Shown here: positions 1-64,000 of the stretch, piece after piece
Numbering within the stretch: the stretch's first letter is position 1
Layout of the letters: each line of letters opens with the position of its first letter
Source of the DNA: Eggerthellaceae bacterium
Lineage (GTDB): Bacteria; Actinomycetota; Coriobacteriia; Coriobacteriales; Eggerthellaceae
Direction of reading: 5' to 3'
DNA length: 64,000 bases
Assembly (NCBI GenBank): GCA_022644775.1
Contig: JALCHN010000001.1
Coordinates: 124,001 to 188,000 of the forward strand
Notes under the pieces: model-generated
Told to the model about the DNA's origin: nothing
What the model saw: the letters and a program-made list of their open reading frames with translations, nothing else
Databases searched by the model: none
Made by a program: the position numbers and the translations under genes

Positions 1-264
1 GGTGGCGAGCAGGTTGTCCTTGTCGGTGAAATGGTTGTAGAAGGTCCCGCGGTTCAGGCCGGCGCGGGCGCAGAGCTCGTTGACCGTGATGGAGTCGAAG
101 CCCTCTTCTTCCATCAGTTCGATGAGCGCGTTGCGCAGGGCGTTCTTCGAGCGCACGATGCGCCGGTCCTCGCCGCGCGTCGATTTGCGCACGGTGCGCG
201 GCGCGGGAGCCTTGACGGCCGTCGCTTGGGCGGGCGGCCGCGTTTCGATTGTCTCGACGGTCAT
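1..264 (-). CDS. TetR/AcrR-family transcriptional regulator, N-terminal part (truncated by window edge)
   Basis: Reverse strand from the CAT at 262-264 encodes an HTH with ...ITVNELCARAGLNRGTFYNHFTDKDNLLAT, typical of the TetR N-terminus; runs off the window start. Confidence 0.8.
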   Translation of the reverse strand, partial: MTVETIETRPPAQATAVKAPAPRTVRKSTRGEDRRIVRSKNALRNALIELMEEEGFDSITVNELCARAGLNRGTFYNHFTDKDNLLAT

Positions 265-550
265 GGGTACGTCCCTTCCATCGGTACGTGTGAAGCGTAA
301 ATAGACAGATTGGCCTTTATTGAACATTCTGTACATTAGCGATTGTAGCGAGGGCGCAGAAGCGTTTCAACCGAAGCGCGCAGACCTTGCACGCCCGTTG
401 CACAATCGTCACGAAGACCGCACGCAGCCCGCTCGCGGCGGAGCACCGCCTGTGGGCGCGCCCTTCTCCATCGCCGTCACACTTACGCTGCCCGTATGGA
501 GCACGCGCGCTATAATGGGCCAAATCTCACCCCGCCCGAAGGATTCACCC

Positions 551-1915
551 ATGCAAATCACCCCTGCCGAAGTCGCCGAAACCCTCGCGATGGTCAGCCA
601 GCAGCACCTCGACGTGCGCACGATCACGCTCGGTTTGAACTTGCGCTCCTGCATCGACGCCGACATCGACGCCATGGCCCGCAAGGTCTACGACCGCATG
701 ACCTCCGCCGCCGAAAACCTCGTCCCCGTCGCCGAGCAGCTCGAGCGCGAGTACGGCGTCCCCGTGGTCAACAAGCGCATTTCCGTCACCCCCGTGTCGG
801 AAATCTGCGACGCCACCGACGCCTGTGACCTCACGCCGATCGCCCTGGCCATGGACAAGGCCGCCAAGGAAGTGGGCGTGAACTTCGTGGGCGGCTTTTC
901 GGCCCTCGTGCAGAAGGGCGCCACGCGCACCGACGAAAAGCTCATGAACTCGATCCCCCGCGCGCTGGCCGAAACCGACCTGGTCTGCTCTTCGGTCAAC
1001 GTGGGCTCCACGCGCGCGGGCATCAACATGGACGCCCTGTGGAAGATGGCCAACATCGTGCTCGAGACCGCGCACGCCACCGAAGAGCGCGACTGCATCG
1101 GCGCGGCCAAGCTCGTAGTCTTCTGCAACGCCGTGCAGGACAACCCCTTCATGGCCGGCGCCTTCCACGGGTCGGGCGAAGCCGACGAGGTCATCAACGT
1201 GGGCGTGTCGGGCCCGGGCGTGGTGCGCAACGTGCTCGCGAGCATGCCCGAAGACGCGAGCTTCACCGAGATTTCCGAAGCCATCAAATCGACCGCCTTC
1301 AAGATCACCCGCGTGGGCGAGCTCATGGCCCGCGCCGCGGCCGACCGCCTGGGCTACCAGAAGGGCATCCTCGACCTGTCGCTTGCCCCCACCCCGGCCG
1401 AAGGCGACAGCGTGGCCGAAATCCTCGAGGCCATCGGCGTGGGCCAATGCGGCGCGCCGGGCACCACGGCGGCGCTCGCCATGCTCAACGACGCCGTGAA
1501 GAAGGGCGGCGTCATGGCGTCGAGCAGCGTCGGCGGCCTTTCGGGCGCCTTCATCCCCGTGTCCGAAGACGCCGGCATGATCCGCGCCGCCGAATCGGGC
1601 TGCCTGCGCATCGAGAAGCTCGAGGCCATGACGAGCGTGTGCAGCGTGGGCCTCGACATGATCGCGATTCCCGGCGACACCACGGCCGAGCAGATCGCCG
1701 GCATCATCGCCGACGAGGCCGCAATCGGCATGATCAACAACAAGACCACCGCCGTCCGCGTGATCCCGGCGTTCGGCAAGAAGGCCGGCGAGACCCTCGA
1801 ATTCGGCGGATTGTTGGGCAGCGCCCCGATCATGGCGGTCAACGAAGCCGCCGGCACCGTGTTCGCCCACCGCGGCGGCCGCATCCCCGCCCCGATCAAC
1901 TCGCTCAAGAACTAA
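551..1915 (+). CDS. PFL family protein (UPF0210/DUF711)
   Basis: ORF from ATG 551: [36 protein letters not shown]...; C-terminal [13 protein letters not shown]...; UPF0210-type sequence. Confidence 0.85.
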
Positions 1916-1935
1916 GCGTTCACCTGGGCATATGC

Positions 1936-1973
1936 TAAAAGGGCGCGCTCCGGTTTCGGGGCGCGCCCTTTTC
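1936..1973 (+). terminator. Intrinsic terminator after the PFL family gene
   Basis: aaaagggcgcgctccggtttcggggcgcgccctttt stem-loop. Confidence 0.7.
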
Positions 1974-2112
1974 ATGCGCAGAGATTTGGGCACCCGCTGC
2001 CCATTCGTGTTATTACCACGCATTCCGCCCCGTTCACCTAAGAGGTGCGTATACTTCAATCCCTGTTCGAGCAATACGATTCGCATTGTTTGTGGTTGAG
2101 AGGATGCATCAC

Positions 2113-3873
2113 ATGAACGCAAACAAGGGGAAGCACGAGCAGGGACCTGCGATTCCTCACGAACCCCCCGCCGCACCGGGGACGCCCGCGCAGGGCGCCG
2201 CCGGCCAAGGCAAGAAGAACGTCACCTATCGTCGCGCAGGCGTCGCCGACCAGCAGGTGCCCGCAGGCGCTGCTGTGCAGGGCCAAGCCCCGCAGGCGCG
2301 CACGCAGGCGGGCGGCCAGCCCCAGCCGGGCGCGGCACCGCAGGGCCAACCGACGCCGCAGCAGCACTGCCCCCAGCAGGCCGCCGCTCAGGGCGCGCCG
2401 CAGCAGCACCGCCCCCAGGCGCAGCCGCAGGGCCGCCCACAGCAGGCGCGCCCCCAGAGCGCCGGGCGGCAGGTGCCCGCGCAGGGCGGCCGCCCCTATG
2501 CGCAGCCGGGCCAGGCGCATCCGCGCCCCCAGGCGGGCGGGCGCCCTCAGGCCGAACCGGTGCCCCACCAGTACCAGCCGACCCGCTACGCCGCCGCACC
2601 GGGCAGCCGTCAGAACTACGTGAGCGAAGCCCAGCGCATCGACGCCTACAACCGCGCCCAGGCCCAGGCCAAGCGCAAACGCAAGCGCAACGCCAAAATC
2701 TTCGCAAGCGCCGCGGCCGCCGTGGCCGTCGTCGCCGTGATCTACGCCAACTTCTTCTCGCCGATCACCGTCAACGTCGACGGCACCGACTATTCGGTGG
2801 GCCGTTCCGATACGATCGCCCAGATCGTGGCCAACAACAATATCGCCACCACTCCCGGCCGCCTGCTCGCCGTGGACGGGTCGGTCATCTCCGCCGACGG
2901 CGGCGACGCCTTCAGCGCCACGGTCAACGGCTCCGACGCTTCGGCCGACAGCACCCTTGCGGCCGGCGACAGCGTGCAGATCGGCACGGGCGCCGACGAA
3001 ACCGAAGACTACACCGAAACCACCGAGCCCGTCGCGGCCCAGTGGGTCGACAGCAAAGAACGCGGCGCCTTCCACGAAGCGGTCGGGTCGCTCGAAGACG
3101 GCGTCATGGCCACGCGCACGGGCAGCATTTCCGGCATCACCGCCCAGGTGGTCGAAAAGGAGCCGTCCAACATCACACTCGAGCGCTACAGCGTGCGCGG
3201 AGAAACCGGCGACGACAAGGTCATCGCCCTCACCTTCGACGACGGCCCCTGGCACAACAACCAGACCTCCGACATCCTGGACATCCTGCAGGAGAACGGC
3301 GCCAAGGCCACCTTCTTCGTCATCGGCGAGAACATCTCCAAGATTTCGGGCGGCGCCGACTTGGTGCAGCGCGAAAAGGACATGGGCATGCAGATCTGCT
3401 CGCATACCTACGACCACGCCGCCGGCAGCGGCAAGGGCGTGAACCTCTCCTACATGACCGCCGACGAACAGCGCGACGAGATCACCAAGGGTTACGAGGC
3501 CATCCGCGACGTGACGGGCGAAGAGCCCAGCCATGTGGTGCGCACCCCCGGCGGCAACTACCCGCTTTCGGTGGCCCAGAACCTCTACGACCTCATCGAC
3601 TACGAGGTCGACTGGAACGTCGACACCGAAGACTGGCGCCGCCCCGGCAAGGACGCCATCGAGCAGAAGATCCTGAGCGTCAAGCCAGGCGACGTGATCC
3701 TCATGCACGACGGCGGCGGCGACCGCAGCCAGACCGTCGAGGCCCTGCGCGAGGCCCTGCCCCAGCTGAAGGCCCAAGGCTATTCGTTCGTCACGATCGA
3801 CGAACTGCACGACTACCACGTACGCGCCCAGCAGGCCGCCCAGGGCGATTCCAATTCGCCCGACAACAGCTAG
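2113..3873 (+). CDS. Membrane-anchored polysaccharide deacetylase (NodB homology) with long P/Q/A-rich N-terminal region
   Basis: TFDDGPWHNN...TFFVIGEN...SHTYDHA...RTPGGNYP...MHDGGGDRSQT NodB motifs; one TM segment IFASAAAAVAVVAVIYANFF; start could also be 2104 or TTG 2086. Confidence 0.85.
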   Translation: MNANKGKHEQGPAIPHEPPAAPGTPAQGAAGQGKKNVTYRRAGVADQQVPAGAAVQGQAPQARTQAGGQPQPGAAPQGQPTPQQHCPQQAAAQGAPQQHRPQAQPQGRPQQARPQSAGRQVPAQGGRPYAQPGQAHPRPQAGGRPQAEPVPHQYQPTRYAAAPGSRQNYVSEAQRIDAYNRAQAQAKRKRKRNAKIFASAAAAVAVVAVIYANFFSPITVNVDGTDYSVGRSDTIAQIVANNNIATTPGRLLAVDGSVISADGGDAFSATVNGSDASADSTLAAGDSVQIGTGADETEDYTETTEPVAAQWVDSKERGAFHEAVGSLEDGVMATRTGSISGITAQVVEKEPSNITLERYSVRGETGDDKVIALTFDDGPWHNNQTSDILDILQENGAKATFFVIGENISKISGGADLVQREKDMGMQICSHTYDHAAGSGKGVNLSYMTADEQRDEITKGYEAIRDVTGEEPSHVVRTPGGNYPLSVAQNLYDLIDYEVDWNVDTEDWRRPGKDAIEQKILSVKPGDVILMHDGGGDRSQTVEALREALPQLKAQGYSFVTIDELHDYHVRAQQAAQGDSNSPDNS

Positions 3874-3899
3874 CGCGCTGTCCACCAGCGTCTGTTCAG

Positions 3900-3935
3900 C
3901 CCCCTTCGCGCCCGCTCGCGAAGGGGGCTTTCTTA
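3900..3935 (+). terminator. Intrinsic terminator
   Basis: gcccccttcgcgcccgctcgcgaagggggctttctt. Confidence 0.7.
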
Positions 3936-3952
3936 TACCCGCGGATGAGTCA

Positions 3953-4025
3953 CGCGTGACACGGGGACGGAGGGTATTGTCGCGGGTCTCGCCCGTGACA
4001 ATACCCTCCGTCCCCGTGTCACGCG
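3953..4025. repeat. Long perfect inverted repeat (29-nt arms) of the GGGGACGG type
   Basis: cgcgtgacacggggacggagggtattgtc (3953-3981) / gacaataccctccgtccccgtgtcacgcg (3997-4025). Confidence 0.9.
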
Positions 4026-4065
4026 CTTACGCTACGATAGAGGAGAAACGCACACATTCGAAAGG

Positions 4066-5310
4066 ATGCCCATGACCTTCTCATTCGATGATAAGCTCGC
4101 CCGCTACGCCCGCCTTGCCGTGGAAACCGGCTGCGCCCTGAAGAAGGGCCAGGAGCTCTTCGTGGCCGCCGACGTGAGCCAGGTGGCGCTCGTGCGCCAC
4201 ATCGTGAAATGCGCCTACGAAGTCGGCGCCTCGCGCGTGACCACCCGTTTCACCGACGAGGCGATCGTGCGCTACGACTACGACTACCAGCCCGCCGAAG
4301 CCTTCAAGACCTTCCCCGACTGGCTCGCCTTGCTGCAGAACGGGGCGGCCGAACGCGGCGCCGCTCTGCTCTTCGTGACGAGCGAGGACCCCCTCGCGAT
4401 GACCGGCGTCGACCCCGCAAAGCGGATGAACCGCCAGATCGCGGCGCACGAGGCCTGCCGCGCCTGGCGCGACGGCATGGACTTCGGTCGCAACGTCTGG
4501 TGCATCATCGGCGGCGCGAGCCCAGCCTGGGCCTCCCGCGTCTTCCCCAGCCTGCCCGAAGACGAGGCCACGGCCAAGCTCTGGGAGGCCATCTTCGCCA
4601 CGGCCCGCTGCACGGGCGACGACCCGGCCGCCAACTGGGCCGCCCACCAGGCAAGCTTCGAGGAAAAGAAGGCCTGGTTGAACGCCCAGCGCTTCGATGC
4701 CTTGCACTACGCAAACGGCCTGGGCACCGACTTCACGATCGGCCTCAATCCCGGCCACGTGTGGGAAGGCGGCGGCGAGCTCACCCAGGACGGGACGCTC
4801 TTCTTCCCCAACATGCCCACCGAAGAGGTTTTCACGACCCCCGACCGCGCACGAGCCGACGGCATCGTCTACGCGAGCATGCCGCTCAACCACGGCGGCA
4901 GCCTGGTCGACGGCTTTCGCGTGGAATTCAAGGACGGGCGCGTGGTGGGCTGCGCAGCCGAAACGGGCCAAGACGTGCTCGAGCAGATCATCGGCACCGA
5001 CGAAGGCTCGCACCACCTGGGCGAATGCGCCCTGGTGCCCAAGACGAGCCCCATCAAGCAGGAGGGCATTCTCTTCCTGAACACCCTCTTCGACGAAAAC
5101 GCCGCCTGCCACTTGGCCCTTGGCATGGGCTTTCCGGAATGCTTGGAAGGCGGCCGCGAGCTCGACAGCGACGAGTTGCTTGCCCGCGGCGTGAACCAGA
5201 GCGCCACCCACGTCGACTTCATGATCGGCACCGACGACCTGGCGATCGACGGCATCAAGGCCGACGGGTCCGTCGTGCCCGTCTTCCGCGACGGGACTTG
5301 GGCGAACTAG
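4066..5310 (+). CDS. M29-family aminopeptidase
   Basis: Sequence layout of the thermophilic aminopeptidase/AmpS-PepS family: ...ALHYANGLGTDFTIGL...GGGELTQDGTLFFPNMPTEEVFTTPDR...HLGECALVPKTSPI... Confidence 0.85.
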   Translation: MPMTFSFDDKLARYARLAVETGCALKKGQELFVAADVSQVALVRHIVKCAYEVGASRVTTRFTDEAIVRYDYDYQPAEAFKTFPDWLALLQNGAAERGAALLFVTSEDPLAMTGVDPAKRMNRQIAAHEACRAWRDGMDFGRNVWCIIGGASPAWASRVFPSLPEDEATAKLWEAIFATARCTGDDPAANWAAHQASFEEKKAWLNAQRFDALHYANGLGTDFTIGLNPGHVWEGGGELTQDGTLFFPNMPTEEVFTTPDRARADGIVYASMPLNHGGSLVDGFRVEFKDGRVVGCAAETGQDVLEQIIGTDEGSHHLGECALVPKTSPIKQEGILFLNTLFDENAACHLALGMGFPECLEGGRELDSDELLARGVNQSATHVDFMIGTDDLAIDGIKADGSVVPVFRDGTWAN

Positions 5311-5315
5311 CGCGA

Positions 5316-6065
5316 TTAGGCGCCGCGGAAGACCGCGCGCACCAGGTACTCGACGTTGCCCGACCGCTTGCCGCGGATCGAGGATTCCACGACGCCCGTC
5401 ACATCGAAACCCGCCTGCGCGAGAGCCTGCTCCACCTCGCGCACCGTGCGGGCGCGCACGGCCGGGTCGCGCACGAGGCCATGGTCGTCGGTTTCGCCCT
5501 GACGGCTTTCGAACTGGGGCTTCACGAGCCCGATGAAGACGCTGCCCGGCGCGCAGAGGCCCGCGAAAACGGGCGCCAGGCTCGCCAGGCCGATGAATGA
5601 CAGGTCGGCCACGAGCACGTCGAAGGGCGCGCCCAAATCGGCCGGGGCCGCCGTGCGAATGTTGGTGCGCTCGAATACGACCGTGCGCGGGTCGCTGCGG
5701 ACCTTCCAGGCCAGTTGCCCGTAGTTCACGTCGACGCAGGCCACCTGCGCCGCCCCGCGCTGCAAAAGACAGTCAGAAAAGCCGCCGGTCGACGAGCCGA
5801 TGTCGATGCACCGCTTGCCTTCCACCCGCTCGCCGAACCGCTCGAGCGCGCCTTCGAGCTTGTAGCCGCCGCGCGACACGTAGCGGTCGCGGCCCTTCAC
5901 GGAAAGCTCGGCGTCGGGCGCCACCTTGGCCGCCGCGCTCGCGGCATAGGCGTTGCCCACCTTCACCTCGTGGGCGATGACGGCCCGTGCGGCCTCGTCG
6001 CGGCTGGCCGCAAGGCCGCGAGAGACGAGCAGGTCGTCGAGCCTGACCTTCTTCGGAGCGCCCAT
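5316..6065 (-). CDS. tlyA: TlyA-family rRNA (cytidine-2'-O)-methyltransferase
   Basis: S4 domain RLDDLLVSRGLAASRDEA + RrmJ/FtsJ fold CIDIGSSTGGFSDCLLQRGA. Confidence 0.88.
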   Translation of the reverse strand: MGAPKKVRLDDLLVSRGLAASRDEAARAVIAHEVKVGNAYAASAAAKVAPDAELSVKGRDRYVSRGGYKLEGALERFGERVEGKRCIDIGSSTGGFSDCLLQRGAAQVACVDVNYGQLAWKVRSDPRTVVFERTNIRTAAPADLGAPFDVLVADLSFIGLASLAPVFAGLCAPGSVFIGLVKPQFESRQGETDDHGLVRDPAVRARTVREVEQALAQAGFDVTGVVESSIRGKRSGNVEYLVRAVFRGA

Positions 6066-6068
6066 GCC

Positions 6069-8222
<2,154 letters not shown>

Positions 8223-8239
8223 TCAGCAGGGCGTGCGCC

Positions 8240-8788
8240 CTAAAGGTCGATGATGTCGTCGGTTTCGCGCGTCGCGACCGTCCCGTAGACGATCAGCGAG
8301 ATGCCCTGCATGACCGCCACGAGCCCGAGCAGGATCGCGAAGATTTCCGGGACGTTGAAAAAGAGGATGCCGATGATGATCGACACGATGCCGCTCGCCA
8401 ACGGCCAGCCCCAGATCCTGAAGCCGAGCGAGCGGATGTTGAAGCTCGCCACCGCTTCGAAGATGCCCAGTACGAGCACGAGCGCGCCCGCCACCCAGGG
8501 CAGCACGACCGCCGTGATCGCCGGGTGGATGACGAAAACGAGGCCCACGATCACGTCGATGATGCCGTAGGCGAGCGCCCAGCCGGCGAAGCCGAGCGCC
8601 TTGCGCATGCGTGCCCACAGGGCGATGTTGGAAATGCCGGCGGCCAGAAAGCCCGCACCGCAGAGAATGGCGAGCACCACGAGCGTGGGGTTGGGGAAGA
8701 ACAGGCAGACCAAGCCGATGGCCAGCAGGATCACTCCCCCGATGATCAGTTCCCAATCATGGCTCCAACGCGTACGTTCCATTGCCAA
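8240..8788 (-). CDS. HdeD family (DUF308) membrane protein
   Basis: Six-TM-like repeats LIIGGVILLAIGLVCLFFPNPTLVVLAILCGAGFLAAGI... Confidence 0.8.
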   Translation of the reverse strand: MAMERTRWSHDWELIIGGVILLAIGLVCLFFPNPTLVVLAILCGAGFLAAGISNIALWARMRKALGFAGWALAYGIIDVIVGLVFVIHPAITAVVLPWVAGALVLVLGIFEAVASFNIRSLGFRIWGWPLASGIVSIIIGILFFNVPEIFAILLGLVAVMQGISLIVYGTVATRETDDIIDL

Positions 8789-8821
8789 GCGTCCCCTTTC
8801 TGTTGCAGACGAACGTTACTT

Positions 8822-9685
8822 CTATGCAAACGTGCCGAACGCCGCGGGAAGCGCGTCGACCACGTCTTCGGCGATGACCGAAATGGCACCGTGCGCCTGC
8901 GCCGCGGCCTTGCCGGCACGCGCGTGCACCGTAGTTCCCAGCATGCAGGCGTCCACCGCGCGCACGCCCTGGGCGAGCAGGGCGCCGATGACGCCGGCGA
9001 GCACGTCGCCCGTGCCCGCCTTGGCGAGCGCCGGCGTGCCTTCGCCCATGCAGAAGGTGCGCACGCCTTCCGACACGAAGGTGTCGGGACCCTTGAGCAC
9101 GACAACGGCGCCGTAGGCCCGCGCCAGGTCGGCGGCCAGGCGCTCGGGGTCGTTTGCGGGAATGCGCAGAGGGGCGGCGAGCCGGGCCGCTTCCCCGCCG
9201 TGGGGCGTGAGCACCGTGACGAGGCCGGCGCGGTAGCGCTCGACGCAGGCGCGGCGCATCTTCTCGCGCGCGAGGAAGGCAAGGGCGCCGCCGTCGACGA
9301 GGACGGGGGCGTGCGTTCCGGCGAGCACCGTGCGCAGGACGCCCTCTTCGGCGGAGCCTTCGGCATCGAAGCCGCTCCCCACGGCCACCGCATGCGGATG
9401 GCGGGCGTCGGCGGGGCGCTCGCCTTCGAAGGACAGGGCGCTCCAGGGGCGCACGACCAGGCTCGCCTGGGCCTGGCGCACGTAGGGCAGCGCCTCCTTG
9501 CTCGCGAAGACCTCGGTGTAGCCGGCGCCGGCGCGCTGGGCGGCGCGGGCCGCGAGCACGGCCGCGCCCGGGTAGGCCGGCGACCCGGCGACGAGCTCGA
9601 GCTTGCCGCGCGTGTACTTGTTTGCGTCGGGTGCCGGATAGGGCACCAGGCGCGCGAGGCGCACCTCGTCGTAGGTTTCCGCCAT
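8822..9685 (-). CDS. nnrD: ADP/ATP-dependent NAD(P)H-hydrate dehydratase
   Basis: YjeF C-terminal/carbohydrate kinase fold: KYTRGKLELVAGSPAYPGAAVLAARAAQRAGAGYTEV...VLTPHGGEAARL...KAGTGDVLAGVIGALLAQG. Confidence 0.87.
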   Translation of the reverse strand: MAETYDEVRLARLVPYPAPDANKYTRGKLELVAGSPAYPGAAVLAARAAQRAGAGYTEVFASKEALPYVRQAQASLVVRPWSALSFEGERPADARHPHAVAVGSGFDAEGSAEEGVLRTVLAGTHAPVLVDGGALAFLAREKMRRACVERYRAGLVTVLTPHGGEAARLAAPLRIPANDPERLAADLARAYGAVVVLKGPDTFVSEGVRTFCMGEGTPALAKAGTGDVLAGVIGALLAQGVRAVDACMLGTTVHARAGKAAAQAHGAISVIAEDVVDALPAAFGTFA

Positions 9686-9690
9686 CGCGG

Positions 9691-10293
9691 TTACGCCTCC
9701 TCTTTCGGGCCGCGCGCCGGGATCTCGTCGAGCAGCGAACGTGTTTCCTTGAACTGTCGCGCGAGCTCTTCCATGGGGTCGGTGCGCGCTTCGGTCGCAC
9801 GGACCGAATCGTCGGTGATCGCCATTGCGCAGGCCACGGCGTCGGTATGCGTATAGGAAAGCGAGATGGGCAGCTCGCGCACGCCCAGCTCGCGGGCGAC
9901 CTCGCGGGCGCGCCGGTGGAGCTTGGCCGCGGGCCGGCCGTTCTTGGGCCGCACCACTTCCACATCCGCCGGGGCAATGCCGTGCGAAAAGCCCGTTCCC
10001 AGGGCCTTGAGCACGGCCTCTTTGGCAGCGAAGCGCGTGGCGTAGTGCACGTGGGGCGCCGCCGTCGCCTCGCAGTAGGCCCGCTCCCCTTCGGTAAAGA
10101 CGCGCTCAGCGAAGCGGGGCGAACGTTCGAGGACCCGCTTCATGCGGGCGATGTCGACGATGTCGACGCCGAGCCCCACCCCGTCCTCTATGGGCGCGGG
10201 CGCGCTCGCGCCGGCGGGTGCCTGCGAAGTCGAAGCGGCCGCAGCAGGAGCTGCAGCCGCCGCAGAATCGATCTGTCCGCCCTTGCTATTCAA
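9691..10293 (-). CDS. acpS: Holo-[acyl-carrier-protein] synthase
   Basis: VGLGVDIVDIARMKRVLER...RFAAKEAVLKALGTG; predicted TTG start overlaps the glmS stop; an internal GTG start is possible. Confidence 0.88.
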   Translation of the reverse strand: MNSKGGQIDSAAAAAPAAAASTSQAPAGASAPAPIEDGVGLGVDIVDIARMKRVLERSPRFAERVFTEGERAYCEATAAPHVHYATRFAAKEAVLKALGTGFSHGIAPADVEVVRPKNGRPAAKLHRRAREVARELGVRELPISLSYTHTDAVACAMAITDDSVRATEARTDPMEELARQFKETRSLLDEIPARGPKEEA

Positions 10294-12109
10294 CGGTCAC
10301 CGATTTGGCCAGGTTGCGGGGCTTGTCGACGTCGCAGCCGCGGGCGATCGCCATCGAGCGGGCGAAGAGCTGCAGGGGCACGCTCGCCACGATCGGCATG
10401 AAGGCGTCGCGCACCTTGGGGATGTAGATCACGTGGTCGGCGTTGGCCTTGATCTCCTCGTCCCCTTCGGTGGCCACGGCCACGATCATGGCGCCGCGCG
10501 AACGGCTTTCCTGCAGGTTGGACACGACCTTGTCGTAGACCGGCGACTGGGTGGCCACGGCGATCACGGGAAAGCCGGGCTCGAGCAGGGCGATTGGGCC
10601 ATGCTTCATCTCGCCGGCCGGGTAGGCCTCGGCGTGCACGTAGCTGATCTCCTTGAGCTTCAGGGCGCCTTCGTAGCTGGTGGCCGAGCCCATGCCGCGA
10701 CCGATGAAGAAGGCGTCGGTGGCGTCCTTGCAGGCGCGGGCGGCTTCGTCGACGGCCTTCGTGTCGGCCAGGACGTACTCGACCTTTTCGGCCGTGTCGG
10801 CCAGGTCTTTGAACAGCAAGCGCACCTGGTCGTTGGTGAGCTTGCCCTTGGCCTGGGCGAGCACCATCGACAGCAGAGTGAGGCTGACCACCTGGCCCAG
10901 GAAGGACTTGGTGGACGCCACGGCAATTTCCTTGTTAGCCTTCGTGTAAATCACGCCGTCGCTTTCGCGGGCCACCGGGCTGCCGATGACGTTGGTGATG
11001 CCAAAGACCTTGCCGCCCTTGATGCGGGCCTCGCGGATCGCGGCAAGGGTGTCGGCGGTTTCGCCGGACTGCGAGACGGCCACCACGAGCGTGGAGGGGG
11101 TGATAATCGGGTTGCGGTAGCGGAATTCGCTCGCGACCTCGACTTCGGTGGGAATGCGGGCCCAGCCTTCGATGAGCTGGCGGGCGATGAGCCCGGCGTG
11201 GTAGCTCGTGCCGCAGGCCACGATGTAGACGCGGTCGATGAGGCGGAGTTCTTCGAGCGACATGCCCAGCTCGTCGATCGACAGCACGCCGTTGGTCATG
11301 CGGCCGGCGAGCGTGTCGCGGATGACGCGGGGCTGTTCGTGAATCTCCTTGAGCATGAAGTCGGGGTAGCCGCCCTTTTCGGCCACGTCGACGTCCCAGT
11401 CGACGTGCATGATCGACGGCTCGATTTCCTCGAGTTCGGCGTTGTAGTAGGTGATGCCGTCGGGTCGCATGTCGGCGAGCTGGCCGTCGCCGAGGACCGC
11501 GACGTCGCGCGAGGCTTCGATGACGGCGATGATGTCGCTCGCCACGTAGCTGCCGGCCTCGCCATGGGCGAGGACGATCGGGCTGTCCTTGCGGGTCGCG
11601 ACGATGCGGCCGGGTTCGGCGGCGCAGGTGATGGCCAGGCCGTAGGCGCCGATGATGTCCTGGGTGGCGCGGGCCACGGCGGCGAGCAGGTCGCCCTGGT
11701 AGTAGCCTTCCACCAGATGGGCGACGACTTCGGTGTCGGTGTCGCTTCTGAAGGTATGGCCCTGGGCGGCGAGCTTTTCGCGCAGCTCCTGGAAGTTTTC
11801 GATGATGCCGTTGTGCACCACGGCGATCTGCCCGTCGCAGGACACGTGCGGATGGGCGTTGCGCTCGCTCGGCGCACCGTGAGTGGCCCAACGGGTGTGG
11901 CCGATGCCGCAGGTGCTCGCGCTGGGCATGTCCGCCACGGCTTCGGCGAGGCCTTCGACCTTGCCCACGCGGCGCGTGACCGAAAGGCCGCCCGCCTCCT
12001 GCAGGGCGATGCCCGCAGAGTCGTACCCACGGTACTCAAGACGGCGAAGGCCTTCGATGAGGACGTCCTTAGCGAGCTTGGTCCCCGTGTAGCCTACGAT
12101 TCCGCACAT
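10286..12109 (-). CDS. glmS: Glutamine--fructose-6-phosphate aminotransferase (isomerizing)
   Basis: MCGIVGYTGTKLAKDVLIEGLRRLEYRGYDSAGIAL N-terminal Cys-amidotransferase plus two SIS domains, C-terminal KPRNLAKSVTVE. Confidence 0.96.
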   Translation of the reverse strand: MCGIVGYTGTKLAKDVLIEGLRRLEYRGYDSAGIALQEAGGLSVTRRVGKVEGLAEAVADMPSASTCGIGHTRWATHGAPSERNAHPHVSCDGQIAVVHNGIIENFQELREKLAAQGHTFRSDTDTEVVAHLVEGYYQGDLLAAVARATQDIIGAYGLAITCAAEPGRIVATRKDSPIVLAHGEAGSYVASDIIAVIEASRDVAVLGDGQLADMRPDGITYYNAELEEIEPSIMHVDWDVDVAEKGGYPDFMLKEIHEQPRVIRDTLAGRMTNGVLSIDELGMSLEELRLIDRVYIVACGTSYHAGLIARQLIEGWARIPTEVEVASEFRYRNPIITPSTLVVAVSQSGETADTLAAIREARIKGGKVFGITNVIGSPVARESDGVIYTKANKEIAVASTKSFLGQVVSLTLLSMVLAQAKGKLTNDQVRLLFKDLADTAEKVEYVLADTKAVDEAARACKDATDAFFIGRGMGSATSYEGALKLKEISYVHAEAYPAGEMKHGPIALLEPGFPVIAVATQSPVYDKVVSNLQESRSRGAMIVAVATEGDEEIKANADHVIYIPKVRDAFMPIVASVPLQLFARSMAIARGCDVDKPRNLAKSVTVE

Positions 12110-12349
12110 ATGCAAGCTCCTTCCGAGCGATTCCGGCGCGGCGGGCGCCGGTTGCCAGAGCCTTGCGGCTCGATCGTTCTGCGTGTAAACAGGTCAGATT
12201 ATCCCGCAAAACCACGGGCCGCGCACGGCGCGGCGCGTTTGCCATACACGCACCACAGGCGCGGCGGGCGGCGTCCCGCACGCGCGTGGGACGCTACGGG
12301 GCGCGGCGCCGGCCTGCGAACGCGGGTCGAACGCGGAACGCAGGCGCGC

Positions 12350-13396
12350 CTAAAGCACCGTGACGTTGGCCTGGGCGAGCACCCAGCCGCCGGCCTTCAG
12401 GCGCTCGGCCGATTCCTCGATCGCGAACAGGTAGCCGGTCTCGCGCATCTGGGCTTCGGCCTCGTCTTCGTTGCCGGGGGCGATCGCCGAAAGGGCCGCG
12501 CGCCGGTCTTCGTCGGTGACCTCGAGCTTCTCGTGGCGAAAGACCGCGTCGAGCGCCGCGGACTGGCGCAGGGTCTCGCGGGCCTGGTTCTGGGCGTTCA
12601 CCTCGAGCGCCTCGCGCGTCATCTGCTGGGCCTTCAGGAAGTCGTCGAGCGTCATGTGCTGGGCCGCAAGCTGGTCGCGCAGCTCTTCGAGCATCGCCTG
12701 GCGCAGGACGTCGACCAGGTCGGGCGCCACGTCTTCGACCAGGCGCTTGGTGAGCTCGGCGGTAGCCAGGCTCATCTGGTACTGCACGAACTGCTGGCGC
12801 TTGTACTGGCGGCCGGCGGCGGCCAGCTGGCTGCGCAGGTCGGCCACCGTGTTGCAGCCCTCGTCGGGGATGTTGGCCGCGACCCAGGCGTCGTCGATCG
12901 CGTCGGGCGTGCCGTCCAAGTTATGGGCCAGCGTGCCGTTGCGCACGGCTTCCGCGGTGATTTCGGCCACGCGCTCGTCGATTTCCGCTTCGGTCACCGA
13001 AGGCGCTTCGACCTCGATCGACACGGGGTCGTAGCTCGAAAGCTCGATCGTGGGACGCGGGTACATCGAGACCTCGAAGACGAGCGGCTCCCCCGCGCCC
13101 GGAGTGGCCGGGAAGGTGCCGCGCGGGTCGCAGATCGGATGGAGGCCCGACTGCTCGATCGCGCGAGGCAACAGCCAGTTGACCGCCGCGTCGAGCTTGG
13201 CGGCCGCGACGTCGCCGTCGGCACCCACCACGTTTTCCAGAATCGCGTCGACCTCGCCGGGAGCGGGCACCGCGTCGGTGGGCTTCAAGAAGAACGCGCG
13301 CACGCCCGCGCAGACGGCGTCGCGGTACTCTTCGGGAGCGGCTTCCACCCGCAGGGTCACCTTGCTTCCCGCACGGCTGATTTCTTCCACCTTCAT
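12350..13396 (-). CDS. Trigger-factor-like chaperone lacking an obvious PPIase (FKBP) domain
   Basis: MKVEEISRAGSKVTLRVEAAPEEYRDAV...PTIELSSYDPVSIEVEAPSVTEAEIDERV...LAAQHMTLDDFLKAQQMT...; trigger-factor-style N- and C-terminal helical regions. Confidence 0.65.
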   Translation of the reverse strand: MKVEEISRAGSKVTLRVEAAPEEYRDAVCAGVRAFFLKPTDAVPAPGEVDAILENVVGADGDVAAAKLDAAVNWLLPRAIEQSGLHPICDPRGTFPATPGAGEPLVFEVSMYPRPTIELSSYDPVSIEVEAPSVTEAEIDERVAEITAEAVRNGTLAHNLDGTPDAIDDAWVAANIPDEGCNTVADLRSQLAAAGRQYKRQQFVQYQMSLATAELTKRLVEDVAPDLVDVLRQAMLEELRDQLAAQHMTLDDFLKAQQMTREALEVNAQNQARETLRQSAALDAVFRHEKLEVTDEDRRAALSAIAPGNEDEAEAQMRETGYLFAIEESAERLKAGGWVLAQANVTVL

Positions 13397-13595
13397 TCGA
13401 AAACTCCCCTTTCACAAGCGCAAAGGGCCTTGCGCCGTCGCTGTTTTGCCTTCGAGTATAGGCAGGTCCCTCTCCTTCATACGGGAAGGAGTGTCCTTGT
13501 TTGAGAACAGTAACCCGTGTGATACGATGCAGCCCAGACGAGATGCGCCCAGCGCGCATGCGGCTTTTCACGCACTGTTTCGAAAGAAGGTTTAT

Positions 13596-14441
13596 ATGGC
13601 AGCGAACACTGCTCCCCTTTCCGACGAGGAAAAGGCGGCCCTGCAGGGCTGCGGCGAAGACAAGGGCCCTACGGTCCTCGAGCCCAACGGGCGTTCCACG
13701 ATCCATCACGTGATCGGCGTGGTGTCGGGCAAAGGCGGCGTGGGCAAGAGCCTGGTCACCAGCCTGCTCGCCAGCGAGGCTAACAAGCGCGGCAAGAAGG
13801 TCGGCATCCTCGACGCCGACGTCACGGGCCCCTCGATCCCCAAGACCTTCGGGATCACCAACCCGCTGACCGCCGATAACGACGGCATCCTGCCCGCCCA
13901 GACCCAAAGCGGCATCAAGGTCGTGTCGACCAACCTCATGCTCCCCGAAGACGACATGCCGATCGCCTGGCGCGGCCCGGTCGTGAGCAACGCGATCCGC
14001 CAGTTCTTCAACGAGACCAACTGGGGCGAGATCGACTACCTCTTCGTCGACATGCCCCCGGGAACCTCCGACGTGCTGCTCACCGTGTTCCAGAGCCTGC
14101 CGGTCGACGGCATCGTGACCGTGTCGGCCCCGCAGGAACTCGTGGCCATGATCGTGGGCAAGGCCGTCAACCTGGCGACCGAAATGAACGTCAAGACGCT
14201 CGGTCTGGTCGAGAACATGGCCTACTTCGAGTGCCCCGACTGCGGCAAGAAGCACTACATCTTCGGCGAGCCCCAGGGCAAGGAAGTGGCTGAAAAGTAC
14301 CACATCCCGGCCTACGCGACCCTGCCGATCGACCCCAAGTTCGCCGCTCTCTGCGACGAAGGGAAGGTCGAGGAATACGACGTGGCCGGCCGTTTGGACC
14401 CGGTCATCGCCGAAATCGAAAAGGTTCCCGAGCGCGCCTAA
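13596..14441 (+). CDS. Mrp/NBP35-family P-loop ATPase (Fe-S cluster carrier)
   Basis: VIGVVSGKGGVGKSLVTSLLA, DADVTGPSIPKTFG, DYLFVDMPPGTSDV, CPDCGKKHYIFG. Confidence 0.93.
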   Translation: MAANTAPLSDEEKAALQGCGEDKGPTVLEPNGRSTIHHVIGVVSGKGGVGKSLVTSLLASEANKRGKKVGILDADVTGPSIPKTFGITNPLTADNDGILPAQTQSGIKVVSTNLMLPEDDMPIAWRGPVVSNAIRQFFNETNWGEIDYLFVDMPPGTSDVLLTVFQSLPVDGIVTVSAPQELVAMIVGKAVNLATEMNVKTLGLVENMAYFECPDCGKKHYIFGEPQGKEVAEKYHIPAYATLPIDPKFAALCDEGKVEEYDVAGRLDPVIAEIEKVPERA

Positions 14442-14462
14442 GCGCCGCGAATCCCACCGGCT

Positions 14463-14488
14463 TGCGAGCGGCCTTCGGGCCGCTCGCT
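14463..14488 (+). terminator. Stem-loop after the Mrp gene
   Basis: gcgagcggccttcgggccgctcgc followed by ttcgttt. Confidence 0.55.
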
Positions 14489-14500
14489 TCGTTTGTGACA

Positions 14501-14546
14501 ACGTCACCTGCCCCCGTTGTCACATGACGATGGGGGCAGGTCACGT
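14501..14546. repeat. Imperfect inverted repeat related to the TGACAAC...GTTGTCA intergenic family
   Basis: acgtcacctgcccccgttgtca / tgacgatgggggcaggtcacgt (19 of 22 paired). Confidence 0.75.
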
Positions 14547-14609
14547 TTTCGCACGTTCGCCGGCCGCGCCCCGTTGCGCAGCCCGCGCATTCCGAAGGGA
14601 AGGACCGCC

Positions 14610-14876
14610 ATGACCAACAAGGATCCCAACCCCAGCGTGGTAGGCACCCCTTCCGACCCGCACGCCCACGTGGTGCGCACCCTTCTGCCCAGTCAGATCG
14701 CCAAGCTGAAGGCCGAGGCGCGCGCAGCCGGCCGCGACGCGCAGATCGAGACAGACGAGCAGCAGGCAGCGCCGATCCGCGCGATCAACGAGGACGACGA
14801 CGGCTACGACCCCTATTCCGACCTGCACGACGCCCCCGCCCGCGAGCCCCTTTTCGAGAAGGACCCCTGGGACTAG
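14610..14876 (+). CDS. Small acidic hypothetical protein
   Basis: ATG 14610 after an aaggacc SD-like sequence: MTNKDPNPSVVGTPSDPHAHVVRTLLPSQIAKLKAEARAAGRDAQIETDEQQ... Confidence 0.55.
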   Translation: MTNKDPNPSVVGTPSDPHAHVVRTLLPSQIAKLKAEARAAGRDAQIETDEQQAAPIRAINEDDDGYDPYSDLHDAPAREPLFEKDPWD

Positions 14877-14899
14877 GGACGCGCGGCTCGCCCCGGCGC

Positions 14900-15670
14900 C
14901 TACAGCCCGTATTTCACCTTCACGCGGGCGATTTTCCGTCGCCAGGGCGCGTAGAGGATGAGCAGGAAGGCGACCGTGGCGATGCCATGGGCGATGTCGA
15001 AGGGCAGCGCGGCCGCGTACACGGCAAGGGCCTCGGAAGCGGTCTGCGGATGGAAGAACCCCAGGATGCTCCACAGGTTCAAGATGAAGCCGTAGCCCAA
15101 GCAGGCTGCGAACCCGTAGGCGCACACCCCCGCCGTGCGCTCGAACAGGCGGCTGTGCGCAAGCAGGCCGGCCCCGTAGCCCACCAGGCCCCAGGCGTAC
15201 ATCTGCCAGGGCGTCCAGGGCCCCTGGCCGAAGAAGAAGTTCGATACGAGCGCAGCGAGTGCCCCCACCATGAAGCCGCTCTGCCTGCCGAAGGCGACTC
15301 CCGCCACGATCGCGATCGCCGACACGGGCTTCACGTCGGGGAAGGGCGCGAACAGGATGCGGCCGGCGGCGGCGAGCGCGGCAAGCACCGCGACCGGCAT
15401 TGTTTCGCGCAGTCGCGGGCGGCGATGCTCGTAGACGGCGAAGAAGAGGGCGAGCGCGGCAAGCACTACCACGAGCGTGAGCAGGGCCGTCTGCTCGATC
15501 CCCGCCGCCGCGCACGCCCCCATGGCCGCGGCGGGCGCGATCAGGGCCGCCGCCTCGAGCACGGCGTACGCCCCGCGGCGCGGAACGGGCGCGCATCCCC
15601 TCGCCGGGACGCCCTGCCTCATGGGAGCGCCTCCCGGCGTCGGCGCGTTGCCGCGCGCGCTCCCGCTCAT
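14900..15670 (-). CDS. ECF transporter S component (candidate corrinoid-specific)
   Basis: Hydrophobic; VLAALAAAGRILFAPFPDVKPVSAIAIVAGVAFGRQSGFMVGALAALVSNFFFGQGPWTPWQMYAWGLVGYGAGLL is S-component-like; ATGA overlap with the upstream EcfA gene. Confidence 0.85.
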   Translation of the reverse strand: MSGSARGNAPTPGGAPMRQGVPARGCAPVPRRGAYAVLEAAALIAPAAAMGACAAAGIEQTALLTLVVVLAALALFFAVYEHRRPRLRETMPVAVLAALAAAGRILFAPFPDVKPVSAIAIVAGVAFGRQSGFMVGALAALVSNFFFGQGPWTPWQMYAWGLVGYGAGLLAHSRLFERTAGVCAYGFAACLGYGFILNLWSILGFFHPQTASEALAVYAAALPFDIAHGIATVAFLLILYAPWRRKIARVKVKYGL

Positions 15671-17112
15671 CGCAGGGCTCCGTACAGACGGGCGCGCTCA
15701 TGCGGGCGATAGACGAGGTTTTCCGAAAAGAAGCCGTCGACCGGCTCGGTGCAGGCGTCCTGCCCGTCGAAGAGCATCGTGACCTCATCGGCTACGACGT
15801 AGGCGAAATCGAGGTCGTGGGTGGCCATGACCACGGCGGCCCCGTCGTCGGCCGCCCGCCGCACAAGGCGCGCGAGCTGGGCGGCGGCGCGCGGGTCGAG
15901 CCCCTTCGAGGGCTCGTCGAGCAAGAACAGGCGCGGGCGCAGCAAGGAGAGCTTGGCGAAGGCGAGCAGCTGCTGCTGGCCGCCCGACAGATCGTAGGGG
16001 TGGCGACCGGCCGCCGCCGCCAGGCCGAACCGCTCGAGCGCGGCCGTCTCGTCTTCGGCGGTATAGCAGCCCCGGTCGCGCCATTCGGCCAGCTCTTCGA
16101 CCACCGAATCGCACACGAAGAGCGTCTTGGGATCCTGGGGCAGATAGGCGCACGTCCCGCGATCGGCGCGCGACACGCTCCCCCGCTGGGTGCGCACCGC
16201 GCCCGCCACGACCTTGAGCAGGGTCGACTTGCCGCAGCCGTTGCCGCCCACCACCGCATGCACGGCGCCGGCGCGCGCTGAAAAATCGAGCCCGCGCAAC
16301 ACCCAGGCGCCGTCTCGCTCGTAGCGCGTCCACACGTCGCGCGCCCGCGCCGCTTCCGCACCGGGCTGTCGCTCTGCGCGCAGCAGGCCGCAGGCCGTCG
16401 TCTGCGGACGGGGCGCCAGCGGCTCCAGGGGCGACAGGGCGACCGTCTGCGTGGCCCAGGGCTCGGCTTCTTCGGGCATATGGGTCGCCATGATCACGGT
16501 CACGCCGAGCTCGCGGTTCACGCGGCCGAGCATGTGCAGGAAGATCCCGCGCGCGTAAGGGTCGAGCTGGGCGGTGGGCTCGTCGAGCAGGATGAGGCGA
16601 GGGCGCAGGGCGAGCACGCCCGCCAGGTTCACGAGCTGCTGCTGACCGCCCGAAATCTCTTCGGTCCGCTTCCGCACCCAAGGCTCGATGCCCAAGAAGT
16701 GGGCCGCTTCGGCCACGCGCCGCCGCATCGTGTCGGGCGCCGTCCCCAGGTTTTCCAGCCCGAAGGCGATTTCGTGCCACACCGTGTCGCAGACGATCTG
16801 CGCGCCGGGGTCTTGTCCCACGAAGCCCACCTGCCGGGCCGATTCCTTCGCCGAAAGGCCCGCCATGCGCTCGCCTGCGCGCACGAGGGGCGCACCCGCC
16901 ACCTGCAGGCTTCCGCCGAAGGCGCCCACCGGCGTGAGCTCGGGCTTCATCGCGCGCAGCAGCGTGGTCTTGCCCGACCCCGTGGCCCCCACGAGCAGGC
17001 AGAAGGCGCCCTCTTCCACCGAAAAGGACACGGGCGCGAGCGCTTCGCCTGACTGCCGGCCCTCTTCGACCGCATAGGAAAACGACAGCTCGTCTACTTC
17101 GACAATCGCCAT
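15667..17112 (-). CDS. Energy-coupling factor ATPase, two fused ABC domains
   Basis: Two Walker A motifs (GATGSGKTTLL, GGNGCGKSTLL), two signature/Walker B sets (SGGQQQLVNLAGVLALRPRLILLDEPTAQLD; SGGQQQLLAFAKLSLLRPRLFLLDEPSKGLD). Confidence 0.93.
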   Translation of the reverse strand: MAIVEVDELSFSYAVEEGRQSGEALAPVSFSVEEGAFCLLVGATGSGKTTLLRAMKPELTPVGAFGGSLQVAGAPLVRAGERMAGLSAKESARQVGFVGQDPGAQIVCDTVWHEIAFGLENLGTAPDTMRRRVAEAAHFLGIEPWVRKRTEEISGGQQQLVNLAGVLALRPRLILLDEPTAQLDPYARGIFLHMLGRVNRELGVTVIMATHMPEEAEPWATQTVALSPLEPLAPRPQTTACGLLRAERQPGAEAARARDVWTRYERDGAWVLRGLDFSARAGAVHAVVGGNGCGKSTLLKVVAGAVRTQRGSVSRADRGTCAYLPQDPKTLFVCDSVVEELAEWRDRGCYTAEDETAALERFGLAAAAGRHPYDLSGGQQQLLAFAKLSLLRPRLFLLDEPSKGLDPRAAAQLARLVRRAADDGAAVVMATHDLDFAYVVADEVTMLFDGQDACTEPVDGFFSENLVYRPHERARLYGALR

Positions 17113-17972
17113 TGGGCGCTCTCCTTCGCAGACAGGATCACCGGCACCGCCATGAGCAGGACGTAGGGCGCGTACCCCCACCACACGACCAGGCGGCTGG
17201 CCGTGGGATAGAACGAATACTGGCTGCAGGCGACGGCAGCGAGCAGGCCGCTTGCCGTCACGAGCGCGCCGACGAGGACGAGCGCCGCCCCGTCGCGCAG
17301 GCGAAAGCGCACGCGTCGGTAGAGGGTGCGCGGAAGCCCGCATTCGTACCCGCGGGCGCGCATGGCGTCGCTGCGGACGATGCCGTCTTCCATCCCCCAC
17401 CCCATGAGCACCGACGCGATGCGGACGTTCAGGCGCAGGCGGTCGCGTTTGGATTGGGAAGCCGGCGGAAAGGCCGCGTCCTGGACGGCCCGCACGCTGC
17501 GGCCCCGCCGGACGAACTGGCGGGTGAGCCGCATGACCTGTGTCACGATGAGCGCCACCGTGGGCGCGCGACGGCCGAAGACCGCGAGCAGGGCCTCGCC
17601 GTCGAGGCAGCCCGACCACACCGAAAACCACATGAGCATGGCCGCGAACATGCCGCCCGCCACCGCCCCGTAGCCTAAGGCCTCGGCATAGAAGACGCGC
17701 TCGCCGATGCGGAAGAGCTCGGTCGAACCTTGGGCCACGAAGAGAAGGTTGCCCGCGGCGACCACGGCCGCGAAGACGAGCGCCCAGCCCAAGGTGCCGA
17801 AGGCCCGCGCCGGCCCGCGCACAAGGCAGGCCGCCTCCGCGGCGCCCAGAAGTGACAGGGCCACATAGACCGGGTGCACGGCCGCCATCGAGAAGACGAT
17901 GACGGCCGACAGGTAGACCACGGGCACGACCGGATGGAAGGCCTCGAAGGGGTTGGCGCGAACGGGCTCCAC
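17094..17972 (-). CDS. Energy-coupling factor transporter transmembrane protein EcfT
   Basis: CbiQ-like: ...RLRLNVRIASVLMGWGMEDGIVRSDAMRARGYECGLPRTLYRRVRF (A-R-G coupling motif), multiple TM segments. Confidence 0.88.
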   Translation of the reverse strand: MEPVRANPFEAFHPVVPVVYLSAVIVFSMAAVHPVYVALSLLGAAEAACLVRGPARAFGTLGWALVFAAVVAAGNLLFVAQGSTELFRIGERVFYAEALGYGAVAGGMFAAMLMWFSVWSGCLDGEALLAVFGRRAPTVALIVTQVMRLTRQFVRRGRSVRAVQDAAFPPASQSKRDRLRLNVRIASVLMGWGMEDGIVRSDAMRARGYECGLPRTLYRRVRFRLRDGAALVLVGALVTASGLLAAVACSQYSFYPTASRLVVWWGYAPYVLLMAVPVILSAKESAQWRLSK

Positions 17973-18824
17973 TTAGGAAACGTCTCCCTTGGTGACCGTG
18001 TAGACCCACACGATCGACTCGCCGCCTGCAAGCTTGTACTTGCCGAACGCGTAGTTGGGATAGACGCCGTCGACCTTGTACATCCACCCGCTGCCGGACC
18101 CGCAGGCCTTTTCGGCAAGGCCGTTGATCGAGCTCACGTAGGTGGAATTGCCCCCGACCGCGACGCCGGTGGCCTTGAGGGCGTCGTAGACCGAAGCGCC
18201 CGCGTTCACCGCGACCTGCTTGGATCCCATCGACGAGGGATAGGCGGCGTTGACCTTGTGGGCGTTGGATGCGTCGATCGTCACCGTGACGGTGATGGTC
18301 GAGGCGGCCGGCGCCGTTTGCTGCTGCTTGGCGGAACCGGATGCGGAAGGCGCCTGCGCGCTGGCAGAGCCGCCGGTCGAGGCGGACGTCGAAGAGCCCG
18401 AAGCGGACGGGGCGGCTGCGGAACCCGATGCCGCGGAGCCGGAGCCCCCCTGCGAGCTAGCGTCGCCGGCGCCGTTGCCGGTCGCACCGGACGCGTCGGT
18501 CGCGCCTGCGTCGCTCGCAACAGGGACTTCGGTTGCGGCATCGGCTTCGGGTGCCGCTCCATCGCCATCGCCTTCGGCCGCCTGGTCGCCTTCGGCTGCG
18601 GCATCGTCGGAACCCGCCGAGGCGTCGTCGGCGGCTTCTCCCGAATCGGCGGCGTCGCCATCGGTGCCCTCGTCCGCGGCAACCGTCTGGAAGGCGTCGC
18701 CGTCCCAGGGCATCGTGCAGCCGGCGAAGGGCGCGACGAAGAGCACGGCGGCAAGGAGGGCGGCGAAGATCGCCGCCCCCACGCCCAGCCGTTTGCGCGC
18801 CGTGTCGTTCAAAGGTGCCTGCAT
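17973..18824 (-). CDS. DUF4430 (transcobalamin C-terminal-like) membrane-tethered or lipoprotein with long low-complexity linker
   Basis: N-terminal hydrophobic segment ending LFVAPFAGC; Ser/Ala/Gly/Asp-rich stalk; C-terminal VTVTIDASNAHKVNAAYPSSMGSKQVAVNAGASVYDALKATGV...GWMYKVDGVYPNYAFGKYKLAGGESIVWVYT typical of DUF4430. Confidence 0.87.
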   Translation of the reverse strand: MQAPLNDTARKRLGVGAAIFAALLAAVLFVAPFAGCTMPWDGDAFQTVAADEGTDGDAADSGEAADDASAGSDDAAAEGDQAAEGDGDGAAPEADAATEVPVASDAGATDASGATGNGAGDASSQGGSGSAASGSAAAPSASGSSTSASTGGSASAQAPSASGSAKQQQTAPAASTITVTVTIDASNAHKVNAAYPSSMGSKQVAVNAGASVYDALKATGVAVGGNSTYVSSINGLAEKACGSGSGWMYKVDGVYPNYAFGKYKLAGGESIVWVYTVTKGDVS

Positions 18825-18837
18825 GAACCTGCCGCCC

Positions 18838-21045
18838 CTACTCCTTGCGCACCTTCGCGCGGGCTACGCCGGCCGCAGCGCCGGCGGCAAGCAGCACGAC
18901 CACGAGCGCCGCCGGGAAGGCGTCGCCGGTCTGCGGCATCGCGGTGGCGCTGCCGGCAGTAGCCGCAGCATCGCCCCACTGCGCGTAGAGCGTCACGTCC
19001 TCATCGGGAACCGTGTAGGTTGCCCCCGCTTCGTAGAGCGTACCCGTGTGGTTTTCCGCCGTGTTCCATCCCTCGAATTGGGCGTCCGAGCGGTCCACCA
19101 GCTGGCCGGGAAGCTCGATGGTCGACCCCGGCGCAGCCGTCACCGTCGTCGACTGGTTGTCATCGGCGGTATGGGGATCGCCCGCATCGATGAAGGTGAT
19201 CGTCACGTCGCCGTCCTGAGGATTCACCGTCGCCCCCGTCGGGCCGAAGACGAGCACGTTGGCCGTCTTGCCGTCCTTGTAGGCGGCAAGGGCGAGCATC
19301 GCGTCGGAATCGAGCATCTGGGAATCCCAGTTCGACTCGTAGCCCGTCAGATCGGACTTCGCCTGGCTGAGCAGGTAGTACATCGGCGTCTTGCCCGACG
19401 CGGCGCTTGCCGTGTCGGCCCCGTTCACGTTGTATCCCAGCGCGTCGAGCGCCGCGCATATCTCGGCCGTGGCGTCCGCGTTGCTCGTCTTGTCCCCATA
19501 GCTGTAGCTGAAGCCGCCGTCATCGTTCTGCATGCTCAGAATGGTGGCCTTCGCCTTGTCGATGAAGTCAGCAACGTTCTTGTTGGCGTCCTTGTACGGA
19601 AGAAGGGCAAGCACCGCCTGGGCGGTCGTCTGCGAATCGGGATAGCCGGTATAGCCGACCAGGCCCGTCGTCGCATCGGCGGAATCGATGATCGCGTCGA
19701 TGATCTTTTCGGGCGTCAGAGCCGCATCCGTCTGCGTTGTGTATCCCTGGGCACTGTAGACGGGCAGGATGCACACGTAATCGGTGGCGGTAAGCGATGC
19801 CGCTTCTTCGGCTTCTTCCATTTCCTTCACCAGATTGCGCGTGGTGCCGTCGATATCGACCTGCGTGCAATCCACGCCTGCAGCGGTGAGCATGGTGATG
19901 TACTTCGCCATGGTGCCTGCGGCAATCTTGTCGCTCTGGGCGATCGAGGCGACGACCTCGTTCTTCGCGACATCGGAGGTGCGGCCCATGGCGCGCAGGG
20001 CGATGGCCGCGTTGTAGCGGTTGTTCGCCATCTGGTCGCCTTCGAGCGCGGCCCCGCTGCCGCCTTCGCGATAGGTGTTTGCCAGATTATCGAGAAGCGC
20101 GGTGAGCTTGCCCTCGTCGGCCGGCGTCAGCGTGGGCGTGGAAGGCGTGTCGGGCTTCGACGGTTCTGCGGGCGTTTCCGGCGTTGCGGGCGTGTAGCCG
20201 GCGAGCGGGTCGCTCACCTGCGGAACGACCGAGGTCACCTTGTCGGGAATGCTGTCCGAATACGAGAACAGATAGGGATTCGCCATCGAGTTCGTGTAGA
20301 CGTACTGGTAATGGCCGCCCTTGGTGAGCTTGGAGGCGAGCTGCGCAGAAGCCCAGTTGGCGCTCGACCCGTTGAAGATCGTCATCCAGTAGCCGCCGGT
20401 GGTCGCATCGTAGCCCTTGCCCTCGAACGTGGGCGAGCCGTAGCTGTCCCCGTTTTCCAAGCCGGCCTTCTTGATCATGTCGGCAACCGAATCGTCCGTG
20501 GTCAGACCCGAAACCGTATCGTTGTAGACCACCTTCGAGCCGTTCAGCTCGTCCACCACAGTAAGCTGGACGGGAGCCGATGTATCGTCGTAGGAGAACT
20601 CCCCCGTGCTCGAATAGATGTACTGATAGTGGCCGCCGTCCGTAAGCGTCGCCGACAGCTGCGCCTTGGCGTAATTGTCGGACGAACCGTCGAACTCGGT
20701 CACCCAGTACGCGCCGGTAGAAGCATCGTAGCCCTTGCCCTCGAACGCGGGCGAGCCGTAGCTCTCATCGTAGTCGATGCCGGCTTTCTTCAGCATGTCG
20801 GCAACGGTGCTGCTCGACGTGAGGCCGTCGACCGTGCCGTTGTAGACCGTCTTGCCCACCACGTTGCCCGCATCGTCGGTCGCGGTGGTGTCGACGATCG
20901 TGAGCGCGACCTTCACGCTCGAAACGGCGTCGTCGGCCTCCGCCGCCGGCTGCGGCATCGCCGGCCATGCGAGCACGACGAGCAGCACCGCCGCCAGCGC
21001 GCAGCTGGCGCTCTTGTTCCATAGTTGTCTAAAAGAATGGGTCAT
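18838..21045 (-). CDS. Cell-wall-anchored transcobalamin/intrinsic-factor-like protein: two DUF4430-like modules, alpha/alpha-toroid (prenyltransferase-like repeat) domain, InlB-B/Flg_new-type repeat, LPXTG-like anchor
   Basis: Signal peptide SCALAAVLLVVLAWPAMPQPAAEA; two related modules (YNGTVDGLTSSSTVADMLKKAGIDYDESYGSPAFEGKGYDASTGAYWVTEFDGSS / YNDTVSGLTTDDSVADMIKKAGLENGDSYGSPTFEGKGYDATTGGYWMTIFNGSS); NDDGGFSY...; AQFEGWNTAENHTGTLYEAGATYTVPDEDVTLYAQW; C-terminal MPQTGD + hydrophobic + RAKVRKE. Confidence 0.85.
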   Translation of the reverse strand: MTHSFRQLWNKSASCALAAVLLVVLAWPAMPQPAAEADDAVSSVKVALTIVDTTATDDAGNVVGKTVYNGTVDGLTSSSTVADMLKKAGIDYDESYGSPAFEGKGYDASTGAYWVTEFDGSSDNYAKAQLSATLTDGGHYQYIYSSTGEFSYDDTSAPVQLTVVDELNGSKVVYNDTVSGLTTDDSVADMIKKAGLENGDSYGSPTFEGKGYDATTGGYWMTIFNGSSANWASAQLASKLTKGGHYQYVYTNSMANPYLFSYSDSIPDKVTSVVPQVSDPLAGYTPATPETPAEPSKPDTPSTPTLTPADEGKLTALLDNLANTYREGGSGAALEGDQMANNRYNAAIALRAMGRTSDVAKNEVVASIAQSDKIAAGTMAKYITMLTAAGVDCTQVDIDGTTRNLVKEMEEAEEAASLTATDYVCILPVYSAQGYTTQTDAALTPEKIIDAIIDSADATTGLVGYTGYPDSQTTAQAVLALLPYKDANKNVADFIDKAKATILSMQNDDGGFSYSYGDKTSNADATAEICAALDALGYNVNGADTASAASGKTPMYYLLSQAKSDLTGYESNWDSQMLDSDAMLALAAYKDGKTANVLVFGPTGATVNPQDGDVTITFIDAGDPHTADDNQSTTVTAAPGSTIELPGQLVDRSDAQFEGWNTAENHTGTLYEAGATYTVPDEDVTLYAQWGDAAATAGSATAMPQTGDAFPAALVVVLLAAGAAAGVARAKVRKE

Positions 21046-21159
21046 CTGCCGTCCTTCCCCCAAATCGCGCGTTTCCCGCGCATCCAGCCAGAAGAAAGGA
21101 CAGCGCCGGCCACGTGGCCGAACGTTACGCGAAGCCGCCTTCAGGCGGGTAGCTGGGCG

Positions 21160-21290
21160 ATGCGACGCCGCGCAGCTGGCACGCTTCTCGGGAAGTGTTC
21201 TGACTGACGGGACCGTATGGCCCCGATCACAGTGGCGGCACCGCGGGGGATTCTCACCCGGATTTCCTTGCACCGAGACGTCTTCTTCTG
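21160..21290 (-). promoter_or_regulatory. Cobalamin riboswitch
   Basis: Minus strand GGTGCAAGGAAATCCGGGTGAGAATCCCCCGCGGTGCCGCCACTGTGATCGGGG...GTCAGTCAGAACACTTCCCGAGAAGC matches conserved B12-box blocks; lies in the 5' leader of the 18838-21045 gene; ends approximate. Confidence 0.92.
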
Positions 21291-21334
21291 CGCCCGCCAT
21301 TGTAGCATGAGGGCTTTTCCGCCGCGCAAGCGCA

Positions 21335-21374
21335 AAGGAGCCGCGCACCGCAAGGGTGCACGGCTCCCACACAG
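21335..21374 (-). terminator. Intrinsic terminator after the MoaE-like gene
   Basis: Minus strand gggagccgtgcacccttgcggtgcgcggctcctttgcg. Confidence 0.6.
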
Positions 21375-21454
21375 GCACGGAATGTGCGCAAAAAGGGCGC
21401 ACGATCGGCAGCCGCCGCGCGCAGAATCATCGCTGCGCCCCGGCGCCCGCTCCC

Positions 21455-21853
21455 CTAGTCCGCATAGACTTCTTTTTCCACGACAAGCTCGTTTTTGATC
21501 GTGCCGACGAGCTTCTGGAGCGCGTCGATGCAGCGCGGGCGGATGTCGCCGCCGATGAGCACGTACATAAGCGAATCGCCCACTTCGCAGCGCCCCTCGT
21601 TGAGCCACACGCGCACGTAGTAGACGCCGTCCCAGCTAAGGGCCTCGTTCACCGCCTTCTGCAGGCCTTCGGCGTCATAGGAGAAATCCACGGCGACCAC
21701 GTTGCCCAAGCCCTGCACGCCCTCGCGCACCTGGCGCTTCGGCGTCGCGCGCACGACGCCGTTGTGGGTGAGGAACATCCCGCATTGGTCGGCATGCTCG
21801 CTCGCTTTCGCCTCGCGCAGCCATTCGTCCATCGACGGTTCCGGTTTTCCCAT
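21455..21853 (-). CDS. MoaE-like molybdopterin synthase catalytic subunit family protein
   Basis: MGKPEPSMDEWLREAKASEHADQCGMFLTHNGVVRATPK...YYVRVWLNEGRCEVGDSLMYVLIGGDIRPRCIDALQKLVGTIKNE. Confidence 0.75.
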   Translation of the reverse strand: MGKPEPSMDEWLREAKASEHADQCGMFLTHNGVVRATPKRQVREGVQGLGNVVAVDFSYDAEGLQKAVNEALSWDGVYYVRVWLNEGRCEVGDSLMYVLIGGDIRPRCIDALQKLVGTIKNELVVEKEVYAD

Positions 21854-21929
21854 GATCGGTCCTTTCGCGTTCTCGTTCGTTTCGTATCGTTCACAGGCGC
21901 GGCAGCCCGGCGCGCGCCCGCACCCCGCG

Positions 21930-23324
21930 CTAGTCGGCGAGTGCCCCCAGCGGGTCCCACGGCGCCAGCACGATAGGCTCTTCGGTTTCGTACGCGCGGC
22001 GCTCGTCGGCAGTAAGGTACTTCTTGTCCACGACCACCTGGTAGACGTATTCGCCGAACCAGTCGTCGGTGAGGCTGTCGAAGCCGTTCTTGCCGTGGTC
22101 TTTGCCCCAGCTGTTCTCGACCTTCCACAGCGTCGGCGCGCCGTTAGCGTCGAGGTTGACGCCCTCGAGCGTCATCGCGTGCGTCATCACCGACTCGCCG
22201 AAGTCGAGGCGCTGCGCCTTGTCGAACCCGCAGTCGAGGTCGAAGCCGAACAGACCGTCGACGTCCACTGCAGCGAGGTCCATCACGCCGTCCTTCTGCA
22301 GGTAGGACTGGTCGACGTCGCAGCCGAACCAGACCGGCAGACCGTCCTTGAGCTGGGCTGTCGCCAGCTGCTTCAGGCGATCGGCGGGCAGGTTGAGGTA
22401 GCGCACGCCGCCCGCTTCGACCACGTTGCCCAGACGGTCGACCGTGTAGGTGCGGCCGAAAGGCTTGTCGGCCGTGGGGGCGCTGATGACCGACACGTAG
22501 TCGTCGAGCTGCATGCCCACGGCGCGGTCGAAGAACTCCTTGGGCGTGAACGTCCCGGAAAGCACCAGCTTGTCGTCGGTGTCGCGCAGACGCACCTCGA
22601 AGGTTTTCGGCGGCTCGCCCAGGCAGATGGTGAGCAGCCGCTGCACGTTGGCGAGCATGCCCTGCTTGGTGGCGCGCAGCTCGTCCGCCGTGGCGCCGCC
22701 CTCGTGGGCGCCGCGCAGCTCGCAGGCGCATTTGCGCAGGTAGCGCGTAAGATAGGCGTCCATTTCGTAGGTGTTCTTGGCGCAGGCGGTGTCGGGCATG
22801 GCCTCTTTCGGCACCGCCCCGTACTTCTTCACCAGCGCGCGGAACATGTCCCACTGGCCGCCGTCCCCCACCGGGTCGGCGAGCAGGAAGGAAACGAGAC
22901 GGCCGTCGCGCGGATCGTCGAGGGTATCGAGGATGTTCTCGAAGAACCAGTTGGATTTCTCGAGCTTGTCCCAGTACAGCGGATAAGCCTGGCTGAACTC
23001 GAAGGTCTTCAGGTTGAATTTCTCGATTGTGCGGATGCGCATCGTGTTGAGGCTGGCGAACATCCAGCAGCGGCCCGAGCGCTGCTGGTCGGTGCGGTCG
23101 CCCTGCTTGACCTCGATGTCGAACACAGTGGTGTTGCGCGCCACCTGTTCGGGCACGCGCGCGGCGGCGCGGACGCCGTTGCCGGTCACCGCGTTCTTGG
23201 CCACGACGTTGGCGCGATCGGCGGCGAAGGCGGCCGCGTTGCGCTCGATGGCGCCGAAGGTGAGGGCCCGCGCGTCGCAGGCGCAAGCCGCTGCGTTCTG
23301 CGTGAAGTTGGGAGATTCAGACAT
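21930..23324 (-). CDS. pepC: C1-family aminopeptidase C / bleomycin hydrolase
   Basis: QQRSGRCWMFASLNTMR active-site Cys, MTHAMTLEGV His, WKVENSWGKDHG Asn. Confidence 0.93.
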   Translation of the reverse strand: MSESPNFTQNAAACACDARALTFGAIERNAAAFAADRANVVAKNAVTGNGVRAAARVPEQVARNTTVFDIEVKQGDRTDQQRSGRCWMFASLNTMRIRTIEKFNLKTFEFSQAYPLYWDKLEKSNWFFENILDTLDDPRDGRLVSFLLADPVGDGGQWDMFRALVKKYGAVPKEAMPDTACAKNTYEMDAYLTRYLRKCACELRGAHEGGATADELRATKQGMLANVQRLLTICLGEPPKTFEVRLRDTDDKLVLSGTFTPKEFFDRAVGMQLDDYVSVISAPTADKPFGRTYTVDRLGNVVEAGGVRYLNLPADRLKQLATAQLKDGLPVWFGCDVDQSYLQKDGVMDLAAVDVDGLFGFDLDCGFDKAQRLDFGESVMTHAMTLEGVNLDANGAPTLWKVENSWGKDHGKNGFDSLTDDWFGEYVYQVVVDKKYLTADERRAYETEEPIVLAPWDPLGALAD

Positions 23325-23430
23325 GTCATGCTCTTTTCTCTCGATGGGTTTCAGGGGCGATTCTAGCACGAGCGCGCAGGCGGCCCTTTCACACCGGCCC
23401 CATCTCACGCGCAACCCGAGCGGCCCAAAA

Positions 23431-23941
23431 TGACAACGGGCGCGCGTGATGTTGTCACACGCAACCCGCAGCAGGGGCGGCAGCGCAGCGCCTCTCCCCA
23501 TCCCGCGAGCGCACCGGAGCCGCGAGCATGACAACATCACGCGCCCCGTTGTCACACGGATGCGTCGCGCGAAACGCTCAGGGCCGAAGGATGGCATGCC
23601 GATCAAGTTTTCGAGCCATTTCCCCTGTTTTGCAAGGCTTGTGCACATCGTTACTGAACATACACGCGAATGTCGTTCACTATCTGAACGCTCACGAGGT
23701 CTCAAGCGTCGAAAACTTGATCGGGAAGCCATAACGCGGTCGATTTCGTTTCGCGACATAAAGCGAGTATGAAAAGCGCCAATCTCTGAATGGGAGACAC
23801 ACCAGGCAGAGCGACAGAAGGGACAGCATCGACGCGCCCAGAGTCGCGACTGGCACCAGGGGCGCGAGCGAAGCGCACGCGCCCCGTCCCGCAAGCGCAC
23901 CGGATCTGAGCGTGTGACAACATCACGCGCCCTTGTTGTCA
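23431..23941. repeat. Cluster of REP/BIME-like hairpins (TGACAACATCACGCGCCCCGTTGTCA) in both orientations
   Basis: Copies at 23431-23457 (one orientation), 23529-23554 and 23915-23941 (other orientation), with related flanks (aacccgcagcaggNgcgNcagcgcagcgcct). Confidence 0.8.
23600..23723. repeat. 15-nt perfect inverted repeat separated by 94 nt
   Basis: cgatcaagttttcga (23600-23614) / tcgaaaacttgatcg (23709-23723). Confidence 0.8.
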
Positions 23942-24295
23942 CAACCCGCAGCAGGCGCGACAGCGCAGCGCCTCGCCCCGTCCCGCGCGCAGGCCAAGCC
24001 GCAGCAACCCGAAACGCCCCAACCCGCACGCGCCACCCCCTCGCGGGCGGCCGCAACCACGACCCTGTCACCAGCGGGCCTGTGCACGGGGCGGGCGGGC
24101 GCGTCGGGCGCCGTCGAGCGCCCCGCCAAAGAAGCGCGCGTGAGAGGGCGCGCCTTGTGAGATTTGTCGGTCGTGCGGCCGGGGCATGAGGTGACGCCCT
24201 CCCCGACCCATCGGCGCGCCCCGAGCGCGCTTCGACGCGGGGAAAGCGCGAGTCGGCGCCCGCCGCGCCCGCCCGCCCCGGCGACCCGTCGTCAC

Positions 24296-25024
24296 TTAGG
24301 AGAATCGCCTGTCATGCCGCGCCGCCGAGCGCGCGATCACGAAGTTGATCAGGTAGATCGCGAGCACCACCACGAAGAAGGCGCCCATCGACGATTCGTT
24401 CTGCACCATCGCGGTCGAATCGTAGAGCCCGTGCAGCCCCACCGACAGCAGGTAGCCCACCACGATGAAGCCCTTCGAGAGGAAACCATGCCCGCGCACG
24501 GCGAGCAGCTTCCCCTGCCCGTAGAACATGCCGAAGAGCACCGCGAAGCCCATGTGGGCAGGAATCGCCATGAAGGCGCGGGCGAACAGGACGCCCGTTC
24601 CGTAGGTAAGCCCGTACATCACGTTTTCGGCCGCCGCGAAGCCCAGCGACGTGAACACCGCGTACACCACGCCGTCGAACCGGCAGTTGAAGGCCCGGGC
24701 CCGCCAGGTGCGCCGGCCCATGAAGACGTACTTCACGCCCTCTTCGACCAGGCCCACCACCAGGAAATCGGATGCGACCGTGAACTGCACGCTGTTGGGG
24801 TCGAGCCCCGAAAAGAGCCCGAAGACCTGCATGCCCACCGCCTCGAGCAGGCCGGCGATCAAGGCCGCCGCCACGCCCACCAAGATGAGCGACCACAGAA
24901 GCCCCACCGGCTCCTTGTCGATCGGGTCGAGCCGGTAGACGTAGACCATCAGGTAGATGGCGGGCGCCAAGGCGATTACCAGAAAGAGGATGAAATACAG
25001 GTTCAAGCCGGTGAGCAAAAGCAT
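24296..25024 (-). CDS. PrsW-family glutamic-type intramembrane protease
   Basis: Polytopic; GLVEEGVKYVFMGRR (E-E motif), TSLGFAAAENVMYG, HMGFAVLFGMFYGQ, GLHGLYD. Confidence 0.85.
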   Translation of the reverse strand: MLLLTGLNLYFILFLVIALAPAIYLMVYVYRLDPIDKEPVGLLWSLILVGVAAALIAGLLEAVGMQVFGLFSGLDPNSVQFTVASDFLVVGLVEEGVKYVFMGRRTWRARAFNCRFDGVVYAVFTSLGFAAAENVMYGLTYGTGVLFARAFMAIPAHMGFAVLFGMFYGQGKLLAVRGHGFLSKGFIVVGYLLSVGLHGLYDSTAMVQNESSMGAFFVVVLAIYLINFVIARSAARHDRRFS

Positions 25025-25424
25025 ACGTGCGACCTTTCGACGAATGCTCTCAGTGTGGCACAACCGCCCGTCGGTGGGCACCCCCGCCCGCACACGACCC
25101 TGAGCGAAAACATCTTCAGCCGTCCTTGTTCTGGGACACGCGAAAGAACCGCACCGCATATTATAAACATCGTCTTCACGGAGTCATCCGCGAGGACCAC
25201 TCCACCGGACCGTGGCGTGCGTCGGCATTCCGCTCTTGCATACACCTTTGTTCTGAATCCGCCGACGCGCGCCTTCCGGCCGCAACAAGCAAAAACGGGG
25301 CCGCCCCTCGGACGGTCCCGTTTCCATATGCGCGCCTACGCAATGCGCGCGTTCATATTCGGCGCTGGCGCGCGATGCATGAGCGCGAAGCGCACGCCCA
25401 CGCTGTGCGCCCGCAGCGCCCGGC

Positions 25425-26402
25425 CTACGCAGTCGCCGATTCCTTGGCGTCCGCTCCCGCAAGCTCGGGGTCTTCGGTGTGGCGGCAGCGGAAGCTCGCG
25501 AGAATCGAGCCCGCGATGTTGTGCCACACGCTGAAGACCGCGCCGGGCAGGGTCGCAAGCGGGTTGGCAGCGAAGTTCGCAGCCGCCAGGCTCACCGCCA
25601 GGCCGGAGTTCTGCATGCCGACCTCGATCGTGAGGGCCGTGGTCTTGCGGTAGTCGAGCTTGAAGATGCGGGCGGCCAGGTAGCCGAGCGCCATGCCGAT
25701 TCCGTTGTGCAGGGCCACGACGGCGAGCACGAGCGCGCCGGACTGCACGATCTTGACGTTGTTGACGGCCACGATGCCGGCGACGATCAGCGCGATGGCG
25801 AGCACCGACACGAGCGGCAGCACACCGGAAACCTTCTGCACGGCGTTGCTGGCGATGAAGTTCACCAGGATGCCGGCGAGCACGGGCAGGAGCACGACCT
25901 GCACGACCGACTGGAACATGGCCCAGAAGGACACCTGCACCCAAGCGCCGGCGAGCAGGTAGACGAGCGCCGGCGTCACGAGCGGCGCGACGAGGGTCGA
26001 CACGATCGTCATGCCCACCGACAGGGGCACGTCGCCCTTGGCGATGTAGGTGATCACGTTCGATGCGGTTCCGCCCGGGCAGCAGCCCACCAGAATCACG
26101 CCGAGCGCGATGTCTGCCGGCAGGTGCAGGGCCATGGCCAGCGCGAACGCGGCGAGCGGCATGATCGTGTACTGGCAGACCGCACCGAGCACGACCTCCT
26201 TGGGATGGGTGAACACCACGCGGAAGTCGCTCGCCTTGATGGTGAGCCCCATGCCGAACATGATGATGCCCAAGAACACCGTCGTGTAGTTGGTCGCCCA
26301 CGCGAACATGCTCGGGGCGAAGAAGGCCCACACGGAAAGCGCGATGATGATCACCGCGACGTAGCGCGTGAGCACGTTGCCGATTTTGGAAAGCGTCGCC
26401 AT
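25425..26402 (-). CDS. Bile acid:sodium symporter (BASS) family transporter
   Basis: Polytopic; GMGLTIKASDFRVVFTHPKEVVLGAVCQYTIMPLAAFALA, GCCPGGTASNVITYIAKGDVPLSVGMT, EVGMQNSGLAVSLA. Confidence 0.92.
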   Translation of the reverse strand: MATLSKIGNVLTRYVAVIIIALSVWAFFAPSMFAWATNYTTVFLGIIMFGMGLTIKASDFRVVFTHPKEVVLGAVCQYTIMPLAAFALAMALHLPADIALGVILVGCCPGGTASNVITYIAKGDVPLSVGMTIVSTLVAPLVTPALVYLLAGAWVQVSFWAMFQSVVQVVLLPVLAGILVNFIASNAVQKVSGVLPLVSVLAIALIVAGIVAVNNVKIVQSGALVLAVVALHNGIGMALGYLAARIFKLDYRKTTALTIEVGMQNSGLAVSLAAANFAANPLATLPGAVFSVWHNIAGSILASFRCRHTEDPELAGADAKESATA

Positions 26403-26405
26403 GAC

Positions 26406-27257
26406 CTACTCCCCGTCTTCCGGATCCCAGCTGAAGTTGTCGATGAGGCGCGTGGGACCCACGTGCACGGCCATGGCCACGAGCACTGGGCGGTCGATCG
26501 TCTCGACCGGCTGCATCGTGAGCGCGTCGACGACCTTGACGTACTCGGTGTCGGCCAAAGGCTCGGCGTCGAGGACCTTCATCATCGCATCGACCAGGTC
26601 GGCGGACGCCATGCCCGCCTCGATCACGCGCTCGCCTTCGGCGATCGAACGCGACAGCACCGGGGCAGCGGCGCGCTCTTCGGGCGACAGGTAGGTGTTG
26701 CGGCTCGATTTGGCCAGGCCGTCGTCCTCGCGCACGATCGGGCAGCCGGTGATCTTCACGTCGAAGTTCAAATCGAAGACCATCTTCTTCACAATGGCGA
26801 GCTGCTGGGCGTCCTTCTGGCCGAAGTAGGCGTTGTCGGGCAGCATGATGTTGAAGAGCTTGGTGAGCACCGTGCAGACGCCGCGGAAGTGGATCGGGCG
26901 CGCCAGGCCGTCCATGCTCTCGGTGAGCAGGCCCATGTTGACGTAGGTCTCATGGTTCTTGTACATCTCGGACGGTTCGGGATGGAAGACCAGATCGGCC
27001 CCCATCTCTTCCGCGAGCGCGCAGTCGTGCTCGAAGTCGCGCGGGTAGGAGTCGAGGTCCTCGTTGGGCGCGAACTGAATGGGATTCAGAAAGACCGAAA
27101 CGACCACCTTGTCGTTGTTCTCGCGCGCCTTCTTGATGAGGCTCGCGTGTCCTTCGTGCAGGTAGCCCATCGTGGGAACGAGCCCGATGGTCTGGCCTTC
27201 CCTCTTCCACGCGCGCGTGATCTTCTTGGCCTCTTCAACCGTGTAGGCGATCTGCAT
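26406..27257 (-). CDS. panC: Pantoate--beta-alanine ligase
   Basis: IGLVPTMGYLHEGHASLIKKARENNDKVVVSVFLNPIQFAPNEDLDSYPRD. Confidence 0.96.
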   Translation of the reverse strand: MQIAYTVEEAKKITRAWKREGQTIGLVPTMGYLHEGHASLIKKARENNDKVVVSVFLNPIQFAPNEDLDSYPRDFEHDCALAEEMGADLVFHPEPSEMYKNHETYVNMGLLTESMDGLARPIHFRGVCTVLTKLFNIMLPDNAYFGQKDAQQLAIVKKMVFDLNFDVKITGCPIVREDDGLAKSSRNTYLSPEERAAAPVLSRSIAEGERVIEAGMASADLVDAMMKVLDAEPLADTEYVKVVDALTMQPVETIDRPVLVAMAVHVGPTRLIDNFSWDPEDGE

Positions 27258-27280
27258 TGCTAACCCCTCTCGAACGCCCG

Positions 27281-27673
27281 TTAATCCATGTCCGCCAACA
27301 GGCCGTGCTTTTCGTAGCGCGTCACCCGCGAGATCTTGTTGTCCTCGTCGACGAAGACGACCTTGGGCGAAAGCTCCTTGGCTTCGGAAGGCTCGACGGC
27401 GGCGTAGGCCATGATGATCACCTTGTCGCCCTGCTGGGCGCAGCGGGCGGCCGCCCCGTTCAGGCAGATGATGCCGCTGCCGCGTTCGCCGGCGATTGCG
27501 TAGGTGACCAGGCGCTCGCCGTTGTTGACGTCGGCGATTTCCACGCGCTCGTATTCCAAGATGCCGGCGGCGTCCATCAGGTCCTCGTCGATCGTGATGC
27601 TGCCCACGTAGTCGAGGGCGGCCTGGGTCACGGTCGCGCGATGGATTTTGCCATGCAACATTTGAATGGACAT
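27281..27673 (-). CDS. panD: Aspartate 1-decarboxylase
   Basis: [34 protein letters not shown] (GS autocleavage site), [27 protein letters not shown]. Confidence 0.96.
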
Positions 27674-28082
27674 AGGGAAAGGCTCCTCTTTCTTATACAT
27701 ACGGACAGCGCCTGGCCCCTCTCGCTCGGGCGCCGTCCTGCATTCTGACCACCCCACCCCCGCGACGCAAACGAATTTGAAGAGACGCGGGGGACTGCGG
27801 GGGACTACCCAATATGAAAGCAAGCGTGCCAAACCGCTCCTGAACAGGGAGAACAGCGGGACGGCAGCTCGTTGACGCACGGATGGCAATAGACGACACC
27901 AATGCTTCTTGCCGTTTCTCGGGTGTATCTTCTATAAAAGGAAAGCGAAGCGAGCAGCGAAGCACCCTGTTGGACGCGTTGATTGCGGATGGCGTAGCGA
28001 CTGCGCCGTCCATGCGCATTCGTCGAACAATAAAGACGCTCTAACTACACGATCGATGGTGCAGCAGCGCCGCCGCACAGCA

Positions 28083-28445
28083 TGCGCGGTTGATGCGACT
28101 CCTTGCGCAGGCAGCACGACGAGTGCTCGAACTGCAGGGTTGCTGCAATCCCGTGCACAGGGCGCACGGACGTTGCGCATTGGACACTCGTTTCGCACGG
28201 TCTTAGCAAAACCTCGCCCATCTTGCAGAGCAGATGCAGTCGATTTCGAGTTCGGACTCTAAAGAGAGGCCCGCCTGCATAAAACGCAGGGTTATGTCAC
28301 GCCGAACAGGGAAATCCTGCTCGTTCTGCACGGCCCTTGCACGATTCTGCTCAAGATGCACGGTTGCGTTTGATATCGCGCGCAATAACCGTGCGAAACG
28401 AGTTTGCAGAGCTTTGTCTCCCGTTCGGCCTGCAATAACCGTGCA
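28083..28445. repeat. Intergenic array of degenerate TGCACGGTTnTTGCA-type motifs, both orientations
   Basis: e.g. tgcgcggttgatgcg 28083, tgcagggttgctgca 28133, cgcacggtcttagca 28194, tgcacggcccttgca 28327, tgcacggttgcg 28357, gcaataaccgtgc 28382 and 28432; plus a 16-nt perfect IR 28186-28201 / 28388-28403. Confidence 0.6.
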
Positions 28446-28546
28446 CTTTGAGCAGTCACGCACGCAGGACGGAAGTCGCCGAACCCAAATCGACTCACCA
28501 CCCGCTTGTCCAGCGAGCGCACCCGTCCCCCGACACGCCCAGGCAT

Positions 28547-28582
28547 AAAAAAATCGCCGATGTCGTAAGACACCGGCGATGG
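28547..28582 (-). terminator. Intrinsic terminator for tRNA-Ala
   Basis: Minus strand atcgccggtgtcttacgacatcggcgattttttt. Confidence 0.85.
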
Positions 28583-28588
28583 CAATTG

Positions 28589-28664
28589 TGGTGGAGCCTA
28601 GGGGGTTCGAACCCCTGACCTCATGGCTGCCAGCCATGCGCTCTCCCAGCTGAGCTAAGGCCCC
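28589..28664 (-). tRNA. tRNA-Ala (GGC anticodon), CCA encoded
   Basis: GGGGCCTTAGCTCAGCTGGGAGAGCGCATGGCTGGCAGCCATGAGGTCAGGGGTTCGAACCCCCTAGGCTCCACCA folds as a cloverleaf; anticodon loop CTGGCAG. Confidence 0.96.
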
Positions 28665-28794
28665 GTAAATCAGCGATATGTATATTACCAAAGACCGAAA
28701 TTCGGTCAAGCATTTTCTGAAACTTTTTTTGAAAAATATCTCTCCACGCGCCTGAGCTGGGGATACGTATATTGTCATCTCTCAGAAAACCCGA

Positions 28795-29703
28795 TCACAC
28801 CGCCACGCCAACCGTCAGATGCATCATATAGAAGGAAAATCGCATGATGAAAATGGCGACGAAAATGAGGAGGGCGGCTAAAGAAAGCGAAATTATGCCT
28901 CGAAGCCGTCTCCGCTGAACGCCCAACCCCCTTTGATGCCGCATCACAATCGCGGGAATCACATACGAGGCGCCCAAAAGCACCGAAGCGGCAACGAGCA
29001 TCGGCCCGTACATCGGGACCAAATCGGCCACGACATACAGCTCATTGTGCATGCCGAGCACATCCGCGCCGATGTTGAGATGAAGCACGACCCACACAAC
29101 AGAAGCCGCGATTGACACCGCAAAGGAACAGCGCACCAACCGCGCCGAGCATTCGAACCCCTTCGAAATCCACAACACCAGCAAAGCAACGAGGGGACCG
29201 CCCATAAATGCGCTCACTGGCACCGTCGCCATGAAGAACGGGCTATCCCACGTTCTAATAGTCGGCACGGAATAAGCGACGCTCATCATCCCGAGGAACA
29301 CGAGCCCCATGACGCACATCGCGATGCGCAGCGCACGATCGATACCGCGACGCCACTGCAGCATGAACCCGCACAACCAGTACGCGGCGACGAGCGCGAG
29401 GAACCCCGCGGCGGTGAACACCTCGTTCGACAGAGGGCTCGCGCCCACGCGAGACAGCACATAGAGAGCATTCGCGGGATTGCCCAGATGGGTGGCGGAA
29501 GCGATAAGTCCGACCATGCAGAGCAACAGCGGAATCCACATGTTCTTGCGAATCTCGCGCCGGGCTTCATCGTTTACCGAACCAAACGAAAGCGGCACGA
29601 GCAGAATGAGCGCAGCGAGCACCGCCGAAGGAGCGATTGAAGTGAATACGGCAAGGGTGATCTCGCCCAGCGCATTCGAAAGCGCGAGGTCGGCTCCTGA
29701 CAT
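28795..29703 (-). CDS. DmsC-like membrane anchor subunit (first of two)
   Basis: LGEITLAVFTSIAPSAVLAALILL..., GLIASATHLGNPANALYVLSRVGASPLSNEV; 8-TM DmsC pattern. Confidence 0.85.
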   Translation of the reverse strand: MSGADLALSNALGEITLAVFTSIAPSAVLAALILLVPLSFGSVNDEARREIRKNMWIPLLLCMVGLIASATHLGNPANALYVLSRVGASPLSNEVFTAAGFLALVAAYWLCGFMLQWRRGIDRALRIAMCVMGLVFLGMMSVAYSVPTIRTWDSPFFMATVPVSAFMGGPLVALLVLWISKGFECSARLVRCSFAVSIAASVVWVVLHLNIGADVLGMHNELYVVADLVPMYGPMLVAASVLLGASYVIPAIVMRHQRGLGVQRRRLRGIISLSLAALLIFVAIFIMRFSFYMMHLTVGVAV

Positions 29704-29715
29704 GATTCCACTCCC

Positions 29716-30357
29716 CTATCGATAGAACCTCGTCGGCTTTGCGTTCAGATGCAGCGACGCGCACATACCCGACAGCGTGGCATTCGTCGTCTCCGCCAAT
29801 CCTTTATAGAGCGAATGGCGGCTCGCGCTCTGCAGAAGCTCCACGTAGTGCAAAGCCCACGTGAGAAAATGAGCCTCCAAAAATTCGCGCACCAGATCCG
29901 GTCGATGCGCGGCCAGCCACGCCGTGAGCTGGAACATCGTGCCGATATGGTCGTCGGGCATGGCATGACCGCCCGCTACCGAAACTCCCTGTTGCGACAG
30001 CCAATCGTGAAGAGCGATTTCGCTCGCCCCGAACATCACGCCATCGCGGTCGGTGTAGACCGATCCCCACGGGCTCGCCTCTTTGTGGCCAGGGCCTATG
30101 AAGAGGCGACGATATTCCCGCGAAGCCTCTTCTCGGTCACCGGAAGCGCCCGCACGCATTGCGCTTAGAGGCTGAACGATCCCGGAAGGCTCGACAAAGG
30201 GCCACTCGTGCGCAGCCTCCTCCACATCAAGCGAGGCAAAGGCATCGAGCACCGCGCCTACAGATTGCTGCAACGGATCGTACAGGTAGACCGGCGCCAG
30301 CGTCTGTCCGATGAACACCAAACCGTCCAGCTGATCATCGGTGATTGTTTCCGCCAT
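29716..30357 (-). CDS. TorD/DmsD-family molybdoenzyme maturation chaperone
   Basis: EYRRLFIGPGHKEASPWGSVYTDRDGVMFG...MPDDHIGTMFQLTAWL; TorD family E/P...W..PWGSVY..DHIG.. Confidence 0.9.
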   Translation of the reverse strand: MAETITDDQLDGLVFIGQTLAPVYLYDPLQQSVGAVLDAFASLDVEEAAHEWPFVEPSGIVQPLSAMRAGASGDREEASREYRRLFIGPGHKEASPWGSVYTDRDGVMFGASEIALHDWLSQQGVSVAGGHAMPDDHIGTMFQLTAWLAAHRPDLVREFLEAHFLTWALHYVELLQSASRHSLYKGLAETTNATLSGMCASLHLNAKPTRFYR

Positions 30358-30442
30358 GGCGTTCTCCCTCGCATTCTTCATTCGTTTGCGTCCTCTCCAA
30401 CGCAAAAAGAGCGGGCCGATTACTCGACCCGCTCCTCGTATG

Positions 30443-31285
30443 CTACATCACGGTTACGCCCACCGAGAGGAACAGGGCATAGAAGACCAGCCTGAGCATG
30501 AAGACGCCGACGCACGATTCCACGATAGCACGCACCGCGACAGCGGACGTCATGCCTGCCTTGTATCCGCGGACGAGCTCGAAGCACGCTACCGCCACAA
30601 GCACGAGGCCCGCGACAGCCCAGCCCATCGCAGCGCCCGTCAACTGGGACCCAGAGACAACAGCGTTACCGGCGCCGGACACCATCGCCAAATGAGCCAC
30701 CTGAGCGATAACGGCAACGGCGGCACCTACAAGCGCAAGGACACGCAGCGCGCCCGCCGCTTTGCCTTCATGACCGGACAGAGCCAGAGCCGCAAAGGCG
30801 CTGCCGCCCAGAAGGGCGAACCCAAGCACCTCGATCGGCACGAGCGGCGTGCTCCACGACACGATGGTCGGCACGTGGTACGCAAGGCCCACGAACAGGG
30901 CAAAGACGAGACCGAGGATGCCCGTCACGAGGGAGAACGCCTTGCGGCTACCGCCCAGTTTGCCCCGCGACGCCATGATGGCGTACACAAGCGCAACCAC
31001 CACGAACACGCCGCCAACGCAGATCTCATTCGTGAGCGGGGAATGCCCCAAGCCGTTAAGGGCGAACATGCCATGCGAAGGATCGGCGGTATGGAGAGCA
31101 GAAGCGATGAAGCCCACGATGACCGCGATGAGGGGAACCCAGGTAAGCCTATCGATACGTTTCAGCGTCGCCTCGTCGTATTCGTTCGCGGAAAAGGCGA
31201 CCGCAAGGGCGATGAAGGCGCCCGCACCCAAAGGTGCCAGCGTGGTGAACACCGCCAGCGGCAGTTCAGCAAAAGCCGTTTCCAT
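30443..31285 (-). CDS. dmsC: DmsC-like membrane anchor subunit (second)
   Basis: FAELPLAVFTTLAPLGAGAFIALAVAF..., SALHTADPSHGMFALNGLGHSPLTNEI; overlaps the dmsB stop/start region. Confidence 0.88.
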   Translation of the reverse strand: METAFAELPLAVFTTLAPLGAGAFIALAVAFSANEYDEATLKRIDRLTWVPLIAVIVGFIASALHTADPSHGMFALNGLGHSPLTNEICVGGVFVVVALVYAIMASRGKLGGSRKAFSLVTGILGLVFALFVGLAYHVPTIVSWSTPLVPIEVLGFALLGGSAFAALALSGHEGKAAGALRVLALVGAAVAVIAQVAHLAMVSGAGNAVVSGSQLTGAAMGWAVAGLVLVAVACFELVRGYKAGMTSAVAVRAIVESCVGVFMLRLVFYALFLSVGVTVM

Positions 31286-31908
31286 TATTGAGCCACCTCC
31301 GCAGTGTTGACGACGCTGCCTTCGTCGGAATCAACCGGCTTCGCATCGTCGTTGGTCTTGATGAACAGGTTCGGATCGGTGTAGGAGCTATCGGGCAGCG
31401 GCGCGATGTTCGCGCGCTCGCCGAGCTGTTCCATCTCTTCGACGGTGCCGAATTCCAGAGCGCGCAGAGGGCACGCATCCACGCACATGGGGTTCTTGCC
31501 TTCTGCAACGCGGTCGGCGCAGCCGTCGCACTTCACCGAATGGCCCAGGGACCGATCGACGCGCGGAGCGTTGTAAGGGCACGCCATATGGCAGTAACCG
31601 CAGCCGATGCACTTATTGGTATCCACCGACACCAACCCCGTATCGGCATCCTTGTGCATGGCGCCCGTCGGGCACACGCTCGTGCACGCCGGATTGTCGC
31701 AATGGTTGCACGACATCGAAATGTGGTAGACGAAGGCCGAGGTCACGCACGTGCCGTCGTCGGCGACGTCCCACGAACCGCCTTCATAATCGAACACTTT
31801 GCGATAGGCAGTGTCCACGCCAAGGTCCTTGTAATCCTTGCATGCCATTTCACAGGTCTTGCAGCCCGTGCACCGCGTGGTGTCGAAATAAAACGCGTAT
31901 TGGGTCAT
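31285..31908 (-). CDS. dmsB: DmsB-like 4Fe-4S ferredoxin subunit
   Basis: CTGCKTCEMACKDYKDL, CNHCDNPACTSVCPTGAM, CIGCGYCHMACPYNAP, CDGCADRV..CVDACPLRAL. Confidence 0.94.
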   Translation of the reverse strand: MTQYAFYFDTTRCTGCKTCEMACKDYKDLGVDTAYRKVFDYEGGSWDVADDGTCVTSAFVYHISMSCNHCDNPACTSVCPTGAMHKDADTGLVSVDTNKCIGCGYCHMACPYNAPRVDRSLGHSVKCDGCADRVAEGKNPMCVDACPLRALEFGTVEEMEQLGERANIAPLPDSSYTDPNLFIKTNDDAKPVDSDEGSVVNTAEVAQ

Positions 31909-31921
31909 TTCGCTACCTCCC

Positions 31922-34432
31922 CTACGCCTTGGTCACTTGAACGATCATGGAATGAGCCGGGCCGTTTCCGCGGGAAAGCGCGTTGGGCTTGTAGGTGGTA
32001 AGCGTGTTCACGCAGCCGCCCTTGTCCACACGGTCGCCGTCCATGTCCGCATCGTGCCATGCGCCCTGAGGAATGCCGACGGTTCCGGGAATAATGCGGT
32101 TCGTGACGCGTGCCTCGATTTGAATCTCTCCCGCAGGGCTCTTCACGCGCACCTGGTCCAAATTGGAAATACCGCGCGTTTCGGCATCGATTGGATTGAT
32201 CCATACCTGCTGGCGGGCGGCCTGCTCAAGCTCGTCGATAAAGCCGTAGCTCGAATGGGTACGGGACTTGTGATGAAAACCGGCGCAATACAGCGGATAT
32301 TCGTCAGTCGTAGAGCCATATCCCTCGAAACCAGGGGTAAAGCAGGGAATGGGACTGATGCTTTGGTCCTCGTCGTATTCCCAGGTATCGGCAATATTCG
32401 CCAGAGCTTCGGAGTAAATTTCGATTTTCCCAGAGGGAGTGCCCAGCGGATGCGCTTCGGGATCTTTGCAGAAGTCCTCGAGGCCGATGACATTGGGCAG
32501 CGCCTGCTTGAACACGCCCTGCTTCTTGATTTCTTCCCACGTGGGCATCTGCGTGCCTTCTAGAGCGGCTGCTTCCCTGCCCTGCTCGTAGAGGTACTGC
32601 ACCCACTCATCGTGCGTCCTGCCCTGGGTAAACTCGTCCTTTACGCCCATCTTGTCAGCGATATCGGCCATTACATCGTAGCTGGAACGGCATTCACCTG
32701 GGGCTTGCTGAGCGGGTCCGCCCACCGTAACGCCCGTATACCATTCACTGTATCCCTGCGTCTGCATGTTCAGCTGTTCGGAACGCATCGCATCCGGAAG
32801 CAAGATATCCGCGTATTTGGCAGAGTCCGTCAGCACCGTATCCCACACCAGGATGAACAAATCATCATCGTCCTTCTGGCTGAGCATCTCATGGACCTTG
32901 TCGATATTGCCGTGCTGATTCGTGATGCAGTTGCCCGCATAGTCCCAAATAAAGTGAATGTTGTTCTTGAGCTTACCGTCGGGCAGCGCATTCTTCTTGT
33001 CGACAACACCCGCATTCGTTGTTGACATGTCGGTGCCATGGTCCACGGCATTGAGCCACTCGTAACAAGGAATGGACCAGGTTACCGCATTTGCAGGTAC
33101 ACCGCCTTCAGGCACGATGCCCGTTTCGGAATCCGCATCGTCGTTCGGAAGACTGTCGACCAGATACGTAGGCGGCTCGGCCTCGCGCTGACCCGTATTG
33201 GTACCCGGCTTTCCTATCTGGCCCAAAGCGATTGGCACCATGCAGATCGCACGCGTCGTATCTTCGCCATTCGTATGGCGCTGCGGGCCCCAACCTTGGC
33301 ATACGAATGGCGCCTTGGCGTTTTCCAAATCCGCAGCAAGCTCGCGAATCCTCTCAGCGGGAATCTGCGTGATCGGCGCCGCCCATTCCGGAGTCTTCTC
33401 CACCTTGTCGTAGCCGGTTCCCATCACATAGTCCTTGAAAGACTTGTTCTGGCCCTTGGCAGACGCGGGCATCGTCTGTTCATCCCAGCCAACGGTATGG
33501 GTGAGCAGGAATTCCTCGTCGGTTTTCCCGTCCACGATGAACTCATGAATAAGAGCCATGCACAATGCGGCATCGGTTCCCGTGCGAATGGGCAGCCACT
33601 CATCTGCATGGCCGGACGCGGACTCGTTCATTCGATAATCGATATTGATGACTTTGCCGCCACGCGCTTTGATGGCTTCACGAGCACGAGCGAAATCCCA
33701 CGTTGTGTTCGCACCGCCCATGCGCGTCTCCGCAGGGCTGTTGCCGAACATGACCAGAAGGTCGGAATGGTCCGCCGCCTCAGTCATCGAAGATGCGTTT
33801 TTCGCATCATAAGGGCTGAATACGCTCCCCTTCTTTTTATCGGAACCGTACATGTAGGGCATCGCAACGAGAATCTGATTAGCGGAATAGTCGTAGGCGC
33901 GAGCCAAGTATCCGCCGCATGCATCTAGGAGGCGCTTGGACGGATTGCCCGTCGTGGAATACATGCCCGTTGCGTAAATCAGGTGAATCGCATCGTTTCC
34001 GTAACGCGAAATAGTGTCTTTCAACTTGTCGGCGATGGTATCAATCGCCTCGTCCCAGCTGATGCGCTCGAACTTACCCTCGCCGCGCTTGCCCACGCGC
34101 TTCATCGGGTAGAGCAGGCGGTCCGGCGAATTGACCCAGCGGCGCATGCTGCGGCCGCGCAGGCAGGCGCGCGCTTGGAAATCCGCATTACCCGTGTCGT
34201 CGGTTTCCATGTACTGGATCTTCCCGTCTTTGGAATGCCACTTGAACACGCAGTTGCCGCCGCAGTTGACGTTGCACTGACTCCAATTGATCTCTTCGGT
34301 GCCGGCGGCTTCGTCCGCCTTCGCCTGAATGGCGTCTTCCGAAAGCGCAACGGTGCCGCCGACGCCCGCGAGCGCCGCTAAAGCGCCCGCCGACTTGACG
34401 AACGACCTGCGACTCATGTCAGTCTTCGGCAT
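31922..34432 (-). CDS. dmsA: DmsA/TorA-type molybdopterin oxidoreductase catalytic subunit, Tat signal
   Basis: Tat motif MSRRSFVKSAGALAAL, CNVNCGGNCVFKWHSKDGKI Fe-S motif, RACLRGRSMRRWVNSPDRLLYPMKRVGKRGEGKFERISWDEA, IRTGTDAAL. Confidence 0.94.
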   Translation of the reverse strand: MPKTDMSRRSFVKSAGALAALAGVGGTVALSEDAIQAKADEAAGTEEINWSQCNVNCGGNCVFKWHSKDGKIQYMETDDTGNADFQARACLRGRSMRRWVNSPDRLLYPMKRVGKRGEGKFERISWDEAIDTIADKLKDTISRYGNDAIHLIYATGMYSTTGNPSKRLLDACGGYLARAYDYSANQILVAMPYMYGSDKKKGSVFSPYDAKNASSMTEAADHSDLLVMFGNSPAETRMGGANTTWDFARAREAIKARGGKVINIDYRMNESASGHADEWLPIRTGTDAALCMALIHEFIVDGKTDEEFLLTHTVGWDEQTMPASAKGQNKSFKDYVMGTGYDKVEKTPEWAAPITQIPAERIRELAADLENAKAPFVCQGWGPQRHTNGEDTTRAICMVPIALGQIGKPGTNTGQREAEPPTYLVDSLPNDDADSETGIVPEGGVPANAVTWSIPCYEWLNAVDHGTDMSTTNAGVVDKKNALPDGKLKNNIHFIWDYAGNCITNQHGNIDKVHEMLSQKDDDDLFILVWDTVLTDSAKYADILLPDAMRSEQLNMQTQGYSEWYTGVTVGGPAQQAPGECRSSYDVMADIADKMGVKDEFTQGRTHDEWVQYLYEQGREAAALEGTQMPTWEEIKKQGVFKQALPNVIGLEDFCKDPEAHPLGTPSGKIEIYSEALANIADTWEYDEDQSISPIPCFTPGFEGYGSTTDEYPLYCAGFHHKSRTHSSYGFIDELEQAARQQVWINPIDAETRGISNLDQVRVKSPAGEIQIEARVTNRIIPGTVGIPQGAWHDADMDGDRVDKGGCVNTLTTYKPNALSRGNGPAHSMIVQVTKA

Positions 34433-34701
34433 AGGTTCTCCTCCCCTTCTCGTTTGGTGGGGAAGCCCCGTTCCAAGCGAACCGATACGCTTCCCCAAGT
34501 CCCTGCGAGGGACTTTCTTCGTCACTGAAAGTACCAGTATCGACGAGCTCCCCTTGTCACATGAAGTGTGGGATTTTCTGGTTACACGCGTGCGAACTGG
34601 GAAAACGACGATACCTAAATGCCCTTCCGCACGCAAGCCGGCAGGCGACGCGCAGGGGCCTTTGCTATCATCTATTACAGGGATTCGAGAGGGAGAGGCG
34701 C

Positions 34702-36279
34702 GTGCGAAGCCTTCTGTTACATATGCTCAAGCCGAATATCGGCCTGATTGGCTACGCCTTGTTCCTTGCGGTAAACGCCACGGGCATCTGGGGAGGGGTC
34801 TTCCCCTTCCTGCCGCTGACCATGCAGACGCACGAGATCATGTTCTGGTTCTACCTGTCGCAATCCGTCGCCCTGTTCGTCACGCTGTTCCTGCTTGCGC
34901 GCGCAACCTACGTCACGCATCGGCCCACTTTCACCTCGCTGATCTTGATAGCCGCATTCGTCTATGCCGTTGGATGGTCGTTCCTCATCGCCGCCATGTA
35001 TTTCCATGGATGCGAGCTTCAACTCTCCATCGCGGGCGGCATCTCCCTCGGCGCGAGCAGCGCCCAGTTCTATCTGCTCTGGCAGCAGTTCTTCGCGGCG
35101 AGCGAACCCGAAGAGGGCATGAGGGACCTCATCTGCGGCTTTGCCTATTCGGCGTTGATGTATTTCGCCCTCTACCTGCTCCCCCATGCGGTGACGGCCT
35201 ACCTTATCCCCCTCGTGTTCGTCCCCCTGTTTGCCCTTGCACTGATTTTGAGCAACCGCCGCATCGATTTCGACCAGCCGATGTTCGAGGACAAGCCATC
35301 CGAAAACGTGCGCGTCTATCGCCGGTTCGTCATCGCCTCTTGGCGCAGCATGCTCGCCGTGGGCGCAATCGCGCTCTGCGCCGGCGTCGTACGATCGATC
35401 GCCATCGAGCGCCCCGAGATCGGAACAATCGTCAACGTTCTCTCCATAGTCGCCCTGCTCGTCGTCGCTCTGCTCGTGCTCTTTCTCTGGCGCAACAAAG
35501 GGCTGCGACTCAACATCATGAAGCTCTACCGCATCGTGTTTCCCTTGCTGATCGTCGCCTTCGCCGTGCTGCCGTTCGCGAACCTCTCATACACGCGGTT
35601 TCTCGCGGCGGCGCTCTTCGCCCTCTACTCAATCGGCCTGATGCTCGCCATGATGCAATGCGCCCAGATCTCGCGCGACAACGGCATCGCCCCCTCTTTC
35701 GCATTCGGCCTGTTCGGCGGCGTCGTCTACGCCATGCACGATGTCGGTTTCCTTGTGGGCACCGCCTCGGACAACGTCGCCGCCCAAGGGCTGCCCGTCC
35801 TTTTCGTCACCGCGCTTCTGGCAGTCTCCATCCTGGCGCTGATGTTCTTCTTCAGCTCGATCGATTTCAAGAATTCCCGGTCCCAGCTCATCTGCGGCGA
35901 CATTCAGCTCATCGCCCCCGCCGAAGCGACAATCGAGCTGCGCCCGAAACGGGATGCGTCCGCTGCAAACGGAGACGAAGCCCATATGGGCCAGCGGGAG
36001 AGCGAGAAGAAGCTGCCCTACAATCCGAAGAACGGCGAGAATCGCAGCGCGTTCAACGACCGGCTCTCCCTGAAAGTTGCCGACGTCCAGCAGGCATGCG
36101 GCTTGAGCGACCGCGAAACCGAGGTCACCGACTACGTCGTGCGCGGCTACACCGTTGCGAGCATCGCCGAACAGCTCTATGTGTCCGAAAACACCGTGCG
36201 CACGCACATGAAGCGCATCTACGCGAAATGCAAGGTGCATAAAAAGCAGGAGCTCATCGATTTGGTCGAAGCGCGCTAA
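34702..36279 (+). CDS. LuxR-family regulator with large multi-TM N-terminal domain
   Basis: About 12 hydrophobic segments followed by LSDRETEVTDYVVRGYTVASIAEQLYVSENTVRTHMKRIYAKCKVHKKQELIDLVE; GTG start with gagggagag SD. Confidence 0.88.
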   Translation: MRSLLLHMLKPNIGLIGYALFLAVNATGIWGGVFPFLPLTMQTHEIMFWFYLSQSVALFVTLFLLARATYVTHRPTFTSLILIAAFVYAVGWSFLIAAMYFHGCELQLSIAGGISLGASSAQFYLLWQQFFAASEPEEGMRDLICGFAYSALMYFALYLLPHAVTAYLIPLVFVPLFALALILSNRRIDFDQPMFEDKPSENVRVYRRFVIASWRSMLAVGAIALCAGVVRSIAIERPEIGTIVNVLSIVALLVVALLVLFLWRNKGLRLNIMKLYRIVFPLLIVAFAVLPFANLSYTRFLAAALFALYSIGLMLAMMQCAQISRDNGIAPSFAFGLFGGVVYAMHDVGFLVGTASDNVAAQGLPVLFVTALLAVSILALMFFFSSIDFKNSRSQLICGDIQLIAPAEATIELRPKRDASAANGDEAHMGQRESEKKLPYNPKNGENRSAFNDRLSLKVADVQQACGLSDRETEVTDYVVRGYTVASIAEQLYVSENTVRTHMKRIYAKCKVHKKQELIDLVEAR

Positions 36280-36339
36280 CCGCCCCGCTGCTTCAGCGCG
36301 GTATGCTTGCACCAGCATCCGCCAACGAAAGGACCGCCC

Positions 36340-37245
36340 ATGAGCGAAGAGCGCACCTATCTGCCCGTCCCCGACCCGGCGAGAGCCGCCGACCATCCAG
36401 AATTCAACGCCTTTGTCGAAACGATCGCCTGCCTGCGCGCCCCGGGCGGCTGCCCCTGGGACCGCAAGCAGACCCACGCCTCCATCGCCAAGAACATGCT
36501 CGAGGAAGCCTTCGAAGCCGTCGCCGCCATCGAAGAGGGCGACGTCGACCACATGCGCGAAGAGCTCGGCGACGTCCTGCTCGAAGTGGTCCTGCAGGCG
36601 CAGATCGCCGCCGACGCCGGCGAATTCACGATCGACGACGTGGCCCACGACGTGAACGGGAAGATCGTCCGCCGCCACCCCCACGTCTTCGGCGCTGAAG
36701 CCGCCTTCGCGGCCGCCGGGCTCGACGTGTCCACCGTGGAAGACGCCGACGACGTCGAGGCCCTGTGGGACACGGTGAAGGCCCACGAGCGCGCGCAGAA
36801 AGCCGCCAAGCGCGCCGAGAAGCTGCGCGCAGCCGGGCTCGACCCGCAGGCCCCGCGCGGCCTTCTGGAAGACGTGGCCCGCACCCAGCCCGCCCTGATG
36901 GAAGCCCAGGAAATCTCCCGCAAGGCCGTGGGCGCCGGTTTCGAATGGGACACCGTCGACGAGGTCTGGGCCCAGGTGCGCTCCGAAGTCGCCGAATTCG
37001 AAGCGGCCGCCCCGCGCAGCGCCGAAGCCGAAGAGGAGTTCGGCGACGTGCTCTTCTCGCTCGTGAACGTGGCCCGCAAGGAGCACCTCGACGCCGAGAC
37101 CTGCCTGCGCCGCAGCTGCGACAAGTTCCGCCGCCGCTGGGAAGCCATGGAAGCCGCCGCGTGGAAGGCAGGCAAGAAGATCGACGACTACACCACCGCC
37201 GAGCTCAACGACCTGTGGAACGAAGCCAAGAAGCAGGTCGGCTAG
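36340..37245 (+). CDS. mazG: MazG nucleoside triphosphate pyrophosphohydrolase
   Basis: CLRAPGGCPWDRKQTHASIAKNMLEEAFEAVAAIEEGDVDHMREELGDVLLEVVLQAQIA; second EEEFGDVLFSLVNVAR motif. Confidence 0.95.
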   Translation: MSEERTYLPVPDPARAADHPEFNAFVETIACLRAPGGCPWDRKQTHASIAKNMLEEAFEAVAAIEEGDVDHMREELGDVLLEVVLQAQIAADAGEFTIDDVAHDVNGKIVRRHPHVFGAEAAFAAAGLDVSTVEDADDVEALWDTVKAHERAQKAAKRAEKLRAAGLDPQAPRGLLEDVARTQPALMEAQEISRKAVGAGFEWDTVDEVWAQVRSEVAEFEAAAPRSAEAEEEFGDVLFSLVNVARKEHLDAETCLRRSCDKFRRRWEAMEAAAWKAGKKIDDYTTAELNDLWNEAKKQVG

Positions 37246-37309
37246 GCGCGCGCCCGTCGCGCAACCCGACAGGGAACCTCCCGCTCGCACGCACGCCTCA
37301 CCTACAAGA

Positions 37310-37343
37310 AAGCGCCCGCAGGCAGCAAGCCCGCGGGCGCTTT
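37310..37343. terminator. Bidirectional stem-loop terminator between mazG and the M16 peptidase gene
   Basis: gaaagcgcccgcaggcagcaagcccgcgggcgctttc. Confidence 0.65.
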
Positions 37344-37395
37344 CGCTCTGATCGGCTTCCCTCGCCGGGCGTCTTCCGCCCCGGCGCATTCGCCC

Positions 37396-40308
37396 CTATT
37401 CGGCCAGCAGGTCGACCACGCGATTGAACGACGTGGCCGCGCCTTCGATCGTCTCGCGCGAGCCGAACACGCACACGGCCGGCGAAGCGGCCACCGCGCG
37501 CAGCGTCGGCGCGCACGCCCGCACTGCGTCCGGCGTGACGCGCAGCTCCTGGTCGCGCAGCATCTCGCGCCACACGGGCGCCCGGTGCGCGAAGTACCCC
37601 ACGTCCTGCCGGCGCGCCACCAGGCGCGGCTTCACGGGCGCATGATGGGAGGCCACCGTCGACACGATGTAGCCTTCCATCTCTTCCTCGCTCGGGTCGA
37701 ATGCGGCGATCCATTCGGCGGCGCGGTCGTAGCGCTCGATCGTCTCGTCGATGTGCGGGTCGCGGAAGGAATAGAAACGCGCGAAGCCCATCGGCGTCCG
37801 CTTGAAGCCCACGCCGTAGGCGCCGCCCTTCACGCGCACCTCGTTCCACAGGTAATCGAGCGACAGCGCGTTGCCCAGCACCACCCAGGCGCCCGCGTAA
37901 TCGCTGATCTGGTGCACGTCGGCGCCCTTGGCCACGTACGACACGTCGCTCGGTACGATGAAGGCCTCGCGCTTGATTTCGGGGCGCGGAATCTGCGCGT
38001 AGAGGCCCAGCGGCGGCTCGGGCGACACCGGCAGGCCGAAATCGCCCGCGAGCTCGAAGAAGCGCGCGCGGTCCTCGGGCGCGCCGGTGAAGCTCACCAC
38101 CACGTCGTTCTTCACGAAGATCTGGGCGCTCACCTGGGCGAGCTTTGCCTTAAGGCGATCGAATCGCTCGTCGAAATGGGCGATGAGGTCCTTCAGGAAC
38201 AGATAGTAGCCGACCCCGGAAAGCCTATCGGCGAGCACGCCGTTGCCGAACAGGTAGGACTGCAGCCGCGCCGACGCCTTGGCATGGCCTTCGTTGGCGA
38301 AGCTCTGCTCCATCGCGATGCGCTGCTGCACGAGCACGTCCTTGATGCGGGACGCGTCGTCGAAGCGGGTCGTGGCCCACACCTCGCGCGGAAGCGCGGC
38401 CAGGCTCGCCAACTCTTCGGACAGGGCGCTCGCCGCCACGGTGAGCGTCGCGCGGAAGGTGCGCGGGTCGCCCGTGTCGACGTGCACGTCGGTAAAGAAG
38501 CGCAGCGACCCCAAATGCAGGCGGCTTTCGACGTCGAGTTCGGCAGCCGTGTGCGCTTCGGTGTCCAACTGGCCCAACAACGACGCGAGCACCGTGACGT
38601 AGGGAACGTCCTCCCAGGCCACGCGGCCCAGATCGAAGTAGGTGTAGAGGTAGTCGATCTTGCGGGTGGGCACCGTGTGGTAGAGGCAGGGCAGCGGCGT
38701 GTCGGCAAGCTCGATCATCTCGGGGTCGGGTGCGCCCTCGCCGATGTCGTCGACGCGCAGATGCGGAAGCGTCGCCAGGTCCTCAGGCGCGTCGGGCGCC
38801 TCCTGGCGCTCGCGCAGGGATTCCACCTCGCGCTCGATGCGGGCGGCGTCGTCGTCGGAAAGCGCGGCGGCCTTCTGCGCGAGCTCGGCCGCCTGGGCGC
38901 CGGCGCCCTCTTGCGGGGTGGGCACCAAGTCGACGAGCGCCTTGTGGCCGCTTTCCACCACGAGCTCTTCGAGAAGGTCCTCGAAGTAGCGGCCCTCGAG
39001 CCCGGCGCGCATGTGCGCGAGCGGTCCCTCGTAGTGCAGGTAGGCGGTCGCGTCGTCGTCGGCGTAGAGCCAGCCGGCGAGCGCGTTCATCGCAAGCGCC
39101 ACCCCGTCGGCGATGCCGCGATCGCGTTCGCGCAGGTCGAAGGACATCTGCGCCAGGCTCGCGCCGAGCAGGTCCTTGGGAATCCCATCGCGCACCAAGG
39201 CGGCGGCCTGCTCTTCGACGATCGTGCGGAAGGCGCCGGCCGCGCCCGGCTTGGCACCGCGCAGCATGAACATGACCGCCGGCTGGGCCTGCGAGTCCAT
39301 CAGGTAGGCCGTGCAGTCGCCGCCGATGCCCGCATCGAGCACGGCGCGCTTGATCGGCGATTCGTTGCCGCCCATGAGCGCGTCGACGAGCACGTCGGCC
39401 GCGAGCACCCGCTCGAAGTCGCGCGCGTCGCCCACCGCGTAGGCCAGCCCCACGCAGGCGTTTTCAGGCGCCGTGTCCATTTCGACCGTGGTGTCGGCGG
39501 CCACGAAGGGCGCCTGGTGCCCGATCGCGTTGGGCGCTTCGTCGCTTCGGCGCTGGGCCTTCGACAGATAGTTGTCGTCGAGGAAGCCGAGCACGCGGTC
39601 GACGTCGAGGTCGCCGTAGAGCACGATGTAGGAGTTGTCGAGCCTATAGTGACGGGCGTGGGTGTCGAGATAGCCCTCGTAGGTGAGACTGGGAATGGCC
39701 GCCGGGTCGCCGCCCGATTCGAAGGCGTAGCAGGTGCCGGGCAAGAGCGCCTTGTCGACGGCGTGGTAGAGCACGCTTTCGGCATCGGACAGGGCGCCCT
39801 TCATCTCGTTGAACACGACGCCGTTGTAGGCGAGCGCGCGCTTGCCGTCGGCTTCCGAAATCTCGTAGTGCCAGCCCTCCTGCTCGAAGATGCGCCGATC
39901 GCCGTAGATGGCCGGGTGCAGCACCGCGTCGAGGTAGACGTCCATCAGGTTGAGAAGGTCCTGTTCGTTGGTGCTCGCCACCGGGTACATGGTCTTGTCG
40001 GGGAAGGTGAGCGCGTTCAGGAAGGTCTGCATCGAGGTCTTCAGCAGGTTCACGAAGGGCTCTTTCACCGGGAACTTGTCCGATCCGCAGAGCACCGAAT
40101 GCTCCAGGATATGGAAGACGCCCGTGTCATCGGCGGGCGGAGTCTTGAAGGCGATAGAGAAGGCCTTGTTGGGATCGTCGTTTTTCAGATAGAGCAGCCG
40201 CGCCCCGCTCGCCGTATGACGGAGCACATAGGCTTCGCCGTCGATTTCGGCAAGGGGCTCGCGCGAGAGCACGTGGAATCCGTGCAGGTCCTGATTGGGT
40301 TCTAGCAT
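37396..40308 (-). CDS. M16 (insulinase/PreP-like) zinc metallopeptidase, about 970 aa
   Basis: HILEHSVLCGSDKFPVKEPFVNLLKTSMQTFLNALTFPDKTMYPVAS, inverted zinc HxxEH motif. Confidence 0.93.
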   Translation of the reverse strand: MLEPNQDLHGFHVLSREPLAEIDGEAYVLRHTASGARLLYLKNDDPNKAFSIAFKTPPADDTGVFHILEHSVLCGSDKFPVKEPFVNLLKTSMQTFLNALTFPDKTMYPVASTNEQDLLNLMDVYLDAVLHPAIYGDRRIFEQEGWHYEISEADGKRALAYNGVVFNEMKGALSDAESVLYHAVDKALLPGTCYAFESGGDPAAIPSLTYEGYLDTHARHYRLDNSYIVLYGDLDVDRVLGFLDDNYLSKAQRRSDEAPNAIGHQAPFVAADTTVEMDTAPENACVGLAYAVGDARDFERVLAADVLVDALMGGNESPIKRAVLDAGIGGDCTAYLMDSQAQPAVMFMLRGAKPGAAGAFRTIVEEQAAALVRDGIPKDLLGASLAQMSFDLRERDRGIADGVALAMNALAGWLYADDDATAYLHYEGPLAHMRAGLEGRYFEDLLEELVVESGHKALVDLVPTPQEGAGAQAAELAQKAAALSDDDAARIEREVESLRERQEAPDAPEDLATLPHLRVDDIGEGAPDPEMIELADTPLPCLYHTVPTRKIDYLYTYFDLGRVAWEDVPYVTVLASLLGQLDTEAHTAAELDVESRLHLGSLRFFTDVHVDTGDPRTFRATLTVAASALSEELASLAALPREVWATTRFDDASRIKDVLVQQRIAMEQSFANEGHAKASARLQSYLFGNGVLADRLSGVGYYLFLKDLIAHFDERFDRLKAKLAQVSAQIFVKNDVVVSFTGAPEDRARFFELAGDFGLPVSPEPPLGLYAQIPRPEIKREAFIVPSDVSYVAKGADVHQISDYAGAWVVLGNALSLDYLWNEVRVKGGAYGVGFKRTPMGFARFYSFRDPHIDETIERYDRAAEWIAAFDPSEEEMEGYIVSTVASHHAPVKPRLVARRQDVGYFAHRAPVWREMLRDQELRVTPDAVRACAPTLRAVAASPAVCVFGSRETIEGAATSFNRVVDLLAE

Positions 40309-40469
40309 ACGGGCGCACCTTTCACTTGTGATTCAGGCGTATTCTAGCGCAAGCGCACACGCCCCCGTAGATCGGTTGAGCGCCCGTTAATTGGGCCTCC
40401 CGCGCAGCCCAGGTGCGCTACCATAGGGGAAAGCCGCTTGGCGGCAGTCACCGCGAAAGGAGCAATCCG

Positions 40470-40685
40470 ATGGCCCACCCGTACTTCACCCCGTGCCCCA
40501 ACTGCCACGGCACCAACATCCACATCGCCGAATGGTTCACCGACAGCGGGGAGACCGAATACTACGGCGCCTGCGATGACTGCGGTTACGAAGACGACGT
40601 GCACAGCGCCACCGAAGGAGAGGCCATCGACCACTGGCGCCATTTCGTGTCGCCGGCCGACGACGAAGACGAAGGCGCCTTCTAG
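40470..40685 (+). CDS. Small protein with CxxC-type zinc ribbon
   Basis: MAHPYFTPCPNCHGTNIHIAEWFTDSGETEYYGACDDCGYEDDVHSATEGEAIDHWRHF; SD-like aaaggag upstream. Confidence 0.75.
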   Translation: MAHPYFTPCPNCHGTNIHIAEWFTDSGETEYYGACDDCGYEDDVHSATEGEAIDHWRHFVSPADDEDEGAF

Positions 40686-40733
40686 CACCGCCCCGCACGC
40701 GCGCGGCATCGCCGCTTACGAGAAAGAAGACCA

Positions 40734-41201
40734 ATGGAAACCTTGACTGAATCGCAGAAGAAGATCGCCTCCCTGCTCATCGACTGGGTGCGCGGCCATC
40801 GCATGCTCGAGCCCGAAAAGCTCGCCATCACCGAAGACGAGCTCGCCCGCGAGCTGGGCGAGCCGTCCTGGCACCGCGCCCACACCGAAGACCTCTGCCT
40901 GCTGTGCGCCTACTGCGACCGCAAGCACTACCCCATGGTCCCGCTTATGGTGGTCATCCCCGGCCTGGGCAAGCCCGAGAAGACGATCTTCACGCACGCG
41001 CTGAAGAAGACCCTGCCCACCGCCCAGAACAACAAGGCCTGGGCCGAAGCCATGCAGGAGATCAAAGACGCCGACCCGGCCGTGTGGGACGCCTTCGCCG
41101 CCGACGTGGCGCCCGAAGAGCCCAAGCCCAAGAAGGGCGCGAAGAAGCCGGTGAAGGAATCCGCCGCCGAAGCCCCGGCCGGCGAGGGCGCCGAAGCCTA
41201 G
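40734..41201 (+). CDS. Conserved-looking hypothetical protein with Lys/Ala/Glu-rich C-terminus
   Basis: METLTESQKKIASLLIDWVRGHRMLEPEKLAITEDELARELGEPSWHRAHTEDLCLLCAYCDRKHYPMVPLMVV...; intact start, followed by terminator. Confidence 0.65.
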   Translation: METLTESQKKIASLLIDWVRGHRMLEPEKLAITEDELARELGEPSWHRAHTEDLCLLCAYCDRKHYPMVPLMVVIPGLGKPEKTIFTHALKKTLPTAQNNKAWAEAMQEIKDADPAVWDAFAADVAPEEPKPKKGAKKPVKESAAEAPAGEGAEA

Positions 41202-41243
41202 CGCGACGACGAACCGCCGCACGCGCAGTACCGCGCACGCGAA

Positions 41244-41280
41244 ACGCCTCGAAGGAAGCCCCTTCGAGGCGTTTTTTCGT
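41244..41280 (+). terminator. Intrinsic terminator
   Basis: cgcctcgaaggaagccccttcgaggcgttttttcg. Confidence 0.85.
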
Positions 41281-41290
41281 AAGGGATGCG

Positions 41291-42010
41291 CTAGCGATCG
41301 CGCCGGTAGCAGACGCGGCCGGCGGCGCGGATCGCGCAGTAGGGCCGCGCTGCGCACCAGGCACATCCCAGCTTTGCGCGGGCGGGCGGGTCGTCGAAGA
41401 GCCCCACCACGGCCGTGATGCTGCGGCTCGGCGCAAGGAAGCCGCCCTCAACGGCCCGCATGCCCAGCACCCGTCCCGCGTCGAGCGCCGCCAGGAAGGC
41501 GGGATGCACGGAAAGCGGCAGGTCGCCGTAGCCGGGGCTGTAGCGGTCGTTGGCGTACAGGCCGCGCTCGAAGGCCTCTGCGCGCACGCGGGCCTCCAGC
41601 TGGTTGGCGGCGTCTTCCACCATGTCGGCGAGCACGGCCCCGTAGAGGACGCCGTCGGTGCGGCTGGCCCGCCGAAAGGCGGCGAGCCGACCGTCGGCCG
41701 CGGCGCCCATCGTAACCGCGAGCAGACAGGCAGCGCGCGCTCCGTTCAGATAGTCGGCAATGCTCTCTCCCGGCAGGACCAGCTCGGTGCCGGCCAGGTG
41801 CACGCCTGCGGCGTCTGCGCCCGCTACGGAGAAGATGCGGAAGGTTCCCTGGGCGCATTCGGTTTCTTCGGCTTCCACCGCGAGCGCACGAGAGCGCTCT
41901 CGCACCGCCTGCGTCTCTTCGATGCCCGCGTAGCCCGCATAGCGCAGGGCCTCGTCTATGCGCACAGCTCCCGCGCGGGCGGGAAGGGCGACGGTTTCGG
42001 CTTCGCTCAT
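41291..42010 (-). CDS. Stand-alone B12-dependent methionine synthase (MetH) activation-domain-like protein
   Basis: YANDRYSPGYGDLPLSVHPAFLAALDAGRVLGMRAVEGGFLAPSRSITAVVGLFD (MetH activation domain R-x-SPGYG motif) followed by CAWCAARPYCAIRAAGRVC. Confidence 0.82.
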   Translation of the reverse strand: MSEAETVALPARAGAVRIDEALRYAGYAGIEETQAVRERSRALAVEAEETECAQGTFRIFSVAGADAAGVHLAGTELVLPGESIADYLNGARAACLLAVTMGAAADGRLAAFRRASRTDGVLYGAVLADMVEDAANQLEARVRAEAFERGLYANDRYSPGYGDLPLSVHPAFLAALDAGRVLGMRAVEGGFLAPSRSITAVVGLFDDPPARAKLGCAWCAARPYCAIRAAGRVCYRRDR

Positions 42011-42019
42011 GGGGTGCCC

Positions 42020-43324
42020 CTACTTAGTGGTGCGCTTGGCGCGCTTGATTCGCAGCATGTCGTGCGGGTGCACTTCGAAGGGCACGTCGAAGGCGTAGCG
42101 GTCCATGCCGCGGTTGGCCACCTCTACCGGCAGCTCGACCACGCCGTCGTGAAAGTGGGCGCCTTCGGGGATGCGGCCGTCGCGGTCGCGGTAGTCGTCG
42201 GGCACCGCGTCGGGGTCGCAGACCAGGGCCACGTGGCGCACGTTGAAGGTGCGCACGGGCTCGTGAGGAGCGAGCACCTCGAGTTCGGACCCTTCCCAGA
42301 ACCGGTTGCGGCACCGGCCCACCGCGCGCCAGCCGTCGCCTGCAGGCGCGCATTCCTCGACGTCGATCGCCCAGTCGTAGGGGCGGATGTAGGCGTCGGA
42401 TTCCGGCGTCTGATGGGCCGGCCCGTAGTAGAAGCCCGTTCCGTAGGGCCTATGCGACACCGTGTCGAGCTCGCCTTCGAAGGTGGCCGGGTCGGCCCCG
42501 TCGAGCACCTGGCGGTAGGCGTTGACCACGGTGGCCACGTAGAAGGCCTTCTTGTTGCGGCCTTCGATCTTCACGCTCGTCACGCCCGCGTCGGCCAAAT
42601 CGCGCAGGTGGGAGAGCATGTTCATGTCCTTGGCGTTCATGAGGTAGCTGCCGTGGGCGTCTTCCTCCACCGGGAAGTAGACGCCTGGCCGCTTCTCCTC
42701 TTCGAGCACGTAGTTCCACCGGCAGGGCTGGGTGCAGTTGCCCGTGACCCCGCTGCGGCCGGTCATGTAGTCGCTGATCAGGCACCGGCCCGAAACGGCC
42801 ATGCACATGGCGCCGTGCACGAAGGCCTCGATCTCCATGTCTTCGGGCAGCTCGCGGCGCATGCGGGCGATGCCTTCAAGGCTCATCTCCCGGGCGCACA
42901 CCACGCGGCGGGCGCCCAGCTCGTACCACACGAGCGCCGCCTGGGCGTTCGACACGCTCGCCTGGGTGCTCACGTGAATCTGCACGTGCGGGGCATGGGC
43001 GCGGGCGACGCGCAGGGCGCCCAAATCGCTCACGAGCACGGCGTCGACCCCGGCCGCGTCGAGCGCTTCCAAATAGGAGGGCAGGGTGTCGAAATCGTCT
43101 TCGTGCATCTGGATATTGCAGGTCGCGTGCACCTTGACGCCCCGCTCGTGGGCGTAAGCCACCACGGCGGGCATTTCGGCGAGCGGGAAGTTGTCGGCGC
43201 GCTGGCGCAGGCCGAACTTGTCGGTGGCCAGGTAGACGGCGTCGGCCCCGAAGCGGATGGCCGCGCGCAGCTGTTCCCACCCGCCCGCCGGCGCGAGCAG
43301 TTCGGGAATGCCTATCGGCTGCAT
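42020..43324 (-). CDS. U32-family peptidase / tRNA hydroxylation or collagenase-like protein
   Basis: IPELLAPAGGWEQLRAAIRFGADAVYL..., EAFVHGAMCMAVSGRCLISDYMTGRSGVTGNCTQPCRWNY. Confidence 0.92.
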   Translation of the reverse strand: MQPIGIPELLAPAGGWEQLRAAIRFGADAVYLATDKFGLRQRADNFPLAEMPAVVAYAHERGVKVHATCNIQMHEDDFDTLPSYLEALDAAGVDAVLVSDLGALRVARAHAPHVQIHVSTQASVSNAQAALVWYELGARRVVCAREMSLEGIARMRRELPEDMEIEAFVHGAMCMAVSGRCLISDYMTGRSGVTGNCTQPCRWNYVLEEEKRPGVYFPVEEDAHGSYLMNAKDMNMLSHLRDLADAGVTSVKIEGRNKKAFYVATVVNAYRQVLDGADPATFEGELDTVSHRPYGTGFYYGPAHQTPESDAYIRPYDWAIDVEECAPAGDGWRAVGRCRNRFWEGSELEVLAPHEPVRTFNVRHVALVCDPDAVPDDYRDRDGRIPEGAHFHDGVVELPVEVANRGMDRYAFDVPFEVHPHDMLRIKRAKRTTK

Positions 43325-44004
43325 GCGGCGCCCTCCCCTTGCGCGAAGCGCGCGATCGCAACGGGCAAGTCGGCCGGCTGCGCGCACACGAGGCGGGGCC
43401 CTTCGGCCAGAAGGGAATCAATCGGGTGCTGGCCCCAGCCCACGGCCACCGTTGCCGCACCGGCGGCGTTGCCCGCCTGCATGTCGAAGGGGCTGTCGCC
43501 CACGTAGAAGCAGGCCGCGGGTTGGGCGCCCATCAGCCGGGCTCCCAACCGCACCGGTTCGGGGTCGGGTTTGGGCGCGGCCACGTCGTCGCAGCCCACG
43601 AAGCAGTCGAACAGATCCTCGTAGCCCAGCTGGGCGAGGTTCTCGATGGCCACGTCATGGCGCTTCGAGGTCACCACGCCCAAAGCGAAGCCCGCCTGGC
43701 GCAGGTCTTCCAAGGCCCGCTGCATGCCGGGGAACTCGTGCAGGGCCTCGTGCTGGATCGAGGCGTAGTAGGCGCGGTAGCTTTCGACGAGCGCGTCGCG
43801 CTGGGCCTCGCTTGACGCATAGAGGGCGAACTGGTCGACCAGGGGCTTGCCGATCGTGCGGTTGTAGGCCTCCATCGATTCGTCGTGGCCCAACACGTCG
43901 ACGACCGCATGGTGGAAAGACCGCACGAGCAGCTCGTAGGTGTCGAGCAGCGTGCCGTCGAGATCGAAGAGGACCGTATGCATCCCGCGCAGGGGTGAAA
44001 CCAT
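43312..44004 (-). CDS. HAD-superfamily phosphatase (PpaX/phosphoglycolate phosphatase-like)
   Basis: TVLFDLDGTLLDTYELL, GVVTSKRHDVAIENL, KPDPEPV, YVGDSPFDMQAGNAAGA. Confidence 0.88.
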   Translation of the reverse strand: MVSPLRGMHTVLFDLDGTLLDTYELLVRSFHHAVVDVLGHDESMEAYNRTIGKPLVDQFALYASSEAQRDALVESYRAYYASIQHEALHEFPGMQRALEDLRQAGFALGVVTSKRHDVAIENLAQLGYEDLFDCFVGCDDVAAPKPDPEPVRLGARLMGAQPAACFYVGDSPFDMQAGNAAGAATVAVGWGQHPIDSLLAEGPRLVCAQPADLPVAIARFAQGEGAACSR

Positions 44005-44055
44005 GAACGCACCTTTCAAACAGCCGCGAAGCGGCGCGAAAACGTGCCCTCTAGT

Positions 44056-45708
44056 CTAATGCCTGCGCCAGATGTCCACGATGACCCACACCGATAACAC
44101 CATAGCTCCCGCATAGCCGAAGAAGGAAAGCGGGTTGAGACCCATGATCTTGGGCCCGTCGGAATAGGGGGCGATCAGGCTCGACCCCACGAAGAGGCCG
44201 GCGATCACGATGGCAATCGTGAGCCGGTTCATGATCTTCGACACGGTGGCCAGAGGCGCGTCGGACCCCAGTACCTCCATGTTGAACTTCAGCTGGCCGC
44301 GCGTGAGCATCTTCAGGGTCTCCCCTGCGTACTGGGCGGCTTCGATGCTGCCGTCGGCCGCGCGCTTCAAGTCCTTGGCCGCTTCGGTGAGCTCGTCTTC
44401 CAAGCGCTGCTTGGGGCTTTGGCTCGTTTGGATGTGGGCGTTGATGATGTTGATGATGCTGTTGTTGGGAATGAATTCCTTGACCGTGCCCTCGATAGCC
44501 ACGATGCCGCGCGACACGTTGGTGATCGACGAGGGCAGGACCACCTTGCTCATGCGCGTGAGGGCCAGGATGTCGTTGATCATGTCGCCGATGTCGAGGT
44601 CGGCCACGTCGCACGAGGCGTAGTTGGCGAGCAGCAGGTCGATGTCGTCCAAGAAGCGGGCGTGGTCGATCTTCGCGTTGTCCTTCTGCTGGGCGAACCC
44701 CAGCAAGGCGTCCTTCAGCGCGGCCGAATCGCCCATGCCCACCGACTGGACGATCTTGCCGAAGCCGGCGCGCTCGTTGGGCGTGAGCCGGCCCATGATG
44801 CCTAGGTCGATGTAGACGATCTTCCCGCCGCGGATGATGATGTTGCCCGGGTGGGGGTCGGCATGGAAGAAGCCGTCGTCGAGAATCTGCGACGCGTAGT
44901 TGTCGAGGATCTTCTCGCCGATTTCGGCCAAGTGGTAGCCGGCCTTCTTGAGCTTGGCATGCTCGTAGATGGGAATGCCCTCGACGTATTCCATCACCAG
45001 GGCGTACTCGCTCGAGTACTCGGGATAGACGTGCGGGCAGGAAATGAACTTGCAGTCCTTGTTGAGCGCAGCGAAGCGCTGAAGGTTTTCGGCCTCGCGG
45101 CGGAAGTCGGTCTCTTCGAGGAAGGTCGACCACATCTCCTCGACCACGTCGTTCAGGTCGAGCATGGCATCGTCTTTCACGAACCGCGAGGCGCGGCGGG
45201 CGAAGATGCGCATGATGTCGATGTCCTGCGCCATGGTCTGTTTGACGCCCGGCCGCTGAACCTTCACGGCCACCGTTTCGCCGCTCGCAAGCGTGGCCTT
45301 GTGCACCTGCGCGAGCGAGGCGCTGCCCAACGGATGGGGGTCGACCGAAGCGAAGACGCTTTCGAAGTCGTCGCCGTAGATCGTGTGCAGGGTGGCCAGG
45401 ACCTCGTCGAACGACAGCGGGTCGCAGGACGTCTGCAGCTTCGAAAGCTCCTCGCAGTAGGCCTGGGGAAGGATCTCCGACCGCGTGGAGAGGACCTGCC
45501 CGATTTTCACGAAGCTCGGGCCCAGCTCTTCGAGCATCACGCGGAACTGCACGGGCGTGAACCCGTTGAGGACATGATGCTTCTGCGCGATCGCGAAGAT
45601 CTCGCGCATGCGGCGAGAACGCGACTTCCGGTTCAGGTTGAATTGCCGTTCCGGGTCGACGTCCTCGCCGTAACCGAAGAAGTGTTTGAGCAGCGTGTTT
45701 TCAGGCAT
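44056..45708 (-). CDS. ABC1/AarF/UbiB-family kinase-like membrane protein
   Basis: LGPSFVKIGQVLSTRSEILPQAYCEELSKLQ (KxGQ), VAVKVQRPG, FHADPHPGNIIIRGGKIVYIDLGIMGRL; C-terminal TM hairpin. Confidence 0.94.
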   Translation of the reverse strand: MPENTLLKHFFGYGEDVDPERQFNLNRKSRSRRMREIFAIAQKHHVLNGFTPVQFRVMLEELGPSFVKIGQVLSTRSEILPQAYCEELSKLQTSCDPLSFDEVLATLHTIYGDDFESVFASVDPHPLGSASLAQVHKATLASGETVAVKVQRPGVKQTMAQDIDIMRIFARRASRFVKDDAMLDLNDVVEEMWSTFLEETDFRREAENLQRFAALNKDCKFISCPHVYPEYSSEYALVMEYVEGIPIYEHAKLKKAGYHLAEIGEKILDNYASQILDDGFFHADPHPGNIIIRGGKIVYIDLGIMGRLTPNERAGFGKIVQSVGMGDSAALKDALLGFAQQKDNAKIDHARFLDDIDLLLANYASCDVADLDIGDMINDILALTRMSKVVLPSSITNVSRGIVAIEGTVKEFIPNNSIINIINAHIQTSQSPKQRLEDELTEAAKDLKRAADGSIEAAQYAGETLKMLTRGQLKFNMEVLGSDAPLATVSKIMNRLTIAIVIAGLFVGSSLIAPYSDGPKIMGLNPLSFFGYAGAMVLSVWVIVDIWRRH

Positions 45709-45720
45709 GAAGGGGACCCT

Positions 45721-46095
45721 TTACGCTTCGGGCTTCTCGTCCTTTTCGTCCGCCTTTTCGGCCGGGGCCTCGTCATCGACGACTTCGGCGTCGACAACAA
45801 CCTCTTCCGCCTTGGCGTTCTGCTCGCTGGCGATGCGGGTGGCTTCCTCGACGAAGGCCGCGCGCTCTTCGGGGGTCATCGCGGCCATGCGGGCCTCGAG
45901 CGCCGCGTCGCGCACCGGTTTAGTCGCTTCGCTTGCCTTATGGACGAGTTCCGAGTTAACCGCCTTGCCCTGTTCCACGGTGAGCTCGCCCTTCTCGACG
46001 AGCTGGTCGACGAGCTCCTTCGACTTTTCGCCCGTGATCGTCAGGGCGCCGATGCCCGCCAGGAAGATGTTCTTGAATCCGTCGCCGATTGCCAT
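45721..46095 (-). CDS. Phasin-like / PHA-synthesis-regulator-like small coiled-coil protein
   Basis: MAIGDGFKNIFLAGIGALTITGEKSKELVDQLVEKGELTVEQGKAVNSEL followed by acidic tail. Confidence 0.75.
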   Translation of the reverse strand: MAIGDGFKNIFLAGIGALTITGEKSKELVDQLVEKGELTVEQGKAVNSELVHKASEATKPVRDAALEARMAAMTPEERAAFVEEATRIASEQNAKAEEVVVDAEVVDDEAPAEKADEKDEKPEA

Positions 46096-46256
46096 GATGC
46101 ACGCTCCCTTTCTGCGTAAAACCGTCGCGCCGGTGCGCCCAGGCGGTGCGAGTTGCGTCCCTCTTGCGCCGCGCACCTGCGCTTATGTGTAAATTGTGCA
46201 CCAAAATGCACCCGAGCACAACGAAAGTTCGCCACACGTTGCCTAGCGGAGGGATA

Positions 46257-46324
46257 GGCGCGACAACGGGGACGGAGGTTGTTGCCACACGTGTGGCGAC
46301 AACCTCCGTCCCCGTTGTCGCGCC
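46257..46324. repeat. 68-bp near-perfect palindrome of the GGGGACGG type
   Basis: ggcgcgacaacggggacggaggttgttgccacac / gtgtggcgacaacctccgtccccgttgtcgcgcc; one mismatch in 34 pairs. Confidence 0.9.
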
Positions 46325-46379
46325 CGAAGGGAATCGGTTCCCCTTCGGGCGCGTTTTGCGAAAAACTAGTATCGGGCGC

Positions 46380-48155
46380 CTAGGCGCGGTTGGCGCGCGC
46401 CTGCGACTCCTCGAGCAGCTGGCGCAGGGCCGCGCTCGCGAGCGCCGGCTGGTGCCTGATCATGCTCACGATGTCGTTGAATTCGTCGACCGAGATCTCG
46501 AAACGGTCGCCCGTGTGGCGGTTCTTCACTTCGTAGACGCCGTTGGAAAGACCGCGCTTGCCCAAAATGATCTGCAGGGGCCAGCCGATGAGATCGGCGT
46601 CGGCGAACTTCACGCCGGGGCGTTCCTTGCGGTCGTCGATGACGACTTCCAGACCCACCGCCGAAAGCTCGTTGGCAAGCTTTTCGGCCGTGGGGAGCAC
46701 AAGGTCGTCGTTGACCGAAAGAGGCAGGATGCACACGTGGGCAGGAGCGATCGTGGCCGGCCACTTGATGCCATATTCGTCGTTGTACTGTTCGACCACG
46801 GCGGCCATGCTGCGCGAGACGCCGATGCCGTAGCAGCCCATGATGAAGGGGCGCTCCTTGCCGTCTTCGTCGCTGAAGGTGGCGCCCATGGTCTTGGAGT
46901 ACTTGTCGCCCAGCTCGAAGATCTGGCCCACTTCGATGCCGCGCGCGAGCGTGATCGGCTTGCCGCATTCGGGGCAGGAGTCGCCCGCCTTGGCGGTGCA
47001 CAGGTCGGCCCAGAAATCGACGGTGAAATCGCGGCCCTGTTCGGCGCCCACGTAGTGGTAGCCGTCCTCGTTGGCGCCTACGACCCAGTGCTTGATGCCC
47101 TTCAGGCTCTCGTCGGCGCCGATGCGCACGCCTTCGGGCAGGCCCACGCAGCCAATCGAGCCCTTGGGCAGGCCGGCAGCCTTGATCTCTTCGTCGGTGA
47201 GCAGCTCGAAGCCTTCCACCGCGCGGCCGATCTTGATCTCGTTGAGCTCGTGGTCGCCCGGCACGAAGACGGCGACGACGGTGCCTTCGGCGTCCTTGCC
47301 CACCATGGCCTTGACCGTGGCGGTTTCGGGGATGTGCAGGAACTCGGCGAGCTCGGCAATCGTGTGCACGCCGGGGGTCTCGATCTTGCGCAGGGTGGTT
47401 TCGTCGTACTCCTTGGGGTGCGGCAGGCAGGCGGCGACTTCGGTGTTGGCCGCCCAGCCGCAGGTGCAGCTGGCGAGTTCGGCTTCGCCGGCGTCGGCGA
47501 GCGCGTGGTACTCGATCGTGGCGCTGCCGCCGATCTGACCGCTGTCGGCTTCCACCGGACGGTAATCGAGCCCCAGGCGCTTGCAGAAGCGCTCGTAGGC
47601 CTCGCCCATTTCCTTGTAGGTCTCGTCGAGCGATTCCTTGGTTGCGTGGAAGCTGTAGGCGTCCTTCATGATGAATTCGCGGCTGCGCATGAGGCCGAAG
47701 CGCGGGCGGATCTCGTCGCGGAACTTCGACTGGATCTGGTAGAGCGTGGTGGGCAGCTGCTTGTAGGAGCGCAGCTCGTTGCGCACCAGGCTCGTGACGA
47801 GCTCTTCGTGCGTGGGGCCCAGGCACAGGCCGTTGCCGTGGCGATCCTCCATGCGCATGAGCTCGGGGCCGTAGTCGTTCCAACGGCCGGACTCATGCCA
47901 GATCTGCGCGTCCTGCAGAATGGGCATCATCATTTCCTGGGCGCCGATGCCGTCCATCTCGTCGCGGATGATGGCCTCGATCTTCTTGATCACGCGCCAG
48001 CCCAGGGGAAGATAGGTGTAGAGGCCGGTCGCGCTTTTGCGCATGAAGCCCGCGCGCAGCAGGAGCTGGTGGCTCGGGATGGCCGCGTCGGTGGGGACTT
48101 CCTTGAGCGTAGGAGCGTAGATGTTGCTCATTCGCAGTACGTGGTTCATGATCAC
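46380..48155 (-). CDS. proS: Prolyl-tRNA synthetase
   Basis: FMRKSATGLYTYLPLGWRVIKKIEAIIRDEMDGIGAQEMMMPIL, GPTHEE, INS domain, GCYGIGVSRSMAAVVEQ; ATGA overlap with ispG. Confidence 0.97.
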   Translation of the reverse strand: MIMNHVLRMSNIYAPTLKEVPTDAAIPSHQLLLRAGFMRKSATGLYTYLPLGWRVIKKIEAIIRDEMDGIGAQEMMMPILQDAQIWHESGRWNDYGPELMRMEDRHGNGLCLGPTHEELVTSLVRNELRSYKQLPTTLYQIQSKFRDEIRPRFGLMRSREFIMKDAYSFHATKESLDETYKEMGEAYERFCKRLGLDYRPVEADSGQIGGSATIEYHALADAGEAELASCTCGWAANTEVAACLPHPKEYDETTLRKIETPGVHTIAELAEFLHIPETATVKAMVGKDAEGTVVAVFVPGDHELNEIKIGRAVEGFELLTDEEIKAAGLPKGSIGCVGLPEGVRIGADESLKGIKHWVVGANEDGYHYVGAEQGRDFTVDFWADLCTAKAGDSCPECGKPITLARGIEVGQIFELGDKYSKTMGATFSDEDGKERPFIMGCYGIGVSRSMAAVVEQYNDEYGIKWPATIAPAHVCILPLSVNDDLVLPTAEKLANELSAVGLEVVIDDRKERPGVKFADADLIGWPLQIILGKRGLSNGVYEVKNRHTGDRFEISVDEFNDIVSMIRHQPALASAALRQLLEESQARANRA

Positions 48156-49219
48156 AGTCTTTCTATTTCTTCCATAAGCGCACTTACGATAGACGCTTCA
48201 TCGACCTTGCGCAAGGTCTGCCCGTCTTTGAAGATGACGCCCGACCCGTTGCCGCAGGCGACGCCGATGTCGGCGTCGGCCGCTTCGCCGGGACCGTTCA
48301 CCACGCAGCCCATCACGGCCACCTTCACCGGCTTCTTCACCGACTGGAGCTCGTCGTCGACCTGCTTGGCCAAATCGATCAGTCCCACCTGGCAGCGACC
48401 GCAGGTGGGGCAACTCACGATTTCGGGGCCGCGACGGCGCAGGCCCAGGGCCGAAAGCAGGGTCCAGCAGGCGCGCACTTCCTGCACGGGATCGTCGGTA
48501 AGCGAGATGCGCATCGTGTCGCCGATGCCCTCTTCGAGCAGGATGCCCAGGCCGGCCGAGCTCTTCACGAGACCCTGGAAGAGGGTGCCCGCTTCGGTCA
48601 CGCCGATGTGCAGGGGCACCTGGGGCAGGCGCTTGGCCATGAGCCGGTAGGCGGCCACCGTGGTGGGCACGTCGGAGGCTTTGGTGGAAATCACCAAGTC
48701 GTGGAAGCCGCGGTCGGCGAAGTAGGCGGCATAGCCCGCCGCCGATTCCACGAGCTTTTCAGGCTGGGTAAGGTCGGCGCGGGCCGCGAGCTCGTCGTCG
48801 AGCGAACCGGCGTTGACGCCGATGCGAATGGGGATGCCCGCCTCCCCCGCCGCGTCGATGATGGGGTCGCAGGCAGGCAGACCGCCGATGTTGCCCGGGT
48901 TGATACGGAGCTTGGCCGCTCCGCGACGAGCCGCTTCGATCGCGATGCGCGCGTTGAAGTGAACGTCGGCGACCACCGGCAAAGGCGACGCCTCGCAGAC
49001 CGCCTGGAAGGCGTCGAGGCAGTCGGTGCGCGGGATGGCCATGCGGACGATCTCGCAGCCGGCGTCGGCCAGGCGGCCGATCTGGGCCAGGTTGGCCTCG
49101 ACGTCGTCCGCCTTTTCGCAGAGCATCGACTGCACCGCGCAGGGAGCGCCGCCGCCTACCGGCACGTCGCCCACCATCACGCGATGCGTGCGCGCGTTCG
49201 GTTTTTCAGGTTCTGTCAT
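48152..49219 (-). CDS. ispG: 4-hydroxy-3-methylbut-2-en-1-yl diphosphate synthase
   Basis: VGDVPVGGGAPCAVQSM..., LRINPGNIGG, SCPTCGRCQVGL, MGCVVNGPGEAADADIGVACGNG. Confidence 0.97.
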   Translation of the reverse strand: MTEPEKPNARTHRVMVGDVPVGGGAPCAVQSMLCEKADDVEANLAQIGRLADAGCEIVRMAIPRTDCLDAFQAVCEASPLPVVADVHFNARIAIEAARRGAAKLRINPGNIGGLPACDPIIDAAGEAGIPIRIGVNAGSLDDELAARADLTQPEKLVESAAGYAAYFADRGFHDLVISTKASDVPTTVAAYRLMAKRLPQVPLHIGVTEAGTLFQGLVKSSAGLGILLEEGIGDTMRISLTDDPVQEVRACWTLLSALGLRRRGPEIVSCPTCGRCQVGLIDLAKQVDDELQSVKKPVKVAVMGCVVNGPGEAADADIGVACGNGSGVIFKDGQTLRKVDEASIVSALMEEIERL

Positions 49220-49223
49220 GCTA

Positions 49224-50300
49224 TCAACTCCAATTGCCCAAGATGAACCGTTGGATGTCCTGGTTCGCCATCACGACGAACAGGGCGAGAAAGAAGGCCA
49301 TGCCTGCCAGGCTCAAGCGGTTGAGCGCGCGGGGGCTCACCACGACGCGGCGGATGCGCTGGTAGATTTCCACGACGAAGCGGCCGCCGTCGAGCGGCGG
49401 GATCGGCAGCAGGTTCATGATGCCCAGCGACACCGAAATCATCGCGGTGAACATGGCGAAGGAAAGAAGCCCCTGGTCTGCAGCTGTTTTCGACATGGCG
49501 GCCACGCCGATCACCGACGAGGAGTTCTGCACCGTGTCAGCGGCGGTCTGCGGGTTGAACAGGCCCGCCACGGCCATCACGACCATACCGATGTAGCTGA
49601 AGCCCGCCTGGATGCTGCGCAGGGGGTCAACCTGGATATGCACGAGCTCGCCCGTGTTGGGGTTGGTGACGTCGACGCCCACCAGCGAATAGACCACGAG
49701 GAAAACGAGAATCGCGAAGATCAGGTTGACCACAGGGCCCGCGAGTAGAATCACGCAGCGTTTCCAGAAGGGCAGCGACCGGTACTGCTGGGCGCGCTCG
49801 CTTTCAAAGAAGGCGTCGAGGTCGTCGATCTGCATGGGCTCGCCTTCGGCGCGCGTGCCTCCGTCGCCCGCGGCCTTGCTCGACAGGGTGCGGTAGACGT
49901 TGTAGGTGTCCTTGCGGCCGGGGCCGGCGATGGTCCCCCACTCCGACAGCTCGTCGAGGGCCGCGTAAGCCTCGTCGTCGGAGATCGAAAGGGCGCGAGC
50001 GGCGTCTTCCATGAGGACCTCGCCGCGCTCGAGCACCAGGCCGAGCACCTGTTTCAGGTAGGGGCTTTCCTCCCCCGGCTCCATCCCGCAGACGCGGGCG
50101 TAGCCGCCCAAGGGCACCGCGGTCACGCCGAAGCGCGTGCCGTGCCACATGAAGCCCACGCGGGGCCCGGGCAGGCCGACCATGAATTCCGACACGCGCA
50201 CGCCGAAAGCGCGGGCCGAAAGATAATGGCCCCCTTCGTGGATTACCACGAGGAAGCCCAAAACGATGATGCCGTAGAAAATGGCAAGGACTGCGTCCAC
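49224..50300 (-). CDS. rseP: M50 site-2 metalloprotease (RseP-like)
   Basis: VVIHEGGHYLSARAFGVRV (HExxH variant HEGGH), VKP..NLLPIPPLDGGRFVVEIYQ. Confidence 0.93.
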   Translation of the reverse strand: MDAVLAIFYGIIVLGFLVVIHEGGHYLSARAFGVRVSEFMVGLPGPRVGFMWHGTRFGVTAVPLGGYARVCGMEPGEESPYLKQVLGLVLERGEVLMEDAARALSISDDEAYAALDELSEWGTIAGPGRKDTYNVYRTLSSKAAGDGGTRAEGEPMQIDDLDAFFESERAQQYRSLPFWKRCVILLAGPVVNLIFAILVFLVVYSLVGVDVTNPNTGELVHIQVDPLRSIQAGFSYIGMVVMAVAGLFNPQTAADTVQNSSSVIGVAAMSKTAADQGLLSFAMFTAMISVSLGIMNLLPIPPLDGGRFVVEIYQRIRRVVVSPRALNRLSLAGMAFFLALFVVMANQDIQRFILGNWS

Positions 50301-50309
50301 GGGCGGCTC

Positions 50310-51464
50310 CTAGAGTGCGTGCGCAGCCGCGAAGGCGCGGGCCTCGTCGCGGGCGGCAGCGTCGACGGCGGAAAGCTGTTCGAGGCTTTCCACCGGGGCG
50401 TTTTCGTGCGCGAGCATCGTGTGCTCGACGGTGTCGGCGATGGCCAGATACGGGAGCCTGCCGGCCAAGAAGGCGGCCACAGCCACTTCGTTGGCGGCGT
50501 TCATCGCGCAGGGCAGCGTGCCCCCTTCGGCGCCGGCTTGGCGCGCGAGGGCCAAGCAGCGGAAGGTGTCGGTGTCGGCCGGGTAGAACTCGAGCTTGCC
50601 GATCTGGGTGAAGTCGAGCGGCTCGACCGGGGCGCTCCAGCGCTCGGGGTAGCTCAGCGCATACTGGATGGGAATGCGCATATCGGTCGTGCCCAGGTGG
50701 GCCTTCACGCTGCCGTCGACGAACTCGACCATCGAATGAATCGCGCTCTGGGGCTGCACGACGACCTTGATGCGGTCGTAGGGCATGTTGAAGAGGTGGT
50801 GGGCCTCGATGACTTCCAGACCCTTGTTCATCAGCGTCGACGAGTCGATCGTGATCTTGGGGCCCATGTGCCAGGTGGGATGGGCGAGCGCCTGGGCCGG
50901 CGTGATGTCGGCGAGCTCGGCACGCGTGCGGCCGCGGAAGGGGCCGCCCGAAGCGGTGACCCACAGGCACTTCACCTCTTCGTGGGCCTCCCCCACCAGG
51001 CACTGGTAGATGGCGCCGTGTTCCGAATCGATGGGCAGAAGGGTCTGCGGGGTCGTGCGCGGCATGATCAGGTCGCCGCCTACCACGAGCGATTCCTTGT
51101 TGGCCAAAGCGAGCACCTTGCCCGCTTCGATCGTAGCCAGGCTCGCGCGCAGGCCCGCGGCGCCCACCAGGGCGTTCACGACCAGGTCGACTTCGGGCAG
51201 ATTCACGAGCGCCACGACGTCGTCCATGCCTCGGCCGAACTCTATGCCGTCGACGGGAAGGGTCGGCGCAGGCGCGTCGGGGGCGCCGGCGGCCGCATAG
51301 CGCACGCCGAACGCGCGGGCCGCTCCGATCATCTGATCGACGCGGCGGCCGCAGGCAAGCGCCGTGACCGCGAGCTTGTCGGGATGCTGGCGCACGACGT
51401 CGAGCGTCTGCGTGCCGATAGAACCCGTGCAACCGAGGACGGCGATGCGTTTGATGTTAGACAT
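50310..51464 (-). CDS. dxr: 1-deoxy-D-xylulose-5-phosphate reductoisomerase
   Basis: IAVLGCTGSIGTQTLDVV, ANKESLVVGG, LPIDSEHGAIYQCL, ASGGPFRG. Confidence 0.97.
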   Translation of the reverse strand: MSNIKRIAVLGCTGSIGTQTLDVVRQHPDKLAVTALACGRRVDQMIGAARAFGVRYAAAGAPDAPAPTLPVDGIEFGRGMDDVVALVNLPEVDLVVNALVGAAGLRASLATIEAGKVLALANKESLVVGGDLIMPRTTPQTLLPIDSEHGAIYQCLVGEAHEEVKCLWVTASGGPFRGRTRAELADITPAQALAHPTWHMGPKITIDSSTLMNKGLEVIEAHHLFNMPYDRIKVVVQPQSAIHSMVEFVDGSVKAHLGTTDMRIPIQYALSYPERWSAPVEPLDFTQIGKLEFYPADTDTFRCLALARQAGAEGGTLPCAMNAANEVAVAAFLAGRLPYLAIADTVEHTMLAHENAPVESLEQLSAVDAAARDEARAFAAAHAL

Positions 51465-52458
51465 AGGGAAGACACCCTCCTGCAAAGAGCAGCACGACGG
51501 CTGCCACGGAAGCGAAAAACAGCGAGTCGCAACGGTCGAGCAGACCGCCGTGGCCCGGCATGATCGTGCCCGAATCCTTCACGCCCACGTTGCGCTTGAT
51601 GCGGCTTTCGGCCAAATCGCCGATGACGCCGGCGCCACCGCAGAGCACGCCGTAGAGCATGGCCTGCGGAACGGTGATGGCGATGCCGGGGATAAGCACG
51701 AGCAGGCACCAGAAGCCCGCCGAGGTGATGAGGCCGGCGATGAAGCCCTCCCAGCTCTTCTTCGGGGACGTGCGCGGCGCGAGCTTGTGCTTGCCGATCT
51801 TGCTGCCCACGATGTAGGCCATCGCGTCGTTGAACCACACGCTGCAGAAGAGCACGAGCAGAAGGACGCCGCCCCAGGGTTCGGGCAGAGCCTGGCGCAG
51901 AAGAATCAGGCTCGACAGGAGCATGCCCGTGTAGGCCGCGCCGAAAAAGCTCACGCTCACGTCGGGGATGCGGGCGCGCATCCAGTAGACGTACCAGATG
52001 AACAGGGCCAACAACAGGGCCACGGTGACCAGGGCGATGCCCGTCATCCCCCACAGGTACATGCCCACCGGATAGGCCGCCGCGCCGATGACGCCGATCA
52101 TTTCGTTGGGAAGCTTGGCGTCGACCCGCATCATGTAGCAGAACTCGCCCGCGCAGATGCCGGCGACGAGCGCCAGATACAGGGTGGTCGTGACGTCGTT
52201 GATGAGCACCGACACGATCGATACCGCCGTGTAGACCACGCCGGTGCGGAAGCGCACCTGGAAGCTCGAGGCGTTCTTGAACCGCGACGGGGTCTTCTCG
52301 TAGGCGACCTGCTTGGCGTGAGCGCGCTTCTTCGCGAACTTCGACGGCTCGTCGGATTCGGGCACGGCCACGCTATGGGCGTAGAGCTCTTCGGCCCGAC
52401 GATCGCTCGCGTCGACGGTTGCGGCTTGCTCGTTCTCGTTGGATTGCTCGTCGTTCAT
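51457..52458 (-). CDS. cdsA: Phosphatidate cytidylyltransferase
   Basis: SVWFNDAMAYIVGSKIGKHKLAPRTSPKKSWEGFIAGL...GDLAESRIKRNVGVKDSGTIMPGHGGLLDRCDSL. Confidence 0.96.
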   Translation of the reverse strand: MNDEQSNENEQAATVDASDRRAEELYAHSVAVPESDEPSKFAKKRAHAKQVAYEKTPSRFKNASSFQVRFRTGVVYTAVSIVSVLINDVTTTLYLALVAGICAGEFCYMMRVDAKLPNEMIGVIGAAAYPVGMYLWGMTGIALVTVALLLALFIWYVYWMRARIPDVSVSFFGAAYTGMLLSSLILLRQALPEPWGGVLLLVLFCSVWFNDAMAYIVGSKIGKHKLAPRTSPKKSWEGFIAGLITSAGFWCLLVLIPGIAITVPQAMLYGVLCGGAGVIGDLAESRIKRNVGVKDSGTIMPGHGGLLDRCDSLFFASVAAVVLLFAGGCLPYV

Positions 52459-52464
52459 CGGGTT

Positions 52465-53250
52465 TCACTTCACCCCGCCGAAGCGGCGCGTGCGACCTTG
52501 GAAGTCGAGCAACGCGCGCAGGAAATCGTATCGGTTGAAATCGGGCCAGAGCACGTCGGTGACGTAGAACTCGGAATAGGCGATCTGCCACAGAAGGAAG
52601 TTGGAGATGCGCATCTCCCCGCTCGTGCGAATCACCAGGTCGGGATCGGGAATATCGGCGGTATCGAGATGGCGCGCGAAGGCCGCCTCGTCGACGGGGA
52701 CGAAGGGCGCGCCCTCCGCCTGCTTTACCGCGGCCTCGCGGGCGATGTCGTTGGCCGCGCGCAGGATTTCCGCCCGACCGCCGTAGTTCACCGACACCAC
52801 CAGCGTCATGCCGGTGTTGTTGCGGGTCTTTTCCCAAGCGTCGGCGAAGGCCTGGCGGGTCTTCGGGGGCAGGGCGCTCGTGTCGCCGATCGTCATCACG
52901 CGCACGTGCTCTTCGTGCAGGCCGTCGACTTCGGCGAGCATCGTTTTCGCGAACAGGTCCATGAGCCCGCGGACCTCGTCTTCGGGGCGCTTCCAGTTCT
53001 CGCTCGAGAACGCGTAGATGGTCAGATAGCGCACGCCCACGTCGGACGCGCAGCGAATCGTCTCGCGCACGGCGCCGATGCCCGCCTTGTGGCCGGCCAG
53101 GCGCACCTTGCCGCGCTCTTTGGCCCAGCGCCCGTTGCCGTCCATGATCACGGCGACGTGCGCAGGGACCTGGTCGGGGTCGAGCGCTTGGGCATCGAGA
53201 CCCTCCGGCACGTTGGGAAAGATCTCATCCAACGGTTTATGGAACGACAC
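52465..53250 (-). CDS. uppS: Isoprenyl transferase (undecaprenyl diphosphate synthase)
   Basis: HVAVIMDGNGRWAKERGKVRLAGHKAG, YLTIYAFSSENWKRP, DLVIRTSGEMRISNFLLWQIAYSEFYVTDVLWPDF; GTG start 53250 inferred. Confidence 0.95.
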   Translation of the reverse strand: MSFHKPLDEIFPNVPEGLDAQALDPDQVPAHVAVIMDGNGRWAKERGKVRLAGHKAGIGAVRETIRCASDVGVRYLTIYAFSSENWKRPEDEVRGLMDLFAKTMLAEVDGLHEEHVRVMTIGDTSALPPKTRQAFADAWEKTRNNTGMTLVVSVNYGGRAEILRAANDIAREAAVKQAEGAPFVPVDEAAFARHLDTADIPDPDLVIRTSGEMRISNFLLWQIAYSEFYVTDVLWPDFNRYDFLRALLDFQGRTRRFGGVK

Positions 53251-53300
53251 GCCGACCCCCTTGGCTTCTCTCGCGTACGTACAACGGCAACCGAAGCGGC

Positions 53301-53861
53301 CTAGATGGCCATGACTTCGGCTTCCTTCTTCTTCAGATGCTCTTCGACCTTGGCGATGTAGGAGTCGGTGAGCTTCTGGATGCGGGCCTCGGCGCGGCGC
53401 TGCTCGTCTTCGGGCAGACCGTCTTCCTTGACCTCTTTTTCCACGGCCGAATTGGCTTCGCGGCGGGCGTTGCGCACGGCGATGCGGGCCTCTTCGGCGT
53501 AGCCCTTGCACTTCTTCACGAGTTCCTTGCGGCGCTCTTCGGTAAGCGACGGGAAGGCGATGCGGATGACGCTGCCGTCGTTGGAAGGCGCGAGGTCGAG
53601 GTTGCTCGCGTTGATGGCGTGCTCGATGGCGCCGAGCGTGCCCTTGTCCCAGGGCTCGATGACGAGCATGTGGGCGTCGGGGGTCTTGATAGCGGCCATC
53701 TGGTTGATCGGCGTGGGGACGCCGTAGTACTCGACGCGGATGCGGTCGAGCACCATCGCGCTCGCGCGGCCGGTGCGCACGTTGGAAAACGCTTCGCCCA
53801 GGGATTCGATTGCCTTGTCCATGCGCTCTTCGGCTTCGAGCATGATTTCGTCTAGTGCCAT
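53301..53861 (-). CDS. frr: Ribosome recycling factor
   Basis: MDKAIESLGEAFSNVRTGRASAMVLDRIRVEYYGVPTPINQMA...LPEDEQRRAEARIQKLTDSYIAKVEEHLKKKEAEVMAI. Confidence 0.97.
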   Translation of the reverse strand: MALDEIMLEAEERMDKAIESLGEAFSNVRTGRASAMVLDRIRVEYYGVPTPINQMAAIKTPDAHMLVIEPWDKGTLGAIEHAINASNLDLAPSNDGSVIRIAFPSLTEERRKELVKKCKGYAEEARIAVRNARREANSAVEKEVKEDGLPEDEQRRAEARIQKLTDSYIAKVEEHLKKKEAEVMAI

Positions 53862-53946
53862 CGTGATCCTTCCCAAGATCTAGAGGGGTTGGCCACCCCG
53901 TTGACGGTTGCAGGCGCCGGCGCGCGGCGCCTTCGATGCGGGCGGT

Positions 53947-54660
53947 CTAGCTGACCGTGGTGCCGACGTTTTCGCCCTTGAGCACGCGGGAGATGTTGCC
54001 CGGCGTGGTGATGTCGAACACGAGCATGGGCATGTGGTTGTCCATGCACAGCGAGGTCGCCGTGGTGTCCATGACATGAAGCTCCTTCGAGATCACATCG
54101 AGGTAGGAGATGTGGTCGAAGCGCGTGGCGTCGGGGTTCTTCACCGGGTCGCTGTCGTAGATGCCGTCGACCTTGGTGGCCTTCATCAGGCATTCGGCGC
54201 CGATTTCCAAAGCGCGCAGGGCGGCCGTGGTGTCGGTGGTGAAGTAGGGGTTGCCCGTGCCGGCGGCGAAGATGACCACGCGGCCCTTTTCCAGATGGCG
54301 GATGGCGCGGCGGCGGATGTAGGGTTCGGCCACCTGGCGCATTTCGATGGCGCTCATCACGCGGCAGGCGATGCCGGCGCGCTCGAAGGCGTCCTGCAGG
54401 GCAAGGGCGTTCATGCAGGTTGCCAGCATGCCGATGTAGTCGGCCTGCGAGCGGTCCATGCCCTCGGCGGAACCCGCGAGGCCGCGGAAGATGTTGCCGC
54501 CGCCCACGGTGACGGCAACTTCGATGCCGTCGTCGGCAATCTGCTTGATCTGCTGAGCCAGGTCGTCGACCACCTTGGGGTCGATGCCGTAGCCGGTGTC
54601 GCCCATGAGGGCCTCGCCGGAAAGCTTCAGAAGAACGCGTTTGTACTTATAGTCGGACAT
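53947..54660 (-). CDS. pyrH: UMP kinase
   Basis: [65 protein letters not shown]. Confidence 0.97.
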
Positions 54661-54775
54661 GCGCACACCTTTCAGTCGATTCAACTTATCTTACCCGATT
54701 CGCACGCGGGGCGGGGCGAGGGGCGCGCATATGCACCGTTTCGTTGCAAGCTGGCAAAAGCCCAGGTGCGAGCTC

Positions 54776-54816
54776 AAAAAAGAACGGGCCCGCCGTCTGA
54801 CGGGCCCGTTCAAGGA
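54776..54816 (-). terminator. Intrinsic terminator downstream of htrA-like gene
   Basis: Minus strand gaacgggcccgtcagacggcgggcccgttctttttt. Confidence 0.85.
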
Positions 54817-54860
54817 AAGGAAGGGCACACCTGGGGGCGGGCGCTGCGCCCGCCGGTCGG

Positions 54861-56249
<1,389 letters not shown>

Positions 56250-56664
56250 GATATTCACTCTCCACATCTTCATTGGGACGGTTGCGATCGTATGTTCTGC
56301 CCGTACCGTATCACGCGCGGTGGGCGGCGCCGCCTTGCCGGCTCGGCTGTTAACGTGATGCAACAATCCGACGGAGCGGGCGCGTTCCGCGGACGGGCCG
56401 ATGCGCTTCCTCGGACAACGTGGTTCACACTCTACGCAAGGCTGCTTAATCGAAGCTGAAAGAGGGAAAACACAACGGATACGCGCGCGTTGCACAACGG
56501 TGCAGGAAGGATGCGGGCGGCGGGCGGTTTCCGCCACCCCGCGCATGCCGCCGCCCCGCGGCCTTCCGCATCTCGCATGAGCCCCGAAACCAAGCCGCCT
56601 CCCTGCCGTCGGGCGGCGGGGAGGCGAAATCGCGTGCGGCGCGAAAGAAGCGTGAGAAGCGCGA

Positions 56665-57276
56665 CTAGGCTTTCACGTCTTCGATGCGGTTTTCTTTGAG
56701 CGGGGCGTCGGTAATGAGATGGTGCACTTCGCCTTCGCCGAGCGAGAGCACGCGCACCTCGTCGCCCACATGCACTTCGCCGGGCTTGGCGACCCAGCCG
56801 AACACGCCCTCGCGCGGGAAGATGCAGTCGCCGGCCAGGTAGAAGATGGCGCAGCGGTTGTGACACTTCTTGCCGATCTGCGAGATTTCGACTTCGGCGT
56901 CGCCCACGGCCAGGCGCGAACCGAGCGGCAGCCCCTTCATGTTGATGCCCTCGACGGTGATGTTCTCGCCGAAGTCGCCTTCGGCCACGTCGAGCCCGCG
57001 GTCTTTGGCGACGTCGATCGATTCTTCCATGAGGAAGGAGACTTGGCGGTGCCAGTTGCCCGCGTGGGCGTCTCCGTGCACGCCGTAGTCGGAATCGAGC
57101 TCGATCGTGCCCGATTCGACGGGATGCTTGCGCGTCCCCTTGTGCTCCGAGATGTTCACCGAGGTGATACGGCCCGTGCTGCCCACCTGGGGGGCGGGCA
57201 TGTCGACGCTGCGCATCGGCTCCGCGGGCGCAATCGGAGTCGTGGTGTCCACCGGCGTCGTCGTCTGGTCTGCCAT
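56665..57276 (-). CDS. MOSC domain-containing protein
   Basis: GVHGDAHAGNWHRQVSFLMEESIDVAKDRGLDVAEGDFGENITVEGINMKGLPLGSRLAVGDAEVEISQIGKKCHNRCAIF. Confidence 0.9.
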   Translation of the reverse strand: MADQTTTPVDTTTPIAPAEPMRSVDMPAPQVGSTGRITSVNISEHKGTRKHPVESGTIELDSDYGVHGDAHAGNWHRQVSFLMEESIDVAKDRGLDVAEGDFGENITVEGINMKGLPLGSRLAVGDAEVEISQIGKKCHNRCAIFYLAGDCIFPREGVFGWVAKPGEVHVGDEVRVLSLGEGEVHHLITDAPLKENRIEDVKA

Positions 57277-57550
57277 AGTTGTCCTTCCGTAAGGATAAAT
57301 TCGCGTTTGATTATACGGATATTCTCGCGCATGTACAACGCCAAGCCATTTTCGCCGCCTTATTTCGTCACGATTCGTCATTATTCGTTATCGTTCGATT
57401 GTTGCTGCACGGTGCGTGCAGGCCTTGTAGGCAACGATTGACAGGTTGATGGAGCCGGCGCGCGCAGCGGGGTCGAGTCTGTTAGAATGTGCGCACTGCG
57501 GCGTTGCGCGGGACCGATGCGTGCGCCCTATCACCAAGAAAGGAACGCCC

Positions 57551-57772
57551 ATGGCAACCATCGATACCGTGAAGGAAATTCTGAACGACAACCTGGACAT
57601 CGACCCCGAAACCGTCTCCGAAGATTCCACGTTCGAGTCCCTCGGCATCGACTCCCTCGACATGGTCGAGCTCACCTGCGACCTCGAAGAGCGCTGCGAC
57701 ATCGAGTTCGGCGAGCCCGAAGGCCTCGAGACCATCGGCGACCTGGTGAACTACATCGACGGCCTCAAGTAG
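57551..57772 (+). CDS. acpP: Acyl carrier protein
   Basis: VKEILNDNLDIDPETVSEDSTFESLGIDSLDMVELTCDLEERCDIEFGE (DSLD phosphopantetheine site). Confidence 0.95.
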   Translation: MATIDTVKEILNDNLDIDPETVSEDSTFESLGIDSLDMVELTCDLEERCDIEFGEPEGLETIGDLVNYIDGLK

Positions 57773-57794
57773 GACGTCCGTTCTCATGGATTGG

Positions 57795-57823
57795 AAGCCC
57801 GGCTTCGGCCGGGCTTTTTTCGT
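57795..57823 (+). terminator. Intrinsic terminator after acpP
   Basis: gaagcccggcttcggccgggctttttt. Confidence 0.9.
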
Positions 57824-57922
57824 TTGGAAGAGGGGGCCGCGTTGCATCAAAGCTTCCGCAACGCGGCCCCCTCGATGGCTCGCCGGCAGCGCGCCCCAGC
57901 GAGTTCGTCCCATATCCCGCAT

Positions 57923-57996
57923 CCTGCGCGCCGCGGGGCGCTGGCCGCCCCACCCCGACTCGCCCTGCGCGCCGCGGGGCGCTGGCCGCCCCACCC
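57923..57996. repeat. Two exact 33-bp tandem units with a 41-bp period
   Basis: cctgcgcgccgcggggcgctggccgccccaccc at 57923-57955 and 57964-57996. Confidence 0.85.
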
Positions 57997-58222
57997 GCAT
58001 CTTTCACCTTGGCCCGCGCTTCCGCGAGCCCCTGCGGAATTGCTCACGACAGCACCGCCCAACCGTTTCGCCTCGTATCCGGCGTCTCTTCGCCACGCAG
58101 ACGCCGCCTATTCCTCGCGTGAACGTCGCGAGGCCATCGCACTTCTCTCACCTGGGAAAACGTGGAGAATTTTCAGCCAGATGCGACTGGTTCGGTGCTC
58201 GCGCGCCTGCTAGGATGCCGCT

Positions 58223-59176
58223 ATGAGCATCTGTCTTTCACATACCACCGCTCAGGATTTCTGGCTGCATGCCGCGATGCGCGAGCCCGAAACCGACCCG
58301 CGCGCCTTCGAGAGCTGCACCGGCGATGTCGCCGCCTGCCGCGACGAGCTCGCCCGTGTGGTGCCTTCAACCGTACTCGACGCCAACGAGCGCATCCACG
58401 TGCTCGTCCCGCGCAGAGGCGCACGAAGCAGCGCCTCGTCAGTGTCGTTCCATATCCACACACCGCCGCTCGCTCCGGGCGCGCTACAACGTCTTAGCCC
58501 GAATGTAGTAATCGTTTCTCCTGAATATTCGGTTGCCCAAATGGCCTTGCATCACTCGATTCCACAAACGGCCCTGTATGGATCTTTCCTTTGTGGCTCG
58601 TATCGCCTACCGCTTGCCCCTGATTCGATAGAGCTTCCGACGAGAAGCGCCCTAGTCAACCGCATAGATCTTGACACATTCCTTCACGCGAACCAATCTC
58701 TTCGCGGATGCAAGATCGCGCAACGCGCTCTTCCCTGGATCATCGAAGGCGCTGCATCCCCACCCGAGGCGCAAGTGGCGCTCAGACTTTGCCTCCCCTT
58801 TCGCTACGGAGGCTACAACTTACCGCTTCCCCAAATGAATGCAGTCATCGACCTTGATGCAGACGAGCAGGGAGTAATGGGTAAGAGTTTTCTCAAGGGT
58901 GACGCCGTATGGCCCGATGCGCATTTGGTAGTCGAATATGACGGCTACTATCACGCGAGCAGCTCGCAAATGGAAGCCGACGCTGTGAGGCGCGCCACGC
59001 TTCGTCATGCGGGATGGACGGTCATTGAAGTCACGCGCCGGCAAATCATCAGCATCGATGCGTTCGACCAGATTGCTCAGCTCGTCGCCAAGCAACTTGG
59101 ACGACGCCTACGCAACGAGTACCTTGGAGCAACGGCAGCTCGCCTCAGGCTTATCGACGAGTTTTTCTATTCGTAG
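58223..59176 (+). CDS. AbiEi-like/DUF559 (PD-(D/E)XK, Vsr-like) endonuclease-domain protein
   Basis: N-terminal LSHTTAQDFWLHAAM; C-terminal KGDAVWPDAHLVVEYDGYYHASSSQMEADAVRRATLRHAGWTVIEVTRRQI (DUF559 core). Confidence 0.75.
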   Translation: MSICLSHTTAQDFWLHAAMREPETDPRAFESCTGDVAACRDELARVVPSTVLDANERIHVLVPRRGARSSASSVSFHIHTPPLAPGALQRLSPNVVIVSPEYSVAQMALHHSIPQTALYGSFLCGSYRLPLAPDSIELPTRSALVNRIDLDTFLHANQSLRGCKIAQRALPWIIEGAASPPEAQVALRLCLPFRYGGYNLPLPQMNAVIDLDADEQGVMGKSFLKGDAVWPDAHLVVEYDGYYHASSSQMEADAVRRATLRHAGWTVIEVTRRQIISIDAFDQIAQLVAKQLGRRLRNEYLGATAARLRLIDEFFYS

Positions 59177-59197
59177 CGATTGATAAGAGCGGGCGAT

Positions 59198-59451
59198 CGC
59201 ATTCCGTTCATCAGGCACAAATACATCGTTGTGCAGCAGATATCGGCAGGCTCTGTCACGGATATGTCGAAGTGCAGCACGCATATTTTTTCATTGTCAC
59301 GGATACGCCGATGTGCAGCAGGAATCAATGCTGCACATCGGCGTATCCGTGACAACGCTCGAAAGGACTAGCTGCACTTCGATATATCTCTGCCAGCCAA
59401 GCAACAAAATTGCTGCACATCGATGGTTTTGCACCAAGCGTTATCGACAAC
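59198..59451. repeat. Symmetric array of six 41-nt units (25-nt conserved + 16-nt variable), three direct and three inverted around an 8-nt centre
   Basis: Conserved GTGCAGCA at 59231, 59272, 59313 (+) and TGCTGCAC-type at 59329, 59370, 59411 (-), all 41 nt apart within each arm; central perfect 27-bp IR 59294-59320 / 59329-59355. Confidence 0.9.
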
Positions 59452-59582
59452 GCAGATTGACGCCCCCGCGCTACGAAGCGAAGTGGAGGATAAAGTCCCC
59501 GCGACAACAAGCACGCAAGCGGTCTGCGCGCATCCCGCACGTACGCACTCGCCCGCACACAGCCACCGCGCCCCCGCGCACG

Positions 59583-59625
59583 CAAGAAGGCGCCCGCGCG
59601 GGGAGCGCGGACGCCTTCTTCATGC
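59583..59625 (-). terminator. Intrinsic terminator downstream of aspS
   Basis: Minus strand gaagaaggcgtccgcgctccccgcgcgggcgccttctt. Confidence 0.75.
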
Positions 59626-59642
59626 ATCTCTATCGCAACAGC

Positions 59643-61421
<1,779 letters not shown>

Positions 61422-61579
61422 CTTGATTTAATGCTCCTTGCCAAACATCTTTGCTTGCAAAAGGCCCGCGCCCCAGCGGAGCGCAGGCCCGAAGGTTCAA
61501 ACCAATGTATTGTAGCGCACGCGCCCTGGTCGCGGGATAGCGCGCGAGCGGCTCTGCACGCAATCCACGAGACGGCTCC

Positions 61580-62926
61580 CTAGCCGAGCAGGCCCTCGAC
61601 GGTGCCCGTAGCGCCCGCGGCGCATTCGGCCAGGTAGGCGCGCACGACCGCCAGGTCGAGGTTGCGCTCGTCATGGGTGGCCATGTCGCGCACGTGCAGC
61701 TTGCCGGCCGCCAGTTCGTCGGGCCCCAGAATCGCCGCCAGGCGGGCGCCCTGCTTGTTGGCCTGTTTCAGCTGGCTTTTCAGGCTGCGGGACTGATGGT
61801 CCATTTCGGCGCGGAAGCCGGCGTCGCGCAGCTGCTGCAGGAAGCGGAAGGCTTCGGGGCGCAAATCGTCTTCGACCACGGCCACGTAAACGTCGAGGTC
61901 CGCCGGCACCGCGGTCGCGACGCCCGCCGCCTCGATCGCGAGCTTGCTGCGCTCGTATCCCAGCGCGAAGCCGAAGCCCGGGGCCGCCTTGCCGCCGATT
62001 TCCTCCATGAGCTTGTCGTAGCGGCCGCCGCCGCCGATGGCGTTCTGCGACCCCATGCCGTTGTCGACCTGCACCTCGAAGACGGTGCGCGTGTAGTAGT
62101 CGAGCCCGCGCACGAGCGTGGGGTCTTCCACATAGGCGATGCCGGCGGCGTCGAGCAGGGCCTTGACCTGCTCGTAGTGGGCCTTGCAGTCGTCGCAGAG
62201 CCAATCGGGGATGAGCGGCGCTTGGGCCATCACGCGCTTGCAGCCTTCCTTCTTGCAGTCGAAGGCGCGCAGGGGGTTGACCTCGGCACGGTGCAGGCAT
62301 TCGTCGCACATGTCCTCGGCGTGGGCGAAGATGTACTTCTTCACCGCGTCGCGGTAGGCCGGACGGCAGTGCTCGTCGCCCATCGAGTTGATGAGCAGGC
62401 GCATGCTCTCGCGCGGAATGCCCATTTCCTCGAAGAAGCGCATGACCATGATGATGCCCTCGGCGTCGACCGTGGGGTCTTCGGCGCCCAGGCACTCGAC
62501 GCCCACCTGGGTGAATTCGCGCAGGCGGCCCTTCTGCGGGCGCTCGGCGCGGAACATGGGGCCGGCGTACATGAGCTTCACCGGCGCACCGCCCGGCACG
62601 ATCAGGCCGTTCTGGGCGATCGCGCGCACCACGCCCGCCGTGCCTTCGGGGCGCAGCGTAAGCCGGCTCTTCGCGGGAAGGTCCTCCCCCGCCACGAGCT
62701 TGGCCAGGTTGCCGCCCGACACCACGGTGAACATCTCCTTGGACACGACGTCCGTCGCCGTGCCGATGCCGCGCACGAACAGGTCGGTCTGCTCGAACAG
62801 GGGCGTTTCGATCGGCGCGTAGCCGTAGCGGCCGAACACACGGTAGGCCGTCTGGATGAAATGCTCCTTGAACCGGGCGTCGTCGGGTAGCAGGTCCTCG
62901 GTACCGATCGGTCGTTGTATCGCCAT
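61580..62926 (-). CDS. hisS: Histidyl-tRNA synthetase
   Basis: RPIGTEDLLPDDARF...LRPEGTAGVVRA, VRGLDYYTRTVFEV, GGGGRYDKLMEEIGGKAAPGFGFALGYERS. Confidence 0.96.
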   Translation of the reverse strand: MAIQRPIGTEDLLPDDARFKEHFIQTAYRVFGRYGYAPIETPLFEQTDLFVRGIGTATDVVSKEMFTVVSGGNLAKLVAGEDLPAKSRLTLRPEGTAGVVRAIAQNGLIVPGGAPVKLMYAGPMFRAERPQKGRLREFTQVGVECLGAEDPTVDAEGIIMVMRFFEEMGIPRESMRLLINSMGDEHCRPAYRDAVKKYIFAHAEDMCDECLHRAEVNPLRAFDCKKEGCKRVMAQAPLIPDWLCDDCKAHYEQVKALLDAAGIAYVEDPTLVRGLDYYTRTVFEVQVDNGMGSQNAIGGGGRYDKLMEEIGGKAAPGFGFALGYERSKLAIEAAGVATAVPADLDVYVAVVEDDLRPEAFRFLQQLRDAGFRAEMDHQSRSLKSQLKQANKQGARLAAILGPDELAAGKLHVRDMATHDERNLDLAVVRAYLAECAAGATGTVEGLLG

Positions 62927-63186
62927 TGCAGGAATGCCTTTCTTCGCAATATGAAAGCGCCGCGCGTATGCGCGGCGCACCGTTGGTATTCTACTCCACC
63001 CGCGCGAGGCGCACGCGGAGGATATGTGCAGGACGCGAAGGCAGAACACGCGTCCCGCCGGCAAACGGCTTGCGAGACGTCGGCATGCCTCTTCGCCAAA
63101 GGAACACGAAGGCAGAGCACGCGCACGCACGGAAAACGCGGCGCGAAAGGACGCGCCCGAGCGAGCGCCCCGCCCGGATGCGGCCG

Positions 63187-63804
63187 CTAGAAGGCGCTGC
63201 CCGTCGACGACGAACCGCCCGTCGCTGCGCCCGTGCCCAAGGACGCGACCGACGACAGATCGACGCCCATGACGCCGAGCACGACCATGTCGAGCAGGGC
63301 GCCCAAGATCACGCCGATGCAGCTGTACTTCAGGGCCTGGGAACGCAAGCTGCGCGTGCGCACGTCGGGCCCCAAGAAGGAGATGACGGCGACGAGCAGG
63401 CTGAAGATGCCGATCATCATGCCGAGCACGATCCAGAGGGCCTTCATCGCGCCGGACATCTGCGCCGGCTTGTCGCCCTTGTAGTTGGGGTTAGGGATGA
63501 AAGGCATCTGGTCATCGGGCAGCTGGAAGGGGTTGCGCGAGCCGTTGCCGTCGGCACCCGTTGCGGGCTGCTGCGGTTGCACGGGCGTCTGCTGGGGCGC
63601 GGCGGCTGGCTGCTGCGGCTGGGCGGGCGCCTGCGGGGCGGCACCCTGCGGCGCGGCGCCCGATGCGGGCTGATCGGCGCCCGGGGCCTGCGGCTGCGCG
63701 CCGTCTGCTGCAGGCGTCTGGCCGGCGACGCCGGCGGGCGGCGTGGGCGGCTGGTTGCGGGTATCGGACTGGTCTGGTTTCGTGTCTTCGCTCATCGTAT
63801 GCAT
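63187..63804 (-). CDS. Pro/Gln/Ala-rich membrane protein with two TM segments
   Basis: Low-complexity N-terminus AAPQAPAQPQQPAAAPQQTPVQPQQP then ALWIVLGMMIGIFSLLVAVISFLG and YSCIGVILGALLDMVVLGVMGVDL; start 63804 or 63795. Confidence 0.65.
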   Translation of the reverse strand: MHTMSEDTKPDQSDTRNQPPTPPAGVAGQTPAADGAQPQAPGADQPASGAAPQGAAPQAPAQPQQPAAAPQQTPVQPQQPATGADGNGSRNPFQLPDDQMPFIPNPNYKGDKPAQMSGAMKALWIVLGMMIGIFSLLVAVISFLGPDVRTRSLRSQALKYSCIGVILGALLDMVVLGVMGVDLSSVASLGTGAATGGSSSTGSAF

Positions 63805-64000
63805 ATACCTCTGCTGTGGGGTCTCATTTGCCTGTATTGTAGCAACGCGCCGCGCACGTGCCGCTCGATCGGCGCCACGCATTACTGTTTCGTAGGAAAG
63901 CCTCCGCGCGAGCGCGCCCGCCGCCTCGCCGCCTGCGCCTTTCGGCAGCCGCCGCAGCCCCGGCCGTGCGCCTCGCCGCAGCTGCCGCCTCGCTGCCATC

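Follow-up and report, generated by a model that had tools for sequence, protein, structure and literature searches.

A five-gene ECF operon behind a divergent cobalamin riboswitch: a probable corrinoid scavenging system in an Eggerthellaceae bacterium

Introduction

The B12 transporter ECF-CbrT of Lactobacillus delbrueckii (PDB 6FNP) uses one ECF module that is shared with seven other S components, and the paper describing it reports neither exported binding proteins nor a riboswitch for CbrT (PMC5997447). In Bacteroides, BtuG and BtuH are surface B12 lipoproteins (PMC10404256, PMC13398666). They belong to a Gram-negative outer-membrane TonB system, and BtuG2 is a beta-propeller. The mammalian carriers transcobalamin, intrinsic factor and haptocorrin are soluble, receptor-taken proteins in which an alpha/alpha toroid is followed by a DUF4430-type beta domain. 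In transcobalamin these two folds clamp the B12 molecule.

Five-gene ECF modules also occur in lactobacilli, namely in L. curvatus (CP117684.1) and in L. plantarum (pMF1298-5, ‘CbrTUV’). The genes lsa1836-1840 of L. sakei presumably have the same five-gene layout, and we take the L. curvatus module to be their kin. The L. plantarum copy lies together with B12 genes (PMC6722938), and an L. sakei ECF system has been reported as a heme-specific importer (as cited in PMC7299338). Here we describe a related operon in a 64,000-nucleotide stretch of an Eggerthellaceae genome (the window).

Results

Five tightly packed genes are located on the minus strand of the window at 14900–21045, with a cobalamin riboswitch upstream at 21147–21293 on the same strand. 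Gene 1 (18838–21045) encodes an exported transcobalamin-like protein of 735 aa that is predicted to be wall-anchored. It is followed by gene 2 (17973–18824), a DUF4430 protein of 283 aa with an N-terminal membrane tether, gene 3 (17094–17972), an EcfT-like transmembrane coupling protein of 292 aa, gene 4 (15667–17112), a fused EcfA-EcfA’ ATPase, and gene 5 (14900–15670), a CbrT-related S component of 256 aa. An earlier note, made from the letters of the sequence, had proposed this gene order as well as the packing, and a coordinate check reproduced all four junctions at the lengths it gave: 13 nt between genes 1 and 2, 0 nt between genes 2 and 3, a 19-nt overlap of the EcfT-like gene with EcfAA’ (provided that the latter starts at the ATG at 17112) and an ATGA overlap at 15667–15670 between EcfAA’ and the S component. 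Relatives were collected by a contig scan using the S component as query in place of a toroid alignment. The S component was found in 159 of 199 genomes of the order, with the neighboring operon genes in synteny, and the same layout was found again in many Coriobacteriia and Clostridia.

The riboswitch motifs are located at 21199–21268 on the minus strand. A 30-nt core motif matches once in the window, with 0.00 matches expected from shuffling. At gathering thresholds Rfam reported no riboswitch family for the leader, and the check that the earlier note had asked for, a score over threshold with RF00174, failed literally: the whole genome contains no match at E<=1e-3. Under permissive settings the AdoCbl-type model RF01482 aligned over its full length with 31.3 bits, below the cut-off of 50. 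We built a covariance model from five relatives, leaving out the window and a sister genome of the same genus; ten distant riboswitches aligned too raggedly to contribute to it. In 538 kb searched, this held-out model gave the window element a score of 96.3 bits (E 8e-25), and it had no other strong match in the genome. Because of this strong match, the failures with Rfam and RF00174 do not overturn the assignment. Upstream of the same operon, relatives exceed the Rfam cut-offs of three families (RF01482, RF01689 and RF00174); one relative scores 55.5 bits at the same operon position, and Clostridia relatives reach 101–113 bits with RF00174. The strict riboswitch core was found at 38 of 111 loci, in each case upstream on the operon strand, with no occurrence elsewhere in the loci and none in antisense. 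In the same scan many Collinsella and Olsenella operons lacked the core, which counts against a corrinoid function. With respect to Rfam clan CL00101 the window element thus misses the gathering cut-off and at the same time shares the core and the position of accepted members. Judged by its sequence, the element that the earlier note had recognized as a cobalamin riboswitch is a true, divergent member.

Between the aptamer and gene 1, RNA folding predicts a hairpin (21048–21104, minus strand) with a 14-bp outer stem that buries the Shine-Dalgarno sequence GGGGGAAGG of gene 1. When 21030–21146 and the corresponding region of the sister genome were folded, the stem was identical. The overall fold energy of the region is unremarkable (z -0.8). 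The hairpin is a possible expression platform, for which the predicted structure is only suggestive.

The exported gene 1 protein carries two DUF4430-like repeats (20605–20910 and 20287–20571, minus strand). An iterative profile search connects both to DUF4430 domains; direct profile comparison is weak (E 0.0036, probability 9%). They are followed by an alpha/alpha toroid (19276–20109), which has an AlphaFold model with pLDDT 89.7 and pTM 0.90 and is also matched by squalene-hopene cyclase profiles, and by a Flg_new (Listeria-Bacteroides repeat) beta domain (18979–19203; PF09479, 4.6e-8). The C-terminus (18841–18939) carries an MPQTG motif at residue 703, then a hydrophobic stretch and a basic tail. 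Together with the signal peptide these are the features of a sortase anchor; gene 1 of the window gave no match to the anchor model of Pfam. Relatives have MPQTG, LPKTG, VPQTG or VPNTG at this position, and gene 1 counterparts bear LPXTG-like, SLH, CWB2 or dockerin domains, which supports a surface location.

A PDB sequence search with gene 1 yielded no match. When the full-length model was compared with the PDB using Foldseek, each of the eight best matches was either a transcobalamin or a haptocorrin, with E values between 1.9e-6 and 2.2e-5, so that the likeness to transcobalamin expected by the earlier note was borne out at the level of solved structures. The toroid region of this model has 12 main helices, and toroid and beta domain lie in one chain as in the mammalian carriers, although their order differs, the repeats coming first in gene 1. 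A search with the isolated toroid had been planned as decisive and turned out to be non-diagnostic: GH105 proteins and terpene cyclases match the model as well as transcobalamin does (TM about 0.6 each). The catalytic DxDD motif of terpene cyclases is missing, as no D.DD occurs in gene 1. Neither PF01122 nor PF14478 matched gene 1 of the window; among six orthologues, two gave a weak match to PF01122 (Cobalamin_bind; E 0.0011). Of the family models for transcobalamin and intrinsic factor, PF14478 is thus matched by gene 2, whereas gene 1 remains below PF01122. Gene 1 is gone or replaced in many members of the operon family, and some Coriobacteriia fill its slot with a beta-propeller domain. 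Based on the structural models, we consider gene 1 a putative corrinoid-capture surface protein.

The DUF4430 domain of gene 2 (17997–18200, minus strand; PF14478, 7.8e-16) is the only Pfam DUF4430 in the genome and bears out the second, tethered DUF4430 protein of the earlier note. A lipobox is present in 41 of 91 relatives; the window protein is without a clean one. Gene 2 may likewise bind corrinoid. A literature search retrieved nothing that ties bacterial DUF4430 proteins to B12 uptake, and the domain is found in Lactococcus lactis too, which counts against a corrinoid function.

The remaining three genes form a dedicated ECF transporter, as had been proposed: the operon encodes EcfT and two ATPase domains along with the S component, in contrast to the shared module of CbrT. 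Gene 4 contains two ABC_tran stretches (9.8e-48) and matches ECF ATPase/cbiO models. Gene 3 was assigned by its position and by its conservation beside EcfAA’ and S across the order; PF02361 was not found in the window’s EcfT and was detected in 3 of 25 orthologues. Among PDB sequences the sole S-component match of gene 5 is CbrT (6fnp_A, 9.1e-9). With a profile of the S component the value for 6fnp_A is 6.9e-17, compared to 0.007 for the next S component and 0.19 for RibU. Gene 5 is thus closer to CbrT than to other S components, although in a tree CbrT is very distant from the clade of the window protein.

The lactobacillus modules encode a homologous toroid surface protein (3.6e-44 for L. 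curvatus and 2.7e-29 for L. plantarum), a DUF4430 protein, EcfT, EcfAA’ and S. Their surface protein is shorter and without DUF4430-like repeats, their S components are only 38–39% identical to that of the window, and no cobalamin riboswitch was found at either module. The S family alone is insufficient to assign B12, since lactobacilli have the same module and that of L. sakei is reported for heme. Of the corrinoid specificity suggested in the earlier note, the part resting on the riboswitch therefore stands, while DUF4430 and the S family proved not to be specific for B12. The riboswitch does most to make the case for B12 as substrate of the S component.

The genome encodes MetH. A search for BtuCD found none, the FecCD/BtuC candidate being a 70-residue fragment with a stop. 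A CobS candidate was discarded, as the match falls inside a ComEC-like gene, which leaves no CobS found. No adenosyltransferase was found in the genome, which is odd because the riboswitch is of the AdoCbl type and counts against the corrinoid function. No other B12 importer was thus found in the genome, and MetH would be the user of B12.

Discussion

We interpret the operon as a corrinoid (vitamin B12-type) scavenging system of a gut-type coriobacterium and assign this reading a probability of about 85%. At low intracellular cobalamin the riboswitch would be unbound and the operon expressed; with ligand bound, the Shine-Dalgarno sequence of gene 1 would stay in the hairpin and translation of gene 1 would be off. 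The gene 1 product would be exported, anchored to the wall via sortase and may capture corrinoid outside the cell with its toroid and DUF4430-like domains. The gene 2 protein, tethered at the membrane, could hand the corrinoid on or complete the clamp. The S component would then take it, with import powered by the dedicated EcfT/EcfAA’ and MetH as the destination. By description, this resembles the riboswitch-controlled B12 capture at the surface by BtuG and BtuH, and the beta-propeller in the gene 1 slot of some Coriobacteriia can be likened to BtuG2 in its fold class.

The operon could import corrinoid by the S component alone, while the exported proteins bind other surfaces or carriers, for adhesion or to remove B12 from binders made by the host or by microbes. 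ECF-CbrT indeed functions without extracellular binding proteins (PMC5997447), gene 1 is dispensed with or substituted in many operons, and adhesion-like extras are found in gene 1 (Flg_new) and its relatives (MucBP, Big_3, CBM_X2 or aBig_2). We nevertheless regard this as rather unlikely, given that the full-length fold of gene 1 is nearest to B12 carriers, that the DUF4430 protein is retained in most related operons and that gene 1 lies directly downstream of the riboswitch.

A different substrate fits the data less well. The same module in Latilactobacillus curvatus, from the lineage of the reportedly heme-specific L. sakei system (cited in PMC7299338), with an S component 38% identical to ours, would suit import of heme, or of tetrapyrroles generally, with cobalamin acting on regulation only. 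This is very improbable: the cobalamin riboswitch is conserved across Coriobacteriia and Clostridia, a supported branch (98/100) parts the riboswitch-linked S components from those of lactobacilli, hemin does not compete with B12 in ECF-CbrT (PMC5997447), and the genome holds MetH with no other B12 importer detected. The Pfam name of the family matched by the S component, ECF-ribofla_trS (PF07155, 3.4e-11), suggests riboflavin or another vitamin, but the score with the NCBIfam riboflavin model, 22.9 bits, is far from its cut-off of 99, the profile comparison favors CbrT over RibU by far, and the operon is without an FMN riboswitch. We rejected the riboflavin label and give import of such a vitamin hardly any credence.

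For corrinoid scavenging as the function of the operon, extracellular B12 capture by Gram-positive gut bacteria is the wider context; it is poorly known, and BtuG and BtuH explain Bacteroides only. The operon offers two exported candidates that recur across a large gut-associated group and are tied to a B12 sensor. We tentatively suggest, as a speculation we hold to be doubtful, that the module represents an ancient bacterial family for tetrapyrrole capture, serving corrinoid in riboswitch-linked members and heme in some lactobacilli; its wall-anchored transcobalamin-type or beta-propeller proteins might be the Gram-positive counterpart of BtuG, and its relatives might be ancestral to animal transcobalamin and intrinsic factor. 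The operon connects bacterial B12 capture with the two folds that the human B12 carriers combine. It also provides a clean natural experiment, with one importer family that seems to be adapted to B12 in some members and to heme in others.

Operon and riboswitch

The operon lies in a coriobacterial draft genome of 1.96 Mb whose named relatives include Slackia, Gordonibacter and Adlercreutzia. On the minus strand transcription proceeds from a riboswitch (21147–21293) through gene 1 (18838–21045), gene 2 (17973–18824), the EcfT-like gene 3 (17094–17972) and gene 4, encoding a fused EcfA-A' (15667–17112), to gene 5, encoding the substrate-binding S component (14900–15670). When we re-examined the sequence, all four gene junctions described in the earlier note were correct. 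Upstream of the operon a MoaE-like protein of 132 aa (21455–21853, minus strand; PF02391, 1.6e-6) adjoins a C1-type peptidase.

The window riboswitch is missed by Rfam at curated thresholds, and RF00174, the model by which the earlier note had proposed to check it, gave no match at E ≤ 1e-3 anywhere in the genome. Under permissive settings RF01482 aligned over its full length to the leader (31.3 bits, E 0.0012 for 1 kb). To settle the identity of the riboswitch, leaders of the same operon were gathered from relatives (L-numbers denote loci of related operons or genome stretches). Rfam cut-offs were exceeded by L044 with RF01482, by L032, L033, L037, L040 (twice) and L046 with RF01689, and by L058, L061 and L062 with RF00174. 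The latter model reached 101–113 bits in Desulfosporosinus, where it occurs in tandem, and other Clostridia. Two cobalamin riboswitches before the same operon were likewise seen in L040 (15102–15455, minus), L042 (1711–2012), L122 (118–830) and L131 (269–983). A covariance model built from five relatives, excluding the window and its same-genus sister, scored the window at 96.3 bits (E 8e-25) and the sister at 102.5, and the window riboswitch was the sole place found in a scan of the genome. A strict text core covering two riboswitch classes was present upstream of the operon and on its strand in 38 of 111 loci, and nowhere else or antisense in those loci. Some of the other loci stop short of the leader; the absence of the core from many Collinsella and Olsenella operons is real at the strictness used. 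Regulation of the operon by a cobalamin riboswitch is near certain.

The 57 nt preceding the start codon (21048–21104) can place the Shine-Dalgarno sequence inside a 14-bp stem, which is kept in the sister genome. Because the total fold energy of the leader is unremarkable for its GC content, this predicted stem is only suggestive of a switch that may act by burying the Shine-Dalgarno sequence. No prominent terminator or consensus promoter was found in the leader.

Exported proteins and ECF module

Gene 1 opens with a signal-like segment and closes with MPQTG, followed by hydrophobic residues and a basic tail. Its counterparts either terminate in LPKTG, MPATG, VPQTG or VPNTG motifs or contain domains of the SLH, cell-wall-binding or dockerin kind, which makes a surface position of the product likely. 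Its two repeats (residues 46–147 and 159–253) match DUF4430 weakly but in register in direct profile comparison, and an iterated profile search seeded with the second repeat reaches undoubted DUF4430 domains in operons of relatives. Residues 313–590 form an alpha/alpha toroid, to which the full-length model gives 12 main helices (pLDDT 89.7, pTM 0.90 when the domain was modelled alone). Among the PDB matches of the full-length model, the top eight are all transcobalamin or haptocorrin, at E values from 1.9e-6 to 2.2e-5 and rmsd values near 17 Å, the relative domain placement being unmatched; intrinsic factor appears lower in the list. The toroid by itself does not discriminate, since GH105 enzymes, drimenyl diphosphate synthase and transcobalamin match it equally. 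The DxDD terpene-cyclase motif is absent from gene 1, and Pfam Cobalamin_bind was detected in two of six orthologues (E 0.0011). The best-supported reading of this predicted anatomy is that a transcobalamin-like protein would capture corrinoid at the wall.

Gene 2 combines an N-terminal hydrophobic anchor with a C-terminal DUF4430 domain (7.8e-16), the only one in the genome detectable with Pfam. Of 91 counterparts, 41 show a clear lipobox; in the window the cysteine lies within an imperfect box. The product of gene 4 contains two ABC domains. No Pfam model recognises the divergent gene 3, but CbiQ/EcfT matches 3 of 25 orthologues. As the genome contains three further EcfT genes, the window module looks dedicated. 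The best solved relative of its S component is 6FNP chain A, the B12 transporter ECF-CbrT.

The S component is present in 159 of 199 genomes of the order, and the DUF4430-EcfT-EcfAA'-S module recurs across Coriobacteriia and Clostridia, in most cases with the gene of a large surface protein in front of it. In many members a beta-propeller beside DUF4430 domains occupies the gene 1 slot in place of the toroid, as with PQQ_2 / Beta-prop_ACSF4 propellers in L033, L037, L038, L046, L055 and L057. BtuG2 binds B12 with the same fold (PMC10404256), which is noted as a parallel and not as kinship. In L048, L049, L050 and L051, EcfAA' and S share a single open frame of 910–1151 aa, possibly a natural fusion of the ATPases with the S component.

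Ligand of the importer

Latilactobacillus curvatus has the same five genes, encoding an LPXTG protein that carries the same toroid (3.6e-44), a DUF4430 protein, EcfT, EcfAA' and an S component with 38% identity to that of the window; the module has no recognisable riboswitch. The same layout reportedly holds for the L. sakei heme ECF system of Verplaetse et al. (2020). This system, related to the L. curvatus module, is cited as a heme-specific ECF transporter (PMC7299338), and a second lactobacillus copy, named CbrTUV, is plasmid-borne with B12 genes (PMC6722938). The ligand therefore cannot be read from DUF4430, the toroid or the S family on its own. The two homologous lactobacillus modules, both on plasmids and without a riboswitch, are those of CP117684.1 (L165, 3889–9531) and NZ_CP013155.2 (L166, 1217–6324), one kin to the reported heme importer and the other beside B12 genes.

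For the window the assignment of the ligand rests mainly on the riboswitch, and then on the presence of a MetH that combines homocysteine, pterin and B12 domains, without another importer: only a broken fragment of a BtuC-type permease was found. A MetE-C-like gene is also present. At about 69–73.5 kb of contig C3 of the same genome (L161, 9062–13424) metH adjoins a metF-like gene and a short MetH-activation-like frame. Neither a credible CobS nor a PduO- or BtuR-type adenosyltransferase was detected; at 95% completeness these absences, like that of an intact permease, are provisional. An AdoCbl-type riboswitch thus coexists with no detected adenosyltransferase, so the form sensed may be AdoCbl or another cobalamin. 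In the tree a single branch (support 98/100) separates all riboswitch-linked S components from the lactobacillus ones, and hemin is no competitor in ECF-CbrT (PMC5997447). The ligand of the riboswitch-controlled importer is very likely a corrinoid. The literature searched contained no description of such a system; the operon is a riboswitch-controlled, transcobalamin-bearing variant of the known ECF tetrapyrrole importers.
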